From assembly GCA_020627925.1 (NCBI GenBank), contig JAHDFY010000004.1:1-64000 (forward strand): a stretch of 64,000 bases of DNA, given 5' to 3'. The stretch comes from a bacterium (GTDB lineage: Bacteria; Patescibacteriota; Gracilibacteria; Absconditabacterales; Absconditicoccaceae). Of the stretch, positions 1 to 64,000 are shown one piece after another. The position numbers and the translations under genes are program-made. Each line of letters starts with the position of its first letter. Within the stretch, counting starts at the first letter, position 1. The notes beneath the pieces are model-generated. The model was not told the DNA's origin, ran no database searches, and saw nothing but the letters and a program-made list of their open reading frames with translations.

Positions 1-1432
1 TATCCGCTACCCCGTCAAAGTCCAAGGCAGATTCTATGTTATCCATTGCACGAACGTGTCCCAAATATAATCACAATCCATTGTGAATGGTCAATCAGTT
101 CCCATTATTTCATGTAAGAACAATTCCACTAAAAAATGCATCAGTAACTCATGAGGCAAATAATCAGTGATAAATTCATGGCTGGCTAATTGATGTATTA
201 GTTATTTGAGTTTTATAAAAAAAAGACTGAGTAAGATTATCTATAGTCACTCAATTTCATACTGTATTAGAAACCGAAAGTCATTCTGAGTAAAAAAGTT
301 CTCATGAGCCAATAACAACACTGGCTCATGAAATAGACACATCAAAAAAGATGATATTATCATGTCATGATGCTAGCGAAATTCCCACTGCTCATGAATT
401 TTGATTGGTAATAGAAACGTTAATAAATTTCACTCATGAAGCTGTTGTATTATCCCCAAGAGAATTTAATCACAAAATAGCTATTTCAGTAGCACCATTG
501 TTTTGCGTCGTTACTGATTCAATATTAACTCAGAACATTCTCCTTCATACAATTCATCAAGCGGCATTATCGGCAATCGTTCATGATTCTAATACAATTC
601 ATGCGTTTTTTTCTGAGTTAGACACAACAATATTTCCAGTTTCTCCGAGAAAAGCAAATCCATATCAATTATTTCACGTAAGAGAAAAATTTGTTACTCT
701 TGCTCATCTTGACTGAATACCCATTCATACTCACAAATTGTTGTAAGAAAATATTGAATCAAATGAAAGATTTACTCAAAAAGCAGAGAACGTACCAATA
801 TTGTCAGTTGAGGATGCAAATTCCGTCAAATAAATTTCATGAAATGATGAGTTATAACCGGAAAAATAAATACCTAACTGGTTATTTGCATGCGATCAAC
901 CGACACCATCATCAGTACCATGAAAAAAAATATTGTCATAAATATGATATGATCAAAAACTATTAATAAAAGATCAAGTTGCACCTCACAAATTAATAGA
1001 AGAAAAGAAGTTAACATCTCCATAACCAACAACAGCAATACAGTCTCCATTTGCAGTACTTTCTCTATCGACAATATAATCTCATGAATCTAAAACATAA
1101 ATGTTACCTCATGTTAATGTTGCAGGAAATGTATTAAAACCTGATTGTATGACTTGTACGTTCATTGTTGTACAAGAATGTAGAGCAGATGGCCAAAAGT
1201 CTGTATAAGCAGTAGCATCTCAAGGTGCTGTTCCATAGAGAGCTTCAACAATGTCTCACGAATTTGCAACAGTAGACCAAAAAGAAGTATCAATATAATT
1301 GTCATTATCCCATGGTCCTGGTGAGGTATTTCGTCACGGAAGCAGAAAAAATGCTGCAGAGACCAATCCTATAGAAAGAATAAAGGCTCGAAAAACCGTG
1401 AAAAATAAACGAGAGTGCTTGTAATAAACCAT
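1..1432 (-). CDS. Surface protein, parallel beta-helix type (3' end outside window)
   Basis: Read with TGA as Gly, the minus strand is open from an ATG at 1432 to the window edge (477 codons), with about 40 in-frame TGA codons and no TAA or TAG. The N-terminus is a typical export signal: positive residues, then a hydrophobic run (AFILSIGLVSAAFFLLPG). The rest is rich in Gly, Asn, Ser and Thr with repeated short patterns such as VTNFSLTGNNGYGF and TGNNGNGLTIHNG, the coil signature of right-handed beta-helix (NosD/pectate-lyase-like) domains. It reads into NIESALDFDGVAD at the edge. Probably secreted or surface-attached; ligand unknown. Under the standard code only short shadows would be found here. 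Confidence 0.75.
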
Positions 1433-1632
1433 TGTAACATGGACATTTTAATAAAGCTATTCATCTTACATAATACGGAATAAAGTATTATATCATAATT
1501 TCATGATTTTAAAAATAACCGACAACAACCATTTTACAAAAAAAAAAGCATAGTAAAAATTTTAAAATATTTTGTAATAAAATTTCTTTTGTATATAGTA
1601 TAGTTAGCGGTGATTTATTTTTGCTTCAAAAA
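1433..1632. other. Divergent intergenic region, AT-rich
   Basis: This gap separates the surface-protein gene on the minus strand from the plus-strand gene at 1633. It is almost all A/T. A TATAGT box lies near 1594-1599 and could serve the plus-strand gene. No RNA gene, repeat or convincing hairpin was seen. Confidence 0.4.
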
Positions 1633-2583
1633 ATGATAGGAAATAGTGAGAGGATAAAAGAAAGCAATGATCAGACAAAAAATAAGAGCATCGAAACAAA
1701 CAAACTTGTTGATTCTTTGTCAAATATTGCAGATCTTCACCAACTCGAAGAAAATATTCTTGATGAACACAAAAACAGCGAAGCTAAAAAGCTCAAATCA
1801 GAAATAATGGAAATTACTCAAGACAACAAAATTTCATTACAAGAAAAGCAATGATTAAAAAATATGATGGCTGCAATGCAAGACCAGCTAGAAGATATAT
1901 TTGGGCTTGATGATGTATGAATTGATTTTGATATATTTGATAACGAGTTTAATAAATTAAAAAAACTCTGATATAGCATCCAAGAAATCAAAAAAATACT
2001 CCTACAAATGCAAAAAAAATTGCAAAATATTTCTCAGAATAAACGAAAAAAAATATCAGAATCTCTACTAACAAATTTTTTGCTACCGCAAAAGCTACAA
2101 GAAACAATTATCGGAGATATTTATAAAAAAATAATTAATATTAAAGAGAACAAAAACACAATTTCTTTTGATACGACACTTGCTATGATAGCATACCTCA
2201 TAGAGAACAAAAAAAATCTTGAAGAAGAACAACAAAAAAAACTTATGGAAAAATTATGGAAATTAATTGTAATGCAGTATTTAGAACGAAAAAAAGTAGA
2301 GATATATGAAATAAATATTGATGAAAACGGAAACATTATCATAACAACAAGAGACGGAACACACATTACTATTTTGAAAGATGACTGGGATGTGCTAGGA
2401 AGTGAATTTATTAATAAGTTTGTTGATAAAGAGTTTTCTGATGAAGATATCCAACAACTAAAAAATCATATTATGGAACATCAGCAAAAACAACCAACAT
2501 TGCAAAAAACAAACAAAAAAAACACTCCCCCTACTGGAAATGGGTCTTCTCATCCCCTTGAAAAAATTTATATAAACAAATAA
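1633..2583 (+). CDS. Unknown charged protein, 316 aa
   Basis: I do not recognise this family. The frame is open with three in-frame TGA (Gly) codons at about 1852, 1918 and 1969. The product is Lys/Glu/Gln-rich with long predicted helices, no signal peptide and no membrane segment. Its C-terminal part has a compact stretch (YEINIDENGNIIITTRDG) that looks like a beta hairpin, then a Gln/Asn/Pro-rich tail. The start is uncertain: TTG at 1621 is in frame just upstream of the ATG at 1633. It lies 74 bp before grpE in the same orientation, but a separate TATAAT before grpE suggests its own promoter. Confidence 0.6.
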
Positions 2584-2657
2584 GTCAGAAATCTTGCAAT
2601 TGCATAACAAACTAATAGTATGACACTTATTATAATTTAATTCTATCTACACCAATT

Positions 2658-3260
2658 ATGACACAAAAAAACGACAATACAACAAATGATATCCTTGACC
2701 AAAAGTTACAAGAAGCACAACAACATGCAGATCAAAAAGATGAAAAAGCTCATCAATCAGAAGAAAAGAAAGTAGCAGATCGCATACAAGAATTAGAAAC
2801 AGAGCTTGCAGAAACACAAGAAATTGCAAAAAAAGCTCAATATGATTATATCACATTAAAAACAGATTTTGATGGTTATAGAAGAAGAAATGAAGAAAAT
2901 GCTGGATCACAAAAGATAGATTCATTAATTTCTGTAGTAAAAAAGTTCTTGCCATTCGTGGAAGGATTAAGAAAATCTATTGAAACTATACCCGAAGAAA
3001 AACACGAAAATCCTATGTCAAAAGGAATTATTTTGACCTACAATAAATTTATACAAACGTTGGAAACAATGGGAATAACTCCTATTGAAGCACTTGGATT
3101 AGATCCAGACAACGAACTACATGAACCCGTATCTATGCAGCCAACACAAGACGAAAAACTCAAAGGAAAAATAATACAAGAATTTGAAAGAGGTTTTGTC
3201 TACCAAAAAGACGGTCACAAAAAAGTCATCAGCACATCAAAAGTTGTTATTTGACAATAA
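2658..3260 (+). CDS. grpE: Nucleotide exchange factor GrpE
   Basis: GrpE releases ADP from DnaK and so drives the Hsp70 chaperone cycle. The 200-aa product has the family layout: a long N-terminal coiled coil (residues about 10-75), DFDGYRRRNEEN at the coil end, then the beta domain with the signature LHEPVSMQP and GFVYQKDGHKKVISTSKVVI. A single TGA (3252-3254) is Gly, followed by Gln and a TAA stop; under the standard code the protein would end two residues early. TATAAT at 2631-2636 lies about 20 nt before the ATG. dnaK and dnaJ are not in the window; hrcA is near 39.4 kb. Confidence 0.95.
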
Positions 3261-3269
3261 TCAATTGTT

Positions 3270-5027
3270 ATGGCTATTGCTATTAATCATATTCCTCATA
3301 CTCCGGGAGTGTATCTCTTCAAAAACTGAAGAGGTACTATTTTGTATATAGGAAAAGCAAAAGATTTAAAAAAAAGGGTGAATCAATATTTTGCACCATG
3401 ATCTGTCCGAAAACAAGACATGATCAATAAAGCAAAACATATTGATTTTATAGAAGTAACTAATGAATCTGAAGCCCTCTACTTGGAAGATAATTTAATC
3501 AAAAAGCACAAACCAGAATACAATAGATTACTCAAAGCTGACAACAGTTATGCCTACATAAAAATAACCAACGAAGAATTCCCCCAAGTATATATTTCCA
3601 GAGATAGAAAAAACGACAAAGCTACCTACATTGGTCCAAAACACAACACTAAAGTACTCAGAAAATTATTGCAATACCTGAGGCAAGTGTACAAGTTTAG
3701 AACAGAACCTAAAGGAAAATTTAACAAAGGAGAGGTATCTTCTGATTTCTACTTTTGACTGGATGCATGACGAAGTATCTATGCAAAACTTAATGACAAA
3801 AACGCAGCAAAATATATTGCCAAAGGAAAAGCTGCATGACTCGCCATGGACAAAAGCTATCAAGAATACAAAACAGAATACAAAAAAATAATGAAACAAC
3901 TCATTAGTTTTTTTAATGGAAACATAAGGAGCATTACCAAAGACATAGAAAAAAAATTACAAGAATGTATTGCCAATCAACATTTTGAATATGCAGCAAC
4001 CCTGAGGGACATATACCTTCACTTAGAACAATTAACAGAAAGACAGCACGTTGTACTCAATCCATCACTAACGGGAAAAATTGTTCGGCTTACCACAATA
4101 AACCAACACCATGTTTTGATCATGGTTCATATTTTTGAATGAAAAATGATCGATATTGTAAGGGAAAAATATCTTGTCAATGATCGAAGTTACAATCAAA
4201 TTATAAGTGCTTGTGAAAATGATTTTGGAACAATGGATATTTTTGAATACCACAATGAACAGTTCTGAAAAATTGAAAAAAATTATCTTTTGGAAAAAAA
4301 ACACCATCATACATTTCTCCTTGTTTCTCAAACAATGAAGAGAATAAAAAAAGATGAGCGATCAGCAATTTATGAATTAATGGAGAAATTTATCGACTCA
4401 TATCTTGCTTCTGATTCCTTTCGTGAACATTCATTGCTTAATGAACTATTACAAAACCTTGAAAAAAAATATAAGCTGACACAATTCCCGTATCGTATTG
4501 AATGTGTCGATATATCACACCTTTCTGGTGGTCGAATTAGTTGATGATTAGCTACATTTATCGGATGAATACCATTCAAAAAATGATACCGCCGCTACAA
4601 AATAGAATCAGTAAAAGAATCAACTGGTTACAACAATGATTACCAAGCACTCAAAGAAATTATAATAAGAAGATTTTTAACATGATCCAAAACAGCTTCC
4701 TCTGAATTACCTGAATTATTTATCATTGACGGAGGAAAAGGGCAACTGTGAATAATAAAGCAACTTATAAAAAAATACCCAGAGCTAAAGGGTATTATGC
4801 CCAAAGTACAATTTGTTTCATTGGGTAAGGGAGAAGCAAGGCATAGCAAAGGAAAAACAGCAGGAGCACAAGAAGTACTCTACTCGCTAGACAAGCACAA
4901 CAATATCATGGAGAAAAAACTTGACTACGATCAAACAGATAAAATTCTTATCAAAGTAAGAGATGAGGCTCACCGTTTTGCCAATAATTATAGAAAAAAG
5001 CGTATGAGCATGGAATGGAGAGAATAA
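3270..5027 (+). CDS. uvrC: Excinuclease ABC subunit C (lacks HhH tail)
   Basis: UvrC makes both incisions in nucleotide excision repair. Visible domains: GIY-YIG nuclease at the start (HTPGVYLFKN then ILYIGKAKDLKKRV), a UVR motif for UvrB contact near residues 220-250 (CIANQHFEYAATLRD), and the RNase-H-like second nuclease (RIECVDISHLSGG, GYRRYKI, FIIDGGKGQL). It ends at RDEAHRFANNYRKKRMSMEWRE, directly after the RNase-H domain, so the C-terminal helix-hairpin-helix pair of typical UvrC (about 600-620 aa) is missing at 585 aa. About a dozen TGA codons fall at glycines. The start lies 9 bp after the grpE stop, so the two are probably co-transcribed. Confidence 0.95.
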
Positions 5028-5044
5028 CATTTTATTAATCCATT

Positions 5045-6295
5045 CTATTCTGTTATTGTTTTTGTAGACGAAAGCAATTTATTTTTTTGGGAATGTGGTA
5101 CCAATAAATATTTCACTGAAACGTCAATTCCTCATCACACCATAACTGGATCTTTAACAAGATTTCCATTAAATTGCAAAGGAAAACGAGCTTGTGGAGT
5201 TAAAGAAACAGTAAAGATAAAAGGACTTGCTGTGTTTTTAGCACGATTCATTCCACCAACAGAAAGACCTAATGTTCATCAAACAAGTGCTTGTGCAAGA
5301 ATTCTATTGTGGAGTAATGTCGTACGAAGTCACAAAGTAAAAGCAAGCTTTGGATTAATAAAAGCAGCTCCTTTGTCCAGCTTAGGTTCATTTCAATATT
5401 CATCTATATTTCTCACGTCAGGAGAAAAAAATGGTTGATTATTTTTCTGATCAATATCTTTGTTATATCCCGAACGCATAAAATGTTCTGAAATGTCATG
5501 AGTGTAAGTCACTTCACTAAAGGGAACAATAACTGTGTGAATAGATCATCAAGGATTTACAAAATCTACTCCTAAAGCAAAGGATAATTCATCAGCTTCT
5601 TTTATATAAGAATATTCTCAAGAAAATGATTGTACGTTATTAAAAAAAGAAGAATATTTTACTCCCATCATTCTATAGTCGTAGTTAGATGGTTTATCAA
5701 CTTTGAAAGAGATAGATTTATAATTTTTTGCTTTTTTTTCATCAACTCACAAAAATAAAGCAATATCTGATGGGGAAGCAAGAAATAGATTAACTCCGGT
5801 TTCTTCAAAATATTTATTAATTTTTTTTATTGCCCAATTTCCAATATACAAAACACTATTTTTCGATTCATTTTCTAGTCCATGGTCTCTGACATATGAA
5901 CGAAAAATTTCTCATACTTTTTTCGTTTGCTGTTCTTCATATAAAGGGATAATAGAATCTTTTGAAATTGTAAGCTTATCATTTTCATTATAAGATATTT
6001 CTGTATTATGAGACATAATTGTGTTTTGTGCATGAATAGAGTTTCCTTCTCAGACTATAGATAACGAAAGTAGCCCAATAAGCATTTGCTGTTTAATAGA
6101 AAGCTGCATAGATTCTGGTAATTGAGAAAAAAAACCAGCATTGGCAGAGAAGATTTTCTTTACATATTCCAAAAAGACAGAAACTACTGACAATACATCA
6201 AATGCTTCTGTTGATGTATTTTGAGAAATAGCAAAACGCTTACTTACTTGTGAATCATTTTCTAAAGAGTTAGAAGCTAATAGCTTTTTATCCAT
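5045..6295 (-). CDS. Unknown protein with internal hydrophobic segment, 416 aa
   Basis: Not recognised. Open on the minus strand from ATG at 6295 to TAG with several in-frame TGA (Gly) codons. The first 70 residues are polar, followed by a hydrophobic run (MLIGLLSLSIVGEGNSIHAQ, about residues 70-90) that resembles a late signal sequence with an extended N-region. The remainder is soluble-looking and ends in a Gly-rich, beta-like segment (TLGLSVGGMNRAKNTAS). It faces uvrC tail to tail and is separated from rseP by a terminator, so it is probably its own transcript. Likely exported or membrane-anchored; role unknown. Confidence 0.65.
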
Positions 6296-6353
6296 AATAA
6301 TATTTTAACAAATAATTACATTGACATACACACGATAATATCTTTTTTTAAAT

Positions 6354-6390
6354 AAAAAACAAGCAATAAAATTATTGCTTGTTTTTTTGT
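6354..6390 (-). terminator. Hairpin terminator after rseP
   Basis: Arms 6357-6369 and 6372-6384 are perfect complements (AACAAGCAATAA type), flanked by A runs on the left and T runs on the right, so it can act on either strand. It lies 10 nt past the rseP stop on the minus strand. Confidence 0.8.
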
Positions 6391-6393
6391 TGT

Positions 6394-7593
6394 TTAGAAA
6401 ATACTTATTCACCAAACTTGATCTAAATCTTTGAAAATTAAGTAGACTCAAAGAAGAAGAAGAAGAAGAAAGAATACCACATTAAGATATCCTTCAATCG
6501 TGAAATATGTTTCTTTTTTTAGTCACAGAACATGTTGAATAATAACTCCTACTAACCTACCTCCATCTAATGCAGGTATTGGCAACAAGTTAAATACAGC
6601 AAGCGCAAGAGAAATCATCGCAGCAAATGCAGCGTAGCCTATTGCTCATGTTCTCATAAAGATAGTTCTTCCTACATCAACAGCACCAACAGGGCTAGTG
6701 AACTTATTCAAAGTATCTTTCACTTGTTTACCATGAAATGTAACGAGTCACTCACCAAGAGAACCCAATGTATAAAGCATGTGGCTTGATTGTGCTCCCA
6801 TTTCTTTCAAAGCAATTCACCACGACTCAACAAATCAAAACTTCATCACGGGAAGTTCTTTTTCTATACCTTGAAAAGCAACTCACAGAATACAATCTTG
6901 TTCCGGACAAGGAAGCATCAGTGAAATCATTTCTTCGTTTCTTAGTACCTGTAGTGCAACTTCCTTACCAATTGCTTGTTGTAGTGCTGATGTGATAGTA
7001 AGAGAATCGACTGACTGACCATCAATTGTCTTGATCACATCGCCAGTTCTCATACCAATAGTATATCACAGTCACTCAGAATGAAGCGCTTGCACCGTAG
7101 GATCAACAGCAAAATCTTTTTCATCAACATATCCTTTTTCTACAAGGAAAGACATTGTTGGCATCAAATAACTTGTATTACGTTGTGCTGTTGCATTTTC
7201 TGGTGCAATAGTAATTGGCTTAATACCTACCATAAATAGTACAGCAAAAACAATCCAAGCAAAAAGAAAATTAACCAAAACACCTCCCAATAAAATAAGG
7301 ATTTTATGAAAGATGTTAGCTTGGATAAAGCTATCTTTTGCAGTAAATGTCTCTTTGTCTGTTGGATCTTCTCCTTTGAGTCTAACAAAACCTCACAAAG
7401 GAATCCAATTAAGAGTATACTCTGTTCCATCTTTGTCACGTCAAAGTGTTAATGCTTTGGGAGGGATTCCAATACCAAATTCCAAAACTTTTACTCCTGA
7501 TTTTTTCGCTGCGAAAAAATGTCCTAACTCGTGAATCAACACCAAGAACATAAAAACAAAAATTCATACGAGAATTGAGAGAAATGTAGTCAT
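6394..7593 (-). CDS. rseP: Site-2 membrane metalloprotease (RseP/M50)
   Basis: This is an intramembrane zinc protease of the RseP/MucP family, which cuts transmembrane anti-sigma factors or signal peptides. The zinc motif HELGH lies in the first membrane helix, a PDZ-like region follows (GMRTGDVIKTIDGQSVDSL), and the second metal motif is LPIPALDGGR in a late helix; length 399 aa is normal. Many glycines are TGA. Six CTT codons in a row (6451-6468) code for a run of Leu in the last membrane helix, a small trinucleotide repeat. No obvious sigma/anti-sigma partner sits next to it. Confidence 0.93.
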
Positions 7594-7697
7594 ACGTACA
7601 GGTAGAACTAGTATAAACGGCAAAGATTATATGTATGCAAAAACTCATTGCAAGCTACTATTTACAATTGGAATGAAAACAAAAATAAGTACAATCC

Positions 7698-7703
7698 TAT
7701 AAT
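7698..7703 (+). promoter_or_regulatory. -10 box for tatD-queA
   Basis: TATAAT 27 nt upstream of the tatD ATG, in the divergent gap between rseP and tatD. No clear -35 box. Confidence 0.5.
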
Positions 7704-7729
7704 ATTTTTTTCATCTATAAGCAAAACCA

Positions 7730-8557
7730 ATGTACTACGACGCTCACACCCACCTTAATGACAGCTATTTATACGAAAACTGGAAAGAACATATACAGGA
7801 ATTTCTTTCGATAGGAGGTAAATGATTGATAAACATAGGTGTTGATCATGTACACAATCAAAGAGCAATACAAATTGCTCATCAAGCGTCTTTGAACGAA
7901 GAATTTCGCCAACTTGTAGTAAAAGCCACTATAGGAATTCATCCATACGAAATTGCTGTTAGCAACATCACAGATACCAACAAAGAACAAGAAATAAGCA
8001 ACATGAAAACACTCTACGAAACAAACAAACAGCATATAGTAGCAATTGGTGAAATTGGTATAGATACTCACTACGAGTGAACACAAAAAACTCTTTCTTT
8101 ACAAAAAGAATTATTTGACCGCCAATGTTCGTATGCAGACAAATTGTGATTACCCGTTGTTATTCACAGTAGAGCAAACTTTCCTGCAACCTTGGAAGTA
8201 CTACAACACTACCCTCACCTAGCTATATATTTTCACTGTCGAAGTTATGATACGGGTGAAATACAGCAAGCAATCAATATGTTCCCTAATTTTTATGTTG
8301 GTTTTTGTGGAAACATTACATACAAAAAAGCCGACAATATTAGAAACTCATTACACATACTCCGAAATGAATCTCCTCAAAGCATTCTTTTGGAAACAGA
8401 TGCACCATATCTCAGCCCACAAGCGGTTCGTAAGCACAAGAATAAACCAAGTTTTATTCCCTACTTGTATCAGTTCGTTGCAGAGCAACTAGCAATAAAG
8501 GAAGATCAATTACAACAAACAATCAAAAGCAATTTTACACGTCTATATCAATTGTAA
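7730..8557 (+). CDS. tatD: TatD family metal-dependent hydrolase
   Basis: TatD proteins are metal-dependent DNases/hydrolases of the TIM-barrel amidohydrolase fold. The 275-aa product begins MYYDAHTHLND with the metal-binding HxH, and has IGIHPYE, AIGEIGID (metal Glu), VVIHSR, and the closing LLETDAPYLSP with the metal Asp. The codon after FHC (8240-8242, family HCF or HCW) is CGA, where an aromatic residue is expected; this supports CGA = Trp. Three TGA codons at glycines. Only 3 bp separate the stop from queA, so the two are an operon. Confidence 0.93.
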
Positions 8558-8560
8558 CAT

Positions 8561-9760
8561 ATGTACTCTCTTCATGATTATGAATTTGTGCTACCAGATA
8601 AGCTTATTGCCCAAGAAGCGATAAAACCACGTAATCATGCAAAAATGCTATTCTGTACAATAGATAAGCAACAAAACATGACATATCAGGACAAACACTT
8701 TTATGATCTACCCGACGTGATAGGATCAGATGCTGTCTTTTTTTTCAATAATACCAAAGTAATCAAAGCAAGAATTCCTCTCACGAATGCACTTATCACA
8801 AGAAACTATTTACCCGATAGTCACAAGCGAAAACAACGTACGCTAGACAAGGGAGAAATATTTATTTACAAAGTACACTCATTTGATGAATGACTCATAG
8901 AGGTACTCGTTTCTGATGGAAAAAATTTCAAACCATGAACGACTATTCGTTTAGATGAGACATATAGTTTTGAGAGTCTTACATTCAAAGAACATGGAAT
9001 TTTGATGAAATTACAAGGAGGAACACTACAATCATTTTTGAATGAATACGCCCAAATGCCACTCCCTCCTTATATCACCTATGAGCAAAAAAAAGAAATA
9101 GACTACCAAACAATTTTTGCAACAACACCAGGATCTGTGGCTGCTCCCACAGCAAGTTTACACTTCGATCAGCAGTTGCTTGATTCTCTCAAAAAATCCT
9201 GACACCAACAAGAACATCTTACGTTACACGTATCGCTTGGTACATTTAAACCTGTCGATGTTGACGATATACAAGCCTACCAAATACATGCCGAATCAGC
9301 AACAATACATCAAAGTCTTTTTACAAAGATAGCAGATTACAAAAACAAAAAAAAGAATATTGTCGCTGTTTGATCGACAGCCACACGTACGCTTGAGTCA
9401 TTGACGTATGTTTGGCCTTTCATTAAGACACAATATCTATTCGATAAAAAAACGCATGCATACCGAGAGGCTATCTATCAACAACGCAACAAACAAAACA
9501 AAAAAGACATCATTACTCATCTTCATTATGGGGAAGATGGAAATATCTTTTTTGATACTTCTTTGTATATTTCACCAGGCTATAAGCCATTGACCATTAA
9601 TTCATTAGTCACTAATTTTCACTTACCAGGAACTTCTTTGCTCATAATGGTTGCATCACTCATGGGTTATAGCAATCAAAAAATGGCGTACAAACACGCC
9701 ATTGCCAATGAATATAGATTTTATAGTTTTGGTGATTGAATGGTAATTAAGCTTACATAA
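8561..9760 (+). CDS. queA: tRNA ribosyltransferase-isomerase QueA
   Basis: QueA transfers and rearranges the ribosyl part of S-adenosylmethionine onto 7-aminomethyl-deazaguanine in tRNA to make epoxyqueuosine. The family marks are present: HYDFVLP-like start ([13 protein letters not shown]), [35 protein letters not shown], and the C-terminal [20 protein letters not shown] and [10 protein letters not shown]. At 399 aa it is longer than the usual 340-360, with an insertion around residues 85-110. Its end overlaps the convergent dnaG end by 8 bp. No other queuosine genes are in the window. Confidence 0.94.
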
Positions 9761-11477
9761 GAACATTCCTCAATTGTTCAAAAAACTTTTGTTTTTCTTC
9801 CGTAACAAGTGACGGAGATTTAATAGTGATTTTTACTAGTCTATTGACCTCATCAAGCAATACCTTGCGAAGCATTGCATCTTTGGTTTGTCTTTCTGAT
9901 AATTTTGCTAATTCTTGTTCTCGTCGTAACTGTTCTTCTTCTAATTTTGCAATATCTTCAACAGAAAGCTCTTTTTGTTGTACCACTAGAGCAAACAAAT
10001 CATCGCCATGGTGAACATGTAATCAATGAAGCAAATCTTTCATTTTTGGCCACAAAGATGAGTCATCTAATAAAGAATCAGCAAAGTCTTGGTACAACAA
10101 TGATGCCAACAAAATAGATTTTTTAGGTCTATATCATTCTGGTTTTTTTTCTTCATTTTTTTGTCGCGTAGGAGTTCTTTTTTTTCATGATTTCACATAT
10201 TGTGTATATTGAGCTTTGAGGTAACTTTCATTGATACCTAACTGATCAGATAGGAATTGTAAATAATGCATTTGGACAGTAAGACTGTGCATCGATTGCA
10301 AAAGATCAAACATGACTCATTGAAGTTTTTGTTGTTGCACAGGAGATCAGTCACTTCTTTCTTGTAATTGGCCAAATACTCGTTTAAATCAATCTGTTGC
10401 ATTTTCTATCATTGCAGCGATAGCATTATGAGCATTTTCTCATTTTTGGCGAACTACATCATCAATATCTTTTGCATCTCAGACAATAGTCATCATACGA
10501 GGAAAAACATCACGAGAATATGCAAGCTTGAGTCATCTTATAGTTGCTTGTAGACCTGCCTCATCATTATCAAAAAGAAATAAGACATCATTCGTGTACC
10601 TTTGCATTTGTTGTACGTGCTGCTTTGTCAATGACGTTCAACACGTTGCAACAGCAATAGGAAATCACGCCACCGAAAGAGCAATAACATCCATATATCA
10701 TTCAACAACAATAAGTTTTTGGAAATCTTTAATATTTTTTTTGACGTAATTAATACCGTAAAGCACTTTTGATTTGTCATAAAGAGCAGTATCAGGAGTA
10801 TTCAGGTATTTCGGTTGTTGCTCTTCACTCAACGACCTTGCACCAAATGCAATAACGTTACCCATATGATCCCAAATAGGAAAAATTAGTCTATGACGAA
10901 AAAAAGAAAAAAGTCACTTATCATTTTTTTTTGCAAGACCTGCAACAAGCATATCTTCTTCGGTAAATCAATGCTTTACTAAGTAATGCAGTAAATCATT
11001 ATAACTATCAGGCAAATAACCAAGAGAGTATTGTTGTATCATGTCATCCGTTAGCTTTCTTTTTTGTTTCACATATTTTTCTGCTTCTGATCAAGGGAAT
11101 TTTTTCATTGCCCATTCATAGACAATACGGTTCATGCGCTTTATTCATTCTTTTTTTACTCAGTACTCTTTATCATATGAATAATTTTCCAAATACTGCT
11201 CTATCTGAATATTTCCTATTTCTGCCAACATTTTGATAGCATCCATAAAGTCTATTTTTTCCAATTCCATAACAAGGGTAATAACATTACCTCCAATTCC
11301 AGTACTAAAACATTTAAAAATTTGCTTCTGTGGAGAAACAACAAAGGAAGGGGTTCTTTCTTTTTTGAAAGGGCTCAATGCCACAAAATTACTTCAAGAT
11401 CTTCTCAGGGTAAGATAACGAGAGGCAACATCAACGATATCAACTCAATTTTTTACAGCATCAGTAAGAGCAGACAT
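9753..11477 (-). CDS. dnaG: DNA primase DnaG with degenerate zinc-binding domain
   Basis: Primase makes RNA primers for replication. The catalytic core is intact: FRHRLIFPIWDHMGNVIAFG, PKYLNTPDT, and the TOPRIM domain with VVEGYMDVIAL and FLFDNDEAGLQA. The N-terminal CHC2 zinc domain is recognisable from its fold (ERTPSFVVSPQKQIFKCF) but three of the four usual zinc ligands are replaced: the family CPFH is SPFK and CFGC is CFST. Length 574 aa is normal. Many TGA glycines. Its 3' end overlaps queA by 8 bp in convergent orientation. It is followed upstream by a divergent promoter region. Confidence 0.95.
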
Positions 11478-11596
11478 AACCTAACAAATAAAGATAAAAA
11501 GAAACAACAATAAGAAAACTATATCAAAACTACGAAACATAACAAGAGCATGAACAGCTATTTATACTATATATTTATTTTTTTTGAAGAAAGTGC

Positions 11597-11602
11597 TATA
11601 AT
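11597..11602 (+). promoter_or_regulatory. -10 box upstream of CBS-domain gene
   Basis: TATAAT 30 nt before the ATG at 11633, in the divergent gap next to dnaG. No convincing -35 element. Confidence 0.5.
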
Positions 11603-11632
11603 TACCACAGACAATTTACCCTCAAAAAGTTG

Positions 11633-12400
11633 ATGACAAACAAAGCTAATCAAAGTCACAATAAAAAAATAGATCCAACTATAGAATTTTTGGCACTATT
11701 TAATGATATAGATAAATACTTTGACAGATTAGTTGAACAAAGTAAATTTATTCCGTATAACGAAAAAATAAAACATATAAAAAATTCCCACCATTCATTA
11801 GCTCATTATGTCAAAAATAACGAATATCTTTTAAAGTTTTTTTGAGAGATAAGAAACCACATTTCTCATGGAATAAAAATAGATGGACAAAGTTTTACTA
11901 CTCCTAGTAAACACGCAATAGGAAGAATAAAACACTGTAGAAATATTATAGTAAAACCACCAACAGCCATTGATTTCTTCAAAAAAGCAGTACAAACAGT
12001 AAATCACGATCAGCTATGTCAAGAAGTCTTTCCTAAAGTATTGCAATACACTCACCTTCCTGTGTATCAAAATAAAAATCTTATCGGAATCATAAATAAG
12101 ACAATGGTTACTAATCGATGCATCAAAAATTTTAGCAAAATCAAAAAAAATGAGCGAGAGAAACTAAGTATCAAAGACATAATGGACAATCCCCAACGAA
12201 CCCACTATCAGTTCATTAAACCACAAACAAACATACATGATATAGTCAGTCATTTTATTACAACAAAAAACAATAAAAATAAACTCTTGGCACTGTTTAT
12301 TACTAATGATGGAACACCTGATCATACAATTCAAGGAATTATAACACCAAGAGATATTGCGCTCATCGAAGAACACTTTGAAAAAAAGGTAGTCCTATAA
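11633..12400 (+). CDS. CBS-domain protein, 255 aa
   Basis: Residues about 130-250 form a CBS pair: YTHLPVYQNKNLIGIINKT is the usual CBS strand-helix unit and IQGIITPRDIALIEEHFEKK closes the second one, with a long insert between. CBS pairs bind adenine nucleotides and regulate attached domains. The N-terminal 120 residues (EFLALFNDIDKYFDRLVEQ, EIRNHISHGIKID) are helical and not recognised. One TGA Gly. The protein may act as a stand-alone nucleotide sensor; partner unknown. The start at 11633 is chosen over the in-frame TTG just before it. Confidence 0.75.
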
Positions 12401-12477
12401 AATCACTTGTATACGATAAATGTTCTGCTATAGTAGAAATAATAAAAATTTAGGTGTAAACTTGATAGAGAATGAAA

Positions 12478-12888
12478 ATGAACAAAAGGAATCGCAAACA
12501 ATTGAGAAACAATATAATCAAATTTGTATTGTGAATTTTTCTATTGGCAGTGACATTGTGACATCTCCACAATCACCCAGCAGAAAAAAGATCTCGAAAC
12601 ACATGAGCTCAAGTATTGCGACAAAAAATTGACAAATTTTTTGGGGAAATAACAGGAACCTATGACCCATTAACTGATTATAAGCTAAGTATGATCAATA
12701 GTTACAAAGAAATACTGTACGTTAGTCAAACCACTGCCTGTCTTAACGATGAAATGAAAGCAGAATTGGACGAAACATTCAAAACGCTCCAAGAAGGAGA
12801 TCTTGAACACTTCAAGTTGTACAAAGACAATTATTACCTTGTTCGATCACAATACAGAACATATATTGAAACCAACTGTAGCAAATAA
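12478..12888 (+). CDS. Small single-pass membrane protein, 136 aa
   Basis: Not recognised. ATG at 12478 opens a frame with three TGA glycines near the N-terminus, so under the standard code only the last 90 residues would be found. Layout: basic N-terminus (MNKRNRKQLRNN), one membrane helix (IIKFVLGIFLLAVTLGHL, residues about 13-30), then a polar region of about 100 residues with Asp/Glu/Lys-rich helices and two Cys. It lies 77 bp after the CBS gene and before a terminator. Confidence 0.65.
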
Positions 12889-12897
12889 ACACAAAAC

Positions 12898-12932
12898 AAG
12901 ACCGATGTCATAGCGATATCAGTCTTTTTTTA
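12898..12932 (+). terminator. Hairpin terminator
   Basis: Arms 12898-12909 and 12915-12926 pair with one mismatch and one G-U, loop ATAGC, followed by a T run. It ends the plus-strand transcript before the convergent prfA. Confidence 0.7.
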
Positions 12933-12948
12933 TTATATGCTTTTTTTA

Positions 12949-14031
12949 TCAAGATTCCTTTTCTAATTGAGCAGCAAGCAATTTTGCTTGATTGGCAACA
13001 TTGATAGTATTAAAGATATCTTCCAAATTACCTGACAAAACACCAGGTAAATTTGACCAAGATTCTTTGATACGGTGATCTGTAATCCTATCTTGAGGGA
13101 AATTATAGGTTCTGATTTTTTCTGATCTGTCTCCTCCTCCAATTTGGTTTGCTCTTGCTTCTCTATTTTCAGCATCTTGTTTATCTTGTTCTATTTGGTA
13201 TAGCTTCGCCTTTAATATAGCAAAAGCTTTTTCTTTATTTTGCATTTGTGATTTACTATCTGCAATCGTCACAATAATTCATGTTGGCTGATGACGAAGT
13301 CTTACTCAGGTTTGATTTTTATTAGCATTCTGTCCTCACGCAGAAGAAGCAGCAAAGGTGTCCATTTCCACATCAGCTGGATTAAAGTCAACTTCAACAT
13401 CTTGCGCTTCTGGCATAATAGCAACAGTAACTGTTGATGTATGAACTCTTCCTTGTGTTTCTGTTTTTGGTACTCTTTGTACTCTGTGAACACCGCTTTC
13501 CCATTTTAATTTAGAATATACTTTTTCTCCAGAAATTTTTACCATAGCAAACTTTAATGATCCAATTCCGGTAAGTTGTTCTTCCATCACTTCTGTTTTC
13601 CAACTTTCTTTTTGAGCATAAAGAATATAAGCTCTCAACAATTCTGCAGCAAACAATCCTGCTTCATCTCCTCCTGCAGCAGGCCTAATTTCCAAGAAAA
13701 TATTTTTGTCATCATTAGGATCTTTGGGCAGCAGTGCAACTTTTATTTTTTGTTCATATTCCTCTATACTAGAAGTTGCTTCACTCAGCTGTTCTTTTGC
13801 CATATCAATCATTTCTGCATCTTTCTCTACCGAAAGAATTTCTTTCGCTTCATCTCTATTAGCAACAAATACTTTGTAATCTTGAAAAAGAGTATAAACT
13901 TCTTCCAAATTAGACATTTGCTTCGCAATCTTTCTTGTTTTATCAAGATCAGAAACAACTTCAGGATCCATCATTTGGTCTCTACAGTGAAGATAGTTTT
14001 TTTCTATTTGCAATAATTTTTCAAACATCAT
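12949..14031 (-). CDS. prfA: Peptide chain release factor 1
   Basis: RF1 ends translation at UAA and UAG, the only stops used here. The 360-aa protein is full length. The GGQ catalytic motif is in SSAGGQNANKNQTGVRLRHQPTG, and its first Gly is itself a TGA codon (13336-13338), so making RF1 depends on reading UGA as Gly. The stop-recognition tripeptide, PAT or PVT in usual RF1, reads PKT here (13462-13470, in RVPKTETQGRVHTS). The N-terminal helical domain and the DHRI motif are normal. Start is ATG 14031 or the adjacent ATG 14028. An RF2 gene would be harmful with this code and none is seen. Confidence 0.96.
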
Positions 14032-14039
14032 ACATTTGT

Positions 14040-14717
14040 TTAATAAAACACAGGCGAAAGAAGCAGTCCATAGAACACACTAAACGCTGTTTCGCTAGGA
14101 ATCCATATCAAGTATGTCAAAAAGTCTCTAAAGTAATGTATACCCAAGAGAGGCAAAAAAACAAATAGAAATAAGAAACTCAGAGCGATTTCACGTTGCA
14201 ATAGTATTATCTTGAGTGCTAAGCCTGGAAAAAACATTTTTATAATCCTAAAGCCATCCAATGGGGGCAAAGGGATCATATTGAATAACGCTAATGCAAT
14301 ATTCACTACTCCAAACAAATACCAAAAGCTTAATACCATATCATTTGCTATTTGAGCACCAATTGCCACATTCGCATAGCCAACAACAACAGAGTACATC
14401 AAAGCAATAAGTCAACCAACAAGGGCCATGATAATATTGCTCAGCGGTCATGCAAGCGCAACAAATAACTCGTCTCTTGCTTGATGTTTATAATACGAAG
14501 GATTGATGTTCACTGGCCTCCCTCGCCCAAAACCGAGCAAAAAAACAGCTAACAACCCAATAGGATCAACATGAGAAAAAGGGCTTGGTGTAAGTCTTCA
14601 CTCAATTTTAGGCGTTGGATCTCACAATTTATATGATACCAATGCATGAGCATATTCATGCAATGATATTGATATAACAAAGATGATCACAATAAAGATC
14701 AAATTAATAAGATCCAT
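14040..14717 (-). CDS. M50-type membrane peptidase (short form)
   Basis: A second intramembrane metalloprotease, of the short M50B type without PDZ domain. The zinc site is LHEYAHA in the first helix (about residue 20) and the Asp motif is IPLPPLDGFRI in the fourth. About six hydrophobic helices; 225 aa. TGA codons at conserved glycines such as ALAGPLSN. It lies 8 bp upstream of prfA and 14 bp downstream of the solute-binding gene, in one minus-strand run with secG and pheS. Substrate unknown. Confidence 0.85.
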
Positions 14718-14731
14718 AGACGTCAATATTA

Positions 14732-16729
14732 TTACTTAAAGAGGGATCACACAAAGTCTTTCATTACTGCTCATGAAAACACTTTTTCTTTACGAAGACG
14801 AGCATGCTGTACTACCGAAATATTTTCTAATAATGAATTTTTGAAATCTTCAATAGTGTAGACATTTCCTGAGGGAATAACCGCATAATTATCTTTGACA
14901 AAGTGAGGGGTTATTATTTGTCACAAAATAATGAATGGCATATCATTAGCATAGATATCGTTGATTTGTGCTTTTAAGCTTTCTCTAATTGCGTCGCTCT
15001 TATGAACATAATCTGATATATAAGAGGCAAGCTGTGTATTGGTGTATAGCGAAGGGTTAATAGTCGGAACATCAGTCAAAAGAAAACTTGAAAAGTCTTT
15101 CTTACGCGCAAAATCAAATGGAGAAATCACGACATCGTAGTCTTTTGACATTAATTTTGTGTCAAATTCACTTGTTGAAGAAAAACTCACAAAATGAAAA
15201 TACTGACTGGCATTGTTTTCATCAAAGATAGCGTGCAACTTATCAACAACATAATTACTCGCCAAATCATCGAAATAGATCACTTTTATTTTTCACTTTT
15301 GCTTGATATATTGTTGTCTACTTTCATCATCAACAGCAGGTAAATTAAGATAGTAGACATCTATTTCAGCGATAGTTTCTATTTTATCTTTATTGTAACC
15401 TTTTACAGAATATTTATTGAGACCTTCTGTTATGTTATTTCCTAGTTCAAGATTGTATTGGTACCTGTCAATAGATTTATTATATGGAAGATTTTGTGTT
15501 CATGTTGTTCACTCATGTGAAATAATGATTCTATCGTATTTTTTTTCTGTCCTAAAATAAACAGCAAATTTATCTGACTCAGGCATAACATCAAGATAGT
15601 ACACCAACTGATTAACTGCACCACCACTCAAATAAATTTTTTTAGAAATTTTATTGATATTAATACGTTCCAAACCATCTTTATTAACATCCAAACGAGG
15701 ATTTTTATTGATGATATGATGTTCTAAATTAGATCATTCACTCCAAAAAGTATCAAAAATCAAATGATCTTTAAAGATATGATTAGAATAATCTCCCGTA
15801 TAAAAAGCTTTTTCTAACAAACCTCAAAGTGACCTTCTAATACTATTGTTGAGATGTTTTGATTCATGGTTGAAAAAAATAGTCATGTATTTGTCAGTCA
15901 AGACTTTGTAATTTTTATATCAGGCAATTTCATTTGCATTTGAGTACATACCAATAATATTGCTCGAAGCATTACGTAAATACTCAGTAAAATCATCTTC
16001 TCCTTCAAAGGATTTTAATTGATAAAAGAGAATATTAGTAAAAGAACAATCGCTTAATTCAAAAACAAGGCTTGCTTCGTCTTGAGAACTTTCATGAATA
16101 CGTGCACATCAACCATAAACAGGGTTACGAGCAAAAAGAGTTTTATATTCTTCTAATTCCATACTTTTTACCACATGTTCTGGCAAAATGTATTGTGTAA
16201 AAAAATTCATGTTATCAACCGAAACAAAAGGAAAAGTTACCTTAATTGTTCCATCATCTTTTTTGTTAACAGAAATAACATCATACACATCCAAATGCGG
16301 TATTTGCCAAGAATTGTTCCTGATGATATCATTATAAGTAAAAAATACATCATCAGCAGTGACTTCAACTCAGTCAGACCAAGATGATCACGTAGCAACA
16401 GAAACAATGTATGTTTTATTGTCTTCGGTTGTTACATCACATAGCGAAGAAACATACGAACCACTCATGTATTTTTGACAAGAATCAAAAAATAACGACT
16501 GATAATACGAATCATTCGCATTGGTTCACCAATATGGTAGATAAGAAACATTATCAAAAATCGCTTCAACAAATGTTCATCCTCTTGTTGAATCTTTTTC
16601 TGAAGAAAAAAGAAGATACTGATATCAAAGAATCAGACTTAATGTTAGCCATAAACCTAAAACAACAAGAAAAGACATCAATATCGTCTTACTCTTGTTG
16701 CTTCTTCATGACTTCGAGTAAATTTTCAT
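14732..16729 (-). CDS. Family-5 extracellular solute-binding protein
   Basis: This resembles OppA/DppA, the binding proteins of peptide ABC importers. After a cytoplasmic N-terminus and one membrane helix (ILMSFLVVLGLWLTLSLILG) comes the family start (RGGTFVEAIFDN) and the signature SWSDGVEVTADDVFFTYNDI. Later parts are diverged: the family's usual second lobe is only partly recognisable. 665 aa. The helix has no lipobox Cys, so it looks membrane-anchored. No permease or ATPase genes of an Opp system are adjacent. A peptide scavenger would suit a host-dependent cell, but that is inference. Confidence 0.75.
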
Positions 16730-16752
16730 AAGAAAATACTAGAAAATGAAAA

Positions 16753-16980
16753 TTATTCTTGCACGTATGGCAAAACAATACTAACCACTACAAACACAAG
16801 ACATGACCAAAAAGCCACCTTTTTGAGTGAGTGTTCAATAGATTTTTGAGAACCGTATTCACTAGAGTTTGCAATACCTCACATTCCAAGTCCCAATCAT
16901 CCTTTTGGGCGCATCAACATAACAGTTCCAACAAAAATAATTCCTGACAATAGAAACAAAATCAACAAAAGTGTTCTCAT
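16753..16980 (-). CDS. secG: Preprotein translocase subunit SecG
   Basis: SecG assists the SecYE channel. The 75-aa protein has the two membrane helices of the family (LLLILFLLSGIIFVGTVMLM and VAFWSCLVFVVVSIVLPYV) joined by the Gly-rich loop MRPKGGLGLGMGGIANSSEYG, which contains two TGA glycines. The gene is too short and too rich in TGA to be found with the standard code. It lies between pheS and the solute-binding protein on the minus strand. Confidence 0.88.
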
Positions 16981-17077
16981 TCAGTCTAGTAAAAACAGTA
17001 AAATATATCGGGGAATTTATATCATTTCTCTCACTAAGTGCAAGTCTAAGTACGAAAAGTAACGTATACCCAAGACA

Positions 17078-18103
17078 CTAAGCAAAACTTCTTACAAATC
17101 TTAAATCGCCATTAGTGAAGTACCTAATATCTTTGATTCCATATTTGATGGCAACAACTCTATTAATACCAATACCAAAAGCAAATCAAGAATATTCATT
17201 CGGGTCGATACCACCTTCACGTAAAACATTAGGATGAATCATTCATGCACCTAATATCTCTATCCAACCTGTTTTTTTACAAAGATTACATCATTTTCAT
17301 TGGCAAATAGGACAAGTAGCATCGATTTCAAATCCTGGTTCAACAAAAGGAAAATATGCAGGTCTCATTCTAATTTTAACATCAAATTCAAAGATTCAAG
17401 AAAGTAATTTCGTCATAAAATCTTTGAAATGGGCGATAGAAATTCATTTATCAACAACTATTCCATCCAACTGATAAAAAACAGTGTCATGTGAAGCATC
17501 TAGATCTTCGTATCTATATACTTTACCAGCCATTACTGCTTTGAGTGGCACTCCATATTTTTTAAACATTCCATTCTGAATCGCTGTCGTGTGCGTCCTC
17601 AAAACAAAGTTCTCTCCCCTTTCATCTACGTCATTCATATAGATAGTATCATGCATTTCTGTAGCAGGATGAGTAAGAGGAATGTTAACTGCTTCAAAAT
17701 TTTCATATTTTGAAACAACATCATGACCATATTCCACCACAAATCACATTTGTTGGCAGAGTGACTCTATTTGTCTCCTTGTTTTGGCAAGTAATCCATA
17801 ATATCCTACTTGGTGTGTCTCACCATCAACGGTAATATCAACCACATCATTAGCAAGCTCTTTATTGATTTCTTGGACAGTGAAATAATGAATTTTTGCA
17901 TCATATGCTTCTTGTAAAGATTTTTTTGCATGAGACAGCATTTGTCATAGCGTCTTTTTTTCTTCAGGAGAAGCGTTTTTAAGATTAGCAAAAGCTTGTG
18001 CCAATAAACCTTTTTTTGCCAAGTTTTCTTTGTGAAAAGACTCACATTCATCTAAGGTAGTACATTCGTCCAATTGTTTCAAAAGTGCTTGCACATCAAT
18101 CAT
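17078..18103 (-). CDS. pheS: Phenylalanyl-tRNA synthetase alpha subunit
   Basis: PheS is the catalytic subunit that charges tRNA-Phe. The class II motifs are clear: [25 protein letters not shown] (motif 2 region), [22 protein letters not shown], a metal-type [17 protein letters not shown], and motif 3 [23 protein letters not shown]. 341 aa, full length. Conserved arginines are AGA, AGG or CGT. pheT is not next to it. The upstream gap to the FtsE-like gene (18104-18316) holds TTGACT boxes on the minus strand; no Phe-rich leader peptide was found. Confidence 0.95.
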
Positions 18104-18276
18104 TTCCAAGTCATTTATAGATGAAGTAAAAAACCTCTAGGGCTATATCTTGCAACTTTGTATAGTTCTATGAGTAAAATACAAGTCAAAGCATCGATTA
18201 CCACACTACCACATCAAAAAGTCAATGCCAAACTAGACAGCAGTCCTCTTTTTTTTTTATTCTTTAGCAAAACAGC

Positions 18277-18282
18277 TATAAT
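18277..18282 (+). promoter_or_regulatory. -10 box for FtsE-like gene
   Basis: TATAAT 35 nt upstream of the ATG at 18317, just after a poly-T tract. No clear -35. Confidence 0.4.
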
Positions 18283-18316
18283 ACATTATACAATAATTTA
18301 TTTGTAGTATATCACC

Positions 18317-19000
18317 ATGGTCGAAAAACAACCACATGATTTGCTCATTCATTCGCAAGATTTAAGCTGGGGATATCCATGATCACCCAAATTAGTGTTT
18401 CATAAACTGAATTTTTGACTCTATAAAAATGACTTCGCTGTTATTACGTGAGTATCAGGTTCAGGTAAGTCAACATTAGCAAAACTTATTTTGGGACAAT
18501 ATCAAACGAAGCGCAAAATGCTATTTCACGGACATGAAGACATGTCAAGATTTTCCGATAGTGAATTACAAAAATTTAGAAGAAGAATTGGAGTTATTTT
18601 TCAAGACTTCAAATTGATTGAATGGAAAACAGTCACAGAAAATGTGATCTACCCTCTCACCATCATGTGACATACACCTCTCAACAAAATGACCAAACTC
18701 AATAAAATCCTCAAAAGATTAGGTTTACATAACCACAAAAACACCATTGTGAAATATCTTTCATGAGGTGAAAAACAAAAAGTAGCCATAGCAAGGGCCC
18801 TCATACATGATCCTGAATTCATTATCGCTGATGAGCCAACATGAAACGTAGATAATGACGAAAAAAATAAAATTGCAGACATTCTTATTGACCTTCACAA
18901 ACTTGGTCATACCGTTATGTTTATTACACATGACACCTATCTCAAAAAATACATACAGAAAAAAACAACGATATCATCACTGCAATTAGAAAAAGCATAA
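18317..19000 (+). CDS. ABC transporter ATP-binding protein, FtsE-like
   Basis: A 227-aa stand-alone ABC ATPase closest in layout to FtsE/LolD. Walker A is TGVSGSGKST, Q-loop VIFQDFKL, signature YLSGGEKQKVAIARAL, Walker B EFIIADEPTGNVD, switch His FITHD. The first Gly of Walker A and of the SGG signature are TGA codons. FtsE works with the membrane protein FtsX in cell division, but no FtsX-like gene follows; the next gene is a soluble unknown. So a transporter or division role is equally open. Confidence 0.85.
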
Positions 19001-19021
19001 ACTTTTAGCACCACCTACTCT

Positions 19022-19513
19022 ATGTCTACTTACAAGCAAACACTTCAAACTCAGATCCTTCAAGCAATTGACAATTTGTACGTTGCAGATTTTATTGTTG
19101 ATGAAATAAAAGACATTTTTAAACACCTCAACATATACAGACTAGAAAATATTATTGCAAACAGCGAATTATTTACTGACTATGTCAAAGAAATAGATGC
19201 GATAAACACAAGTATGTACACCAAAAATCCTGTGCAACAAAAAAGAAAAAGAGCGACACAACGCAAATTGAATGATGATTTAGCATATTACATTAGCACA
19301 AGTGGACGAAAAAGGCTATCTATCAATGAGCAAAAAAAGTTTCAAAAAATCTCCACAGAAGAACTAGTGCAAAAATCAACACTTATCAAAGGACGGTTTC
19401 TCCTCTCATTAAGTGATTTTGCTCAATGATCAATGTGCAGATTACAAAACAAATATCTATACAACACTGACAATATTAGGCGTACAACCAATAGCAAAAC
19501 ACCAAAGCACTAA
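19022..19513 (+). CDS. Unknown protein, 163 aa
   Basis: Not recognised. A basic, helix-rich protein without signal or membrane segment, starting 21 bp after the FtsE-like gene. One TGA Gly near residue 136, after which 27 more residues follow to TAA. It contains a Lys/Arg-rich middle (KRKRATQRKLNDDLAYY). A shared transcript with the ATPase gene is likely from the spacing. Confidence 0.6.
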
Positions 19514-19542
19514 ATAAGTAAAGACATACTCAAAAAATAACC

Positions 19543-19570
19543 TTGAAAATTTTTTATAAGACCCTATAAC
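19543..19570 (+). promoter_or_regulatory. Promoter of groES-groEL
   Basis: TTGAAA (19543-19548), 16-nt spacer, TATAAC (19565-19570), about 65 nt upstream of the groES ATG. I looked for a CIRCE element (TTAGCACTC-N9-GAGTGCTAA) in the leader and found only TAGCAC without its partner, so HrcA control by a classic CIRCE is not supported. Confidence 0.55.
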
Positions 19571-19634
19571 GTAGCACGTAAGAGATTCAAGTGATATTCT
19601 TACTGTTATGTTTTTTACCATTTACCTGAAAAAT

Positions 19635-19922
19635 ATGCCAAAACTTATTCCATTGGAAAATCACGTTCTTGTAGAACCTATCAAGATGGAAACCACAACA
19701 AAGAGTGGAATTATACTACCTGATCAAAAAGAAAAACCAGAAAAAGGAACAGTAATCGCAGTTGGTCCAGGGAAGATGTTGGAAAGCGGTCAAAGAGCAC
19801 CGATAGATGTCAAAGAAGGAGATATTGTTTATTTCACTAAATACGCTCCTGACGAAATAGAGATAGAAAACAAAAAATACCTTGTCATACAAGACAAATC
19901 ACTTCTCGCAAAAGAAGGATAA
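19635..19922 (+). CDS. groES: Co-chaperonin GroES
   Basis: GroES caps the GroEL folding chamber. The 95-aa protein has the family strands: PLENHVLVEPIK, the mobile loop TTTKSGIILPDQ, GTVIAVGPGKM, VKEGDIVYFTKYAPDEIEI and KKYLVIQDKSLLA. I take ATG 19635 (MPKLIPLENHVL) rather than the in-frame ATG 27 bp upstream because family members start there. All its glycines are GGN; no TGA. groEL follows after 28 bp. Confidence 0.95.
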   Translation: MPKLIPLENHVLVEPIKMETTTKSGIILPDQKEKPEKGTVIAVGPGKMLESGQRAPIDVKEGDIVYFTKYAPDEIEIENKKYLVIQDKSLLAKEG

Positions 19923-19950
19923 CATTTTTTATTAATTCATAGCACAAAAA

Positions 19951-21606
19951 ATGCCAAAACAAATTGCATACGGAGATAATGCTCGTAAAGAAATATTTAC
20001 TGGTATGGAAATGGTTGCAAAAGCAGTCATGGTTACTATGGGACCTAAAGGTCAAAATGTTCTTTTGGAAAAATCTTTTGGTTCGCCAACTTTCACCAAT
20101 GATGGAGTTTCAGTTGCAAAAGAAATTGAACTTGAAGATAAATATCACAATGTAGGTGCCTCTATCATCAAAGAAGCTGCAGAAAAGACCAACAAACTTG
20201 CAGGAGACGGGACAACAAGCACTACTGTTCTTACTTATGCGATCGCAAAAGAAGGATTAAGATATATCAAATCAGGAGTGAACCCATTTTCTCTTTCAAG
20301 AGGTCTTCACAAAGCGGTTGATGCTATCGTAGAAAAACTACAAACCAAAGCAACTCCAGTACATGGATCTAAAGAAGCAATCCAAAATGTTGCAACTATT
20401 TCTGCACAAGACTCAGAAGTTGGTCAACTTATCGCTGATGTGATGGATGAGATAGGACAAGATGGTGTTATCACTGTTGAAGAAGGAAGATCAATGGGAT
20501 TGGATAAAGAAGTAGTAAAAGGAATGCAGTTTGATCAAGGATACGCATCGCCATATTTCGTAAGCGACCCACAAAGAATGGAAGCTGTCGTAGAAAAAGC
20601 AATGGTACTTGTTACAGACAAAAAAATATCATCAATCAAAGATATTATCGGAATTCTAGAAGGAGCTGCTGCATCAGGAAACAAAAACTTTGTTATCGTT
20701 GCTGATGATATTGAAGGAGAAGCTCTTGCAAATCTTGTACTCAACAAAGTAAGATGAATTCTGAACGTTGTTTGTGTAAAAGCACCAGGGTTTGGAGATA
20801 GAAAAAAAGAAATGCTGAAAGACATTGCCGTTGTGACTTGAGCAACGCTTATCACGGAAGATCTTGGTATCACGTTAGAAAATGCGACTCCGGAAATGCT
20901 CGGAAAAGCAGAAAAAATTGTTGCAACCAAAGACAAAACAACCATCGTGGATGGTGCTGGTGATAGCAACGCTATCGACAACAGAATTGCAGAACTCAAA
21001 GCACAAATAATGAATTCTACATCAGACTATGACAAAGAAAAACTTGCAGAAAGATTAGCAAAACTTGCTGGTGGAGTTGCTGTTATTAGAGTCGGTGCAG
21101 CAACAGAAATGGAAATGAAAAACCGTAAACACAAAATTGAAGATGCACTCAATGCAACAAGGGCTGCTATCGAAGAAGGAATTGTTGCAGGAGGTGGAGT
21201 AACATTAGTCAACCTTTCTGCAGACCTAAACAATATCAAACTTGATGATCAAGACGAACAAATCGGTATCGAAATCGTACAAGCAGCAATCCAATACCCG
21301 GTACATCAAATAGCAAACAACGCAGGTTACAAAGGAGACTGGGTTGTTGAAAAAATCAAAGAAAATAGTGATTTCAATTATGGGTTCGACGCAAAAACAG
21401 GAAAATTCAAAGACCTACTCAAAGATGGAATTATTGATCCTGCAAAAGTAATTAGAGTTGCGCTAGAAAATTCTGTCTCTGCTGCTGCCCTCTTTCTTAC
21501 AACTGACGCAGTGATTACAGAAATACCAAAATCATGAGATGACACTCCAGCTATGCCTGCTGGGATGGGTGGTATGTGAGGAATGGGTGGTATGCCTATG
21601 ATGTAA
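19951..21606 (+). CDS. groEL: Chaperonin GroEL
   Basis: The 551-aa Hsp60 folds proteins in an ATP-driven double ring. Typical motifs: TMGPKGQNVLLEK, NDGVSVAKEIELED, AGDGTTSTTVLTYAI (ATP site), FDQGYASPYFV, VKAPGFGDRKKEML and the C-terminal Gly-Met tail. Only five TGA glycines occur (three of them in or near the C-terminal tail), against roughly 45 GGN, far fewer than in neighbouring genes. This fits low use of TGA in highly expressed genes. The Gly-Met tail (GMGGMGGMGGMPMM) directly shows TGA = Gly. Terminator follows at 21644. Confidence 0.98.
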
Positions 21607-21643
21607 AACATCACATACACAAAACCAAATAACAACAAAGAGG

Positions 21644-21675
21644 GAGCTTCAACTAATTGAAGCTCTTTTTTTGTT
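21644..21675 (+). terminator. groESL terminator
   Basis: Perfect 9-bp stem GAGCTTCAA / TTGAAGCTC (21644-21652 and 21657-21665), loop CTAA, then seven T. Confidence 0.9.
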
Positions 21676-21778
21676 GTGGCAACAAGACATACAATTCATC
21701 GAGGAAAAAGCACAAAAAACTACACAACTATTGACTCAATCAAAGAAATACATAGAGTCATAAAAACAAACAAAAACT

Positions 21779-22117
21779 ATGAAACAAATAACTAACGAAA
21801 TTGACGACTGGCTACTAATACTAGCCGGATTTGCGGCATTTATTCTCGTTGGAGGATTCTTTGCTGAAGGAAGTGAGTTGCTAGCTAACTGGTATTATCT
21901 ACCAATTATGGTAGCATACTATCCAGCAAGCTCTGCAATCATTGGCTATCAATATGCCAATGAGCGAAACAAAAAAAAACAGAAAATAGCAACTGGCGCA
22001 GTACTATCCTGTATTGTCATGCTAGTGTGGGTAATCTGTGGCTGGGTACATCTATTTTGGCCACTAACTGCAGTGGCTGGCTTTTTGGGTGGAGTCTGGT
22101 TCGCTCAAAATTATTAA
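21779..22117 (+). CDS. Small membrane protein, four helices, 112 aa
   Basis: Not recognised. Hydrophobic stretches at about residues 12-28, 38-58, 72-90 and 93-108 with a basic loop (NERNKKKQK) give four membrane helices. All its ten glycines are GGN and it uses TGG freely; there is no TGA, unlike nearly all other membrane proteins in the window. It lies between two terminators and is its own unit. It could be recently acquired or strongly expressed. Confidence 0.7.
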   Translation: MKQITNEIDDWLLILAGFAAFILVGGFFAEGSELLANWYYLPIMVAYYPASSAIIGYQYANERNKKKQKIATGAVLSCIVMLVWVICGWVHLFWPLTAVAGFLGGVWFAQNY

Positions 22118-22125
22118 AAAACACA

Positions 22126-22157
22126 AGCAAACTGCGTTTCGCAGTCTGCTTTTTTTA
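22126..22157 (+). terminator. Hairpin terminator
   Basis: Arms 22126-22136 and 22140-22150 (AGCAAACTGCG / CGCAGTCTGCT, one mismatch), loop TTT, then a T run; ends the small membrane protein transcript. Confidence 0.85.
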
Positions 22158-22262
22158 GATAAAAAATTACTCAAAACCTTCACAACGTGCTTTCTCTTGA
22201 AGAAATGTTGCCAAAAGATAAGATAAATGGCGTATTTTATTACTTACTACAAAAACTACTCA

Positions 22263-23576
22263 ATGGACCCCACGTCTATCATAATGTTTATCGTATTATT
22301 TTGATTATCTGCATTCTTCTCGGGAAGTGAAATTGCATTCATGTCTATCCCCGATCATACCATCGACACACTCGTCAAAAAACGTAAATTCGGAGCAAGA
22401 ACACTCAAGTATCTCAAAAATAACACAGAGAGGCTTCTTATTACTATTTTGATTGGAAACAATCTTGTTAATGTTCTTACATCTGCTTTTGCAACAAAGC
22501 TCAGTATCGACTTTGCTGCAGCATCATGACGAGCTGAATCAACAGCAATCGGAGTGGCAACAGGAGTAATCACTCTCCTCCTCCTTCTTTTTGGAGAAAT
22601 TATGCCCAAAACGTTTGCAACGCGTTATGCAGTGCCCATTTCTCTTACCGTAGCAAAATTTTATTACCGATTACAAACACTTCTCAAACCTATCGTCATT
22701 GTGATTGAGATGATAATGAAAATATTCCAAAAAAACAAAAAAGATCAGCTTGTCACGGTAACTCCTGAAGAAATTGAAAGTTTGGTCGAGCTAGGAAAGA
22801 GACAAGGTGCTTTCGACGAAGTAAACTACAGACTCATCAAAAACATGCTCAAATTTGAAGAAATTACAGCAGAGGAAATTATGACGCCAAGAGTAAAAAT
22901 TGAGGCACTCAAATCATCTAGTACTATCGATGAAGCGCTACAAACAATACTCAAATTTTCTCACTCTCGTCTCCCTGTTTATACGGACAAAATAGACAAT
23001 ATTGAATGGATAGTAACTCTTAGAGAGCTCATAGAGCTAAAAGACAAAAAATGAGGTAAGACATTACTCAAAGACCTCAAGTTACCCGAAGCAACAAAAG
23101 TACCTTTAACACAACCTATCGATATTATTCTGTGAAGATTCAAACACTCAAGAAGACACATCGCGGTTGTTATGGATCCCTATGGCGGTGTTGCAGGTCT
23201 TGTAACATTAGAAGATGTCATCGAAGCTGTTTTTGGTGATATACATGATGAAACAGATAAGGAAATAAGAACAGTACAAAAATTAAAAGATAGTTATCTT
23301 ATCCAAGCAGAAATTACTGTTGATGAGCTACTTGAAGTAGTACAGTTGGATTATCTAGACTTAGACATCAACCAAAAAGAATTCGGTGGTGAAACAATAA
23401 GTTATTTTATTACAAGTCAACTCGAAAGATTTCCAAAGAAAGGAGAAACCCTGACCATTACCGTCAAAAAAGACGAAAAGGCGATGGAAGAAGATAACAA
23501 ACCAAATAAATTAGTTATTACCGTACACAAGTCAGATTCAGACAAAATAGAATCAGTTATTGTAAAAACAGAATAA
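22263..23576 (+). CDS. CNNM/CorC-type membrane protein with CBS pair (HlyC/CorC family)
   Basis: Members of this family carry an N-terminal CNNM (DUF21) membrane domain, a CBS pair and a C-terminal CorC-HlyC domain, and are linked to divalent cation efflux. All parts are visible in 437 aa: [17 protein letters not shown] and [18 protein letters not shown] (DUF21), [12 protein letters not shown] with [13 protein letters not shown] and [20 protein letters not shown] (CBS1 and CBS2), and a final beta-rich domain with [21 protein letters not shown]. Four TGA glycines. Single gene between terminators. Confidence 0.9.
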
Positions 23577-23605
23577 AGCATCAAATATGATGCTTTATTT
23601 TTTGA
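23572..23605. terminator. Bidirectional terminator between CorC-like gene and ddl
   Basis: AATAAAGCATCA / TGATGCTTTATT with loop AATA and a T run; the 5' arm overlaps the stop codon of the plus-strand gene and an A run allows use from ddl on the other strand. Confidence 0.75.
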
Positions 23606-23619
23606 TTATTTTCAAAAAA

Positions 23620-24537
23620 TTATGTCATACTTTCTTGCAAAAGATTTTCAATAAAATCAGTAAAAGAAATTTTTTGATACTCCAATGCCTTAGGAAAAAA
23701 ACTACTTTCAGTAAAACCAGGAATTGTATTCACTTCCAAAAAATAAAGTGTTTCATTTTGCCAAATAAAATCAATTCTAGCCAAAGAAGTTATTTTGCAA
23801 TAGCGATAAATTTTTAGGGATATTTGCTCAATCAGTGTTTGCAATTTTTGTGTTATTATCGCTGGTATAACCTCCTTCGTTTTATCAAGGTGATATTTTG
23901 CATCATAATCAAAAAATGCTTTTTGTGTAATAATTTCTGTTATTCACAAAATAGTAATAGCTTTATCATAGTCCCCCATAAGCGAAATGGTAAATTCCCT
24001 CTTTGAAGGAGATCACAAAAATTGCTGCACAAGAGCCTGGTCATATGTGCTTATTTTTTCTACAATTTCTTGTAGTTCTTGGTAGTTAGAACAAATTTTA
24101 TTATCAATAGAAGATCAACCTGTCAAAGGCTTGACAAAAACAGGGAAAAAATCTTTTTCAATACTATCTTCAACAACAGAATCTTTTGACAAAAGATACT
24201 GCTCAGGGATACTGATTCATTGAGACTCAACAAGCACAGAACATTTATATTTATTAAAGCACAATGCATGTACGTCACTACTGGTAAAACAAACAGGAAT
24301 AGTTAACCGATCACACAAAGCAGTCAGGGAACCGTCTTCTCATCAATGACCATGTATGACTGGAATCACGCAATCAATCGATGAGGCTTGTGATAAAAAT
24401 TCTTCTTTTTGCTCAGGAAAAACAAAAAGCGAATAAGTATGTTTGTTCTTATCAAGATATTTCACAAACAGTTGAGCGCTTTTCAGTGAAATAGTTCTTT
24501 CTTTTGATTGTCATCAAGCAATAATAGCAATATGCAT
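23620..24537 (-). CDS. ddl: D-alanine--D-alanine ligase
   Basis: Ddl joins two D-Ala for the peptidoglycan stem. The 305-aa ATP-grasp protein starts HIAIIAGGQSKERTISLKSA, has VIPVIHGHGGEDGSL, FPVFVKPLTGGSSIDN, LVQQFLGSPSKREFTISL and the metal-binding end FLEVNTIPGFTESSFFPKA. Many of these glycines are TGA, for example both in AGGQ and one in GHGGED, so only the C-terminal quarter is open in the standard code. Isolated from other wall genes; murB and ftsQ lie elsewhere in the window. Confidence 0.94.
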
Positions 24538-24722
24538 AACAGCAAAATAATTACCATAAAAGACCTTTCTATACAAACGTGTTTCATATTTGTTTGTAAG
24601 AAAAAATAATAAAACTAAAAGAAGATTATCGCTTTGCAAGAAGCCTTCATACCCAAAAACGTCTTGTTTTTTTTTCCTTCAGGCCTATATATAGGGTATA
24701 ATTTATATTATCTACCATCACT
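24538..24722. other. Divergent intergenic region ddl / sod
   Basis: AT-rich gap of 185 bp holding the sod -10 box. I see no RNA gene, repeat or stable hairpin in it. Confidence 0.4.
24697..24702 (+). promoter_or_regulatory. -10 box of sod
   Basis: TATAAT 20 nt upstream of the sod ATG, giving a very short untranslated leader with no Shine-Dalgarno sequence. Confidence 0.6.
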
Positions 24723-25322
24723 ATGACATTTACACTTCCAAATCTTCCTTACGCATATGATGCACTAGAACCTGTTATCGATGCACAAACAATGGAAATT
24801 CATCATACAAAACATCACGCTGGTTATACCAACAAACTTAATGCAGCGCTAGAAGGAACTGAATACAGTACATGGTCTATTGAAGAATTATTAACACAAT
24901 TAGACAAACTACCATCAACTATCCAATCGGCAGTAAGAAATAATGGTGGTGGTTATGCAAATCACAAATTATTTTGGGAAATAATGACACCAGGAGGGAT
25001 CAAAATGTCTGATACCATGGCTGGGCTTATCACCAAATCATTTGGATCTGTAGAAAAATTCAAAGAAACATTCGCTCAAGCTGCAGCAGCAAGATTCGGT
25101 TCTGGTTGGGCATGGTTAGTACAAAATGGAGAAACGCTTGAAGTAGTTTCTACCCCCAACCAAGACAATCCAATGAGTGATGGAAAAACACCTCTTCTTG
25201 GACTCGATGTTTGGGAACATGCATACTACCTCAATTACCAAAATAGAAGAGGTGACTATGTTAGTGCTTGGATGGACATCATCAACTGGGAAAAAGTTGA
25301 AGAATTAGTAAAGAAAAGTTAA
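24723..25322 (+). CDS. sod: Iron/manganese superoxide dismutase
   Basis: Converts superoxide to peroxide and oxygen. The 199-aa protein has all four metal ligands in context: [27 protein letters not shown], and [28 protein letters not shown] is also typical. All fifteen or so glycines are GGN; none is TGA. Together with groES and HU this marks genes that avoid TGA. Own -10 box and own terminator, so monocistronic. Confidence 0.97.
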
Positions 25323-25372
25323 ACATAATGAGGATTATTTCTTCATAATCCCTTCACAAAAACCAAAGAAGA

Positions 25373-25403
25373 AAAACTCAATTGCTAGCGATTGAGTTTT
25401 TTC
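25373..25403 (+). terminator. sod terminator
   Basis: Ten-bp stem AAAACTCAAT / ATTGAGTTTT (25373-25382, 25391-25400), 8-nt loop, ends in T run. Confidence 0.85.
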
Positions 25404-25468
25404 ATTTGATCTTACTAAGACAGTCAGTATAAGAAGATAATATTTACTTTAGATTTGATTGATCATCC

Positions 25469-25858
25469 ATGATAAAAACATCTGGTATAGGAATAATTAT
25501 TTCCGAAAAGAAAGTATTACTTTGCAAAAGAAAATCTGATAAAAAAGTTTTCCCACAGTGTCGAGATTTCCCTGGAGGAAGAAGTGATGATAATGAAAAA
25601 CCAAAACAAACAGCAATACGTGAAGTAAAGGAAGAAACTAATTTAGAATTTATTCCTCAAAAATTATTTGAAACACAACTTTTTGGAAAAAGAACACTTT
25701 ATCTATACTTATGAAAACGATCAGGAAACATATTTATACAAGCAGAAGAAGCTGATTGATATGGACGATTTTTATACGATGAAGCAATCTCATTACCGTT
25801 AGCTTTTGAATACAAACAAACTCTCTCTAAATTAAAAGATTCAAATCTTATACACTAA
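25469..25858 (+). CDS. Nudix hydrolase
   Basis: Nudix enzymes hydrolyse nucleoside diphosphate derivatives. The 129-aa protein has the Nudix box GRSDDNEKPKQTAIREVKEE (G-x5-E-x7-REVxEE). Just before it the family has W-x-x-P-G-G; here the W position is CGA (25562-25564, giving CWDFPGG if CGA = Trp). A second CGA (25766-25768) sits where Nudix proteins often have W before the dE motif. These two are strong evidence for the reassignment. Two TGA glycines. The next gene starts 1 bp after the stop. Confidence 0.88.
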
Positions 25859-25859
25859 T

Positions 25860-26600
25860 ATGTTCTTCTATTCATTTAACAATCATGCTTGACATGATAG
25901 AGTCTTTCGTGCACCGGAAAAGCTCCCCAAAAAATATAAAGCAGGGGATATTTTGCGAGTAGACAAGCAATATGTACTTCTTCTTGGTGAAGAAGTTAGT
26001 TTTGAAGAGCAATATCTTTACCAACGAAATGGCCAACGAGAAGTTGTTGAGCACTACCCATGAGTTATAAAAATCAAAACATTGGCACAAATACATCGAA
26101 TGGTAGAGCAACGATTTTCTCCATATAAAAAAATCATACCACTTTTTTTGCCTAAAGAGCTTGATTACCTACTCAACAAAAAAACTACAACAAAAAAGGT
26201 ACCTCACTTTCATGAATACCTTTATAATGCTAATCAAAACATTATAGCAAAAAGCGCAAAAAAAATACCCTGACAGCAATTGATCGTTTTCCCCGATTTG
26301 CGAACGTTGCGCAATATGATCGTTGAGTCTGACATTGATAATACGACAATCCTTTTGACATCACAAAGCACACAACTACAGACAGCAAAATCATTCTGGT
26401 GAGTAAGCAATGGAACGATTAACACCGTCATCACAACACACTCTTCTCTTTACCAAAATCGAAAACAACTAGAATCCATTATTTTTGTATACCCTCAGAA
26501 GCGATATTACGCTTCCCACCAAGAGCCAAGATACAAAACGAAAACAGTTTTGAACAAAATACACGAAATTTACTGATGCCAGAAAATAATAGTTGATTAG
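25860..26600 (+). CDS. PriA-like protein fragment, 246 aa
   Basis: The C-terminal half resembles the helicase core of primosomal protein PriA around motif II-III: INTVITTHSSLYQN followed by LESIIFVYPQK and YYASHQEPRYK match the PriA pattern of GTRSALF, IIVDEEH and YK.PRYHARD. The canonical Walker A and DEEH box are absent, and the protein stops where PriA continues with SATPS, the zinc cluster and the second helicase lobe (usual length about 700 aa). CGA at 26502-26504 falls at an aromatic site (KWYY). Either a remnant or a derived short protein. Starts 1 bp after the Nudix stop. Confidence 0.5.
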
Positions 26601-27008
26601 TTGATTGTGGTAAGGCTGCTAAATCAATAATTTGCGTTATTTGATGAGAAGGACTATAAGCACACAATCCAGAATTTTTTTCTCAAAGAGTCTCCTTATC
26701 TTTATAAAAATTATACAGCCTGTTGTTAATATCATATTTATTTGCTTTGTATGGCCAATAGTGCAATAAGTAAGGATATCATTCAATCACATTGGTTGCA
26801 TACTGAAAAATGTAACTAAAAGCAATCTGCTCTGCTAGCCTATATTTTTTTGTTCATAAAGAAGATCAGCAAAAAATTGAGGAGAATCAGTAGTATAGAC
26901 AAGAATATTTTTTGGATGAAAAGATGCTTTTCACAAAGCACTAAGTATACTTGTATAGCATTGTCTATAGATACTTTCGTTACCAAAAGCCAAGTAAAGT
27001 ATTTTCAT
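26479..27008 (-). pseudogene. Frame-broken glycosyltransferase-like gene
   Basis: ATG 27008 opens a frame (MKILYLAFGNESIYRQCYTS, then ILVYTTDSPQFFADLL) that looks like the start of a nucleotide-sugar transferase, but it hits TAG after about 56 codons, just past a run of seven A (minus strand, near 26845). One extra A would join it to a long open frame (YRLAEQIAFSYIFQYATNVI and on) that continues to 26479 and runs antisense into the end of the PriA-like gene. So this is a frameshifted, probably also truncated gene, a homopolymer sequencing error, or a slippage-expressed gene. Family assignment is tentative. Confidence 0.45.
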
Positions 27009-27071
27009 TAATAGTTTCTATTACTATAAAAAGTGACGCAATATTATGTTTCGTGAATGATGGGAAGGTTT

Positions 27072-27788
27072 TTATCTTTTTGCACCAAACACCTGTACCC
27101 AAAATTCCCCAGCAAAACCGATTCCAATTTCTTCAAAATCTTGATCAAGAATATTTTTTTTGTGTGGTGCACTATTCATCCATTGCTTCATAGTTTCCGC
27201 AACATTATCTTGACCGCACGCCACATTTTCACCTATGGCACGCCAATCATAACCAAAATTTGTTGCTCTTTCTGCTGGTCCTTGACCATTTTGATTGTGA
27301 GTGAGCTGTCCCAAAGAACAATTCAAGTTAGCATTCATCCAATCAGCATGTTGCTGTGCGATATCATTGAGTGTTTGGTCCATACGATAAGAAACATAAC
27401 CTCTCGACATTCTTTCATTATTAACACTATCTAGCATTGTTTGTGCAATTGAAGACTCAGAAGTAGTATCTGACTGAGCATCCATTTCATCAAAAGACAA
27501 CAAAAGGGATTTTTCCAGCGATCTATCTACAAGCAATGGAAGCACAGGATGAGTTTGCTCGTTACGTAATGCTTTTTTCTCGATAAATTCTTGGATTTTA
27601 TTTGCAATAAAGAGCCATATTTTTTCTTTTTTCTCTATTGTCGTCGCTTGTTCATTGACTACTTTTTCCAATTTTACCATAATTACATTAGCAGCTTTTT
27701 CCAAAGAAGTAGTCGCTGCTGAAATCTGAGTTATTCATCAGAAAAAAAATACAGACAAAGCAATTATTAACGTGAAAAATTTCTTCAT
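27072..27788 (-). CDS. Secreted CAP (SCP/PR1) domain protein
   Basis: A signal peptide (MKKFFTLIIALSVFFFGGITQISA) with two consecutive TGA glycines leads a 238-aa protein. After a helical spacer, residues about 120-236 form a CAP domain: VNNERMSRGYVSYRMD, QQHADWMNANLNCS, IGENVACGQDNVAETMKQWM, NSAPHKKNILDQDFEEIGIG. The His and Glu of the CAP cavity are present. Bacterial CAP proteins are secreted and of varied or unknown role. Divergent from the large ATPase gene. Confidence 0.88.
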
Positions 27789-27898
27789 AATACCTACAAA
27801 ATAATCTAAATTTTTTTGCATTTTACTAATAAATGTATACAATTACTACTAAGCAAAAACAACAAAAAATTTAGCACTCACCCACCAAAAACGAATAC

Positions 27899-30800
27899 AT
27901 GTTAGATTCTATCATAAAAAAGGCAGAAAATCTATGAAATCAGTTAGCCTGAGCACCTCAAGAAAAAAGTAGTGCGACAGGTGTTGTTTCTGTTGCAGAA
28001 AAAACATTGGCTATCCCCAAAGCTCCAACTACAGGGACAATTTTTTTCAAACTGAGGCCTTTTAGAGATAATGAATTATGAGTTACTCACTGGGAAAATT
28101 TATTGAGAAATTTAAGTTCAATTGGGTGAGATATTACATTTATGCTCGCAGGTAATGCGCAAAATATAGATATGTTTGTGGGTGTTCCCAATGCATATGC
28201 AGCACATTTTGAAAACATGTTTTATTCTACCTATAAAACATCTGAAATTACCAAAACAGATGCAGCTATCATTCCCAAAGACCTACATCATATACATTTC
28301 AAAGAAAAAACAGAATTTGCAAGTAAAGCAACTTTTACAAGAGATGGAAGCTATATCGACCCTCTCAAAGACGTGCTCTCTGTATTCAACACAGTAGACA
28401 AAAACAGTACACTGAATGTTGTTTTCAAAGTTAAATACAGCATTACAAAAACTTTTATGCAAAAAGTTTTCGACAATATAGGTAAAGGTATACAATTTTT
28501 CTTTTTTAAGAAAAAAGATGAAGGAGACAAAAAAGATGATAAAAAAGAAGAAACAAAAGATCAGACTGATATGTTTATCCAAATAGGTTTTTTTGTTTCT
28601 TCTAGCAATCCCGTTCTCAAGGATTCCGTGCAGAAAACCTTTAAAAGTATTATGAATATTTTTGTACTCAAAGGAGGGGTACAAATTAAATACAACACTC
28701 CTAAATATCACAAAATGGATAGAAGCCAATTTTGTAATTTTTTCCATATACCTACCAAGGCAAACTATACACAACAACTCAACTACGCTGTCTATAGAAG
28801 ACTTCCTGCTCCTATCAATATTGGAACACCACAAAATACTCCTGTCAATAAATTAACGGTAGTAGGAAAGACGGACTACAGAGGAGATCCTATTCAGTTT
28901 GGAATCAAAGAAGAAGACAAATTTAGACATATGTACATTATTGGAAAAACAGGTACAGGAAAATCTACTTTTCTATCAAACTTGATAAAAAGTGATATCA
29001 TGAGTGGAAATGGGGTTGGTTTATTAGATCCACATGGAGAACTTGTCGATACTATTTTGGAGCATATTCCTAGCCATCGTATCAATGATGTTATCCTTTT
29101 TGATGTTTCTGATGATACGTACCCAGTAGGATTTAATTTATTACATTTTAGAAACCAGGATGAAAAGCTTCGTGTCGTTTCGTGAGTAGTAACAACGTTC
29201 AGAAAACTATTTGGTCATTCATGGGGTCCTAGACTTGAATATATTCTTAGAAATATTCTTTTGTCACTTGTGGACTATCCCAATGCAACGCTCATGCATA
29301 TTTTAAGAATGCTTACCGACAAAAATTTCCGTGAAGAAGTATTAAGTTTTGTGAAAGATAGTTTGCTTCTTAAGTTTTGGAGAGAAGAATTTGACAAGTG
29401 GAACGACAAACAGGTTCAAGATGCAATTGGTCCTATTACCAATAAAGTAGGTCAGTTTTTATCGTCGTCTGTTGTGCGTAATATTTTTGGTCAACCAAGG
29501 GCTAAGTTGAATATCAGGGAGGCCATGGATCAGGGGAAGATCCTTCTTATCAATCTTTCCAAAGGAAAAATTGGAGATGACAATGCAGCAATGATTGGTT
29601 CCTTGCTTGTCACCAAATTTCAAATTGAAGCAATGGCAAGAGCTGATATGGCAAAAGAAAAAAGGACGCCTTTTTATATGTACATTGATGAGTTCCAAAA
29701 CTTTGCCACCGATTCATTTGCGACCATTCTATCCGAAGCACGTAAATATAAGCTATCACTGATTGTTGCTAATCAATACACGTCTCAATTAGACACAACC
29801 ATTAGAGACGCAATCTTTGGAAATATTGGAACAATTATTTCTTTTACTCTTGGGTATGATGATGCGCAAGTCATCTCTAATCAATTCAAAGAGTTAGTCT
29901 CAACCAATGATTTAATCTCCTTACCAAGGTTTACTGCCTACACAAGGATGATGGTTGATGGAATTACATCTGATCCATTTAGTCTCAAAACATTACCACT
30001 TTCTAGTCCTGAATGATCTCAAGAACTCATCAAAAAAGTTGTGGATCAGACAAGGCAAAGATATGCGATGGAAAAGGGAGAGTTGGAAGCACTAATGGAA
30101 GCTTGGGCAAAGAAAAGTTTTTCTCCTCAAGAAAAAGTTGCCGAAAGAGCAAAACTAGAATGATTGTGATTTTCTGAAAATGAAATCAAAGAGTTACAAA
30201 ACCCTGTAACAAAATGATTACTGTGATTGTTCTCTGATTACAAAATTGGAAGAGAAGAACCTGATGCTATCTTGTTGGACAATGAAAATCACGACCACAA
30301 AGCTATTTGGTATCAAAAACCTGAATGATTAGAAGACGAAACAAAGCCACATACAAACCCAATAAACCATCCCACTATGCATGCACTACTGCATACGAGA
30401 CTATTAAACGAAAGCAACCAACCACTCACCATCTGGATAGGGACTCTTGAACAGACACAGGAATTCATTCAAGCAAACTACTCTGACATAAAAAAATGGA
30501 AATTAATACGTAATGCGGCAAAGATAGAACGCAATCAACCAGTCAAAATTACAATGCCAGGAACAAGAATTGGATCAAGCTCACCAGCAGAACCAAACTT
30601 ACAACAAACAAGAACAAATATGCCAACGCAAAAAACACCTGTAGCATGAAGTTTTTCTATTAATGACATCAACATAGGAAATGAATACGAAGGATATGTG
30701 AAGCTTGTCTACAATTATGGTATTTTTATGACCGTAAAATGAGTCGAGTGATTGTTACACAAAAATCTTATCAACGATCCAGCACCTGGAGTAAACTGGA

Positions 30801-31123
30801 AAAAGTTTTACAACATCGGGGATAAAATCAAAGCATACGCAATAGATTTCAAAGAAGTACATGGAGAAAAAAAGGTTGTTTGGAGTCAACAAAAACCGTC
30901 ATGATCGACGAAACCAACATGATGAACAACAACAAAAGATGGGAGAAAGCTATGACCAGTCGTGAGAGAAACTAGAAAATCCGCAACAATGTCATGAGCA
31001 AAACTAATCGAGCCTAAAATACAAAAAAAACCAATACAAACAACGATACCAAGCCAGCATACTCCTCCACCAGCAACAACACCTCACAACAAACACCATC
31101 CAACTCCGCACAGTCACCACTAA
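27899..31123 (+). CDS. VirD4/TraG-like ATPase with C-terminal S1 domain, 1074 aa
   Basis: A large P-loop ATPase of the type IV coupling/DNA-pump class. Walker A is IIGKTGTGKSTFL (about residue 350), followed by GLLDPHGELVDTILEHIP, and Walker B MYIDEFQNFATDSF (about 595), then LIVANQYTSQL, the pattern of TraG/TraD-type proteins. The first 340 residues are an unrecognised domain with a Lys/Asp-rich insert. Residues about 918-1000 form an S1 RNA-binding fold (YEGYVKLVYNYGIFMTVKG, EGLLHKNLI, YNIGDKIKAYAIDF). The tail is Pro/Thr/His-rich and ends PTPHSHH. The ATPase core has only one TGA, the C-terminal third has many. No other type IV secretion genes lie nearby. Confidence 0.82.
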
Positions 31124-31151
31124 AAAACAGTTGCATAAAGCAATTGTTTTT
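31124..31151 (+). terminator. Terminator after the large ATPase gene
   Basis: Arms AAAACAGTTGC / GCAATTGTTTT (31124-31134, 31140-31150, one G-U), loop ATAAA, eight-T run. It overlaps the -35 box of the next promoter. Confidence 0.8.
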
Positions 31152-31159
31152 TTTATAAT
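31131..31159 (+). promoter_or_regulatory. Promoter of the leader-metG transcript
   Basis: TTGCAT (31131-31136), exact 17-nt spacer, TATAAT (31154-31159). The start of transcription would fall near 31166, 24 nt before the leader ATG. A second possible -10 (TATACT, 31172-31177) is also present. Confidence 0.6.
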
Positions 31160-31189
31160 GTGATATAGATTTATACTCAATGACAGAAA

Positions 31190-31249
31190 ATGAGCATCAG
31201 TTATAACGCGATGATGATGAACATGATGATGCCCGCCATTCGTAGGTAA
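31190..31249 (+). CDS. Methionine-rich leader peptide, 19 aa
   Basis: ATG 31190 to TAA 31249 encodes MSISYNAMMMNMMMPAIRR. Six of seven successive codons (31211-31231) are ATG. The ORF lies between a promoter and a strong terminator, upstream of an unknown gene and metG. This is the layout of amino-acid leader peptides such as HisL or ThrL, where the ribosome stalls when the cognate charged tRNA is scarce. Here the sensed amino acid would be methionine. No Shine-Dalgarno is seen, as elsewhere in this genome. Confidence 0.6.
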   Translation: MSISYNAMMMNMMMPAIRR

Positions 31250-31270
31250 GTATTTTCTGTATAAACAAAG

Positions 31271-31312
31271 AGAAAATCTATCTGCGAAATTTCGCGGGTA
31301 GATTTCTTTTTT
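31271..31312 (+). terminator. Leader terminator upstream of metG operon
   Basis: GAAAATCTATCTGCGAAA pairs with TTTCGCGGGTAGATTTC (one bulged A, G-U pairs), followed by TTTTTT. It lies 22 nt past the leader peptide stop and 45 nt before the next gene. Confidence 0.8.
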
Positions 31313-31356
31313 ACACAAAAAATTTTGCAGTACATTTATTTTGCTTACTAAAAATA

Positions 31357-32484
31357 ATGATTACTTATTATCATATAAATGATGTCATTGCCACCAATGA
31401 CACAACAACCCAAAGACTAGAATTACAGTACAAGCTACTTTCTCATTACTTTGGTGTTAATAATTACCAAATAATTTTTGAATGATCAGATTTTGGTAAC
31501 TCAGCTCAAACAGGACAACAATGCGCAACACTTATCAAAACACTTACACAAGACAAACAAAAAGATCATCACACGGTTATTTGTATCAACAACGCATCAA
31601 GAGCAAAGCACAAAGATTCAGGAAACGCAAAAGGAAGTGGTTGCCTCCGAGCAAAAATCAAAGACACCAATGTACATGTGGTTGGAGTAGATCATGAAGT
31701 GTTTGTTGAATTTAGTTGACAAATAGAATCATTAGCAATCGTTGAAGATTTACACATCAATGGTGTTACAAAACATGACATTTCACAAGGATCGCAATTT
31801 AGATCACTAGAATTTTGGCCAAGTGTACAAGTATTTTTGCAAACAAAAAGCAAACTTCCTACGATACTAAGTTCAGGAAAAATAGAACACGACACAAAAA
31901 ACGCATACATTACCATACAAGCGATTACGACAGAACAACTTCCTCACTCACCTCAAGTTAGTCAATCACCACGACAAGAACAAGTAATCAATCATCACTA
32001 CGTACCAAACACACATAATTTACAACGTCATCAACTCATTGGACAAGCAAAAAAGTTTCGAAAAGACCGAAATCTCGTAGAGGATCAAAATTTCTTGGAT
32101 AGTTTATCTATCGACGTTGCACACTTCAATGAAGCAAAAAACTCGCTCTCACCTAATCAGCTCATCATCATAGATAGAGATAAATTTAATAACACCAAGT
32201 GTCTTTCTGCTCACCACGACGGTATTCATGGACTAAGCAAGTCACTTGCAGCATGATTAGGAGAAAAAATCAGTATTAGTCGAGAAAATGGAAATGATGA
32301 ATGATTTATTGTACAGTCAATTAGTGACAAAACAGGGCAAAAGTGTATTCGAAATGGTTCAAGTAGATGACCCAACAACGAACAACTTGTTGAATTAAAT
32401 TATTCGGTAGATGAGACAAAAAAAACTCGAGAAACAATTGCACAACTACCACTTGGAACCATACTTACACTTGCGTCAGCATAA
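31357..32484 (+). CDS. Unknown protein upstream of metG, 375 aa
   Basis: Not firmly recognised. The N-terminal half has IIFEGSDFGNSAQTG, THTVICINNAS-like and TNVHVVGVDHEVFVEF; the middle has FRSLEFWPSVQVFL; the C-terminal half (about residues 225-375) ends in a Gly-rich, beta-like region. The first half faintly recalls SAM-cleaving DUF62 proteins (SDFG, VHVVGVD), which would suit its place between a methionine leader and metG, but the similarity is weak and I would not name it. No signal or membrane segment. Several CGA (Trp) codons. 58 bp before metG. Confidence 0.6.
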
Positions 32485-32536
32485 ATTTTTTGTACAAACA
32501 GAGTACTACGACAGCCAATTTACACTTTATACATAA

Positions 32537-34156
<1,620 letters not shown>

Positions 34157-34180
34157 AAAATTTATTTCATAATTATTCCT

Positions 34181-34639
34181 ATGCAACAAATTGTCAAAGA
34201 AATTCCAACAGAATCACAACAACACGTTTCCATAGCTAACAAATTGAAAAATTCAACGTTATCATTGATCGGTCATGCAAAGTGGTATGGAATAAGTATG
34301 TTTATAGGATGATTATGTGTGTTTTTTGATCTTGCTGGACTCATTGCAATGCTCCTTGCTTTTGATAAACAACTAATGTTGATGATTATAGTGCATTTGT
34401 TGTTCGCAATTTTCATGATCAGAAGTGCTATTGTTGCTACGACATCAAGCATTGTTTGAGTAGTAGATGGAGGATCAAAAACACGAGAATCCGTGCAACA
34501 ACATGATTATGATCAAGCAATAAAAATGTTGGATTCTGTAGAAAAAACTCCTTCGTATCACAGCAAAAAACTATCGCTTCTTATAACTTTGTTGTTTGCA
34601 TGATATGGTGTGATGGGGTATTATATTTGGTTGCAATAA
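34181..34639 (+). CDS. Membrane protein, 152 aa
   Basis: Not recognised. Three or four hydrophobic helices (YGISMFIGGLCVFFDLAGLIAMLL, LMLMIIVHLLFAIFMIRSAIV, LLITLLFAGYGVMGYYIWL) around a polar loop (VVDGGSKTRESVQQHDYDQA). Three TGA glycines. It follows metG by 24 bp and ends at a bidirectional terminator, so it is probably the last gene of the metG transcript. Confidence 0.65.
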
Positions 34640-34640
34640 A

Positions 34641-34670
34641 AAAATCTGCTAGAAATAGCAGTTTTTTTTA
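34641..34670. terminator. Bidirectional terminator, metG operon / lysozyme-like gene
   Basis: CTGCTA / TAGCAG (34646-34651, 34656-34661) with a GAAA tetraloop, flanked by A7 on the left and T8 on the right. Confidence 0.85.
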
Positions 34671-35495
34671 TTTTCATGAAAGAAATTTTAGGATAACAAC
34701 CACAAGGCCATCTTTGTTTGCATCACTGTAATCAGCACTATATCTGCCCCAAACATAATTTGCATTTGCTGGCTGAATGTTTCATCGTATTGATGCCCCA
34801 CTCAGTCCATTATATAGTGCTCCATGCCTAACAATTCAGGTTATATCCAGTGAATCATAAGACAAATCGACAGACAAGTTACTTTTTTTGTTTGCTCTTG
34901 CATACCAATTTCGTTTGTTACGAGAGAATGCGGCAAAATCTTGAAACTCGTTAACAAATTTTGGGACCGTCATATCTCCTGTCACATTTTTGGACAAAAT
35001 TTGAAAGGGACCATCACCATTATGGGGATAATACATTCTGCAACTTGCTTCCATTTTCCACACTCCAATAACCATAGCAGGAGAAAGATCTTCAGACCAA
35101 GCAAGATCATCAACTAATCAAGCATGCTCAAAACAACTTTGCGGTAAATCGTCACCTACAAAGGTAACTCCTGAACCAATTGACGTAAGAAATTTTTTTT
35201 CGACGATCTCTTTTCATACAACGTCTGCAGCTTTCATCCCGTCTATAAAAACTCTCAGTTCATTTTTGACAAAAAGAAGTCTATTGTGAATTGATCACGA
35301 TCATTGTTCATCAATTGCATCATCAACAATATAATACCATTCTACCAGGCTAGAGCGATCATTTCCATTATTCGAATCAGCAAGAATAGTACGTAGAATC
35401 TTGTTGGCAACAGTAAGATCTTCTCCGGTTATCGCTCAAGCAAAAAAAGGAAACAACGCAAAAACACTCAAGACTGAAAACACCAATTTTTTCAT
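34668..35495 (-). CDS. Secreted protein with lysozyme-like (SLT) motif
   Basis: An N-terminal signal peptide (MKKLVFSVLSVFALFPFFAG) leads a 275-aa protein. In the second half, VIGVWKMEASCRMYYPHNGDGPFQIL resembles the active site of lytic transglycosylases and goose-type lysozymes: catalytic Glu in MEASC, then NGDGPFQI. Shortened here to that motif, the rest (DFAAFSRNKRNWYARANKKS) is consistent. It may cut peptidoglycan of the cell itself or of a host bacterium; the family match is from one motif only. The ending reads through a TGA (FLSGK) to TAA. Confidence 0.6.
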
Positions 35496-35573
35496 AGGAA
35501 TGAAAAAGAGTAAATGATTATATCAATAATACTGTTTTGCCAAACAAGAACAAGAATATTAAAAGACATTGAT

Positions 35574-35601
35574 TTGACTCCCTTATTCTCGCAAGTATAA
35601 T
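35574..35601 (+). promoter_or_regulatory. Promoter of uridine kinase-like gene
   Basis: TTGACT (35574-35579), 16-nt spacer, TATAAT (35596-35601), 36 nt before the ATG. One of the best sigma-70-type promoters in the window. Confidence 0.75.
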
Positions 35602-35637
35602 TATTGAGAATAAACTATTTAATTATTCTTTTTTGTT

Positions 35638-36675
35638 ATGAGACAACACTTCCGTATTGATCAACTCGATTCGCTCACTAGTAAAGTTATAGAATCAGGT
35701 CAAAAGCTTATTTATGTTGCTGGCGCATCAGCATCAGGAAAATCTTATTGCGCAAATCTACTCAAAGAAAGTCTTGAAAAAAAAGGACACAAAGTACTAG
35801 CCTTAAGTTCTGATAGCTACTATGTTGATAATACAAGATTGAAACATATGATCTATGGTACATTTGATCACCCAAAACTTATTAGATATGATGAACTAGG
35901 AAAAGATATCAAAAAATTTCTTGCAACAAATGAAATAAAAATACCAGAATATTCGTTTGTTGAATCAAGAAGAGTTGGTGCAGAACATTTTTCTGGTGAG
36001 GTTGACTATATTATTGTCGAAGGTCTGTATACAATTTCTTCATTGCAAGTGTCTTCTCAAGAAGGAAGAGGAATTAATATTTTTGTTGACTCACCAACAG
36101 AAGAGCTTATTATGAGAAGACTTATAAGAGATCAAGAAAGAACACAACAAGGTGTTGATGCTATTATTGGAGATGTCACTAAAGTGTTTCCTATGTGGAA
36201 CATCTACGGTCTTGGTCAAAGAAAAAAAGCTGATTTTGTCATAGATAATGATTATGAAATTCTTGATACAAAAGGAGAAAAAAATGAATTTACCAAAACA
36301 GAACTAAGCAAAAAAGAATGCGGAAAGCTCATTTCCAGAGAATACATGATAGATTATGAATACAATGACAAAAGAAATGAAAATGGAGTCATCGTCATAT
36401 CAGAAGCGTACAAAAATCTCAAAAAAGACTTAGAATATGTCATGGTAAGTAAACGTAAAACACAATTCAATAGCAAAGGTCACACCTTTACTACAATAAG
36501 CATGAAGAGTACGCAATTGTGAATTATTACCCAACTCCACATGCTGATGCAATTATCATGAATGAAACTCCAAAGAGTTGTTAAAAAAACCATTTCTATG
36601 TACGAAAAAGATGGAAAGAAATACACCATCAAAGAAAGAAGAGGAAAAAGATATATTGCAACAACAACAGAGTAA
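35638..36675 (+). CDS. Uridine kinase/phosphoribulokinase-like P-loop kinase
   Basis: The N-terminal domain (residues 1-210) is a P-loop kinase of the uridine kinase type: VAGASASGKSYCANLL (Walker A), SSDSYYVDNTRL, FDHPKLIRYDEL, DYIIVEGLYTI, IFVDSPTEELIMRRLIRDQ. The substrate may be a nucleoside or another small molecule. The C-terminal 130 residues (SKKECGKLISREYMIDYEY, KYTIKERRGKRYIATTTE) form a separate beta-rich domain I do not recognise. Two TGA glycines, both near residues 295-310. Single gene between its promoter and a terminator. Confidence 0.75.
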
Positions 36676-36687
36676 TGAAATGATAAA

Positions 36688-36718
36688 AAAAATGGCATCA
36701 TAGTATGTCATTTTTTTC
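36688..36718 (+). terminator. Terminator after kinase-like gene
   Basis: AATGGCAT / ATGTCATT (36691-36698, 36705-36712; one G-U), loop CATAGT, T7. Confidence 0.75.
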
Positions 36719-36766
36719 ATCAATAAAAAAATTCACCTTAAAGCAAAAGTGAAAATAATAATAAAA

Positions 36767-36804
36767 CAAAAAATCAAACAACCACAACATTGTTTGATTT
36801 TTTG
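36767..36804 (-). terminator. Terminator of the 140-aa gene
   Basis: AAAAAATCAAACAA / TTGTTTGATTTTTT with an 8-nt loop. It lies 16 nt past the stop of the minus-strand gene; the left A run gives its U tract. Confidence 0.8.
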
Positions 36805-36819
36805 GGAGAGAAAAACTAA

Positions 36820-37242
36820 TTATGCACTTCAACAATTGTTTTTAAGCGTATCCAAATGTGGCTTAATAGAGCCATTTACATATCGTCCATAAATACGAGC
36901 AAACGATGAATTAGAATCCATATGATCTGCCAGCATTTTTTCTTTTTGAAGAAGCAAGGTATGAAGTTGTTTCTTGTCAAATGACAAAGAACCTGCATGG
37001 AAATTATTTGCCAAATCTTGTATATGAAGTCTTAATTTAACAAGAGAATCAATAGCAATATCGGCAAAATTAATAGCTCATTTGTCTGTGAGCGAAGTAA
37101 CAACATTTCTACTAAAATCTGCAACCTGATCAAAACCAGCTTGAAAAAGAGAAAAAAGAGAACCACTTACTTGATTGATAGATTCAACAATTTTAGAAAC
37201 TGATTCAGATAGAGATGGTCCTGTAGCTACTGCTTCTGTCAT
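36820..37242 (-). CDS. Unknown helical protein, 140 aa
   Basis: Not recognised. Mostly alpha-helical, no signal peptide or membrane segment; starts MTEAVATGPSLSESVSKIVE, two TGA glycines (near residue 55 and three residues from the end). A mild amphipathic pattern with Phe, Leu and Ile spacing (SGSLFSLFQAGFDQVADF). Own terminator; gap of about 180 bp to the next gene upstream. Confidence 0.55.
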
Positions 37243-37423
37243 ATTTTTTACAACAATATGATATAAATACGTCTAACTATAGTATAAATAAAAAAACTCC
37301 TCTGACAAAAAGAGAAGCAAAAAAATATTGTTTTGTATCCACGACACGAAGTTATGAGAAAATATGTGACAATTGGTCAGAAATATGTTTTTTTGCAAAC
37401 CAAACGTTTGCGAGTGAACACAG

Positions 37424-38020
37424 TTAGGTGTGAATGACATGTTGGCCAGGCATCAAATATTTTGGGACGCATATTTGGTTCATCATTAACTCTCTACAAA
37501 ACTGAATTCCTTCTTCTTGATTAACATTCATTGCGACGCCAACTCTAGGAGACAACAACTCAGCAAGTTGCACACTTATCTCATGCTTATTAGCAACATC
37601 AAAAAACACCGTATCATAGGTCGTTTTTTCTATTCAATTAAGAGAAACAATATGATCATCGTACAAAATACTCTTTTTGTCATAATCAAAAGTAAGAAAT
37701 GATGACTGCTCTCTCATAATATAGTGAAATACAATGTCAGCAATTGTGATTGACGTATTTTTTTCTGATAATACGTGTACCGCAAACTTTTCTTTTTTCG
37801 CATAATCCTGCCAAAAAGAAATATTTTGACACGTTGGCGTACAAATAACTCCTAAAATTTTTTCTGATTGGAATAAGTCATTTGTTTGCTGATGATCAGC
37901 ATACGGATTAATAATAATAAGACCATCATCAGTGTGTACTGCCAATGATTTTTTCCAAACGATACTTGTATGAAACATACATTCTTTTTTTATTGTATAA
38001 AAAACAAACACAGGAATCAA
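37424..38020 (-). CDS. Unknown protein, 198 aa
   Basis: Not recognised with confidence. The middle has alternating strands (LAVHTDDGLIIINPYADH, KILGVICTPTCQNISFW) that could belong to an MBL-like or UlaG-like fold, but the metal His cluster is not there. One TGA Gly. ATG 38020 follows the Nudix stop by 4 bp; an internal ATG at 37978 (MFHTSIVWKK) is the alternative start. Probably co-transcribed with the Nudix gene. Confidence 0.5.
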
Positions 38021-38024
38021 GTTC

Positions 38025-38510
38025 CTATGTAGCCTTTGAAGGTCTTATTCATAAATTTTTTATCACATCTTGATGTGCTTTTCTGATCAACTCTCTAATA
38101 TCTTGATAATAGATCAAACCTAGTACTTCGTTAAATGTTGCCCATTTGTAAATCCCAATAAATCCACCACTATCTTCTAGGTCAACATCCGTTGTATCTC
38201 CTTTATACTCCATAAGAAAATAGGTTGTATCTTTGTTCATCATTCCCTTAACATTACGAGTATTTCTTAGCTTAGTCACTCATAGCTTATGAAAAATACG
38301 AATATTTTTTTTAGGAAGTCACGCCTCTTCAACTACTTCTCTGAGTGCAGCTTCTTTTGCAGTTTCTCCTTTTTCTAACTTTCATTTTGGACAAACCCAT
38401 TCTATTTTTTTTGAAAGGGCATACCTTTTGATAAGAAGATATTTTGGCTCTCCTGTTGAGTCTAATTTGTAGACAATTCCTCCTGCACTTTGAATAATGT
38501 TTCTTGACAT
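38025..38510 (-). CDS. Nudix hydrolase
   Basis: 161 aa. The Nudix box GKLEKGETAKEAALREVVEE fits G-x5-E-x7-REVxEExG exactly, and its first Gly and last Gly are TGA. It begins IIQSAGGIVYKLDSTGEPKYLLI and has EWVCPKG just before the box (W = TGG). This is close to the diadenosine tetraphosphate / NTP-type Nudix group; substrate unknown. A TGA near the end adds IRPSKAT before TAG. Confidence 0.88.
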
Positions 38511-38527
38511 GTAATACAAGTGTCTAA

Positions 38528-39025
38528 TTAACTAAATGATTCTGTTCACTCTTTTCCAATAATTCACTCAAATAACTTCCAAAAACTTGTTGTGATATCT
38601 TGCGATCTCATATACGAATCTTTTTGGCCTTGCAGAGCATCCGGATCACGAGAAGTTTGTTGTTCAATAGTCTCTAGAGCATCAGCAACGTTACTCTGTA
38701 TGATAGCATACCCACTATAGCTTTTTTGTGCTACTGGGTCTGTTGATGTTACATGAATATTTTTTTCAAGAGATGCTATATGCCGTAATTGTTTATCCAA
38801 CTCTTCTTCATATTTTTTTTCTTTTTGCCATGTTTTTTCAGTATGATCAAGAGAGGAACGAACTTCATCAAGCAGTGCAGAAGTTTCATTTTCTAACTCA
38901 GACAAATTATCTCTATGTTCTCTTTCATTCTCATCATATTCTTTTTGTCATTCGCTTATGTTTTTTTTATCTTGTAGTTTTTTGTTCTCAAGATTATTTT
39001 CATCTAGTTTTTTTCTGCTATCCAT
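38528..39025 (-). CDS. Coiled-coil protein, 165 aa
   Basis: Not recognised. Residues 1-100 are almost all charged (Lys, Glu, Asp, Asn, Gln) with heptad spacing, a long coiled coil; then a short Ser/Tyr patch (AQKSYSGYAII) and another helix. Three TGA glycines, two near the end. No signal peptide. It lies between hrcA (25 bp upstream) and the Nudix gene, in the same run. Confidence 0.6.
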
Positions 39026-39049
39026 AATATTAACTATAAACAAACAAAA

Positions 39050-39745
39050 CTATCACATAAGCTCAATTAATTTTTGAAGAATAGCCAAATTATTCTTGTA
39101 ATCAACCCTTGCCGGTCCAACAATACTAATTATTCAGTCGTAATCATTGATAGAAACTTTTGTATACACACAAGAAAGTACTTTATCATCTTCTTGTGCA
39201 AATGTATAATACACTTTACCTCTCTTCAAGATTCTTTCGCTTACAAATTTTATGATTTCTCTACGTTCAACAAAATCAATAATATATCTTGTTGTATCAT
39301 AATCCTCGCGTCTTGCATCTTTGAGTAAGTTATTTATTCACAAAAAATAATACTCATCATTAGGCAAGAATCCTACCACAACACCATCGACAAATTTACC
39401 CAAACTTTCGGTCATATTTCTCAACGACATTCTTGCATATTCTATATCTAATTCTATGCTATCAAACTGTTCTGGTGTATCTTCTATGTGAATTTCATTA
39501 ATACACTGCTCGATATACTTAACAAGTCACGTAACAGTAGGTATTCTTCCAGAACTATTATACGGTTGATAGACAAGGCCTGATTGTTCCAACAAATTTA
39601 GATACTTTCTAATTGTTGATGGAGCATAATTTGTTTCTTCAAGAGAGTGTAAGTATTTAGAACCAATAGGTTCTCATTTAGAAATGTAATTATCAATGAC
39701 GACATTCAAAAGACTCATTAGCTTTTTGTCGTTTTTGCTCCCCAT
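39050..39745 (-). CDS. hrcA: Heat-inducible repressor HrcA (short form)
   Basis: HrcA represses groESL and dnaK-type operons. The DNA-binding winged helix is clear: VIDNYISKGEPIGSKYLH, YAPSTIRKYLNLLEQSGLV and SSGRIPTVTGLVKYIEQ match the family SATIRNxMADLE and SAGRIPTxxGYRxYV. The C-terminal part has the GAF-like end (YDGIISIVGPARVDYKNNLAILQKLIEL). At 231 aa it is about 100 shorter than usual HrcA (about 340), so the central insertion domain seems lost. No perfect CIRCE was found upstream of groES or grpE. Confidence 0.85.
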
Positions 39746-39801
39746 TAAAAATATTTCAGCAAATGAAAATATATAGCTCTTTTTTTATAGGCTTTCTTTT
39801 T

Positions 39802-39818
39802 GACAAAACAAGTCAAAT
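39802..39818. promoter_or_regulatory. Inverted repeat upstream of hrcA
   Basis: TTGAC-N7-GTCAA, perfect 5-bp arms, in the gap between sufS end and hrcA start; on the minus strand it overlaps a possible -35 box. It could be an operator, but no second copy was found next to groES or grpE. Confidence 0.25.
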
Positions 39819-39849
39819 ATTGCGTAATAAAAATGTAACGACTTTATGA

Positions 39850-41043
39850 TTATACGATTGATCATAAAACAGAAAAAAATGCATCAATATCTTTTTTGGT
39901 ATTATATAAGTAGAGAGAAAGTCTACAAAGCGCTTTTTGGTTCAAAGAATGCAACAAAGGATGTGCACAATGCCCACCGCATCTTATAGCAATATTATTG
40001 TCTGCCATCACTTCACTAACGTCAACGGAATTTTTGTTGTTAACATGGAAGGAATAAACGCCAATTCTTGGTTGAGATGATCAAAAAGAAGGAAAAACAT
40101 GAACGCGATCAGCGTACTCCTTAAATTTTTCGTCTGTATAGGCAATCAATGTATCTTCGTGCTTTTGTATTGCATCATATCCGCCTATAGAATCAATATA
40201 TTCCCAAGCCGCCAACAAACTAACAGCACCAATAATATTAGGAGTTCATGCTTCAAATTTTTCTTTACCTCAGAGCAAAGTGCAACCCTCTTCCGAGACA
40301 GAATCAATCACTCCCCCACCTCACATCATAGGAGTCAGCTTTTTTATTCGCTCTTTTTTCATATACAAAACTCACAACCCTGTATAAGCCATGATCTTGT
40401 GTCATGTAAAAACAAGTGCGTCGCAATCAATATCGACAACATCAACTGAAAAATGAGGAACAGCCTGTGATGCATCAACAAAAAAGAATGTATCTTCACG
40501 CAACAGAGAAGAAAGTTTTTTCATTGGGTAGATAATTCCTGTAACATTAGAAACCATGCTACATGAAACTAATTTAACGGAATCATTATATTTTTGATTA
40601 AAATCTTCCCAATCAATAGAAAGGTCTTCATTGAGATGAATAAATTCTATACGAAAGCCAAATTTTTTTGCCAACAATTGCCAAGGAACAATGGTTGCAT
40701 GATGATCCCATACTCCAAGCAGCACCGTATCCCCTTCTCCCAAATAACCAGAAAAAGCAAGCGTTTGAGCTAAAAGATTGGCAGCGTGAGTAGCATTATA
40801 CGTATAAATAATTTCTGAAAATTTAGCATTAAGCATTGCTGCTGTTTTCCTTTTTGATTGATCAAACAGGATTTCTGATTTTTCAGACAAATCATACATT
40901 CATCTGTGTATGTTTGCGTAACTTGTTTGGACATAGCGGGAAACTCTATCAATAACCATAGATGGTTTTTGTGTACTTGCTCCACTATCGAGGTAAACAA
41001 GATCAGGATTTTCTCTAAAAACAGGAAAGTCTTGAACAAACAT
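39850..41043 (-). CDS. sufS: Cysteine desulfurase, SufS type
   Basis: A PLP enzyme that takes sulfur from cysteine for Fe-S clusters. 397 aa. PLP-binding lysine is in VFTGHKIMAYTGLGVLY, catalytic Cys in IRCGGHCAHPLL, with LDSGASTQKP at the start and FEAGTPNIIGAVSL. The SufS-type (group II) layout is followed. Six or more TGA glycines. I take ATG 41043 (MFVQDFPVF) as start. SufE, SufU, SufBCD are not adjacent; a ferredoxin gene is 4 kb away. It may also supply sulfur for tRNA thiolation. Confidence 0.93.
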
Positions 41044-41069
41044 CAAATGAATAATAAAAGAAAATAAAG

Positions 41070-41864
41070 TTATTGTATAATTAATTCTGACGAGCTTCAT
41101 AGGTCGATTTTTGTCAGAGCATTGTAGCCTGTGTAATATCTCTGTAGCGTAAATAATTTTTGCAACTGAAGCTCAAGATCCGTCAATAAGTTGAAATAAA
41201 TATGTTTATCTCCCTGTTGAACCACAAATTTTTCTCATCAAGGTATATAAAAGAAATTATCCGTATACTTCATTGTTTCTCAAATTTTTTGATGAAAAGA
41301 AGTTAACTTATCTGAATCTGTAGCAAAAAATATTCCAGAAAGGTTAGTATGTCCGCTAAGATAATCTGGTAAATATATAACATCCGTTCATGTTCACAAT
41401 GTATCTCCTGATGTAATAAATTGCAAATGATTGCTATACACTCCCCATTGATAATAATTGTTTGATAAGCGAAGCTTTGGTTGAAAAAATTCTAAAGAAA
41501 CGGTAAGCTGTCATGCCAGAAAATCTTTTACGTGAAAAGATTTAATAATAGGATAATGCTCTCTGATTTTTTTTATAAATTCATTTTTTTTTAGATAGCG
41601 AAGAGCATAAATATTTTGTCAGTGAAATATTTTTGTCAACGTGTCATACATAGAATTGTTTGAAACTTGCGAAACAGATTGCTTATCATAAAGAATAGAA
41701 CTAACATAGCGCGAATCTGACCAAATAGTTTTCTTCAGCAACAAAAATACGCCAAGCAAAACGGTTACACTAATAAGAAAAAATATAAGATACTTTTTTA
41801 AAAAAGTATTTTCTTTCTTCTTCATCAATGATTTTTCTTTTTTGTAGCGAACAAAAGTATTCAT
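41070..41864 (-). CDS. FtsQ/DivIB-like division protein
   Basis: A bitopic protein: basic N-terminus, one membrane helix (YLIFFLISVTVLLGVFLLL, about residues 25-44), then an extracytoplasmic region starting with a POTRA-like unit (TLTKIFHGQNIYALRYLKK, IIKSFHVKDFLAGQLTVSLE) as in FtsQ/DivIB, which links the divisome to wall synthesis. The match is by layout and pattern rather than strong identity. 264 aa. The C-terminus reads through a TGA (IDLGSSSELIIQ) to TAA. It is 26 bp upstream of sufS. Confidence 0.65.
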
Positions 41865-41889
41865 GAGATACAATTAAGAGAAATTTTAG

Positions 41890-42342
41890 TTATGCGCCAA
41901 GCAAACTAATCATCGCAGAATAAAGCAAAATAGTCATAATGACTCCAAAAACAATTCATCAGAAAACTTCTGTTGGTGTATGACCAATTCTCTCTTTGAG
42001 TTGCAACAAATTCGTTTCATGCTCAGCTAGCACTCATTGTAGTTCTGTTCTCATTTTATTGATATAAAGAGCATGTTTACCAGATTCATATCTGACATTC
42101 ATTGCATCATACCAAAATAAAAAAGAAAACGTTAATGCTACAGCAAACAACGAACTCGTTAATCATTCATGAATTGCTATCAAAGTAGTGACGCTACTGG
42201 ACAACGCTCAGTGTACAGAAGGAAATCCTCCAGAAGCCCACAAGAGCTCCAACGAAAATTTTCTAGTTTTATAAAAATCGATGCACAATTTAATTGCTTG
42301 TACAGACACTCATACTATGAATGGGACAGCAAACAAATACAT
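41890..42342 (-). CDS. Divergent PAP2-family membrane protein (DUF212)
   Basis: 150 aa with four hydrophobic helices. The family signature is visible: SGGFPSVHGALSSSVTTL (the PAP2-type SxHxA active-site block) and the C-terminal LKERIGHTPTEVFGGIVFG. PAP2 enzymes remove phosphate from lipids; the DUF212 branch is uncharacterised but conserved. Many TGA glycines. It lies between ftsQ-like and greA, both within 30 bp. Confidence 0.85.
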
Positions 42343-42366
42343 GACATCGATCTTTATCAACTAAAA

Positions 42367-42849
42367 TTATTTAACAGAAGTAATAGTAACATTTTGTCTA
42401 CCTTCAGGTAGTCTTACTTGTACCACTTCTCCTTCAGATTTTCCTTCAATCGCTTTACCAACTGGTGATTCGAATGAAATAGCAAGAGCATCCTCTGATA
42501 AAGATACTTCCGCACTAGGAACTACAGTAAACATATATTCTTTACCACTTTCGTATTGAATAGTTACTTTTGAACCATACCTCACATTTTTGCTACTTTT
42601 TCCTGATTTGTCTTCTTCAAGAATTTCAACATCTTTGAGCATTGTTTCAATGTCGCTAATTCTTTTCACTGTCAATACTTGCTTTTCTTTTGCAGCATGA
42701 TACTCAGAATTTTCGGACAAATCTCATTCAGCTTTTGCATCCTTAATTTGAAGAACAATTTCCGGTAATGTTTCTGTCTTTAGGACGTGAAGTTCTTTTT
42801 GTAGTTTTTCATATCCTTCTCTTGTTAAAACATTTTTTTTTGTAGCCAT
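42367..42849 (-). CDS. greA: Transcription elongation factor GreA
   Basis: GreA rescues backtracked RNA polymerase. 160 aa, normal length. N-terminal coiled coil starts MATKKNVLTREGYEKLQKEL, the tip region has KAEGDLSENSEYHAAKEKQ (acidic tip, first Gly by TGA), and the C-terminal domain ends SPVGKAIEGKSEGEVVQVRL. Only one TGA in the gene. Confidence 0.96.
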
Positions 42850-42870
42850 GTCAGGTTAATAATATGTAAA

Positions 42871-43278
42871 TTATTTTTCATCAATAATTGATATGAATGG
42901 AATCGATCACAAGAACTTTTGAATGCGTCAAAACAATTCAATTTCTTTACCAAGGTTTTTATCAAAGTACTCTTTATTTGCATTTGTTGCAACAACGACA
43001 TATTTAAGTCAATCATTAGCAAAAAAAGCATAATAATCTCTTCAAGCAATCATTTTCTTGTACATTTTTCCTTGAAGAGTAACTGATCACCCTTCTTTCC
43101 AAGAACTTATGTCGGTGTGATACAACTCTTGTGTTGTATTATCAACTGACTGTCTTTTTCAAAAAAATCATAGAACAAAGAAAACTCAAATCAATACAAA
43201 AAAACTAATTAATGAGACAAGTGTTACGTACACATAGTATCTTTTTGTAATTCCAGCATTGACGTTTCTAAATTCCAT
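42871..43278 (-). CDS. Membrane-anchored small protein, 135 aa
   Basis: One membrane helix (YYVYVTLVSLISFFVLIGVFFV, residues about 13-34) and an extracytoplasmic domain of about 90 residues with a strand pattern (GSVTLQGKMYKKMIAGRDYY, KYVVVATNANKEYFDK, GKEIELFGRIQKF) that could be an OB fold, as in small exported OB proteins. Not recognised by family. Seven TGA glycines. It starts just downstream of the tRNA-Arg gene and 21 bp before greA. Confidence 0.6.
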
Positions 43279-43307
43279 ACAGCAAGATTATTGAGCACTA
43301 TGTAAAT

Positions 43308-43379
43308 TGGGCCCTCCAGGAATTGAACCTGGATCGCGCCTTTCGCAGAGGCACATTCTATCCATTAAACTAAGGGCCC
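43308..43379 (-). tRNA. tRNA-Arg (anticodon GCG)
   Basis: A 72-nt cloverleaf on the minus strand: acceptor GGGCCCT/AGGGCCC, D arm GTTT/GAAT with GG in the loop, anticodon stem TGCCT/AGGCG with loop CTGCGAA, 4-nt variable region, T arm CCAGG-TTCAATT-CCTGG, discriminator A, CCA not encoded. The anticodon is GCG, which reads CGC and CGT. Bacteria usually have ACG (read as ICG, which also reads CGA). A GCG anticodon leaves CGA unread by this tRNA, in line with CGA serving for Trp. Confidence 0.95.
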
Positions 43380-43388
43380 GTCATTATC

Positions 43389-43853
43389 CTAGAAAAATTC
43401 TGAAGAAATAGTTCCTGATGAAGGAGTATCTTTTTCTAGGGTTTGAGGAGTTGATTGATACATAGCTGAATATTTTTGCACTTTCTCCTCTATTCAAGAA
43501 TCAGGTAATTTTAAATATTTGTTGAGTTCTTGAATTTTTTCTGCTCATACTTTGATATTAAAATAATATCTGCTGAGCTCAGACACAACACCAACAAGAT
43601 CATCATTTTTTGTAAAAAGATCAGATACTTTGTCTTTGAGAATAAAGTTCTGTTGCTTATGTTCTTCATGCTCAAGTGAAAGTTCAGACAACTCTCTATT
43701 GAGATCTTTTAAGTTATTTCTTAACTCAATCACTACGTCTCTATTTTCATATCTCATATAAAAAACAAGATAACCAATAAGGACACCTACAGCAAAAGCT
43801 AGAATTGCAGTGAGAATCATAGAAAGAACAAAAAATAAATAACATGAAAACAT
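43389..43853 (-). CDS. Single-pass membrane coiled-coil protein, 154 aa
   Basis: An N-terminal membrane helix (LFFVLSMILTAILAFAVGVLIGYLVFY) is followed by a coiled coil (residues about 35-85, VIELRNNLKDLNRELSEL) and a less regular tail. Not recognised; the layout recalls small anchored proteins such as YtxH- or YhcB-like types. Two TGA glycines. It lies between tRNA-Arg and HU. Confidence 0.6.
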
Positions 43854-43887
43854 ATATGTGTATAGTGTTCCTTACATTTTTTTCAAC

Positions 43888-43920
43888 AAAAAAAGACCCA
43901 CGAAAGGGACTTTTTTTACA
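43888..43920 (-). terminator. Terminator after HU
   Basis: AAGTCCC / GGGTCTT with one internal mismatch, flanked by A7 and T7 tracts; 16 nt past the HU stop on the minus strand. Confidence 0.7.
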
Positions 43921-43935
43921 CCACTTATTCAAAGA

Positions 43936-44211
43936 CTATTTAACTGCAGCCTTGAATTCAGATCCAGCTTTGAAAGTAACTACTCTCATTGCAGGGATAG
44001 TGATAGTTTCTGATGGGTTTCTTGGATTAACACCCTTTCTAGCTTTTCTTTGTGAAGCTTTGAAAGTACCGAAACCTTGAAGTCTTACTTCTCCTTCTTT
44101 CTTTACTCCAGAGATAATAGTTTCGATGAAACGATTAACCATTTCTCCAGCTAGTTTTTTTGAAACTCCGCATTTAGATGCGATTTCACCAATAACTTGT
44201 GTCTTTGTCAT
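43936..44211 (-). CDS. hup: HU-family DNA-binding protein
   Basis: HU compacts and bends DNA. 91 aa, with the family's start (MTKTQVIGEIASKCGVSKK), dimer part and the DNA-binding arm region GFGTFKASQRKARKGVNPRN (RxGxNPxT type) and the ending IPAMRVVTFKAGSEFKAAV. No TGA at all; all glycines are GGN, as in sod and groES. Own terminator. ATG 44211 is preferred to an in-frame TTG just upstream. Confidence 0.95.
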   Translation of the reverse strand: MTKTQVIGEIASKCGVSKKLAGEMVNRFIETIISGVKKEGEVRLQGFGTFKASQRKARKGVNPRNPSETITIPAMRVVTFKAGSEFKAAVK

Positions 44212-44288
44212 CAAATATACATTACTAACATATAAAATGTTTGTACACAGCCGTGTATATTGGTCTAAAAAGGATTTGCAAGCCTTTT

Positions 44289-44855
44289 TTAGCTTTTTTG
44301 GGCTTTTTTAAGCCTATTCCTCAAATTTGACACAATTCTTGATATTTTTTTTCTTAAATTTTGTGAAGCAATCCCAGTAATAAGTGAAATATCATCATAA
44401 GACCTCTGTTCAACAAATCTGAAGTGAAGCAAATCTTGACTAAGTTGATCCATTTTTTTGATTTCTCTGTCAATATCATTAAAAAGGTAATTTTTTTCAA
44501 ATTCTTCAGCAATATCTTCATCACTCATCAAAAAATCATCAATAGTTATTTCACGATTTTCTGTATAAGAGGAAAATGTTATTGATTTGCTTTTTTTGAA
44601 ATAATCTTTTACTGTATTTTTGAGTATTGTTCGAACATAACTTTCAAAGTTATATTTTCTATCAAAGTTATCTAACGATCACCAAATTTTTACATACACA
44701 TCAGAAATTAAATCATGTACTTCTCCATCACTAAGAGAAAAGTGAGATTTAATATAACGATAAAAAACGTCTACTGTTTGCACATAAAAGGAATCAAACG
44801 TAGCGCTGTTTTTTTGTAATAACGAATCTATGAAAGAAGGTGAAAATGAAAACAT
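44289..44855 (-). CDS. RNA polymerase sigma factor, ECF-like
   Basis: 188 aa with region 2 (DGEVHDLISDVYVKIWGSLDNF, then FESYVRTILKNTVKDYFKKS) and region 4 (LSQDLLHFRFVEQRSYDDIS, ITGIASQNLRKKISRIVSNL), separated by an acidic linker. This is the ECF/sigma-70 region 2+4 plan. The rseP protease at 6.4 kb would suit a membrane anti-sigma system, but none is adjacent. One TGA Gly. The gene between HU and the ferredoxin is transcribed with them. Confidence 0.85.
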
Positions 44856-44880
44856 AACAGGATGCTATCATGAAAAAAAT

Positions 44881-45222
44881 TTAGAGAAGTTTTTGGAGGA
44901 CTATTTTGTGATAGCCACCATCTTGTAGAGCAGAAGAAATCACACCTCCTACACAACTAAGAAGTTGATCTTGTTCAACATCAACAAGAGGAACAGATAT
45001 TTTACCCACATCAACTAGTTCTAATCACTTAATAACTTTGCAGGCGCAAACAAAACATGCACCAGAACAACAAGACACAGGCAATTCAATGTCGTGATCC
45101 ATAGCCATTTGGTGGAAACTTTTTTCGTCTTCAGCCAAAAAAGATCAAATAAGCCCACCTTGATTATCAATTATTTCAACATGTACTCATGTTTGCGTAT
45201 CTGTATGAGAAGAATCTGACAT
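44881..45222 (-). CDS. fdx: 2Fe-2S ferredoxin
   Basis: 113 aa. The cluster-binding cysteines follow the plant-type pattern: PVSCCSGACFVCACKVIKG with C-x5-C-x2-C spacing, and the fourth in QLLSCVGGVISSA. The N-terminal strand (VHVEIIDNQGGLIG) fits. It passes electrons; the likely partner here is Fe-S cluster assembly with SufS, but this is inference. Three TGA glycines in conserved sites. Confidence 0.88.
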
Positions 45223-45263
45223 TATAGCCAATAGACAAAATAAATTAAGGAAAGTATAGTCTG

Positions 45264-46523
45264 TTAATCAATCATTTCAATAGCTTTTTGTAATTGATTG
45301 TCAATACCTTCATTGGCATAAAGATTGGTATCAAATTCAACTACGACATCAGGCTCAACTCCAACCTGATCAATATTAGTACCACTAGGAGAGTATCGCT
45401 TACCAACGGTATATTTTAATGAGGCCTTGTTACCAAATTCTTTGATTGTTTGAATTGATCATTTACCAAAACTCGTTGTTCATAACAATAGCGATCAATT
45501 AATTTCCTTAAGCGCTAAAGCTATTATTTCTCCTGCTGAAGCAGTCAGTCCATCAATCAGAACAATAACAGGAACATCACCAAAGTCCATATATCATTTT
45601 GAATAAAATGATTGATTTTCCAACATTCTATATTTTGCCTCTACAACAAGCTGTCATTGAGGAACAAAATGAGAAGTAACCGAAACTGCAGTAGTAAGAA
45701 GTCCTCCTCCATTTCATCTCAAATCAACAATAACTCATTGGATATTACTCTTTTTTAATTCACGAATTTCATCTCTCAGCAAATTTTCTGTTTCTTCTCC
45801 AATAGAATGAAGGGTGATGTGAGCAATCATTTTTCAAGAACTTCCTGTAAGAATCTCACTCGTCACGGAAGGGAACGAAATAGCGTCCCTCACGACAGGG
45901 AGTTCCAACACTTCTTTTTTCTCTTGTTTGTCTGTTCTTATAACGGTCAAAACGACGGTAGATCACTTAGGTCCACGAATAAGTTGTACCGCATCTCGCA
46001 AGTCCATGTCAGAAACAGAAGTATCATCAACTTGTACAATAAGATCCAAAGGTTTTACTCACGCCAAAAAAGCAGGAGACCCCTTAATAATCTCTTGGAC
46101 TAAAACACCATCATCTTTTTTTGCGACAACGGCACCAATACCTTCAAAATTTTCCGATCATTGCAAAGAGTCGTGTAATTCATCATTTTCTACTGCATCC
46201 AAATAGACTGTATATGGGTCATCCAAAGCATTAACAAAAGATTTCAGCGCTTGCTCCCTCATATTACCACTATGAAGAGCTGATGCATCATAGTAGCTAT
46301 GTTCTAAAACATCATATACATCTTCAAATTCCTTATATAAAGATGAGTGTTGTGATGAGTCAGAGGCAAAAGATTGCTGGATAGATTCTACAAAAGAATC
46401 AACGTTAAATCAAACATTCTCATAAGCAATAACATAATTTTTTATTCATTGCGCTATATATAGTCAAAATATTCAGACAAGCAGGCCCAAACAAAAAATT
46501 ATTAACGAACGAGTCAGTTTCAT
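45264..46523 (-). CDS. ctpA: C-terminal processing protease (S41)
   Basis: 419 aa: a signal anchor (SLIIFCLGLLVGIFGLYIA), a helical part with ALDDPYTVYLD, a PDZ domain (FEGIGAVVAKKDDGVLVQEI, SPAFLAGVKPLDLIVQVDD), and the S41 core with catalytic Ser in DGLTASAGEIIALAL and Lys in TTSFGKGSIQTIK. The codon in GKxYSPSGTNIDQVGV (45396-45398) is CGA where the family has W or Y (AKWYTPSG), supporting CGA = Trp. These proteases trim or degrade exported proteins. More than 20 TGA glycines. Confidence 0.94.
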
Positions 46524-46549
46524 AAAAAAGCAAAACATAAAGTAAAAAT

Positions 46550-47518
46550 TTATTTATTCAATTGCACAAGCCAATGAGTAGAAGCATCTTGTAGATGAAT
46601 ACTTCTTATATAGAAAAACTCTTTTTCTTCGACAAATGACACATCAACATAGTAAGCATAGAGTGTTTGCGTATCTTCTGACAAATAGAATTGAGCTCTT
46701 TCTCCAAGTTGGAGATTATCGAGAAAAGCAACTGTTTCTCCTGACCCAATAGCAACAATCTCTACCGATGACAATTCAGTTGTGTAATCAACACGAGTAA
46801 TATATATGTGTTTTCCATCAAAAAAGACAGAATCAATAGGTCATGAAGCAATGCTTTGCTTTTTTCACTGAGAAAAAATCATTAAACCGTTATACAAACT
46901 AGATGTTCCTCTAACAGTAGCAACGACAGCATTGTTGGTTGGAGAGAAGTACAACAAGTAAAGAGTATCCATAAGAGGGAATTCACGTTGTGATTCTAGG
47001 TCAAGAACGCGTTGTTCACTGAGAGATCAATATGCTGATATTGTGTAAACAAGCTGCTTTCATGTTGCAAAAACACCATCAAAGACACCATAAAATCAAT
47101 CAACTCTAGGCATATAACACAAAATAGTATCATACAACGTTGCGTCACCGCATTCTGGTGATCATAGTTTCATTTTATTTACTTTTGCATAAGGAAATTC
47201 GTAAGTATAATCTTCTTGATCAATGACATAATCAATGCTATCAGCAGCGTAAGCTTCTGTTTTTTTGTAGTGCAAATTTATTGCATTAGTGAATTTTTGG
47301 TCAATTGTTCTTCAAGGCACTATTGCATAGTGTTCATCTCAAAAATCAGAAGATTCAAAAGTGGTAAGAACCTGTGTAATTTCATCGTTGTCTGCGACAG
47401 CTCATTCTACTATGTTCCATTCAGAAACAGAGGAAGGAGAATCATCAACAACAGGAGTTCAACATCATGCCAACAAAGCGGCACATGTTAATCATCATAC
47501 TATAGAAAAATATCTCAT
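46550..47518 (-). CDS. Lipoprotein, 322 aa
   Basis: A lipobox ends the signal peptide (SIVGGLTCAALLAGCGTPV; Cys at about residue 19), with three TGA glycines including the one before the Cys. The rest has a repeating strand pattern with aromatic residues (YGVFDGVFATGKQLVYTIS, LLYFSPTNNAVVATV, DSVFFDGKHIYITRV) as in beta-propeller-like surface proteins. Not recognised by family. Co-oriented with the processing protease downstream and yraN upstream. Confidence 0.7.
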
Positions 47519-47555
47519 ACTACCGTTGATTCAATAATAAATAATTACAAAGCAA

Positions 47556-47894
47556 CTACATTCCAATAGAGTCAAACACTTGAAATATACGACCATCTTT
47601 AACAAAAACTACATCCAATCTTGGAGCTTTATTCGACGGAAATTTATACAAATACGTTGTGATTGATTTATCTAAATAGCGTAGCTTACGGGGCGTTATA
47701 TAATTATGTAAATCATCAACATGATTTACTACTTTTACTTCGACAAAGATAATAGTAGTTTGCGTAGTGAAAATCAAATCAATTTCCCCACCTCTTATGG
47801 TAAAATTGCTTGTAATATATCTGTATCATTTTTTTTCATAATAAGAGCGAACTATTTTTTCTCATTCATAGCCAATTTTTTTGTTTTGATTCAT
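47556..47894 (-). CDS. yraN: YraN (UPF0102) nuclease-fold protein
   Basis: 112 aa. The family pattern is clear: IGYEGEKIVRSYYEKKGYRY, TSNFTIRGGEIDLIF (GEIDLI) and TIIFVEVKVVNH (FVEVK), a PD-(D/E)xK-type fold like Holliday-junction resolvases. Function in cells is not settled. Three TGA glycines in the first 40 residues. It lies between the uvrB fragment and the lipoprotein gene. Confidence 0.88.
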
Positions 47895-47915
47895 TGTATA
47901 AAGGCAAATAATAAA

Positions 47916-48686
47916 TTAATCGCCTTGAAGTTCTTTCATTTGATCTCTAATAACAGCTGCTTGTTCAAATTCCCATGTTGCAATAGCATCGTCAAGCTGT
48001 CTTTTCAAATCTGCAAGAATCATTTCTTTTTCTTTTTTTGTCATTTTTTTCAGTTTTTTAGTATTTCTATTGCGTAAACTACCAAACTCTTGTGTTCTGT
48101 CTTTATCATCTTTTACTACTTCCAATTCTTTAATATTGGATTTTGCTACTTGGGGCTTAATTCCGTGCTCTAGATTAAACGCTTCTTGTGTAAATCTACG
48201 ACGATAAGTTTCTCGCAATGCTTTCGTCATTGATTCGGTAAAATAATCTGCATACATAATAACTTCTCCTTTAGGATTTCTTGCTGCACGACCAATAATT
48301 TGAACAAGAGATGTTTGAGATCTTAGAAATCACTCTTTGTCTGCATCAAGCAAAGCGATTAAGGAAACTTCAGGGATATCAATCCCTTCCCTCAGTAAAT
48401 TAATTCACACAAGAATATCAATACGTCCTGTCCTCAATTTTTTAATGATTTCCCAACGTTCTATAGTACTAATTTCACTATGTAAATAATATGCCTTATA
48501 TCATTTTGACAAAAGAAAATTAGTTATTTCTTCTGATGATTTTTTTGTAAGTGTTAAGAGCAATATTTTTCATCAATCATTAATATGAAAGTCAATTTTT
48601 CCAAAAAGATGATCCAAAAAAGGCATTGCTTGAGAAGGATCTCATGCTTTCGTTTTTTGTAGATATGTTTCCATATTATTGTGCAT
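47916..48686 (-). pseudogene. uvrB: uvrB 3' half (excinuclease B, N-terminal half missing)
   Basis: The 256-aa frame matches only the second half of UvrB (full length about 660 aa): helicase motifs LLLTLTKKSSEEITNFLLS, YLHSEISTIER, DILVGINLLREGIDIPEVSL, LVQIIGRAARNPKGEVIMYA, then a linker and the UVR motif (ATWEFEQAAVIRDQMKEL). The Walker A domain, beta-hairpin and UvrA-binding domain are absent. It starts with ATG 48686 overlapping the stop of the CotH gene as TAATG, so it is translated by coupling. It may be a remnant, or a split-gene product with the N-terminal half encoded elsewhere. TGA glycines remain at conserved sites and there is no internal stop. Confidence 0.85.
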
Positions 48687-50074
48687 TAGTGAGTGGGTTC
48701 TAGAGAGACAAAATAGCGATCAAATGCTTCCTTCATTGTTTCAAGATATGAAGAAAAATCAAGGGATTTATAAAAAACATCTTTTAATAAGCGATTAAAT
48801 GCTCTTTTCTCATGATCCAACAAAGTATAATGTCCAACATTCCACAAATATCTGTCAAAAAGTACATAGGGCAAATCATTTGACTGAACATCAAAAAAAA
48901 GACGTGAATCACAGAGTTGTGCTGCAATAATTTTAATCCTCTCGTCAACGAAATCTGGATCATTTTTTTGATACCATGCTAACACTCTAGAAAACAAAAG
49001 ATTTTGGTGAGGCTGATTTCGATACTCGTGATAATCAAAATTAAGACAACCGCGAAAAGCCTCGTTATCCCAAAATCACATATAATATTTTCAATGATGA
49101 AATAGGATTAAGTAGTTGTGTTCGTAAGACAACAGAGTCTGGGAAAGCCAATTTGTCAATCATCGATCCAACACAGAAAGACGATCAATTAATTGTTCAT
49201 CAATATTGCTCAGATCATTGTTTTGCAAATACGAAATGAGTCTGTAAAATTTTGCATAACATCAAGGAGGACCATATTTGACAGCAGCAACAAGGGCCAA
49301 ATCTTTTTCTGAAAAATTTCTCAGCGCCTCCAATGTTGTCAATACAGGAAGACCATGAATATTGGTAGAACGAGTAATAAGATTTGTGGTTTTAAAAATA
49401 CAGGAATTTTTTGGGGACACATCACGAAGTCAGTTGGTGTGAAAAAACGATTTACCTAATTGTGGTACTCTGCTATACACACCATAAAAAACACCATTTA
49501 CAAACACATTAGTCAAATCATGTGGACCAAAAAACGTAGCAATCGGTTGTTCATATTGAGCTGCATTATCATAAAAAGAACGAGAAAACACAATTTCTTC
49601 CAGCCCATAATCAGAGCCACACATTGACTTCAGCTTAATTTTGGCATTTTCCAGCCTAAACGAAGGTTTTGGACAGGTAAGTGAAGTAACTCCTCTCAAA
49701 TTCATAGAAGAAAAAAAATATTGCTGATCAACCGTCGCGTTTCAAGGAACAGTCATGTTTGCTTCTATCCCATGAACGTATATCATCTTATCTTTTTGTT
49801 TCTCCTGCAACAAATAAGGAAGGTCTTGCTCATCAACAAAAAGATAAACTGCTGGATATGAAGGATTTATATGTTTTGTAATATGAATGCTTTCATCCTG
49901 AAAAAAAGGAAAATATCCATTCAGGGTAAATTTTTCCAAATAACGAATTACAACACTATCTCTATAGGAAAAAAGACCATCACTCCTATAGCAAAAAGCA
50001 AATGATGTTATTCCCCCAATGGCGATAATTATCGCATAAGTAAATAGTTTGATTGAAATAGTATTTCTAAGCAT
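48686..50074 (-). CDS. CotH-like protein, membrane anchored (copy 2)
   Basis: 462 aa with an N-terminal membrane helix (FTYAIIIAIGGITSFAFCY). The extracytoplasmic part resembles CotH-type kinases/surface proteins: SSMNLRGVTSLTCPKPSF, KIKLKSMCGSD, NVFVNGVFYGVYSRVPQLG, and FWDNEAFRGCLNFDY near the end, matching the CotH order of RG-K-loop, G.Y.G.Y and the W/D active region. It shares layout and motifs with the next gene, and both may modify proteins at the surface. Its TAA overlaps the start of the uvrB fragment. Confidence 0.7.
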
Positions 50075-50083
50075 TTTTATACA

Positions 50084-51466
50084 TTACTGTAATCAAAAAT
50101 ATTCATCAAATCAGTTATAAAATTTTTTGAAAAATTCTGCAAAACCAATCTTTTTTTTGTATGCCTCTTCTAATAATGCGACATAATCATTTCGAAAATA
50201 ATCAATAGTTCTCATATGTCATAAATTCCAAATGAACCTATCAAAAATAACATACTTTAAATCATTATGTAGCACTTTTTTGTAAACTGGCGCATGACAC
50301 AGAGTATTAACAACTTTTTTTTGCATGACAAAAACATCTTCTTTGTTGTTTTCTACATACCAACGCAAAACATGATCAAAAATTCTATTACGGTGGGCAG
50401 GATCGTATGAATCTGAATAATACTTTTCAAAAGAATAAGGGTCTGTCTTTTTACAACCATTGAATTCTTGAGCATCCCAATTACCTATATGAAATTTTCA
50501 TTTTTCATAGATAAGCAAATAATTATGGCTAAACGAAACATAATTACGCGAAGAAATATTAGCCAGTCACCAATACAAAACAGAAGGCAAAACCAAAAGT
50601 TCTTTGAGATCATCAATAGTTGGATTTGCTTGGTTGACTATTTTGACCAAGTCATGTAATTTCTGTAAACACATTTCGGTGTCTCCGTAATTGAGCTCAA
50701 CCGAACCAAGCAATTGCTGTTTAGCAGTATAAGAATCTCTCAAAACCATAGTTCACATCAAAGGACTATCAACATCAAAATCCTTGTATACTTTAAAAAC
50801 ACAATTATTGTCATGTGAAGGATTTTCGATACCATTGTGTTCCAAAAATTCACTATTAAGCTTTGGAACGCTTAAAAAAATACCATAAAACTTACCATTT
50901 ACATAAACTTTTTTGAGCTGATGAGGGTAATTCATCAACAATTTTTGTGTATTTTTTTTATCTGCTTCTAATAGTTCTGAATAAAGATAATCTTCTAGTG
51001 AATAGACACTTCAGCACATTGATTTAAGCTTTATGTCCAAGGTATCAGATTCTATTCTAAATCACTTTTTACCACAAGTAAGAGCATTAACTCCTCTCAA
51101 TTTTAAGGTACCCTTAAATGGGGTAAATGATGACACCGAAGATCCAAAAAAAGAAGAAAGACTGTTGGTCTTTTCATCAGAAGCCCCCATCAAAAATCAT
51201 TGCACAGGAAGATCTCTTTCGTTATCTCATTTATTCATGATATATCAAAAATCTTCTTCATCAACGTAGAGATAGAGTGATGTATAAGGAGCATTATGAA
51301 TGAAATTCTCTCGTTGTTTATCAATATCTGTAAAAAAGAAAGCATTCGAATCTTCTAACTGGTGGTGATACTCATCCACTATTTTTTCATTATATGAAGA
51401 AGAAGCTTCCACAAAAGAGGATACAAACAAAATTATAAGCAACACAAGTAATATGTTTTTTTTCAT
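50084..51466 (-). CDS. CotH-like protein, secreted (copy 1)
   Basis: 460 aa, signal peptide MKKNILLVLLIILFVSSFVEA. Same architecture as the following gene: LKLRGVNALTCGKK, IKLKSMCAE, KKVYVNGKFYGIFLSVPKLN, IGNWDAQEFNGCKKTD. The two are diverged tandem duplicates (motifs kept, linkers different). The match to CotH is by motif order; CotH in Bacillus is a spore coat kinase, while CotH-type proteins in other bacteria are exported and of varied role. Gap of 9 bp to copy 2; they are co-transcribed. Confidence 0.7.
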
Positions 51467-51542
51467 GAAGAAAAACTATCTTTTTACATATAAAAAACTA
51501 TAAAAAAATATAGCACTCCTCTACAAACAAACAAGAGGTCAT

Positions 51543-51548
51543 TATAAT
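51543..51548 (+). promoter_or_regulatory. -10 box of rlmL-like gene
   Basis: TATAAT 24 nt before the ATG at 51573, in the divergent gap next to the CotH copy. Confidence 0.5.
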
Positions 51549-51572
51549 TTTACTTTGACTTTTCACAAATAT

Positions 51573-52670
51573 ATGAAAATTCTTATTTCTTGCCCACTAG
51601 GTTGGTGAAGCTTACTCGCAAAAGAATGTAAAAAATTACGTCTACAACCATATGATACGTTTGATAGGTGAACCTATGTAGACGGAGAATTAAAGGATGT
51701 TTACGAGCTCAATATTTGGAGCAGAATAGCAAACAAAGTCTATATCGTTGCTGATGAACAAAAAGTCTACAGTTTTGATGACTTATTCGACACAATCAAT
51801 CATGTACCACGAAAAAATTACATAAACAAAGAGCATGGTATAAGCATCAAGGTAAGTACAAAAAACTCAGTATTAAGTAGTGAAAAAACAATCCAAAGTG
51901 TTGCACACAAAGCAATAATAAAAAAACTAACAAGCAACGAGGATCAATTTCGAAACATAGACAACAGTAGACAAAAAATCAAAATACGTCTACTTATAAG
52001 CAATAACACTCTCAAAATTCTGATCAATACATCATGAACAAGCTTGCACGAAAGAAACTATAGACAAGAAACTGGAGAAGCTCCTATCAAAGAAAACCTT
52101 GCGGCATCTCTTATTTTACAATCATGACGAAAATTTGGTGATATACTGCGAGACCCATTTTGTGGTAGCGGGACTATAGCAATTGAAGCAGCTATGATAG
52201 CAAAAAATATCGCTCCTGGTTTACAAAGAAATTTCGCAATAGAGCAAATGCCTTTACATCAAGAATCTCTACTTACACAAGCAAAAATACACGCTCAAAA
52301 AAAACAATTTGATAAAGAATATAACATCATTGCATCAGATATAGATCACTCAATGATACAAATAGCAAAAAGTAATGCAAAAAAAGCATGAGTAGAAGAC
52401 AGCATCACGTTTATGGCTCAAGACTTCATGTCAGGAAAAATACCTTCTCACGAAAAAAACATTCATCTCGTGAGTAATCCTCCTTATGGAAAAAGACTAG
52501 ATCCCAAGGAATTACATGCAATATACAAACAACTACTACAACGAGGAAACCAAAAAAAAATAACTGGAGGTTTTGTCACCCTCTATCCTCTAAAAAAGCA
52601 AAAAGGAGTGTGGAAATCAAAACCATGCTACAATGGACCAGACAAATGTACTTTTTGGAAAACGTTGTAA
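51573..52670 (+). CDS. THUMP-domain RNA methyltransferase (RlmL-like)
   Basis: 365 aa: an N-terminal ferredoxin-like/THUMP region (about 1-170), then a class I SAM domain with DILRDPFCGSGTIAIEAA (SAM loop), a second acidic site (IIASDIDHSMIQIAKSNAKKA), and the catalytic VSNPPYGKRLDP (NPPY). This is the pattern of RlmL/TrmN-type guanine-N2 methyltransferases that modify 23S rRNA or tRNA. TGA glycines in the N-terminal half. Ends in a strong bidirectional terminator. Confidence 0.9.
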
Positions 52671-52696
52671 AAATAAACAACTACTAAATACAATAT

Positions 52697-52726
52697 AAAA
52701 AATCGATGCATTAAGCATCGATTTTT
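52697..52726. terminator. Bidirectional terminator
   Basis: AATCGATGC / GCATCGATT perfect stem with A and T tracts on both sides, between the rlmL-like gene (plus) and the lipoprotein gene (minus). Confidence 0.88.
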
Positions 52727-52727
52727 A

Positions 52728-53171
52728 CTATCTAAATATATCAACTAACTCATTTGCTAATTTTTTGGCAGCACTTATTCAACCATCAACAGAAACAAAC
52801 CTTATAAAAAAGAAATTATTTCTGTACAGAATAGTCATTTCTCTTGAGTTTTTAAACCAATATGCTTGATCTCATAAATGTTCTACCACCATTCCATGTT
52901 CCAAAGGTAATTCTAAGAATTCCTCCTCTCCATCAGGGTCCATATAATATCTGACATTAATAACACCATCTGGTGTTGTAAATTCACACAAATGATAAGG
53001 CAACTGTGATAGCGATGTTACAGCAACATCACCGGTAAAATTGAAAAGTTTTTTCATATCTTCCCCATCAAACAGATCACACGGTTGCTCAATATGAACA
53101 AGAGATGTCCTTGTACACCCAATGAGGACAAGGGAAAAAAGCATAATACTACAAAAAACAATTTTTTTCAT
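52728..53171 (-). CDS. Small lipoprotein, 147 aa
   Basis: A lipobox (MLFSLVLIGCTRT, Cys about residue 19) heads a 147-aa exported protein not recognised by family. The mature part begins HIEQPCDLFDGEDMKKLFNF, with three Cys besides the lipid one. Two TGA glycines near the C-terminus. It may carry an alpha/beta fold like DUF3558-type lipoproteins (a Cys-x2-x-x-Asp start), but that is a guess. Confidence 0.65.
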
Positions 53172-53220
53172 ACAAGTTTCTAATCATAATAAACTAAGGT
53201 TTCAGATAATCTTTTGTTTT

Positions 53221-53550
53221 TTATTTACTTGACAATCACTCTTTAAAATGCTTGAAAGCATGGTTGACGAGATCACGAAGGTTCTCAAAACTTTCTCTTT
53301 TAAAGTCTAGAGCCAAACTAGGTCAGGTCAAATGAAAAGCACCATTATACATGTTTCAATTTTTTTCAATAGCAATTTTTAAAACTATTTCAGCATCTTC
53401 ATGTTTTAAATATGAAGCTAAATAACTATCAAGCAGGGTGGTGATTCAATGCTCAACCCATTCATTTATAGATTCTTTTGTTGCTTCAGCAAGTCCTTTG
53501 TATGATGAACTTAGCTTTACTTGTCATCTTAATCCACTTTGTAGCGTCAT
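53221..53550 (-). CDS. Ribosome hibernation factor-like (HPF/RaiA)
   Basis: 109 aa. The order of strands and helices fits the HPF/RaiA domain: QVKLSSSYKGLAEATKESI, a helix leading into LLDSYLASYLKHEDAEIVLK, GAFHLTGPSLALDFKRESFE and the closing helix DLVNHAFKHFKEGL. HPF proteins bind the 30S subunit and keep ribosomes idle in starvation. The match is by pattern, so moderate confidence. Four TGA glycines; no N- or C-terminal extension. Confidence 0.55.
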
Positions 53551-53731
53551 AGTTATCAAAAACAATATAAATACAACCCAACTATATACAACAAGAATCA
53601 GAATAACAAGAGTTTCCACAACGATATATATTGACGGATAATAAAATTAAGGATAAAATGTAAAAGAAAAAATAACTTTAAAATAGAGCAAATTTGAATA
53701 CATTCAAAGAAGTTTACCCCGCTCAATTAAC

Positions 53732-54787
53732 ATGGAAATCAAAAAAAACATATCGTTACAAAAAATGAACACGTTTGCTATCGATGTAAAAGCAAAATAC
53801 TATGTAACAATAACATCTAAAGATGATTTTTTCACATTATTACAAACACCTGAATTCAAAAACAACAAAAAACTTTTTTTATGATGATGATCAAATATAC
53901 TCCTTACAAAAGATTTTGATTGACTTATCATTCATAACAATATACTTGGAAAGCAAATAAACAACGAGGACAATAATCACATCACCATCACGGTATGATG
54001 ATGAGAAAATCGAGATAAACTAGTTATGTGGTCATGCAATAACCACTATACAGGAATTGAAAATCTTGTTGCAATTCCTTGATTAGTAGGAGCGTCTCCT
54101 ATCCAAAATATTGGTGCCTACGGCGTAGAGGCAAAAGATACCATTGTCGCAGTAGGATGAATTGATATCGAAAAAAAAAAATACAGAACGCTATCAAACG
54201 AAGAGTGTCAATTCTCGTATCGCTCTAGCATATTCAAGAAAGAACTTTCATGAAGATTTTTCGTAACTGACGTAACATTTATGCGAAAAAAGATAAATAT
54301 AGACACAAGTTGACAAAAAAAATACGATTATTCACCGCAAATACAATATGGAGCTATTATATCCAAACTAGAAGAAAAATGAGTCGAATTAACCACTCTT
54401 CACCCTCAACAAGTAGCAGCAACGATAAGAGAGATCAGAGAGAATAAATTACCTGATTACAAACAAACAGGTACGGCAGGAAGCTTTTTCAAAAATCCAA
54501 TTATCAGCTATCAAACACTAGAAAAAGTTCATCAAATAGATTCATCAATAAAACATCGAGCAATAGACGAAAAACATTGCAAAATACCTGCATGACAACT
54601 TATCGAAAATTGTGGTCTAAAATGATACAAAAAAGGAAATGCTTGAACATACCAAAATCATGCACTGATTCTTGTTAACAATGGAGGGGCAACAGGAGAG
54701 GAAATTGTCGCAGTTGCTCACTATATTCAACAAACAGTACAAGACAAATACGGTGTTTTACTCGAGCCAGAAGTTAATTATATATAA
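53732..54787 (+). CDS. murB: UDP-N-acetylenolpyruvoylglucosamine reductase MurB
   Basis: MurB makes UDP-MurNAc, the first committed wall precursor. 351 aa with FAD-site [79 protein letters not shown] and LEPEVNYI. The three glycines of LGGGS are three consecutive TGA codons (53882-53890), the densest proof of the code. In GGGENxDKLVMW the codon at 54011-54013 is CGA where families have W (GENW). Over 20 TGA glycines keep this gene hidden in the standard code. Confidence 0.96.
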
Positions 54788-54888
54788 TTTTTGTTTTTAG
54801 GAGAAAAAACTCATTTCATACTATTGCATAGATAAAAAAAAATACTATAGTGAAAAATGATTTAATCTACTTATTCCCCTCCCCTGTT

Positions 54889-57873
54889 ATGCCCAAGAAA
54901 AAAAACGACCTACCAATAGGAAATAATGACTTTATTAAGCTACAATGAGTAAAAACTCATAACCTAAAAAACATTGACATAGAAATACCAAAAAATCAGT
55001 TAGTAACAGTCACCTGAGTGTCATGATCAGGAAAGTCGTCATTAGCATTTCACACTATATACAAAGAATGACAGTTCCGTTATATTGAGTCACTGTCATC
55101 GTACCTTAGACAATTTTTTAATCTAGGCACAAGACCTGATTTAGACCATAGTGAATGACTGTCACCTGCGGTTGCTATTGAGCAAAACAAATCAGTAGGT
55201 AATAGCAGAAGTACGGTTGGAACACTGACTGAGATAGATGACTATTTGAGGCTATTATTTGCAAAAATAGGAACGCCCTACTCGTATGGGTCAGGAAAAG
55301 CAATCAAAGCACAAACGGTAGAGCAAATTATCCAAGAAATCAAAGATGTCTATGCTGACAAAAAAATATACCTTCTCAAAGAAGCAGGAAAATACAAAGA
55401 ACAAAAAGATTTTGATACATTTGTAAAAAAGAACCGTAATAGAGTCGAAAAAGAAAAATGATTTACAAGATATTTATTAGTTTCTGACAACAAAGATCTC
55501 GATCCTATAGAATATTTTTACTTAGAAACACCAAAGGTTCCTGAGAAGTTTTTCCCAATCAAAATTTATGGTATTTTTGATCGTATTACAGTAGAAGAAA
55601 AAAAGATTGCAAGATTAAAAGAAGATATAATAAAAATTCTGGATGAAACCAAAAAATTTGGAATTTACGTAGATGGGGAAGATGCAAAAAAAATAAAATG
55701 GTTTACTGACAAAAACTATTGTCCTGACCACAATCTTGAATATCCAAAGTTTTCCCCTCAGCATTTTTCAGCAAATCGTCAGGAATGAGCGTGTCCAAAC
55801 TGTCATGGAATAGGAGAAGTGTTACAAGTTGATTTTGATAAAATACTTGATCCACAAAGCAATTATCTCAAAGCAATACTGCCTTGGAGAGATTCAAATT
55901 TGGGTCAATCAATTTTGAAAAAGCTTGCTTCAAAGTACAGCATTGATACCAACAAATTATGGAAAGAACTACCTGAGTGGTTTCAACATGTCGTGGTAGA
56001 ATGAGACAATGAACTCATAAGAATTGCTATGGGTGGAAAATTCGTCAGCATGAAATATAATGGTGTTGAGGATGTACTCAAAGAGCAATACAACAAAGGA
56101 ATGCTAACAGTGGACTTTCAAGCAATGCTTAACATGGAAGCATGTCCTACATGTCATGGTCACAAACTCCGTAAAGAATCATTACATGTTTTTTTAACTG
56201 TGCCAGCAAACACCAAGACAAAAAAATTATTTTCTGCTCCAAAAAAAGGTCATACCTATTACCAAAACATAGTAGATCAAGTAAATAAAGATTACTTTCA
56301 CTACAACATTGCCCAACTTCATACCATGCCGATGAAAGATCTCATCGTTTTTCTTGAAGCATTTATGGAATACACTAATCAACCCAAAATACTTGTAGAA
56401 AGAATTTTGAAACCTCTTCTCGATAGAGCAAAAACAATTGAATCATTGGGACTATCATATATTACACTCCACAGACCAATCAAAACAATTTCGTGAGGAG
56501 AATTACAAAGGTTAAGATTGGCAAAACAGTTATGAAACAAGTTAACATGAATCATTTATGTACTTGATGAACCGACGATTGGACTTAATGATGAAGAAAT
56601 TATCAAAGTAATTGAAGCAATAAAGAGACTAAAAAATATGGGAAACTCTATCATAGTAGTAGAGCATCATGATGAGTTCATAAAAGAATCAGACTGGGTA
56701 GTAGAAATCGGTCCATGAGCATGAGATTTTGGATGAAATGTTGTATTTAATGGAACCTACAAAGAATTTATAAAAAGCGATACTCTCACATCACAATATC
56801 TCACTTGAAAAAAGAAAAATATCATAGAATGGAATCATACACCAAAAGATAAAAAAATAAGTATCAAGAAAGCAAACAAGTTTAATCTACAAAATATCGA
56901 CGTAGATATTAGACTATGAAGTTTCACTATTCTTACATGACACTCATGATCGTGAAAGACAACACTTATGTACACAACACTCTATAGGTTTTTACAAGAC
57001 AAACAAAAATTTATTCAAAGCTACATTAGATTAGAACTACTAAAAAAAGGATATACCTGGCAAGAAATAATTAGTGCACCCGTCATGAACAAAGAAGAAT
57101 ACGAACATTACGAATGACTTGCTTTGCAAGAATTTCACAAAGACCTTTCTGTAGAAACTATTATGTGACATGAAAATATAAATAATGTGCTCTATGTTAA
57201 TCAATCAAGTATCGGTAAAACACCAAGAAGTTGTCCTGCAACATTTGTAGGTGTCTTTGACAAAATAAGAGATCTTTACGCAGGAACTAATGATGCAAAA
57301 TATCTATGATTCAATTCAGGGCATTTTTCATTCAACAGCAAAAAAGGATCTTGCCCGGAATGTAACGGATACTGATATAAAAAAGTTGAATTACAATTCT
57401 TGCCAGACACCTATGTGCCGTGTAAACTATGTAAAGGATCGAGATACAAATCTGAAATAATGGAAATAAAATGGAGAGGAACAAACATTTCTGAAGTATT
57501 ACAAATGTACATAAAAGATGCTCTCAAATTTTTTGAAGATATTGATCATCTCTATGAACCGCTCAATTTGATGAACAAAATTGGTTTGTGATATCTTAAG
57601 ATGTGACAACCAGCCCATATGCTTTCATGAGGAGAATCACAAAGACTAAAGTTAGTAAAACATCTTCTCAAATCATACAAATGACATACCCTATACTTTC
57701 TGGATGAACCAACCGTATGATTACATGCCGATGATATTGGAAGACTACTGAATGTACTCAAAGAATTTTTGGAAAAATGAGATACTATACTGATGATTGA
57801 ACATGACAAAACGTTATTAGAACATGCTGATCATGTAATCAGATTAGAAAATGGAAACGTTGTTAGCACCTAA
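54889..57873 (+). CDS. uvrA: Excinuclease ABC subunit A
   Basis: UvrA scans DNA for damage and loads UvrB. 994 aa, complete: first Walker A VTGVSGSGKSSLAFHTI (residue about 44), first zinc module CPNCHG and CPTCHG, signature ISGGELQRLRLAKQL, Walker B YVLDEPTIGLNDEE, second Walker A ILTGHSGSGKTTLM (about 685), second zinc module CPECNG and CKLCKG, LSGGESQRLKLVKHL and LYFLDEPTVGLHADD. Many glycines of these motifs are TGA. With uvrC (3.3 kb) and only half of uvrB (47.9 kb) in the window, excision repair may be incomplete here. Confidence 0.98.
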
Positions 57874-57903
57874 TTACTCTTTATTTATTCTTAACAAACA
57901 ACA

Positions 57904-58554
57904 ATGAAAAAATTTATGTGGTTAGTAGTATTTTTTTGTCTATTTGTGTCAACATGAAATACCTATACTGCCACATCAAGAGACAAGGAGGCAGTTCGCC
58001 ATCTTACTCAAAAAATACAAGTAGCAACACAAAAACATGGAAATAACTTTAAAAACATTTTCAAAGAAAAAATAAAAAAAGAATTTGTACAAGCAAAAAC
58101 AGCCAATAGAAAATATATTCTAAATGAAATATGGAAAACTCTCACAATAAAAAACAATAAGGAAAAAATAACAATAAAAGATGGTTCATACAAAAACAAT
58201 TCACTATGATTTTCTTTTAACTACCCACAAGAAAATATTTCTCAAGCAAAAAAGAATAGTAACAATTTTCAGACAATAAACTATACAAGCGAATCACAGT
58301 CTTCTCCTGTTTACATACAAGTGACTTACACCAATGGCATAGAAGACTTTCCTGAGATATTTTCTGACAAAAACACAACGCAAGAAGAAAAAAATGGAAG
58401 AAAAATTTTTACTACCTACAACAATGAATTTAAAAGCACTATTGGAACGACATATCAAGCATGGTTTCAATTAGGGGAGTATATAATTTTTATTGAAACA
58501 AATAAATCTGAGTCTGTTATTACATCAATAGTTCAATCATTACAATTTGATTAA
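57904..58554 (+). CDS. Secreted protein, 216 aa
   Basis: Signal peptide MKKFMWLVVFFCLFVSTGNTYT (the Gly is TGA). The mature protein begins with a charged helical part and ends in a beta-rich domain with YKNNSLGFSFNYPQEN, YIQVTYTNGIEDFPE and TTYQAWFQLGEYIIFIETN, which looks like a PsbP-like or lipocalin-like small fold common in exported proteins with unknown ligands. Not recognised by family. It starts 30 bp after uvrA. Confidence 0.65.
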
Positions 58555-58574
58555 TTTTTAATCACTTACTAGGT

Positions 58575-59723
58575 ATGAAAAAAGTTGCTTTTGTTCATGA
58601 TCGATTAGTTTTCCTGTGAGGCGCAGATAAAGTGTTTTTTCAATTAATTGAAGATGAAAAAAACTATGATGACGCAACAATATTTACTCTTATAAGTAAA
58701 TACAAACACCTCGATATAGCATGAAAAAAAATTACAATTATTACAGCACTTCCTCATCGAATAAATAATTGGTTTATTTATCGATCAACCGACAAAAAAA
58801 AATTTACCAATTATTTTTCTCGTCAATTTTCTAGGGTTCGAAACTATCGCAATCTTATAGTTTTTTTTCCAATTCTTTTACAATTACTTTCTTATAAAAT
58901 AAGAAAATATAATCCACAAAAAATAATTATTTCTTCTGCAAATGTTTCAAAAAACATTAATGTGCCATGAGTATACAAAAAACTATATATACACTCCCCC
59001 ATTATGTATGTACAAAAAGAATTCAAAAAGTTTTTTGAGAAATTTAATTACCCTACAAGAGTGTTATTATATATAATTACTCCATATATTCGCAAACGAG
59101 ATAAAAAATTTACCACTTTTGATGAAGTGCGATCAAACTCATTCCACACAGCAAAATTAGTAAAGCAAACATACAAGATAGAGTCCAAAGTTGCCTATCC
59201 TATCGTACCAGAAAAAGAGCTATATTTTCAACAAAAAGTAGCAAAAAAAATAGATGATTATTACATATACGTAGGAAGACTTGTGAATACACTCAGAGAC
59301 GTTGACAAAATAATTCACTTATGTAATCAAACACAGACAAAACTTATCATAATATGATCATGAGCAGATGAAGAACATTTACACTCAATAGCATGAGAAA
59401 CAATTCATTTTATGTGATATATTTCTGATAGAAAAAAAATTATTTCTTTAGTGAAAAAATCAAAAGGCTACATAAATCTTGCTTATGAAAGTTCTTGAAT
59501 GTCTACAGTAGAAGCAATGCTTTTGGGAGTACCTATTTTGTGATACAATAAGTGAGGTACAGCAGAATTAGTAGATAAAAAATCATGATACCTCGTTAAC
59601 AAAAAAGACATGAAATCACTTATTGAATGATTTAACAAGTTTTGCTCTAATTCTTATGATCGTCATTACATACAAAAAAACATCCAACAAAGAATAGAGA
59701 AATTTTGACGACATACCATGTAA
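58575..59723 (+). CDS. Glycosyltransferase family 4
   Basis: 382 aa, GT-B fold. The N-terminal family mark HDWLxxxGGAxxV is present as VAFVHD-CGA-LVFLGGADKV (CGA 58602-58604 at the W), and R-x-WD before the NS motif has CGA at 59097-59099 (RK-CGA-DKK, then SNSFHTAKLV). The nucleotide-sugar site in the C-terminal domain is IYVGRLVN, IIIGSGADEE and YESSGMSTVEAMLLGVPILGY. Two independent conserved Trp positions read by CGA. It probably adds a sugar in surface polysaccharide synthesis together with the ligase-like gene. Confidence 0.92.
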
Positions 59724-59745
59724 TATTTTTATTATCACAACTATT

Positions 59746-61047
59746 ATGTTTTTTTTTCTTCGTAGCTTTTTGTTATTCATTGCTTTGTATCACATCATCG
59801 CAACTTTTTTGGTTTATGGAAGCAATAGCTGATTAACAACAAGTGACGTTGCAATAGCAAGAGAAATTATATGGATTTTATTTAGTCTTATTTGTTTTAT
59901 CTTATGATTAAAAAATAAAAAAGTTTTTTTATTTCTCAAAGCAACCAAAAAATCTACTATTGCACTCATAGTGCTATTTGCTTTTAGTATTGTAATGTCG
60001 ATACTATTATGAAAAAGTTGGTACAGCATCATGATATGAATCAAATATAGTTTACGATATTTATGTATATTTTATTCTAGTGTTTATATTGGATTTTACA
60101 TAGATAAAAAAAACGAACACTTACTCATCAATTTCACCAACCGAATAATAAAATTAGTAAGTACTATTATCGTTGTGTGACTGATGTGGCAAATAACAAA
60201 ACATATCTTTCCTAACATTTTTTCACTGATGTGATATGGAGCAGTATGAGATTTTGTTTTTTGATCAAATCCCCCTATCTACTACCGCACATGACCTTGA
60301 TGATTTCCTAGACTATCATGAATTTTTTCTTGACCCAATAATTATGGATATTTTTTTGTAGCTTATGCGGGAATAATATTTCTGATGAGTCAATTAATTT
60401 CTCCTAGTAATCATATCAAAAAATTATTAGCATGTTTTGTCAGTGGGATATCGCTTCTACGAACGTTTTCAAGATGAGCATTATTGGTAGTATTTATTCA
60501 GGCATCTATTTTTTTTAGAGACTTTTTTAAAAAGAAAAAAAAGATGTTCTTCGGAGTCATTGCTATTACCTTGTCTGTTTTTATTTGACTATCCGTGTTT
60601 AAGTGATCATCCACATTGGAACACATCACACAAAAATGAAAATGAATAGCAATAGTCATACAACAACCTTTTTGATTTTGACTAGGTACTGCTGGACCCG
60701 CAATACACCATGAATGAACATTACTACCAGAAAATTTCTATCTTCAACTTATGGCTGATATAGGGGTAATAGGAACAATTATTCGAATATATCGATGGCT
60801 ATTATTTTTCTGACACGTAAAACAAATAAAACAAGCAAGCAATCAAAATCACATCAACAAAAAAATTTACCTAATGTTTACAATGATGACATTGGGATTA
60901 TTTTGATTATTTATTGAATGATTATTCCTTCATGTTTTTGAAGATAGTATGATCAATTATTTATTTTTTGTTCCATATGGAATTTTTTTCTGATACCTTT
61001 TACAACAAAACGAAATTACTTTTCAAAAAAATAAACAAAAAGTATAG
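59746..61047 (+). CDS. O-antigen ligase/polymerase-like membrane protein
   Basis: 433 aa with about eleven membrane helices and the family's extracytoplasmic loop and signature region (PRLSGIFSGPNNYGYFFVAYAG, LLRTFSRGALLVVFIQA with the T-SRG motif, then GLGTAGPAIHHEG and LLPENFYLQLMADIGVIG). WaaL/Wzy-type enzymes join or polymerise glycans at the outer face of the membrane. By my count 25 of 38 glycines are TGA, so no long frame exists under the standard code. The next gene starts 130 bp later, behind a possible promoter. Confidence 0.85.
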
Positions 61048-61098
61048 ATTCACATTGAATAATATTACATGAAGTCAATTTAAAATAAAAGAAGACGC

Positions 61099-61128
61099 TT
61101 GCATTTACACAAAAATACACGATATTCT
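61099..61128 (+). promoter_or_regulatory. Possible promoter of DsbA-like gene
   Basis: TTGCAT (61099-61104), 18-nt spacer, TATTCT (61123-61128), 50 nt before the ATG. Confidence 0.4.
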
Positions 61129-61177
61129 TTTGTGGTATACACCAGGATGTTTTTAACTTATATTAAAATATTTTCAC

Positions 61178-62209
61178 ATGGTAGAAAAAAAAACTACAAA
61201 AAGAACAACAACTAAAGCCACCGCGAAAAAAACTACGGCAAAAAAAACCGCTGCAAAAACAAAAAAAACAAGTACTGCAAAATCTGTCACAAAACCTAGA
61301 ACAACTACTACGACATCAAGAGCTACTATTTCTCGCTCTCCTAAAAAAGTAGAGAGCTCTCATGATGGTTTCAAATGGGTAGTATTAATTCTTCTTGTTG
61401 CAAACTTGATTGCTAATGTCATCATTATGCAAAACAATGTTGCAAAGGAAGTTATTGTTGATGCAATCAATGAAGTTGAAGCACTCAAAGTAGGAGGTGA
61501 AGAAAATTATACGATTCTCAAAGAAATTTACACAAGTGAAAACTTTGCTGAACAACAAAAAAAGAGTCTAGAAGGAACTCGTGATAGAATCAATGGAACA
61601 GCAGGATCCCAACCAACAATGTGAGGAACAACAGAAACAAATGACAACACTCCAAAAAAAATTAGTGCTGCACAAATAAGTGAAGTACTAAAAGACACAT
61701 ATCCCCAAGGAGACGCAAATGGAAAATTAGTACTATTGGAATACTCTGATTACCTTTGTCCTTTCTGTCAAAGACAATTTACTCAAGGGGTCGTTGATGA
61801 AATAGTTGCTAATTTTGACGGACAAATCAGTTCTATTTTCAAACCAAACACTCGTTGAAACCCAACATCACTTGAAATAGCAAATGCAACAGAGTGTGCT
61901 GGAGAACAAGGAAAATTCAATGAATATGTTGCAGAAATGTTTGCAGCAGGTCCTTCTCAAAACAATATTGAATCAGTGGGAACAACTGTTGGTTTAAATA
62001 TGGAAACGTTCAACAACTGTGTAGAAATAAACAAATATGATCAAAAAATTACTGATAGCATGGCTCAATGACAATCGCTTTTTGGTGTAAGATGAACACC
62101 AGGAAATGTTATCTTAAATAAAGAAACTGGTGAATATATTTTGATTGCGGGAGCATACCCATACAGTGAGTTTGAAAAAAAGATCAAAGAACTTCTTAAC
62201 GAAGAATAA
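61178..62209 (+). CDS. DsbA-like thiol oxidoreductase with basic N-terminal tail
   Basis: 343 aa in three parts. Residues 1-58 are almost only Lys, Thr, Ala and Ser (TKATAKKTTAKKTAAKTKK), like the tail of histone H1 or AlgP. Then one membrane helix (WVVLILLVANLIANVIIM, about 66-84), a linker, and a DSBA domain with active site CPFC (residues 194-197, LLEYSDYLCPFCQRQF) and the cis-Pro region VRGTPGNVILN. So the redox domain is outside and the basic tail inside, where it could touch nucleic acid or wall polymer. The tail has no TGA; six TGA follow later. Confidence 0.88.
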
Positions 62210-62240
62210 TTGACACAAGTAGACAAAAATTGTGCCAAAG

Positions 62241-62272
62241 AAAAATACCTTAATAAATAAGGTATTTTTCTA
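62241..62272 (+). terminator. Terminator after DsbA-like gene
   Basis: AAAAATACCTTA / TAAGGTATTTTT (62241-62252, 62258-62269), loop ATAAA, T run. Confidence 0.88.
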
Positions 62273-62431
62273 ATTTTAGACAAAAGTAGACAAAAAATTT
62301 ATACATACTTTTTGTAACAAAACATATTAACAAACAAGAAGTATCCTATTGTAAAGCCCAATAACACTCTATTACTTAAAAAATATCCACAAATATATAT
62401 AAAAACACTGTTTGAATATACTATCTATAGA

Positions 62432-64000
62432 ATGAGGAATATTATTGTAACAAACATCTGTTTTCTGCTTATTGCAATAATGCCACTCTATGCACAACAA
62501 ACACAAGTAGCAATTAATAATACTATTGATACAGCGTTTGTTGAAAATTTAAGAGCGGTTGGTTTTCCTGTTGATGAAATTTTACAACAAAAAACAATTT
62601 CACGTTATGATGTGACCAGATTACTTAACGCAGTAGAATGTGTTGATTGCTTGAACCCTGGGCAAAACATGATTGATATATACACACCGTGATTTCGATC
62701 AGATTTTGTTATTAGGCCTTGAGAAGATTTTAGAGATATACTGTTTAAAGAAGCATTCTATAGAGAAGGAAGTTATTATTATTGTGTCGCATATGCTGCA
62801 GACAATGAATATATGAATGGGTATCCTATTGCAACAAGTCCGATTTGTTGATGATTATTTTGTGGGGCAAAAGATACAACCAAAGCTGAGTTTCTACAAA
62901 TAATAATGAATGTTATAGAAAAATATACTTTTCAAAATTATTCCGTCAATTGGTCACAAGTACAAAAATGGAAAGATAATTTAGAAGAATGATGATACGC
63001 AGATAGATATGTATTATCGATCGATGATGATATCATCGACCAATGAGTGCTGCGCTGTGGAACAACCGAATGTCCACTAAAAGATAGACGAGAATACAAA
63101 ACCTACCGTAAATACTGTATGTTTGAGTTAGAAAAATGTGGCAATCAACCCTATGGTTTCCTCAAAGCATGACGATGGCCTATCGCAGAAATTAATCAAT
63201 TGGCAAAAGAATGAATCATCAATGAACCTAATATACAAGATAGCATTCACGATCCAGTGGACGGTGAATATGTTCTTGCTACATTTGGAAGAATGTTTCC
63301 CATCATCTGATGTGAATTTGATAATGACTATGATTGTGACAATATTAGCAATGCATCAGACTCTTGCCCTAATCACTATAATCCACAACAAAGAGATCTT
63401 GATCAAGATGGAATAGGAAATGTATGTGACCCTGATATTGATGGAGACACAGTAACTAACCCTATTGGTATTGTTGATGACAATGATAGTATCATTATTA
63501 GCAAATATGAAGATGATATGGATAATTGTCTTTTTACTCAAAACACCGAACAGCTAGATAGAAACGCTAATAAAATTGGAGATATTTGTGAAGGACTTAA
63601 TGAATCAGTATCTCTTTGGATAAGACCTATTATTGAAGAAGAAAAGTGACCACTTTCTGTTAGCTTTGTTGCAGAAACTGAATGAAACTATACAGAAATA
63701 GAGCGAGATTTTTGATCGAATATAAGCAAAAATGGAAAAGAAGTTTCTCATACATTTGAACAAGCATGAGTATATACAGTAATAGCAAAAGCCTATGGCC
63801 TTCGTAATGACGCAGTGGCAAGGACAACTGTTATTGTTGGTTATAAAGAAGAAACAGCATATGCGATTTCTCCCCAAACCTCTTCTCTTGCATGACCAGC
63901 TCCGTTTGCAACGACAATACAACACAATGTATCATCGGATACTAACTTGGTACAAACAGAAATACTTATCAATGGAACTAAAGAAAAAAAAATCAATGGA
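62432..64000 (+). CDS. Surface protein with TSP3 and PKD modules (3' end outside window)
   Basis: Signal peptide (IICFLLIAIMPLYAQQ-like, ATG 62432) then an N-terminal domain of about 270 residues, rich in Cys and aromatic residues (SYYYCVAYAADNEYMNGYPI), recalling S-layer-homology-type repeats; then thrombospondin type-3 calcium repeats (FDNDYDCDNI, DQDGIGNVCDPDIDGD, NANKIGDICEG), then a PKD-like domain (PLSVSFVAETEGNYTEIERD, VSHTFEQAGVYTVIAKAYG). Open to the right edge (523 codons). Many TGA glycines. Calcium-binding stalks and PKD units suit a cell-contact protein. Confidence 0.8.

Follow-up and report, generated by a model that had tools for sequence, protein, structure and literature searches.

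A putative methionine-codon transcription attenuator upstream of metG in a TGA-recoded bacterium, and related codon-run leaders across its class

Most descriptions of ribosome-mediated attenuation come from Proteobacteria, Actinobacteria and some Firmicutes (PMC1262725, PMC2965389, PMC8079986). Attenuators with cognate codons are known before the synthetase genes pheST (pheM) of gamma-proteobacteria and trpS and leuS of Streptomyces (PMC1262725), and His leader peptides precede hisS paralogs in bacilli (PMC2965389). For Streptomyces lividans, a weak Met-containing leader, metL, has been suggested ahead of metNIQ and a leader thrL ahead of thrS (PMC8079986). An earlier note on the DNA studied here had stated that a Met-codon leader before a MetRS gene is not described. 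In view of the S. lividans metL this is too strong (PMC8079986), but the open-access literature searched yielded no long poly-Met leader accompanied by a complete antiterminator, and no report of ribosome-mediated attenuation in candidate-phyla bacteria.

In this study, we analyzed a stretch of 64,000 nucleotides (the window) from a genome in which TGA codes for Gly, as frames stay open under code 25. A region in the middle of the window is very probably a genuine ribosome-mediated attenuator of transcription, responding to the level of charged methionyl-tRNA. Its features are listed in Table 1. The 19-codon leader ORF with its two runs of three ATG codons around one AAC is present as the earlier note had described it, and carries a codon run for one amino acid; TGA is absent from its codons. 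In a scan of 4282 short intergenic ORFs over 1.24 Mb of this genome, this Met run has the lowest p value (1.7e-9) of all that contain a residue run and have a terminator behind them. No Shine-Dalgarno sequence is visible for the leader ORF, and the starts of metG and of the first gene likewise have none. The gene order given previously, an uncharacterised gene and then metG behind the leader, was confirmed by the Pfam match of the MetRS. metG is the second gene after the leader and is separated from the first gene by 58 nt. For this first gene no Pfam or NCBIfam family and no significant PHROG match was obtained, and the single-sequence structure prediction of its product was uninformative (pLDDT 31). 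A scan of genome contigs with metG yielded one distant locus and was also uninformative.

Table 1. Positions of the putative attenuator, its flanking genes and comparable leaders (positions in the window unless a locus is given).
Feature	Position or locus	Strand	Basis or remark
Upstream gene, TraG/HerA-like	ORF end 31123		
Intrinsic terminator of the upstream gene	31122..31152	+	A-tract stem, loop ATAAA, U-tract
Candidate -10 TATAAT of the earlier note	31154..31159	+	sequence; absent from promoter-scan list
TATACTCAATGACAG box, second -10 candidate and putative start region of the transcript	31172..31186	+	common to Asn/asnS leader
Region 1	31183..31191	+	possible pairing with 31252-31260 when the RNA is not translated
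Leader ORF MSISYNAMMMNMMMPAIRR and stop, 19 codons	31190..31249	+	translation
Control codons ATGx3-AAC-ATGx3	31211..31231	+	sequence
Region 2, antiterminator 5' arm	31239..31258	+	31239-31248 in ORF end and stop, 31252-31258 just 3'
Region 3, common to antiterminator and terminator 5' arm	31271..31288	+	
Intrinsic terminator (regions 3:4) and U-tract	31274..31312	+	terminator scan, 14 pairs
First downstream gene, 375 aa (code 25)	31357..32484	+	function not assigned
metG, methionyl-tRNA synthetase (code 25)	32543..34156	+	PF09334 E 1e-83
Asn leader, same genome	L080, ORF start near 3720 (G000:C5, ~43720)	-	TATACTCAATGAYAG box as in Met leader
Thr leaders in relatives	L133, L139, L141, L146, L152, L157		
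Asn-run leader 5' of asnS	L182 (G027)		MYYCSCNNNTANNQAL
Asn-run leader 5' of asnS	L189 (G011)		ends in INNNNKNNTSAW
Uncharacterised family behind Met leaders	L361-L364, L367, L372, L379, L381		

An intrinsic terminator separates the leader ORF from the structural genes. Its full stem (31274-31305, including an A/U extension) was calculated at -22.7 kcal/mol, in line with the strong terminator that had been noted 3' of the ORF. The nine complementary pairs noted between 31183-31191 and 31252-31260 also exist; their effect would vary with the transcript start, and without a ribosome P(3:4) is 0.93 for an RNA starting at 31178 and 0.27 for one starting at 31184. The second noted pairing, of segment 2 with the terminator foot, exists as well but is the weaker half of the antiterminator (-3.5 kcal/mol). 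As sole antiterminator the pairing 31252-31258 : 31271-31277 was rejected, for it leaves the terminator core (-12.9 kcal/mol) intact. On forcing this short pairing in folding, a longer antiterminator came to light. Here UUCGUAGGUA (31239-31248; ATT CGT AGG TAA, the final codons of the ORF with its stop) forms an uninterrupted helix with UAUCUGCGAA (31279-31288), the heart of the terminator 5' arm. Both helices, 31239-31248 : 31279-31288 and 31252-31258 : 31271-31277, together give -16.7 kcal/mol. Antiterminator and terminator are mutually exclusive through the common stretch 31271-31288. Sequence and folding establish both the codon run and these alternative pairings. In addition, GCCCGC (from 31231) can pair with the terminator 3' arm. 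The antiterminator gain in the early transcript, which comes from pairing the 5' arm with upstream sequence, is the highest among 85 terminators in ~455 kb of this genome, but 35 of 2000 dinucleotide shuffles equalled it (p only 0.018).

The influence of ribosome position was modelled by masking a ribosome footprint on the early transcript ending at 31291 and computing pairing probabilities. As long as the ribosome is no further than the fifth or sixth Met codon, P(2:3) is 0.90-0.93 (0.89-0.93 if the codons before the run are included). It falls to 0.76-0.41 at the last Met codons and is 0 from one or two codons past the run. A ribosome at the stop gives P(3:4) of 0.987. The predicted response is that of a classical attenuator, and it supports the logic of the earlier note, i.e., read-through with a ribosome stalled at Met (P(2:3) ~0.92) and termination with a ribosome at the stop (P(3:4) 0.987). 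The overlap of the antiterminator arm with the end of the ORF makes this logic fit the sequence better than the earlier note could see. In the finished transcript at equilibrium the terminator wins for the later Met codons and the antiterminator masking logic holds for the early Met codons only. Therefore, the switch would have to be kinetic, with the antiterminator forming first. According to the proposed mechanism, a ribosome would follow the RNA polymerase during transcription of the leader ORF. With ample Met-tRNA it would get to the stop (31247) and cover region 2, upon which the terminator 3:4 would form and transcription would end near 31312. With scarce Met-tRNA the ribosome would stall on the Met run and leave region 2 free to pair with region 3 before region 4 exists, and the polymerase would continue into the first gene and metG. 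Stalling, kinetics, termination in vivo and co-transcription with metG are what we infer in this scheme.

In the promoter proposed in the earlier note, TTGCAT-N17-TATAAT, the -10 element TATAAT is present but is omitted by the promoter scan, and the -35 element matches the consensus in only three of six positions and lies inside the terminator hairpin of the TraG/HerA-like gene (fold of 31115-31165, -13.9 kcal/mol). A second -10 candidate, TATACT (31172-31177), belongs to the 15-mer TATACTCAATGAYAG. Since this 15-mer is present exactly twice in the 1.27 Mb genome, at the Met leader and at the leader of asnS, TATACT may be the -10 actually used.

In ~455 kb of this genome, ORFs with a codon run, an antiterminator and a terminator were also searched for. 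An Asn-run leader, MSPRNALMYSMINNNSNNNLHM (NNNSNNN), lies directly 5' of asnS and is followed by a terminator of -24 kcal/mol; its Asn codons pair with region 2, which in turn can pair with the terminator arm. Upstream of thrS a Thr-run leader, MCNMRALNTVTTKTSTTPA (TVTTKTSTT), and a terminator are found (L172/L147, G000:C9). The genes for AspRS, LysRS, SerRS, ProRS, Ile/ValRS, LeuRS and CysRS of this genome have no cognate run 5' of them. Apart from these leaders, a short ORF with a non-cognate Ile/Tyr run, MIIYSIIIYLDVAIVYYY, and a terminator of -20.9 kcal/mol were observed 5' of aspS (L222/L123, G000:C3), and a possible His leader, a short ORF ending in LVHHHSHSLHCFSCR with a terminator, precedes an uncharacterised gene (L239 at 4814, G000:C5 ~244814).

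Comparison with relatives shows the same kind of element. Thr-run leaders with antiterminator and terminator are located 5' of thrS in six related genomes, TGA-recoded or not. When run ORF and terminator were scored at 202 synthetase loci, cognate leaders were present at 6/30 ThrRS loci (this genome included; relative G066, with a weaker terminator, uncounted), 3/32 AsnRS loci and 1/50 MetRS loci, the last being the window itself. HisRS and PheRS loci gave no cognate leader in this matrix, and elsewhere in it there were scattered singletons. Eleven leaders have a common geometry, with region 2 starting at -11 to +7 and region 3 at 23-38 nt from the stop end. A search with the leader DNA in 98 relatives, a set of genomes that includes no congener, returned chance-level matches only. 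Conservation in relatives had been named beforehand as a check on the attenuator. It is seen for the kind of element, which is kept class-wide before Met genes and, in its Thr and Asn versions, before the cognate synthetases, but not for the exact leader, and the 1.5-2.5 kb upstream of the 49 other metG genes showed no Met run. A few hundred bases 5' of metG, non-cognate short ORFs with terminators were observed in two genomes, a Thr-run MSITTTTTQHYNR (L047 at 1208, G008) and an Asn-run MIIGCFWCYFNNNLKNN (L253 at 2043, G058); both possibly arose by chance.

Met leaders were traced across the class with the pattern ATGATGATGNNNATGATGATG (341 class genomes searched, 50 matched, many matches coding or low-complexity). 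At 15/30 automatically fetched MMMxMMM places a terminator lies 6-32 nt behind the stop, compared with 57/900 random stops (Fisher p 3e-10). A terminator is present at 22 of 23 places hand-chosen for their Met run and their resemblance to a leader, and at most of these the terminator 5' arm pairs with sequence a short way behind the Met run. In total, ~20 further MMMxMMM leaders with terminators were found; as they were picked by their Met run, Met conservation among them is not independent evidence. The genes behind them belong in part to Met metabolism, as does metG, the second gene, in the window. Met leaders precede HTS/metA in G173 (PF04204, 1.8e-60), homocysteine S-methyltransferase in G284 and G312 (PF02574, 7.8e-35 and 7.2e-34) and SAM hydroxide adenosyltransferase in G310 (PF01887, SAM_HAT, 1.1e-9), and three more genes in this position resemble homocysteine S-methyltransferase. 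Comparison between genomes establishes this class-wide pattern, and the putative Met attenuator very probably belongs to a set of codon-run leaders spread through the class.

These results bear on whether the Met run might be a chance ATG repeat and the hairpin a constitutive double terminator or part of a small RNA gene. ATG/GAT triplet repeats are seen in these genomes, both in coding and in low-complexity DNA, the region is intergenic with terminators on either side, and it matches no Rfam family. However, the reach of the antiterminator into the end of the ORF, the presence of cognate Asn and Thr leaders in the same genome, the Met leaders 5' of Met genes class-wide and the terminator enrichment at MMMxMMM places all speak for an attenuator and make a chance repeat highly improbable.

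An uncharacterised family of 310-370 aa with the motifs N-A-P-R, Q-F-R-S and D-x-x-G-N recurs directly behind Met leaders. Compared with this family, the window's first gene scored 12.6 bits in a profile search and E 2e-4 in hhalign (probability 46.5%), which is suggestive of a remote similarity. One may speculate that the first gene codes for a SAM-hydrolase that releases Met from SAM, a hypothesis that is suggestive only; a PDB match, 2zbu, common to family A1 and the SAM_HAT protein was not significant (E 1.2 and 0.73).

The attenuator could also be real and yet govern only the first gene, perhaps a Met or SAM enzyme, while metG has a separate promoter. The gap before metG contains a TATACA-like element, which would fit this, as would the position of MMMxMMM leaders elsewhere, mostly 5' of other genes, and the lack of a Met run in 1.5-2.5 kb upstream of the 49 other metG genes. 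On the other hand, the terminator scan found no terminator in the gap, and the Asn and Thr leaders of the same genome sit directly 5' of their cognate synthetases. Moreover, G077, a separate lineage whose MetRS is 38% identical to that of the window, has a Met leader followed by an uncharacterised gene, a 146-aa gene and metG, which is near the gene order of the window. We consider control of the first gene alone unlikely, and leader control of metG itself likely. The leader-metG switch probably raises the supply of methionyl-tRNA synthetase when charged Met tRNA runs low.

Met-responsive control of Met genes is the job of Met T-boxes and SAM riboswitches too, which sense tRNA or SAM directly and without translation. 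In other bacteria a terminator-based switch 5' of metG could be such an RNA. Here, no Rfam T-box or SAM family was detected in 31000-31500, either at the gathering cut-off or among weak matches, and conserved codon runs correspond to the downstream function, which implies translation. A translation-free sensor of Met-tRNA or SAM is therefore extremely improbable. None of the Rfam leader families (Leu, His, Thr, Trp, Phe) reached its gathering score; Leu_leader alone appeared, with 21.4 bits against a cut-off of 50.

On balance, it seems probable that codon-run attenuators form a hitherto unrecognised family, which serves the class as a general sensor of tRNA charging. It would comprise a Met economy regulon (metA, homocysteine methyltransferase, SAM hydrolase-like genes that possibly free Met from SAM, and metG) and Thr/thrS and Asn/asnS versions, including lineages with TGA=Gly. 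If so, bacteria with small genomes and a probable dependence on a host can sense amino-acid supply via leader translation, and Met is a sensed nutrient in them. The leaders would then offer a sequence signature for finding further such switches and candidate functions for uncharacterised genes behind Met leaders.

Like the attenuators of pheST and of trpS and leuS, the locus combines a leader peptide with cognate codons, an antiterminator and a terminator 5' of an aminoacyl-tRNA synthetase gene (PMC1262725). It differs from them in its Met codons and its recoded, reduced-genome host, in a region 2 that begins within the ORF end and in the extra gene between leader and metG. With metL and thrL of S. 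lividans it has in common that short ORFs containing Met or Thr are put forward as attenuators, with thrS behind one of them (PMC8079986). However, metL (MSTTSDRTPATEATTTPGARCMCRRMCAF) and thrL contain few Met or Thr codons and have no clear intrinsic terminator (PMC8079986), whereas a six-Met run, a strong terminator and a defined antiterminator are present here. The hisS leaders of bacilli are similar in that a codon-run leader controls a synthetase gene outside Proteobacteria, theirs being for histidine and in Firmicutes (PMC2965389).
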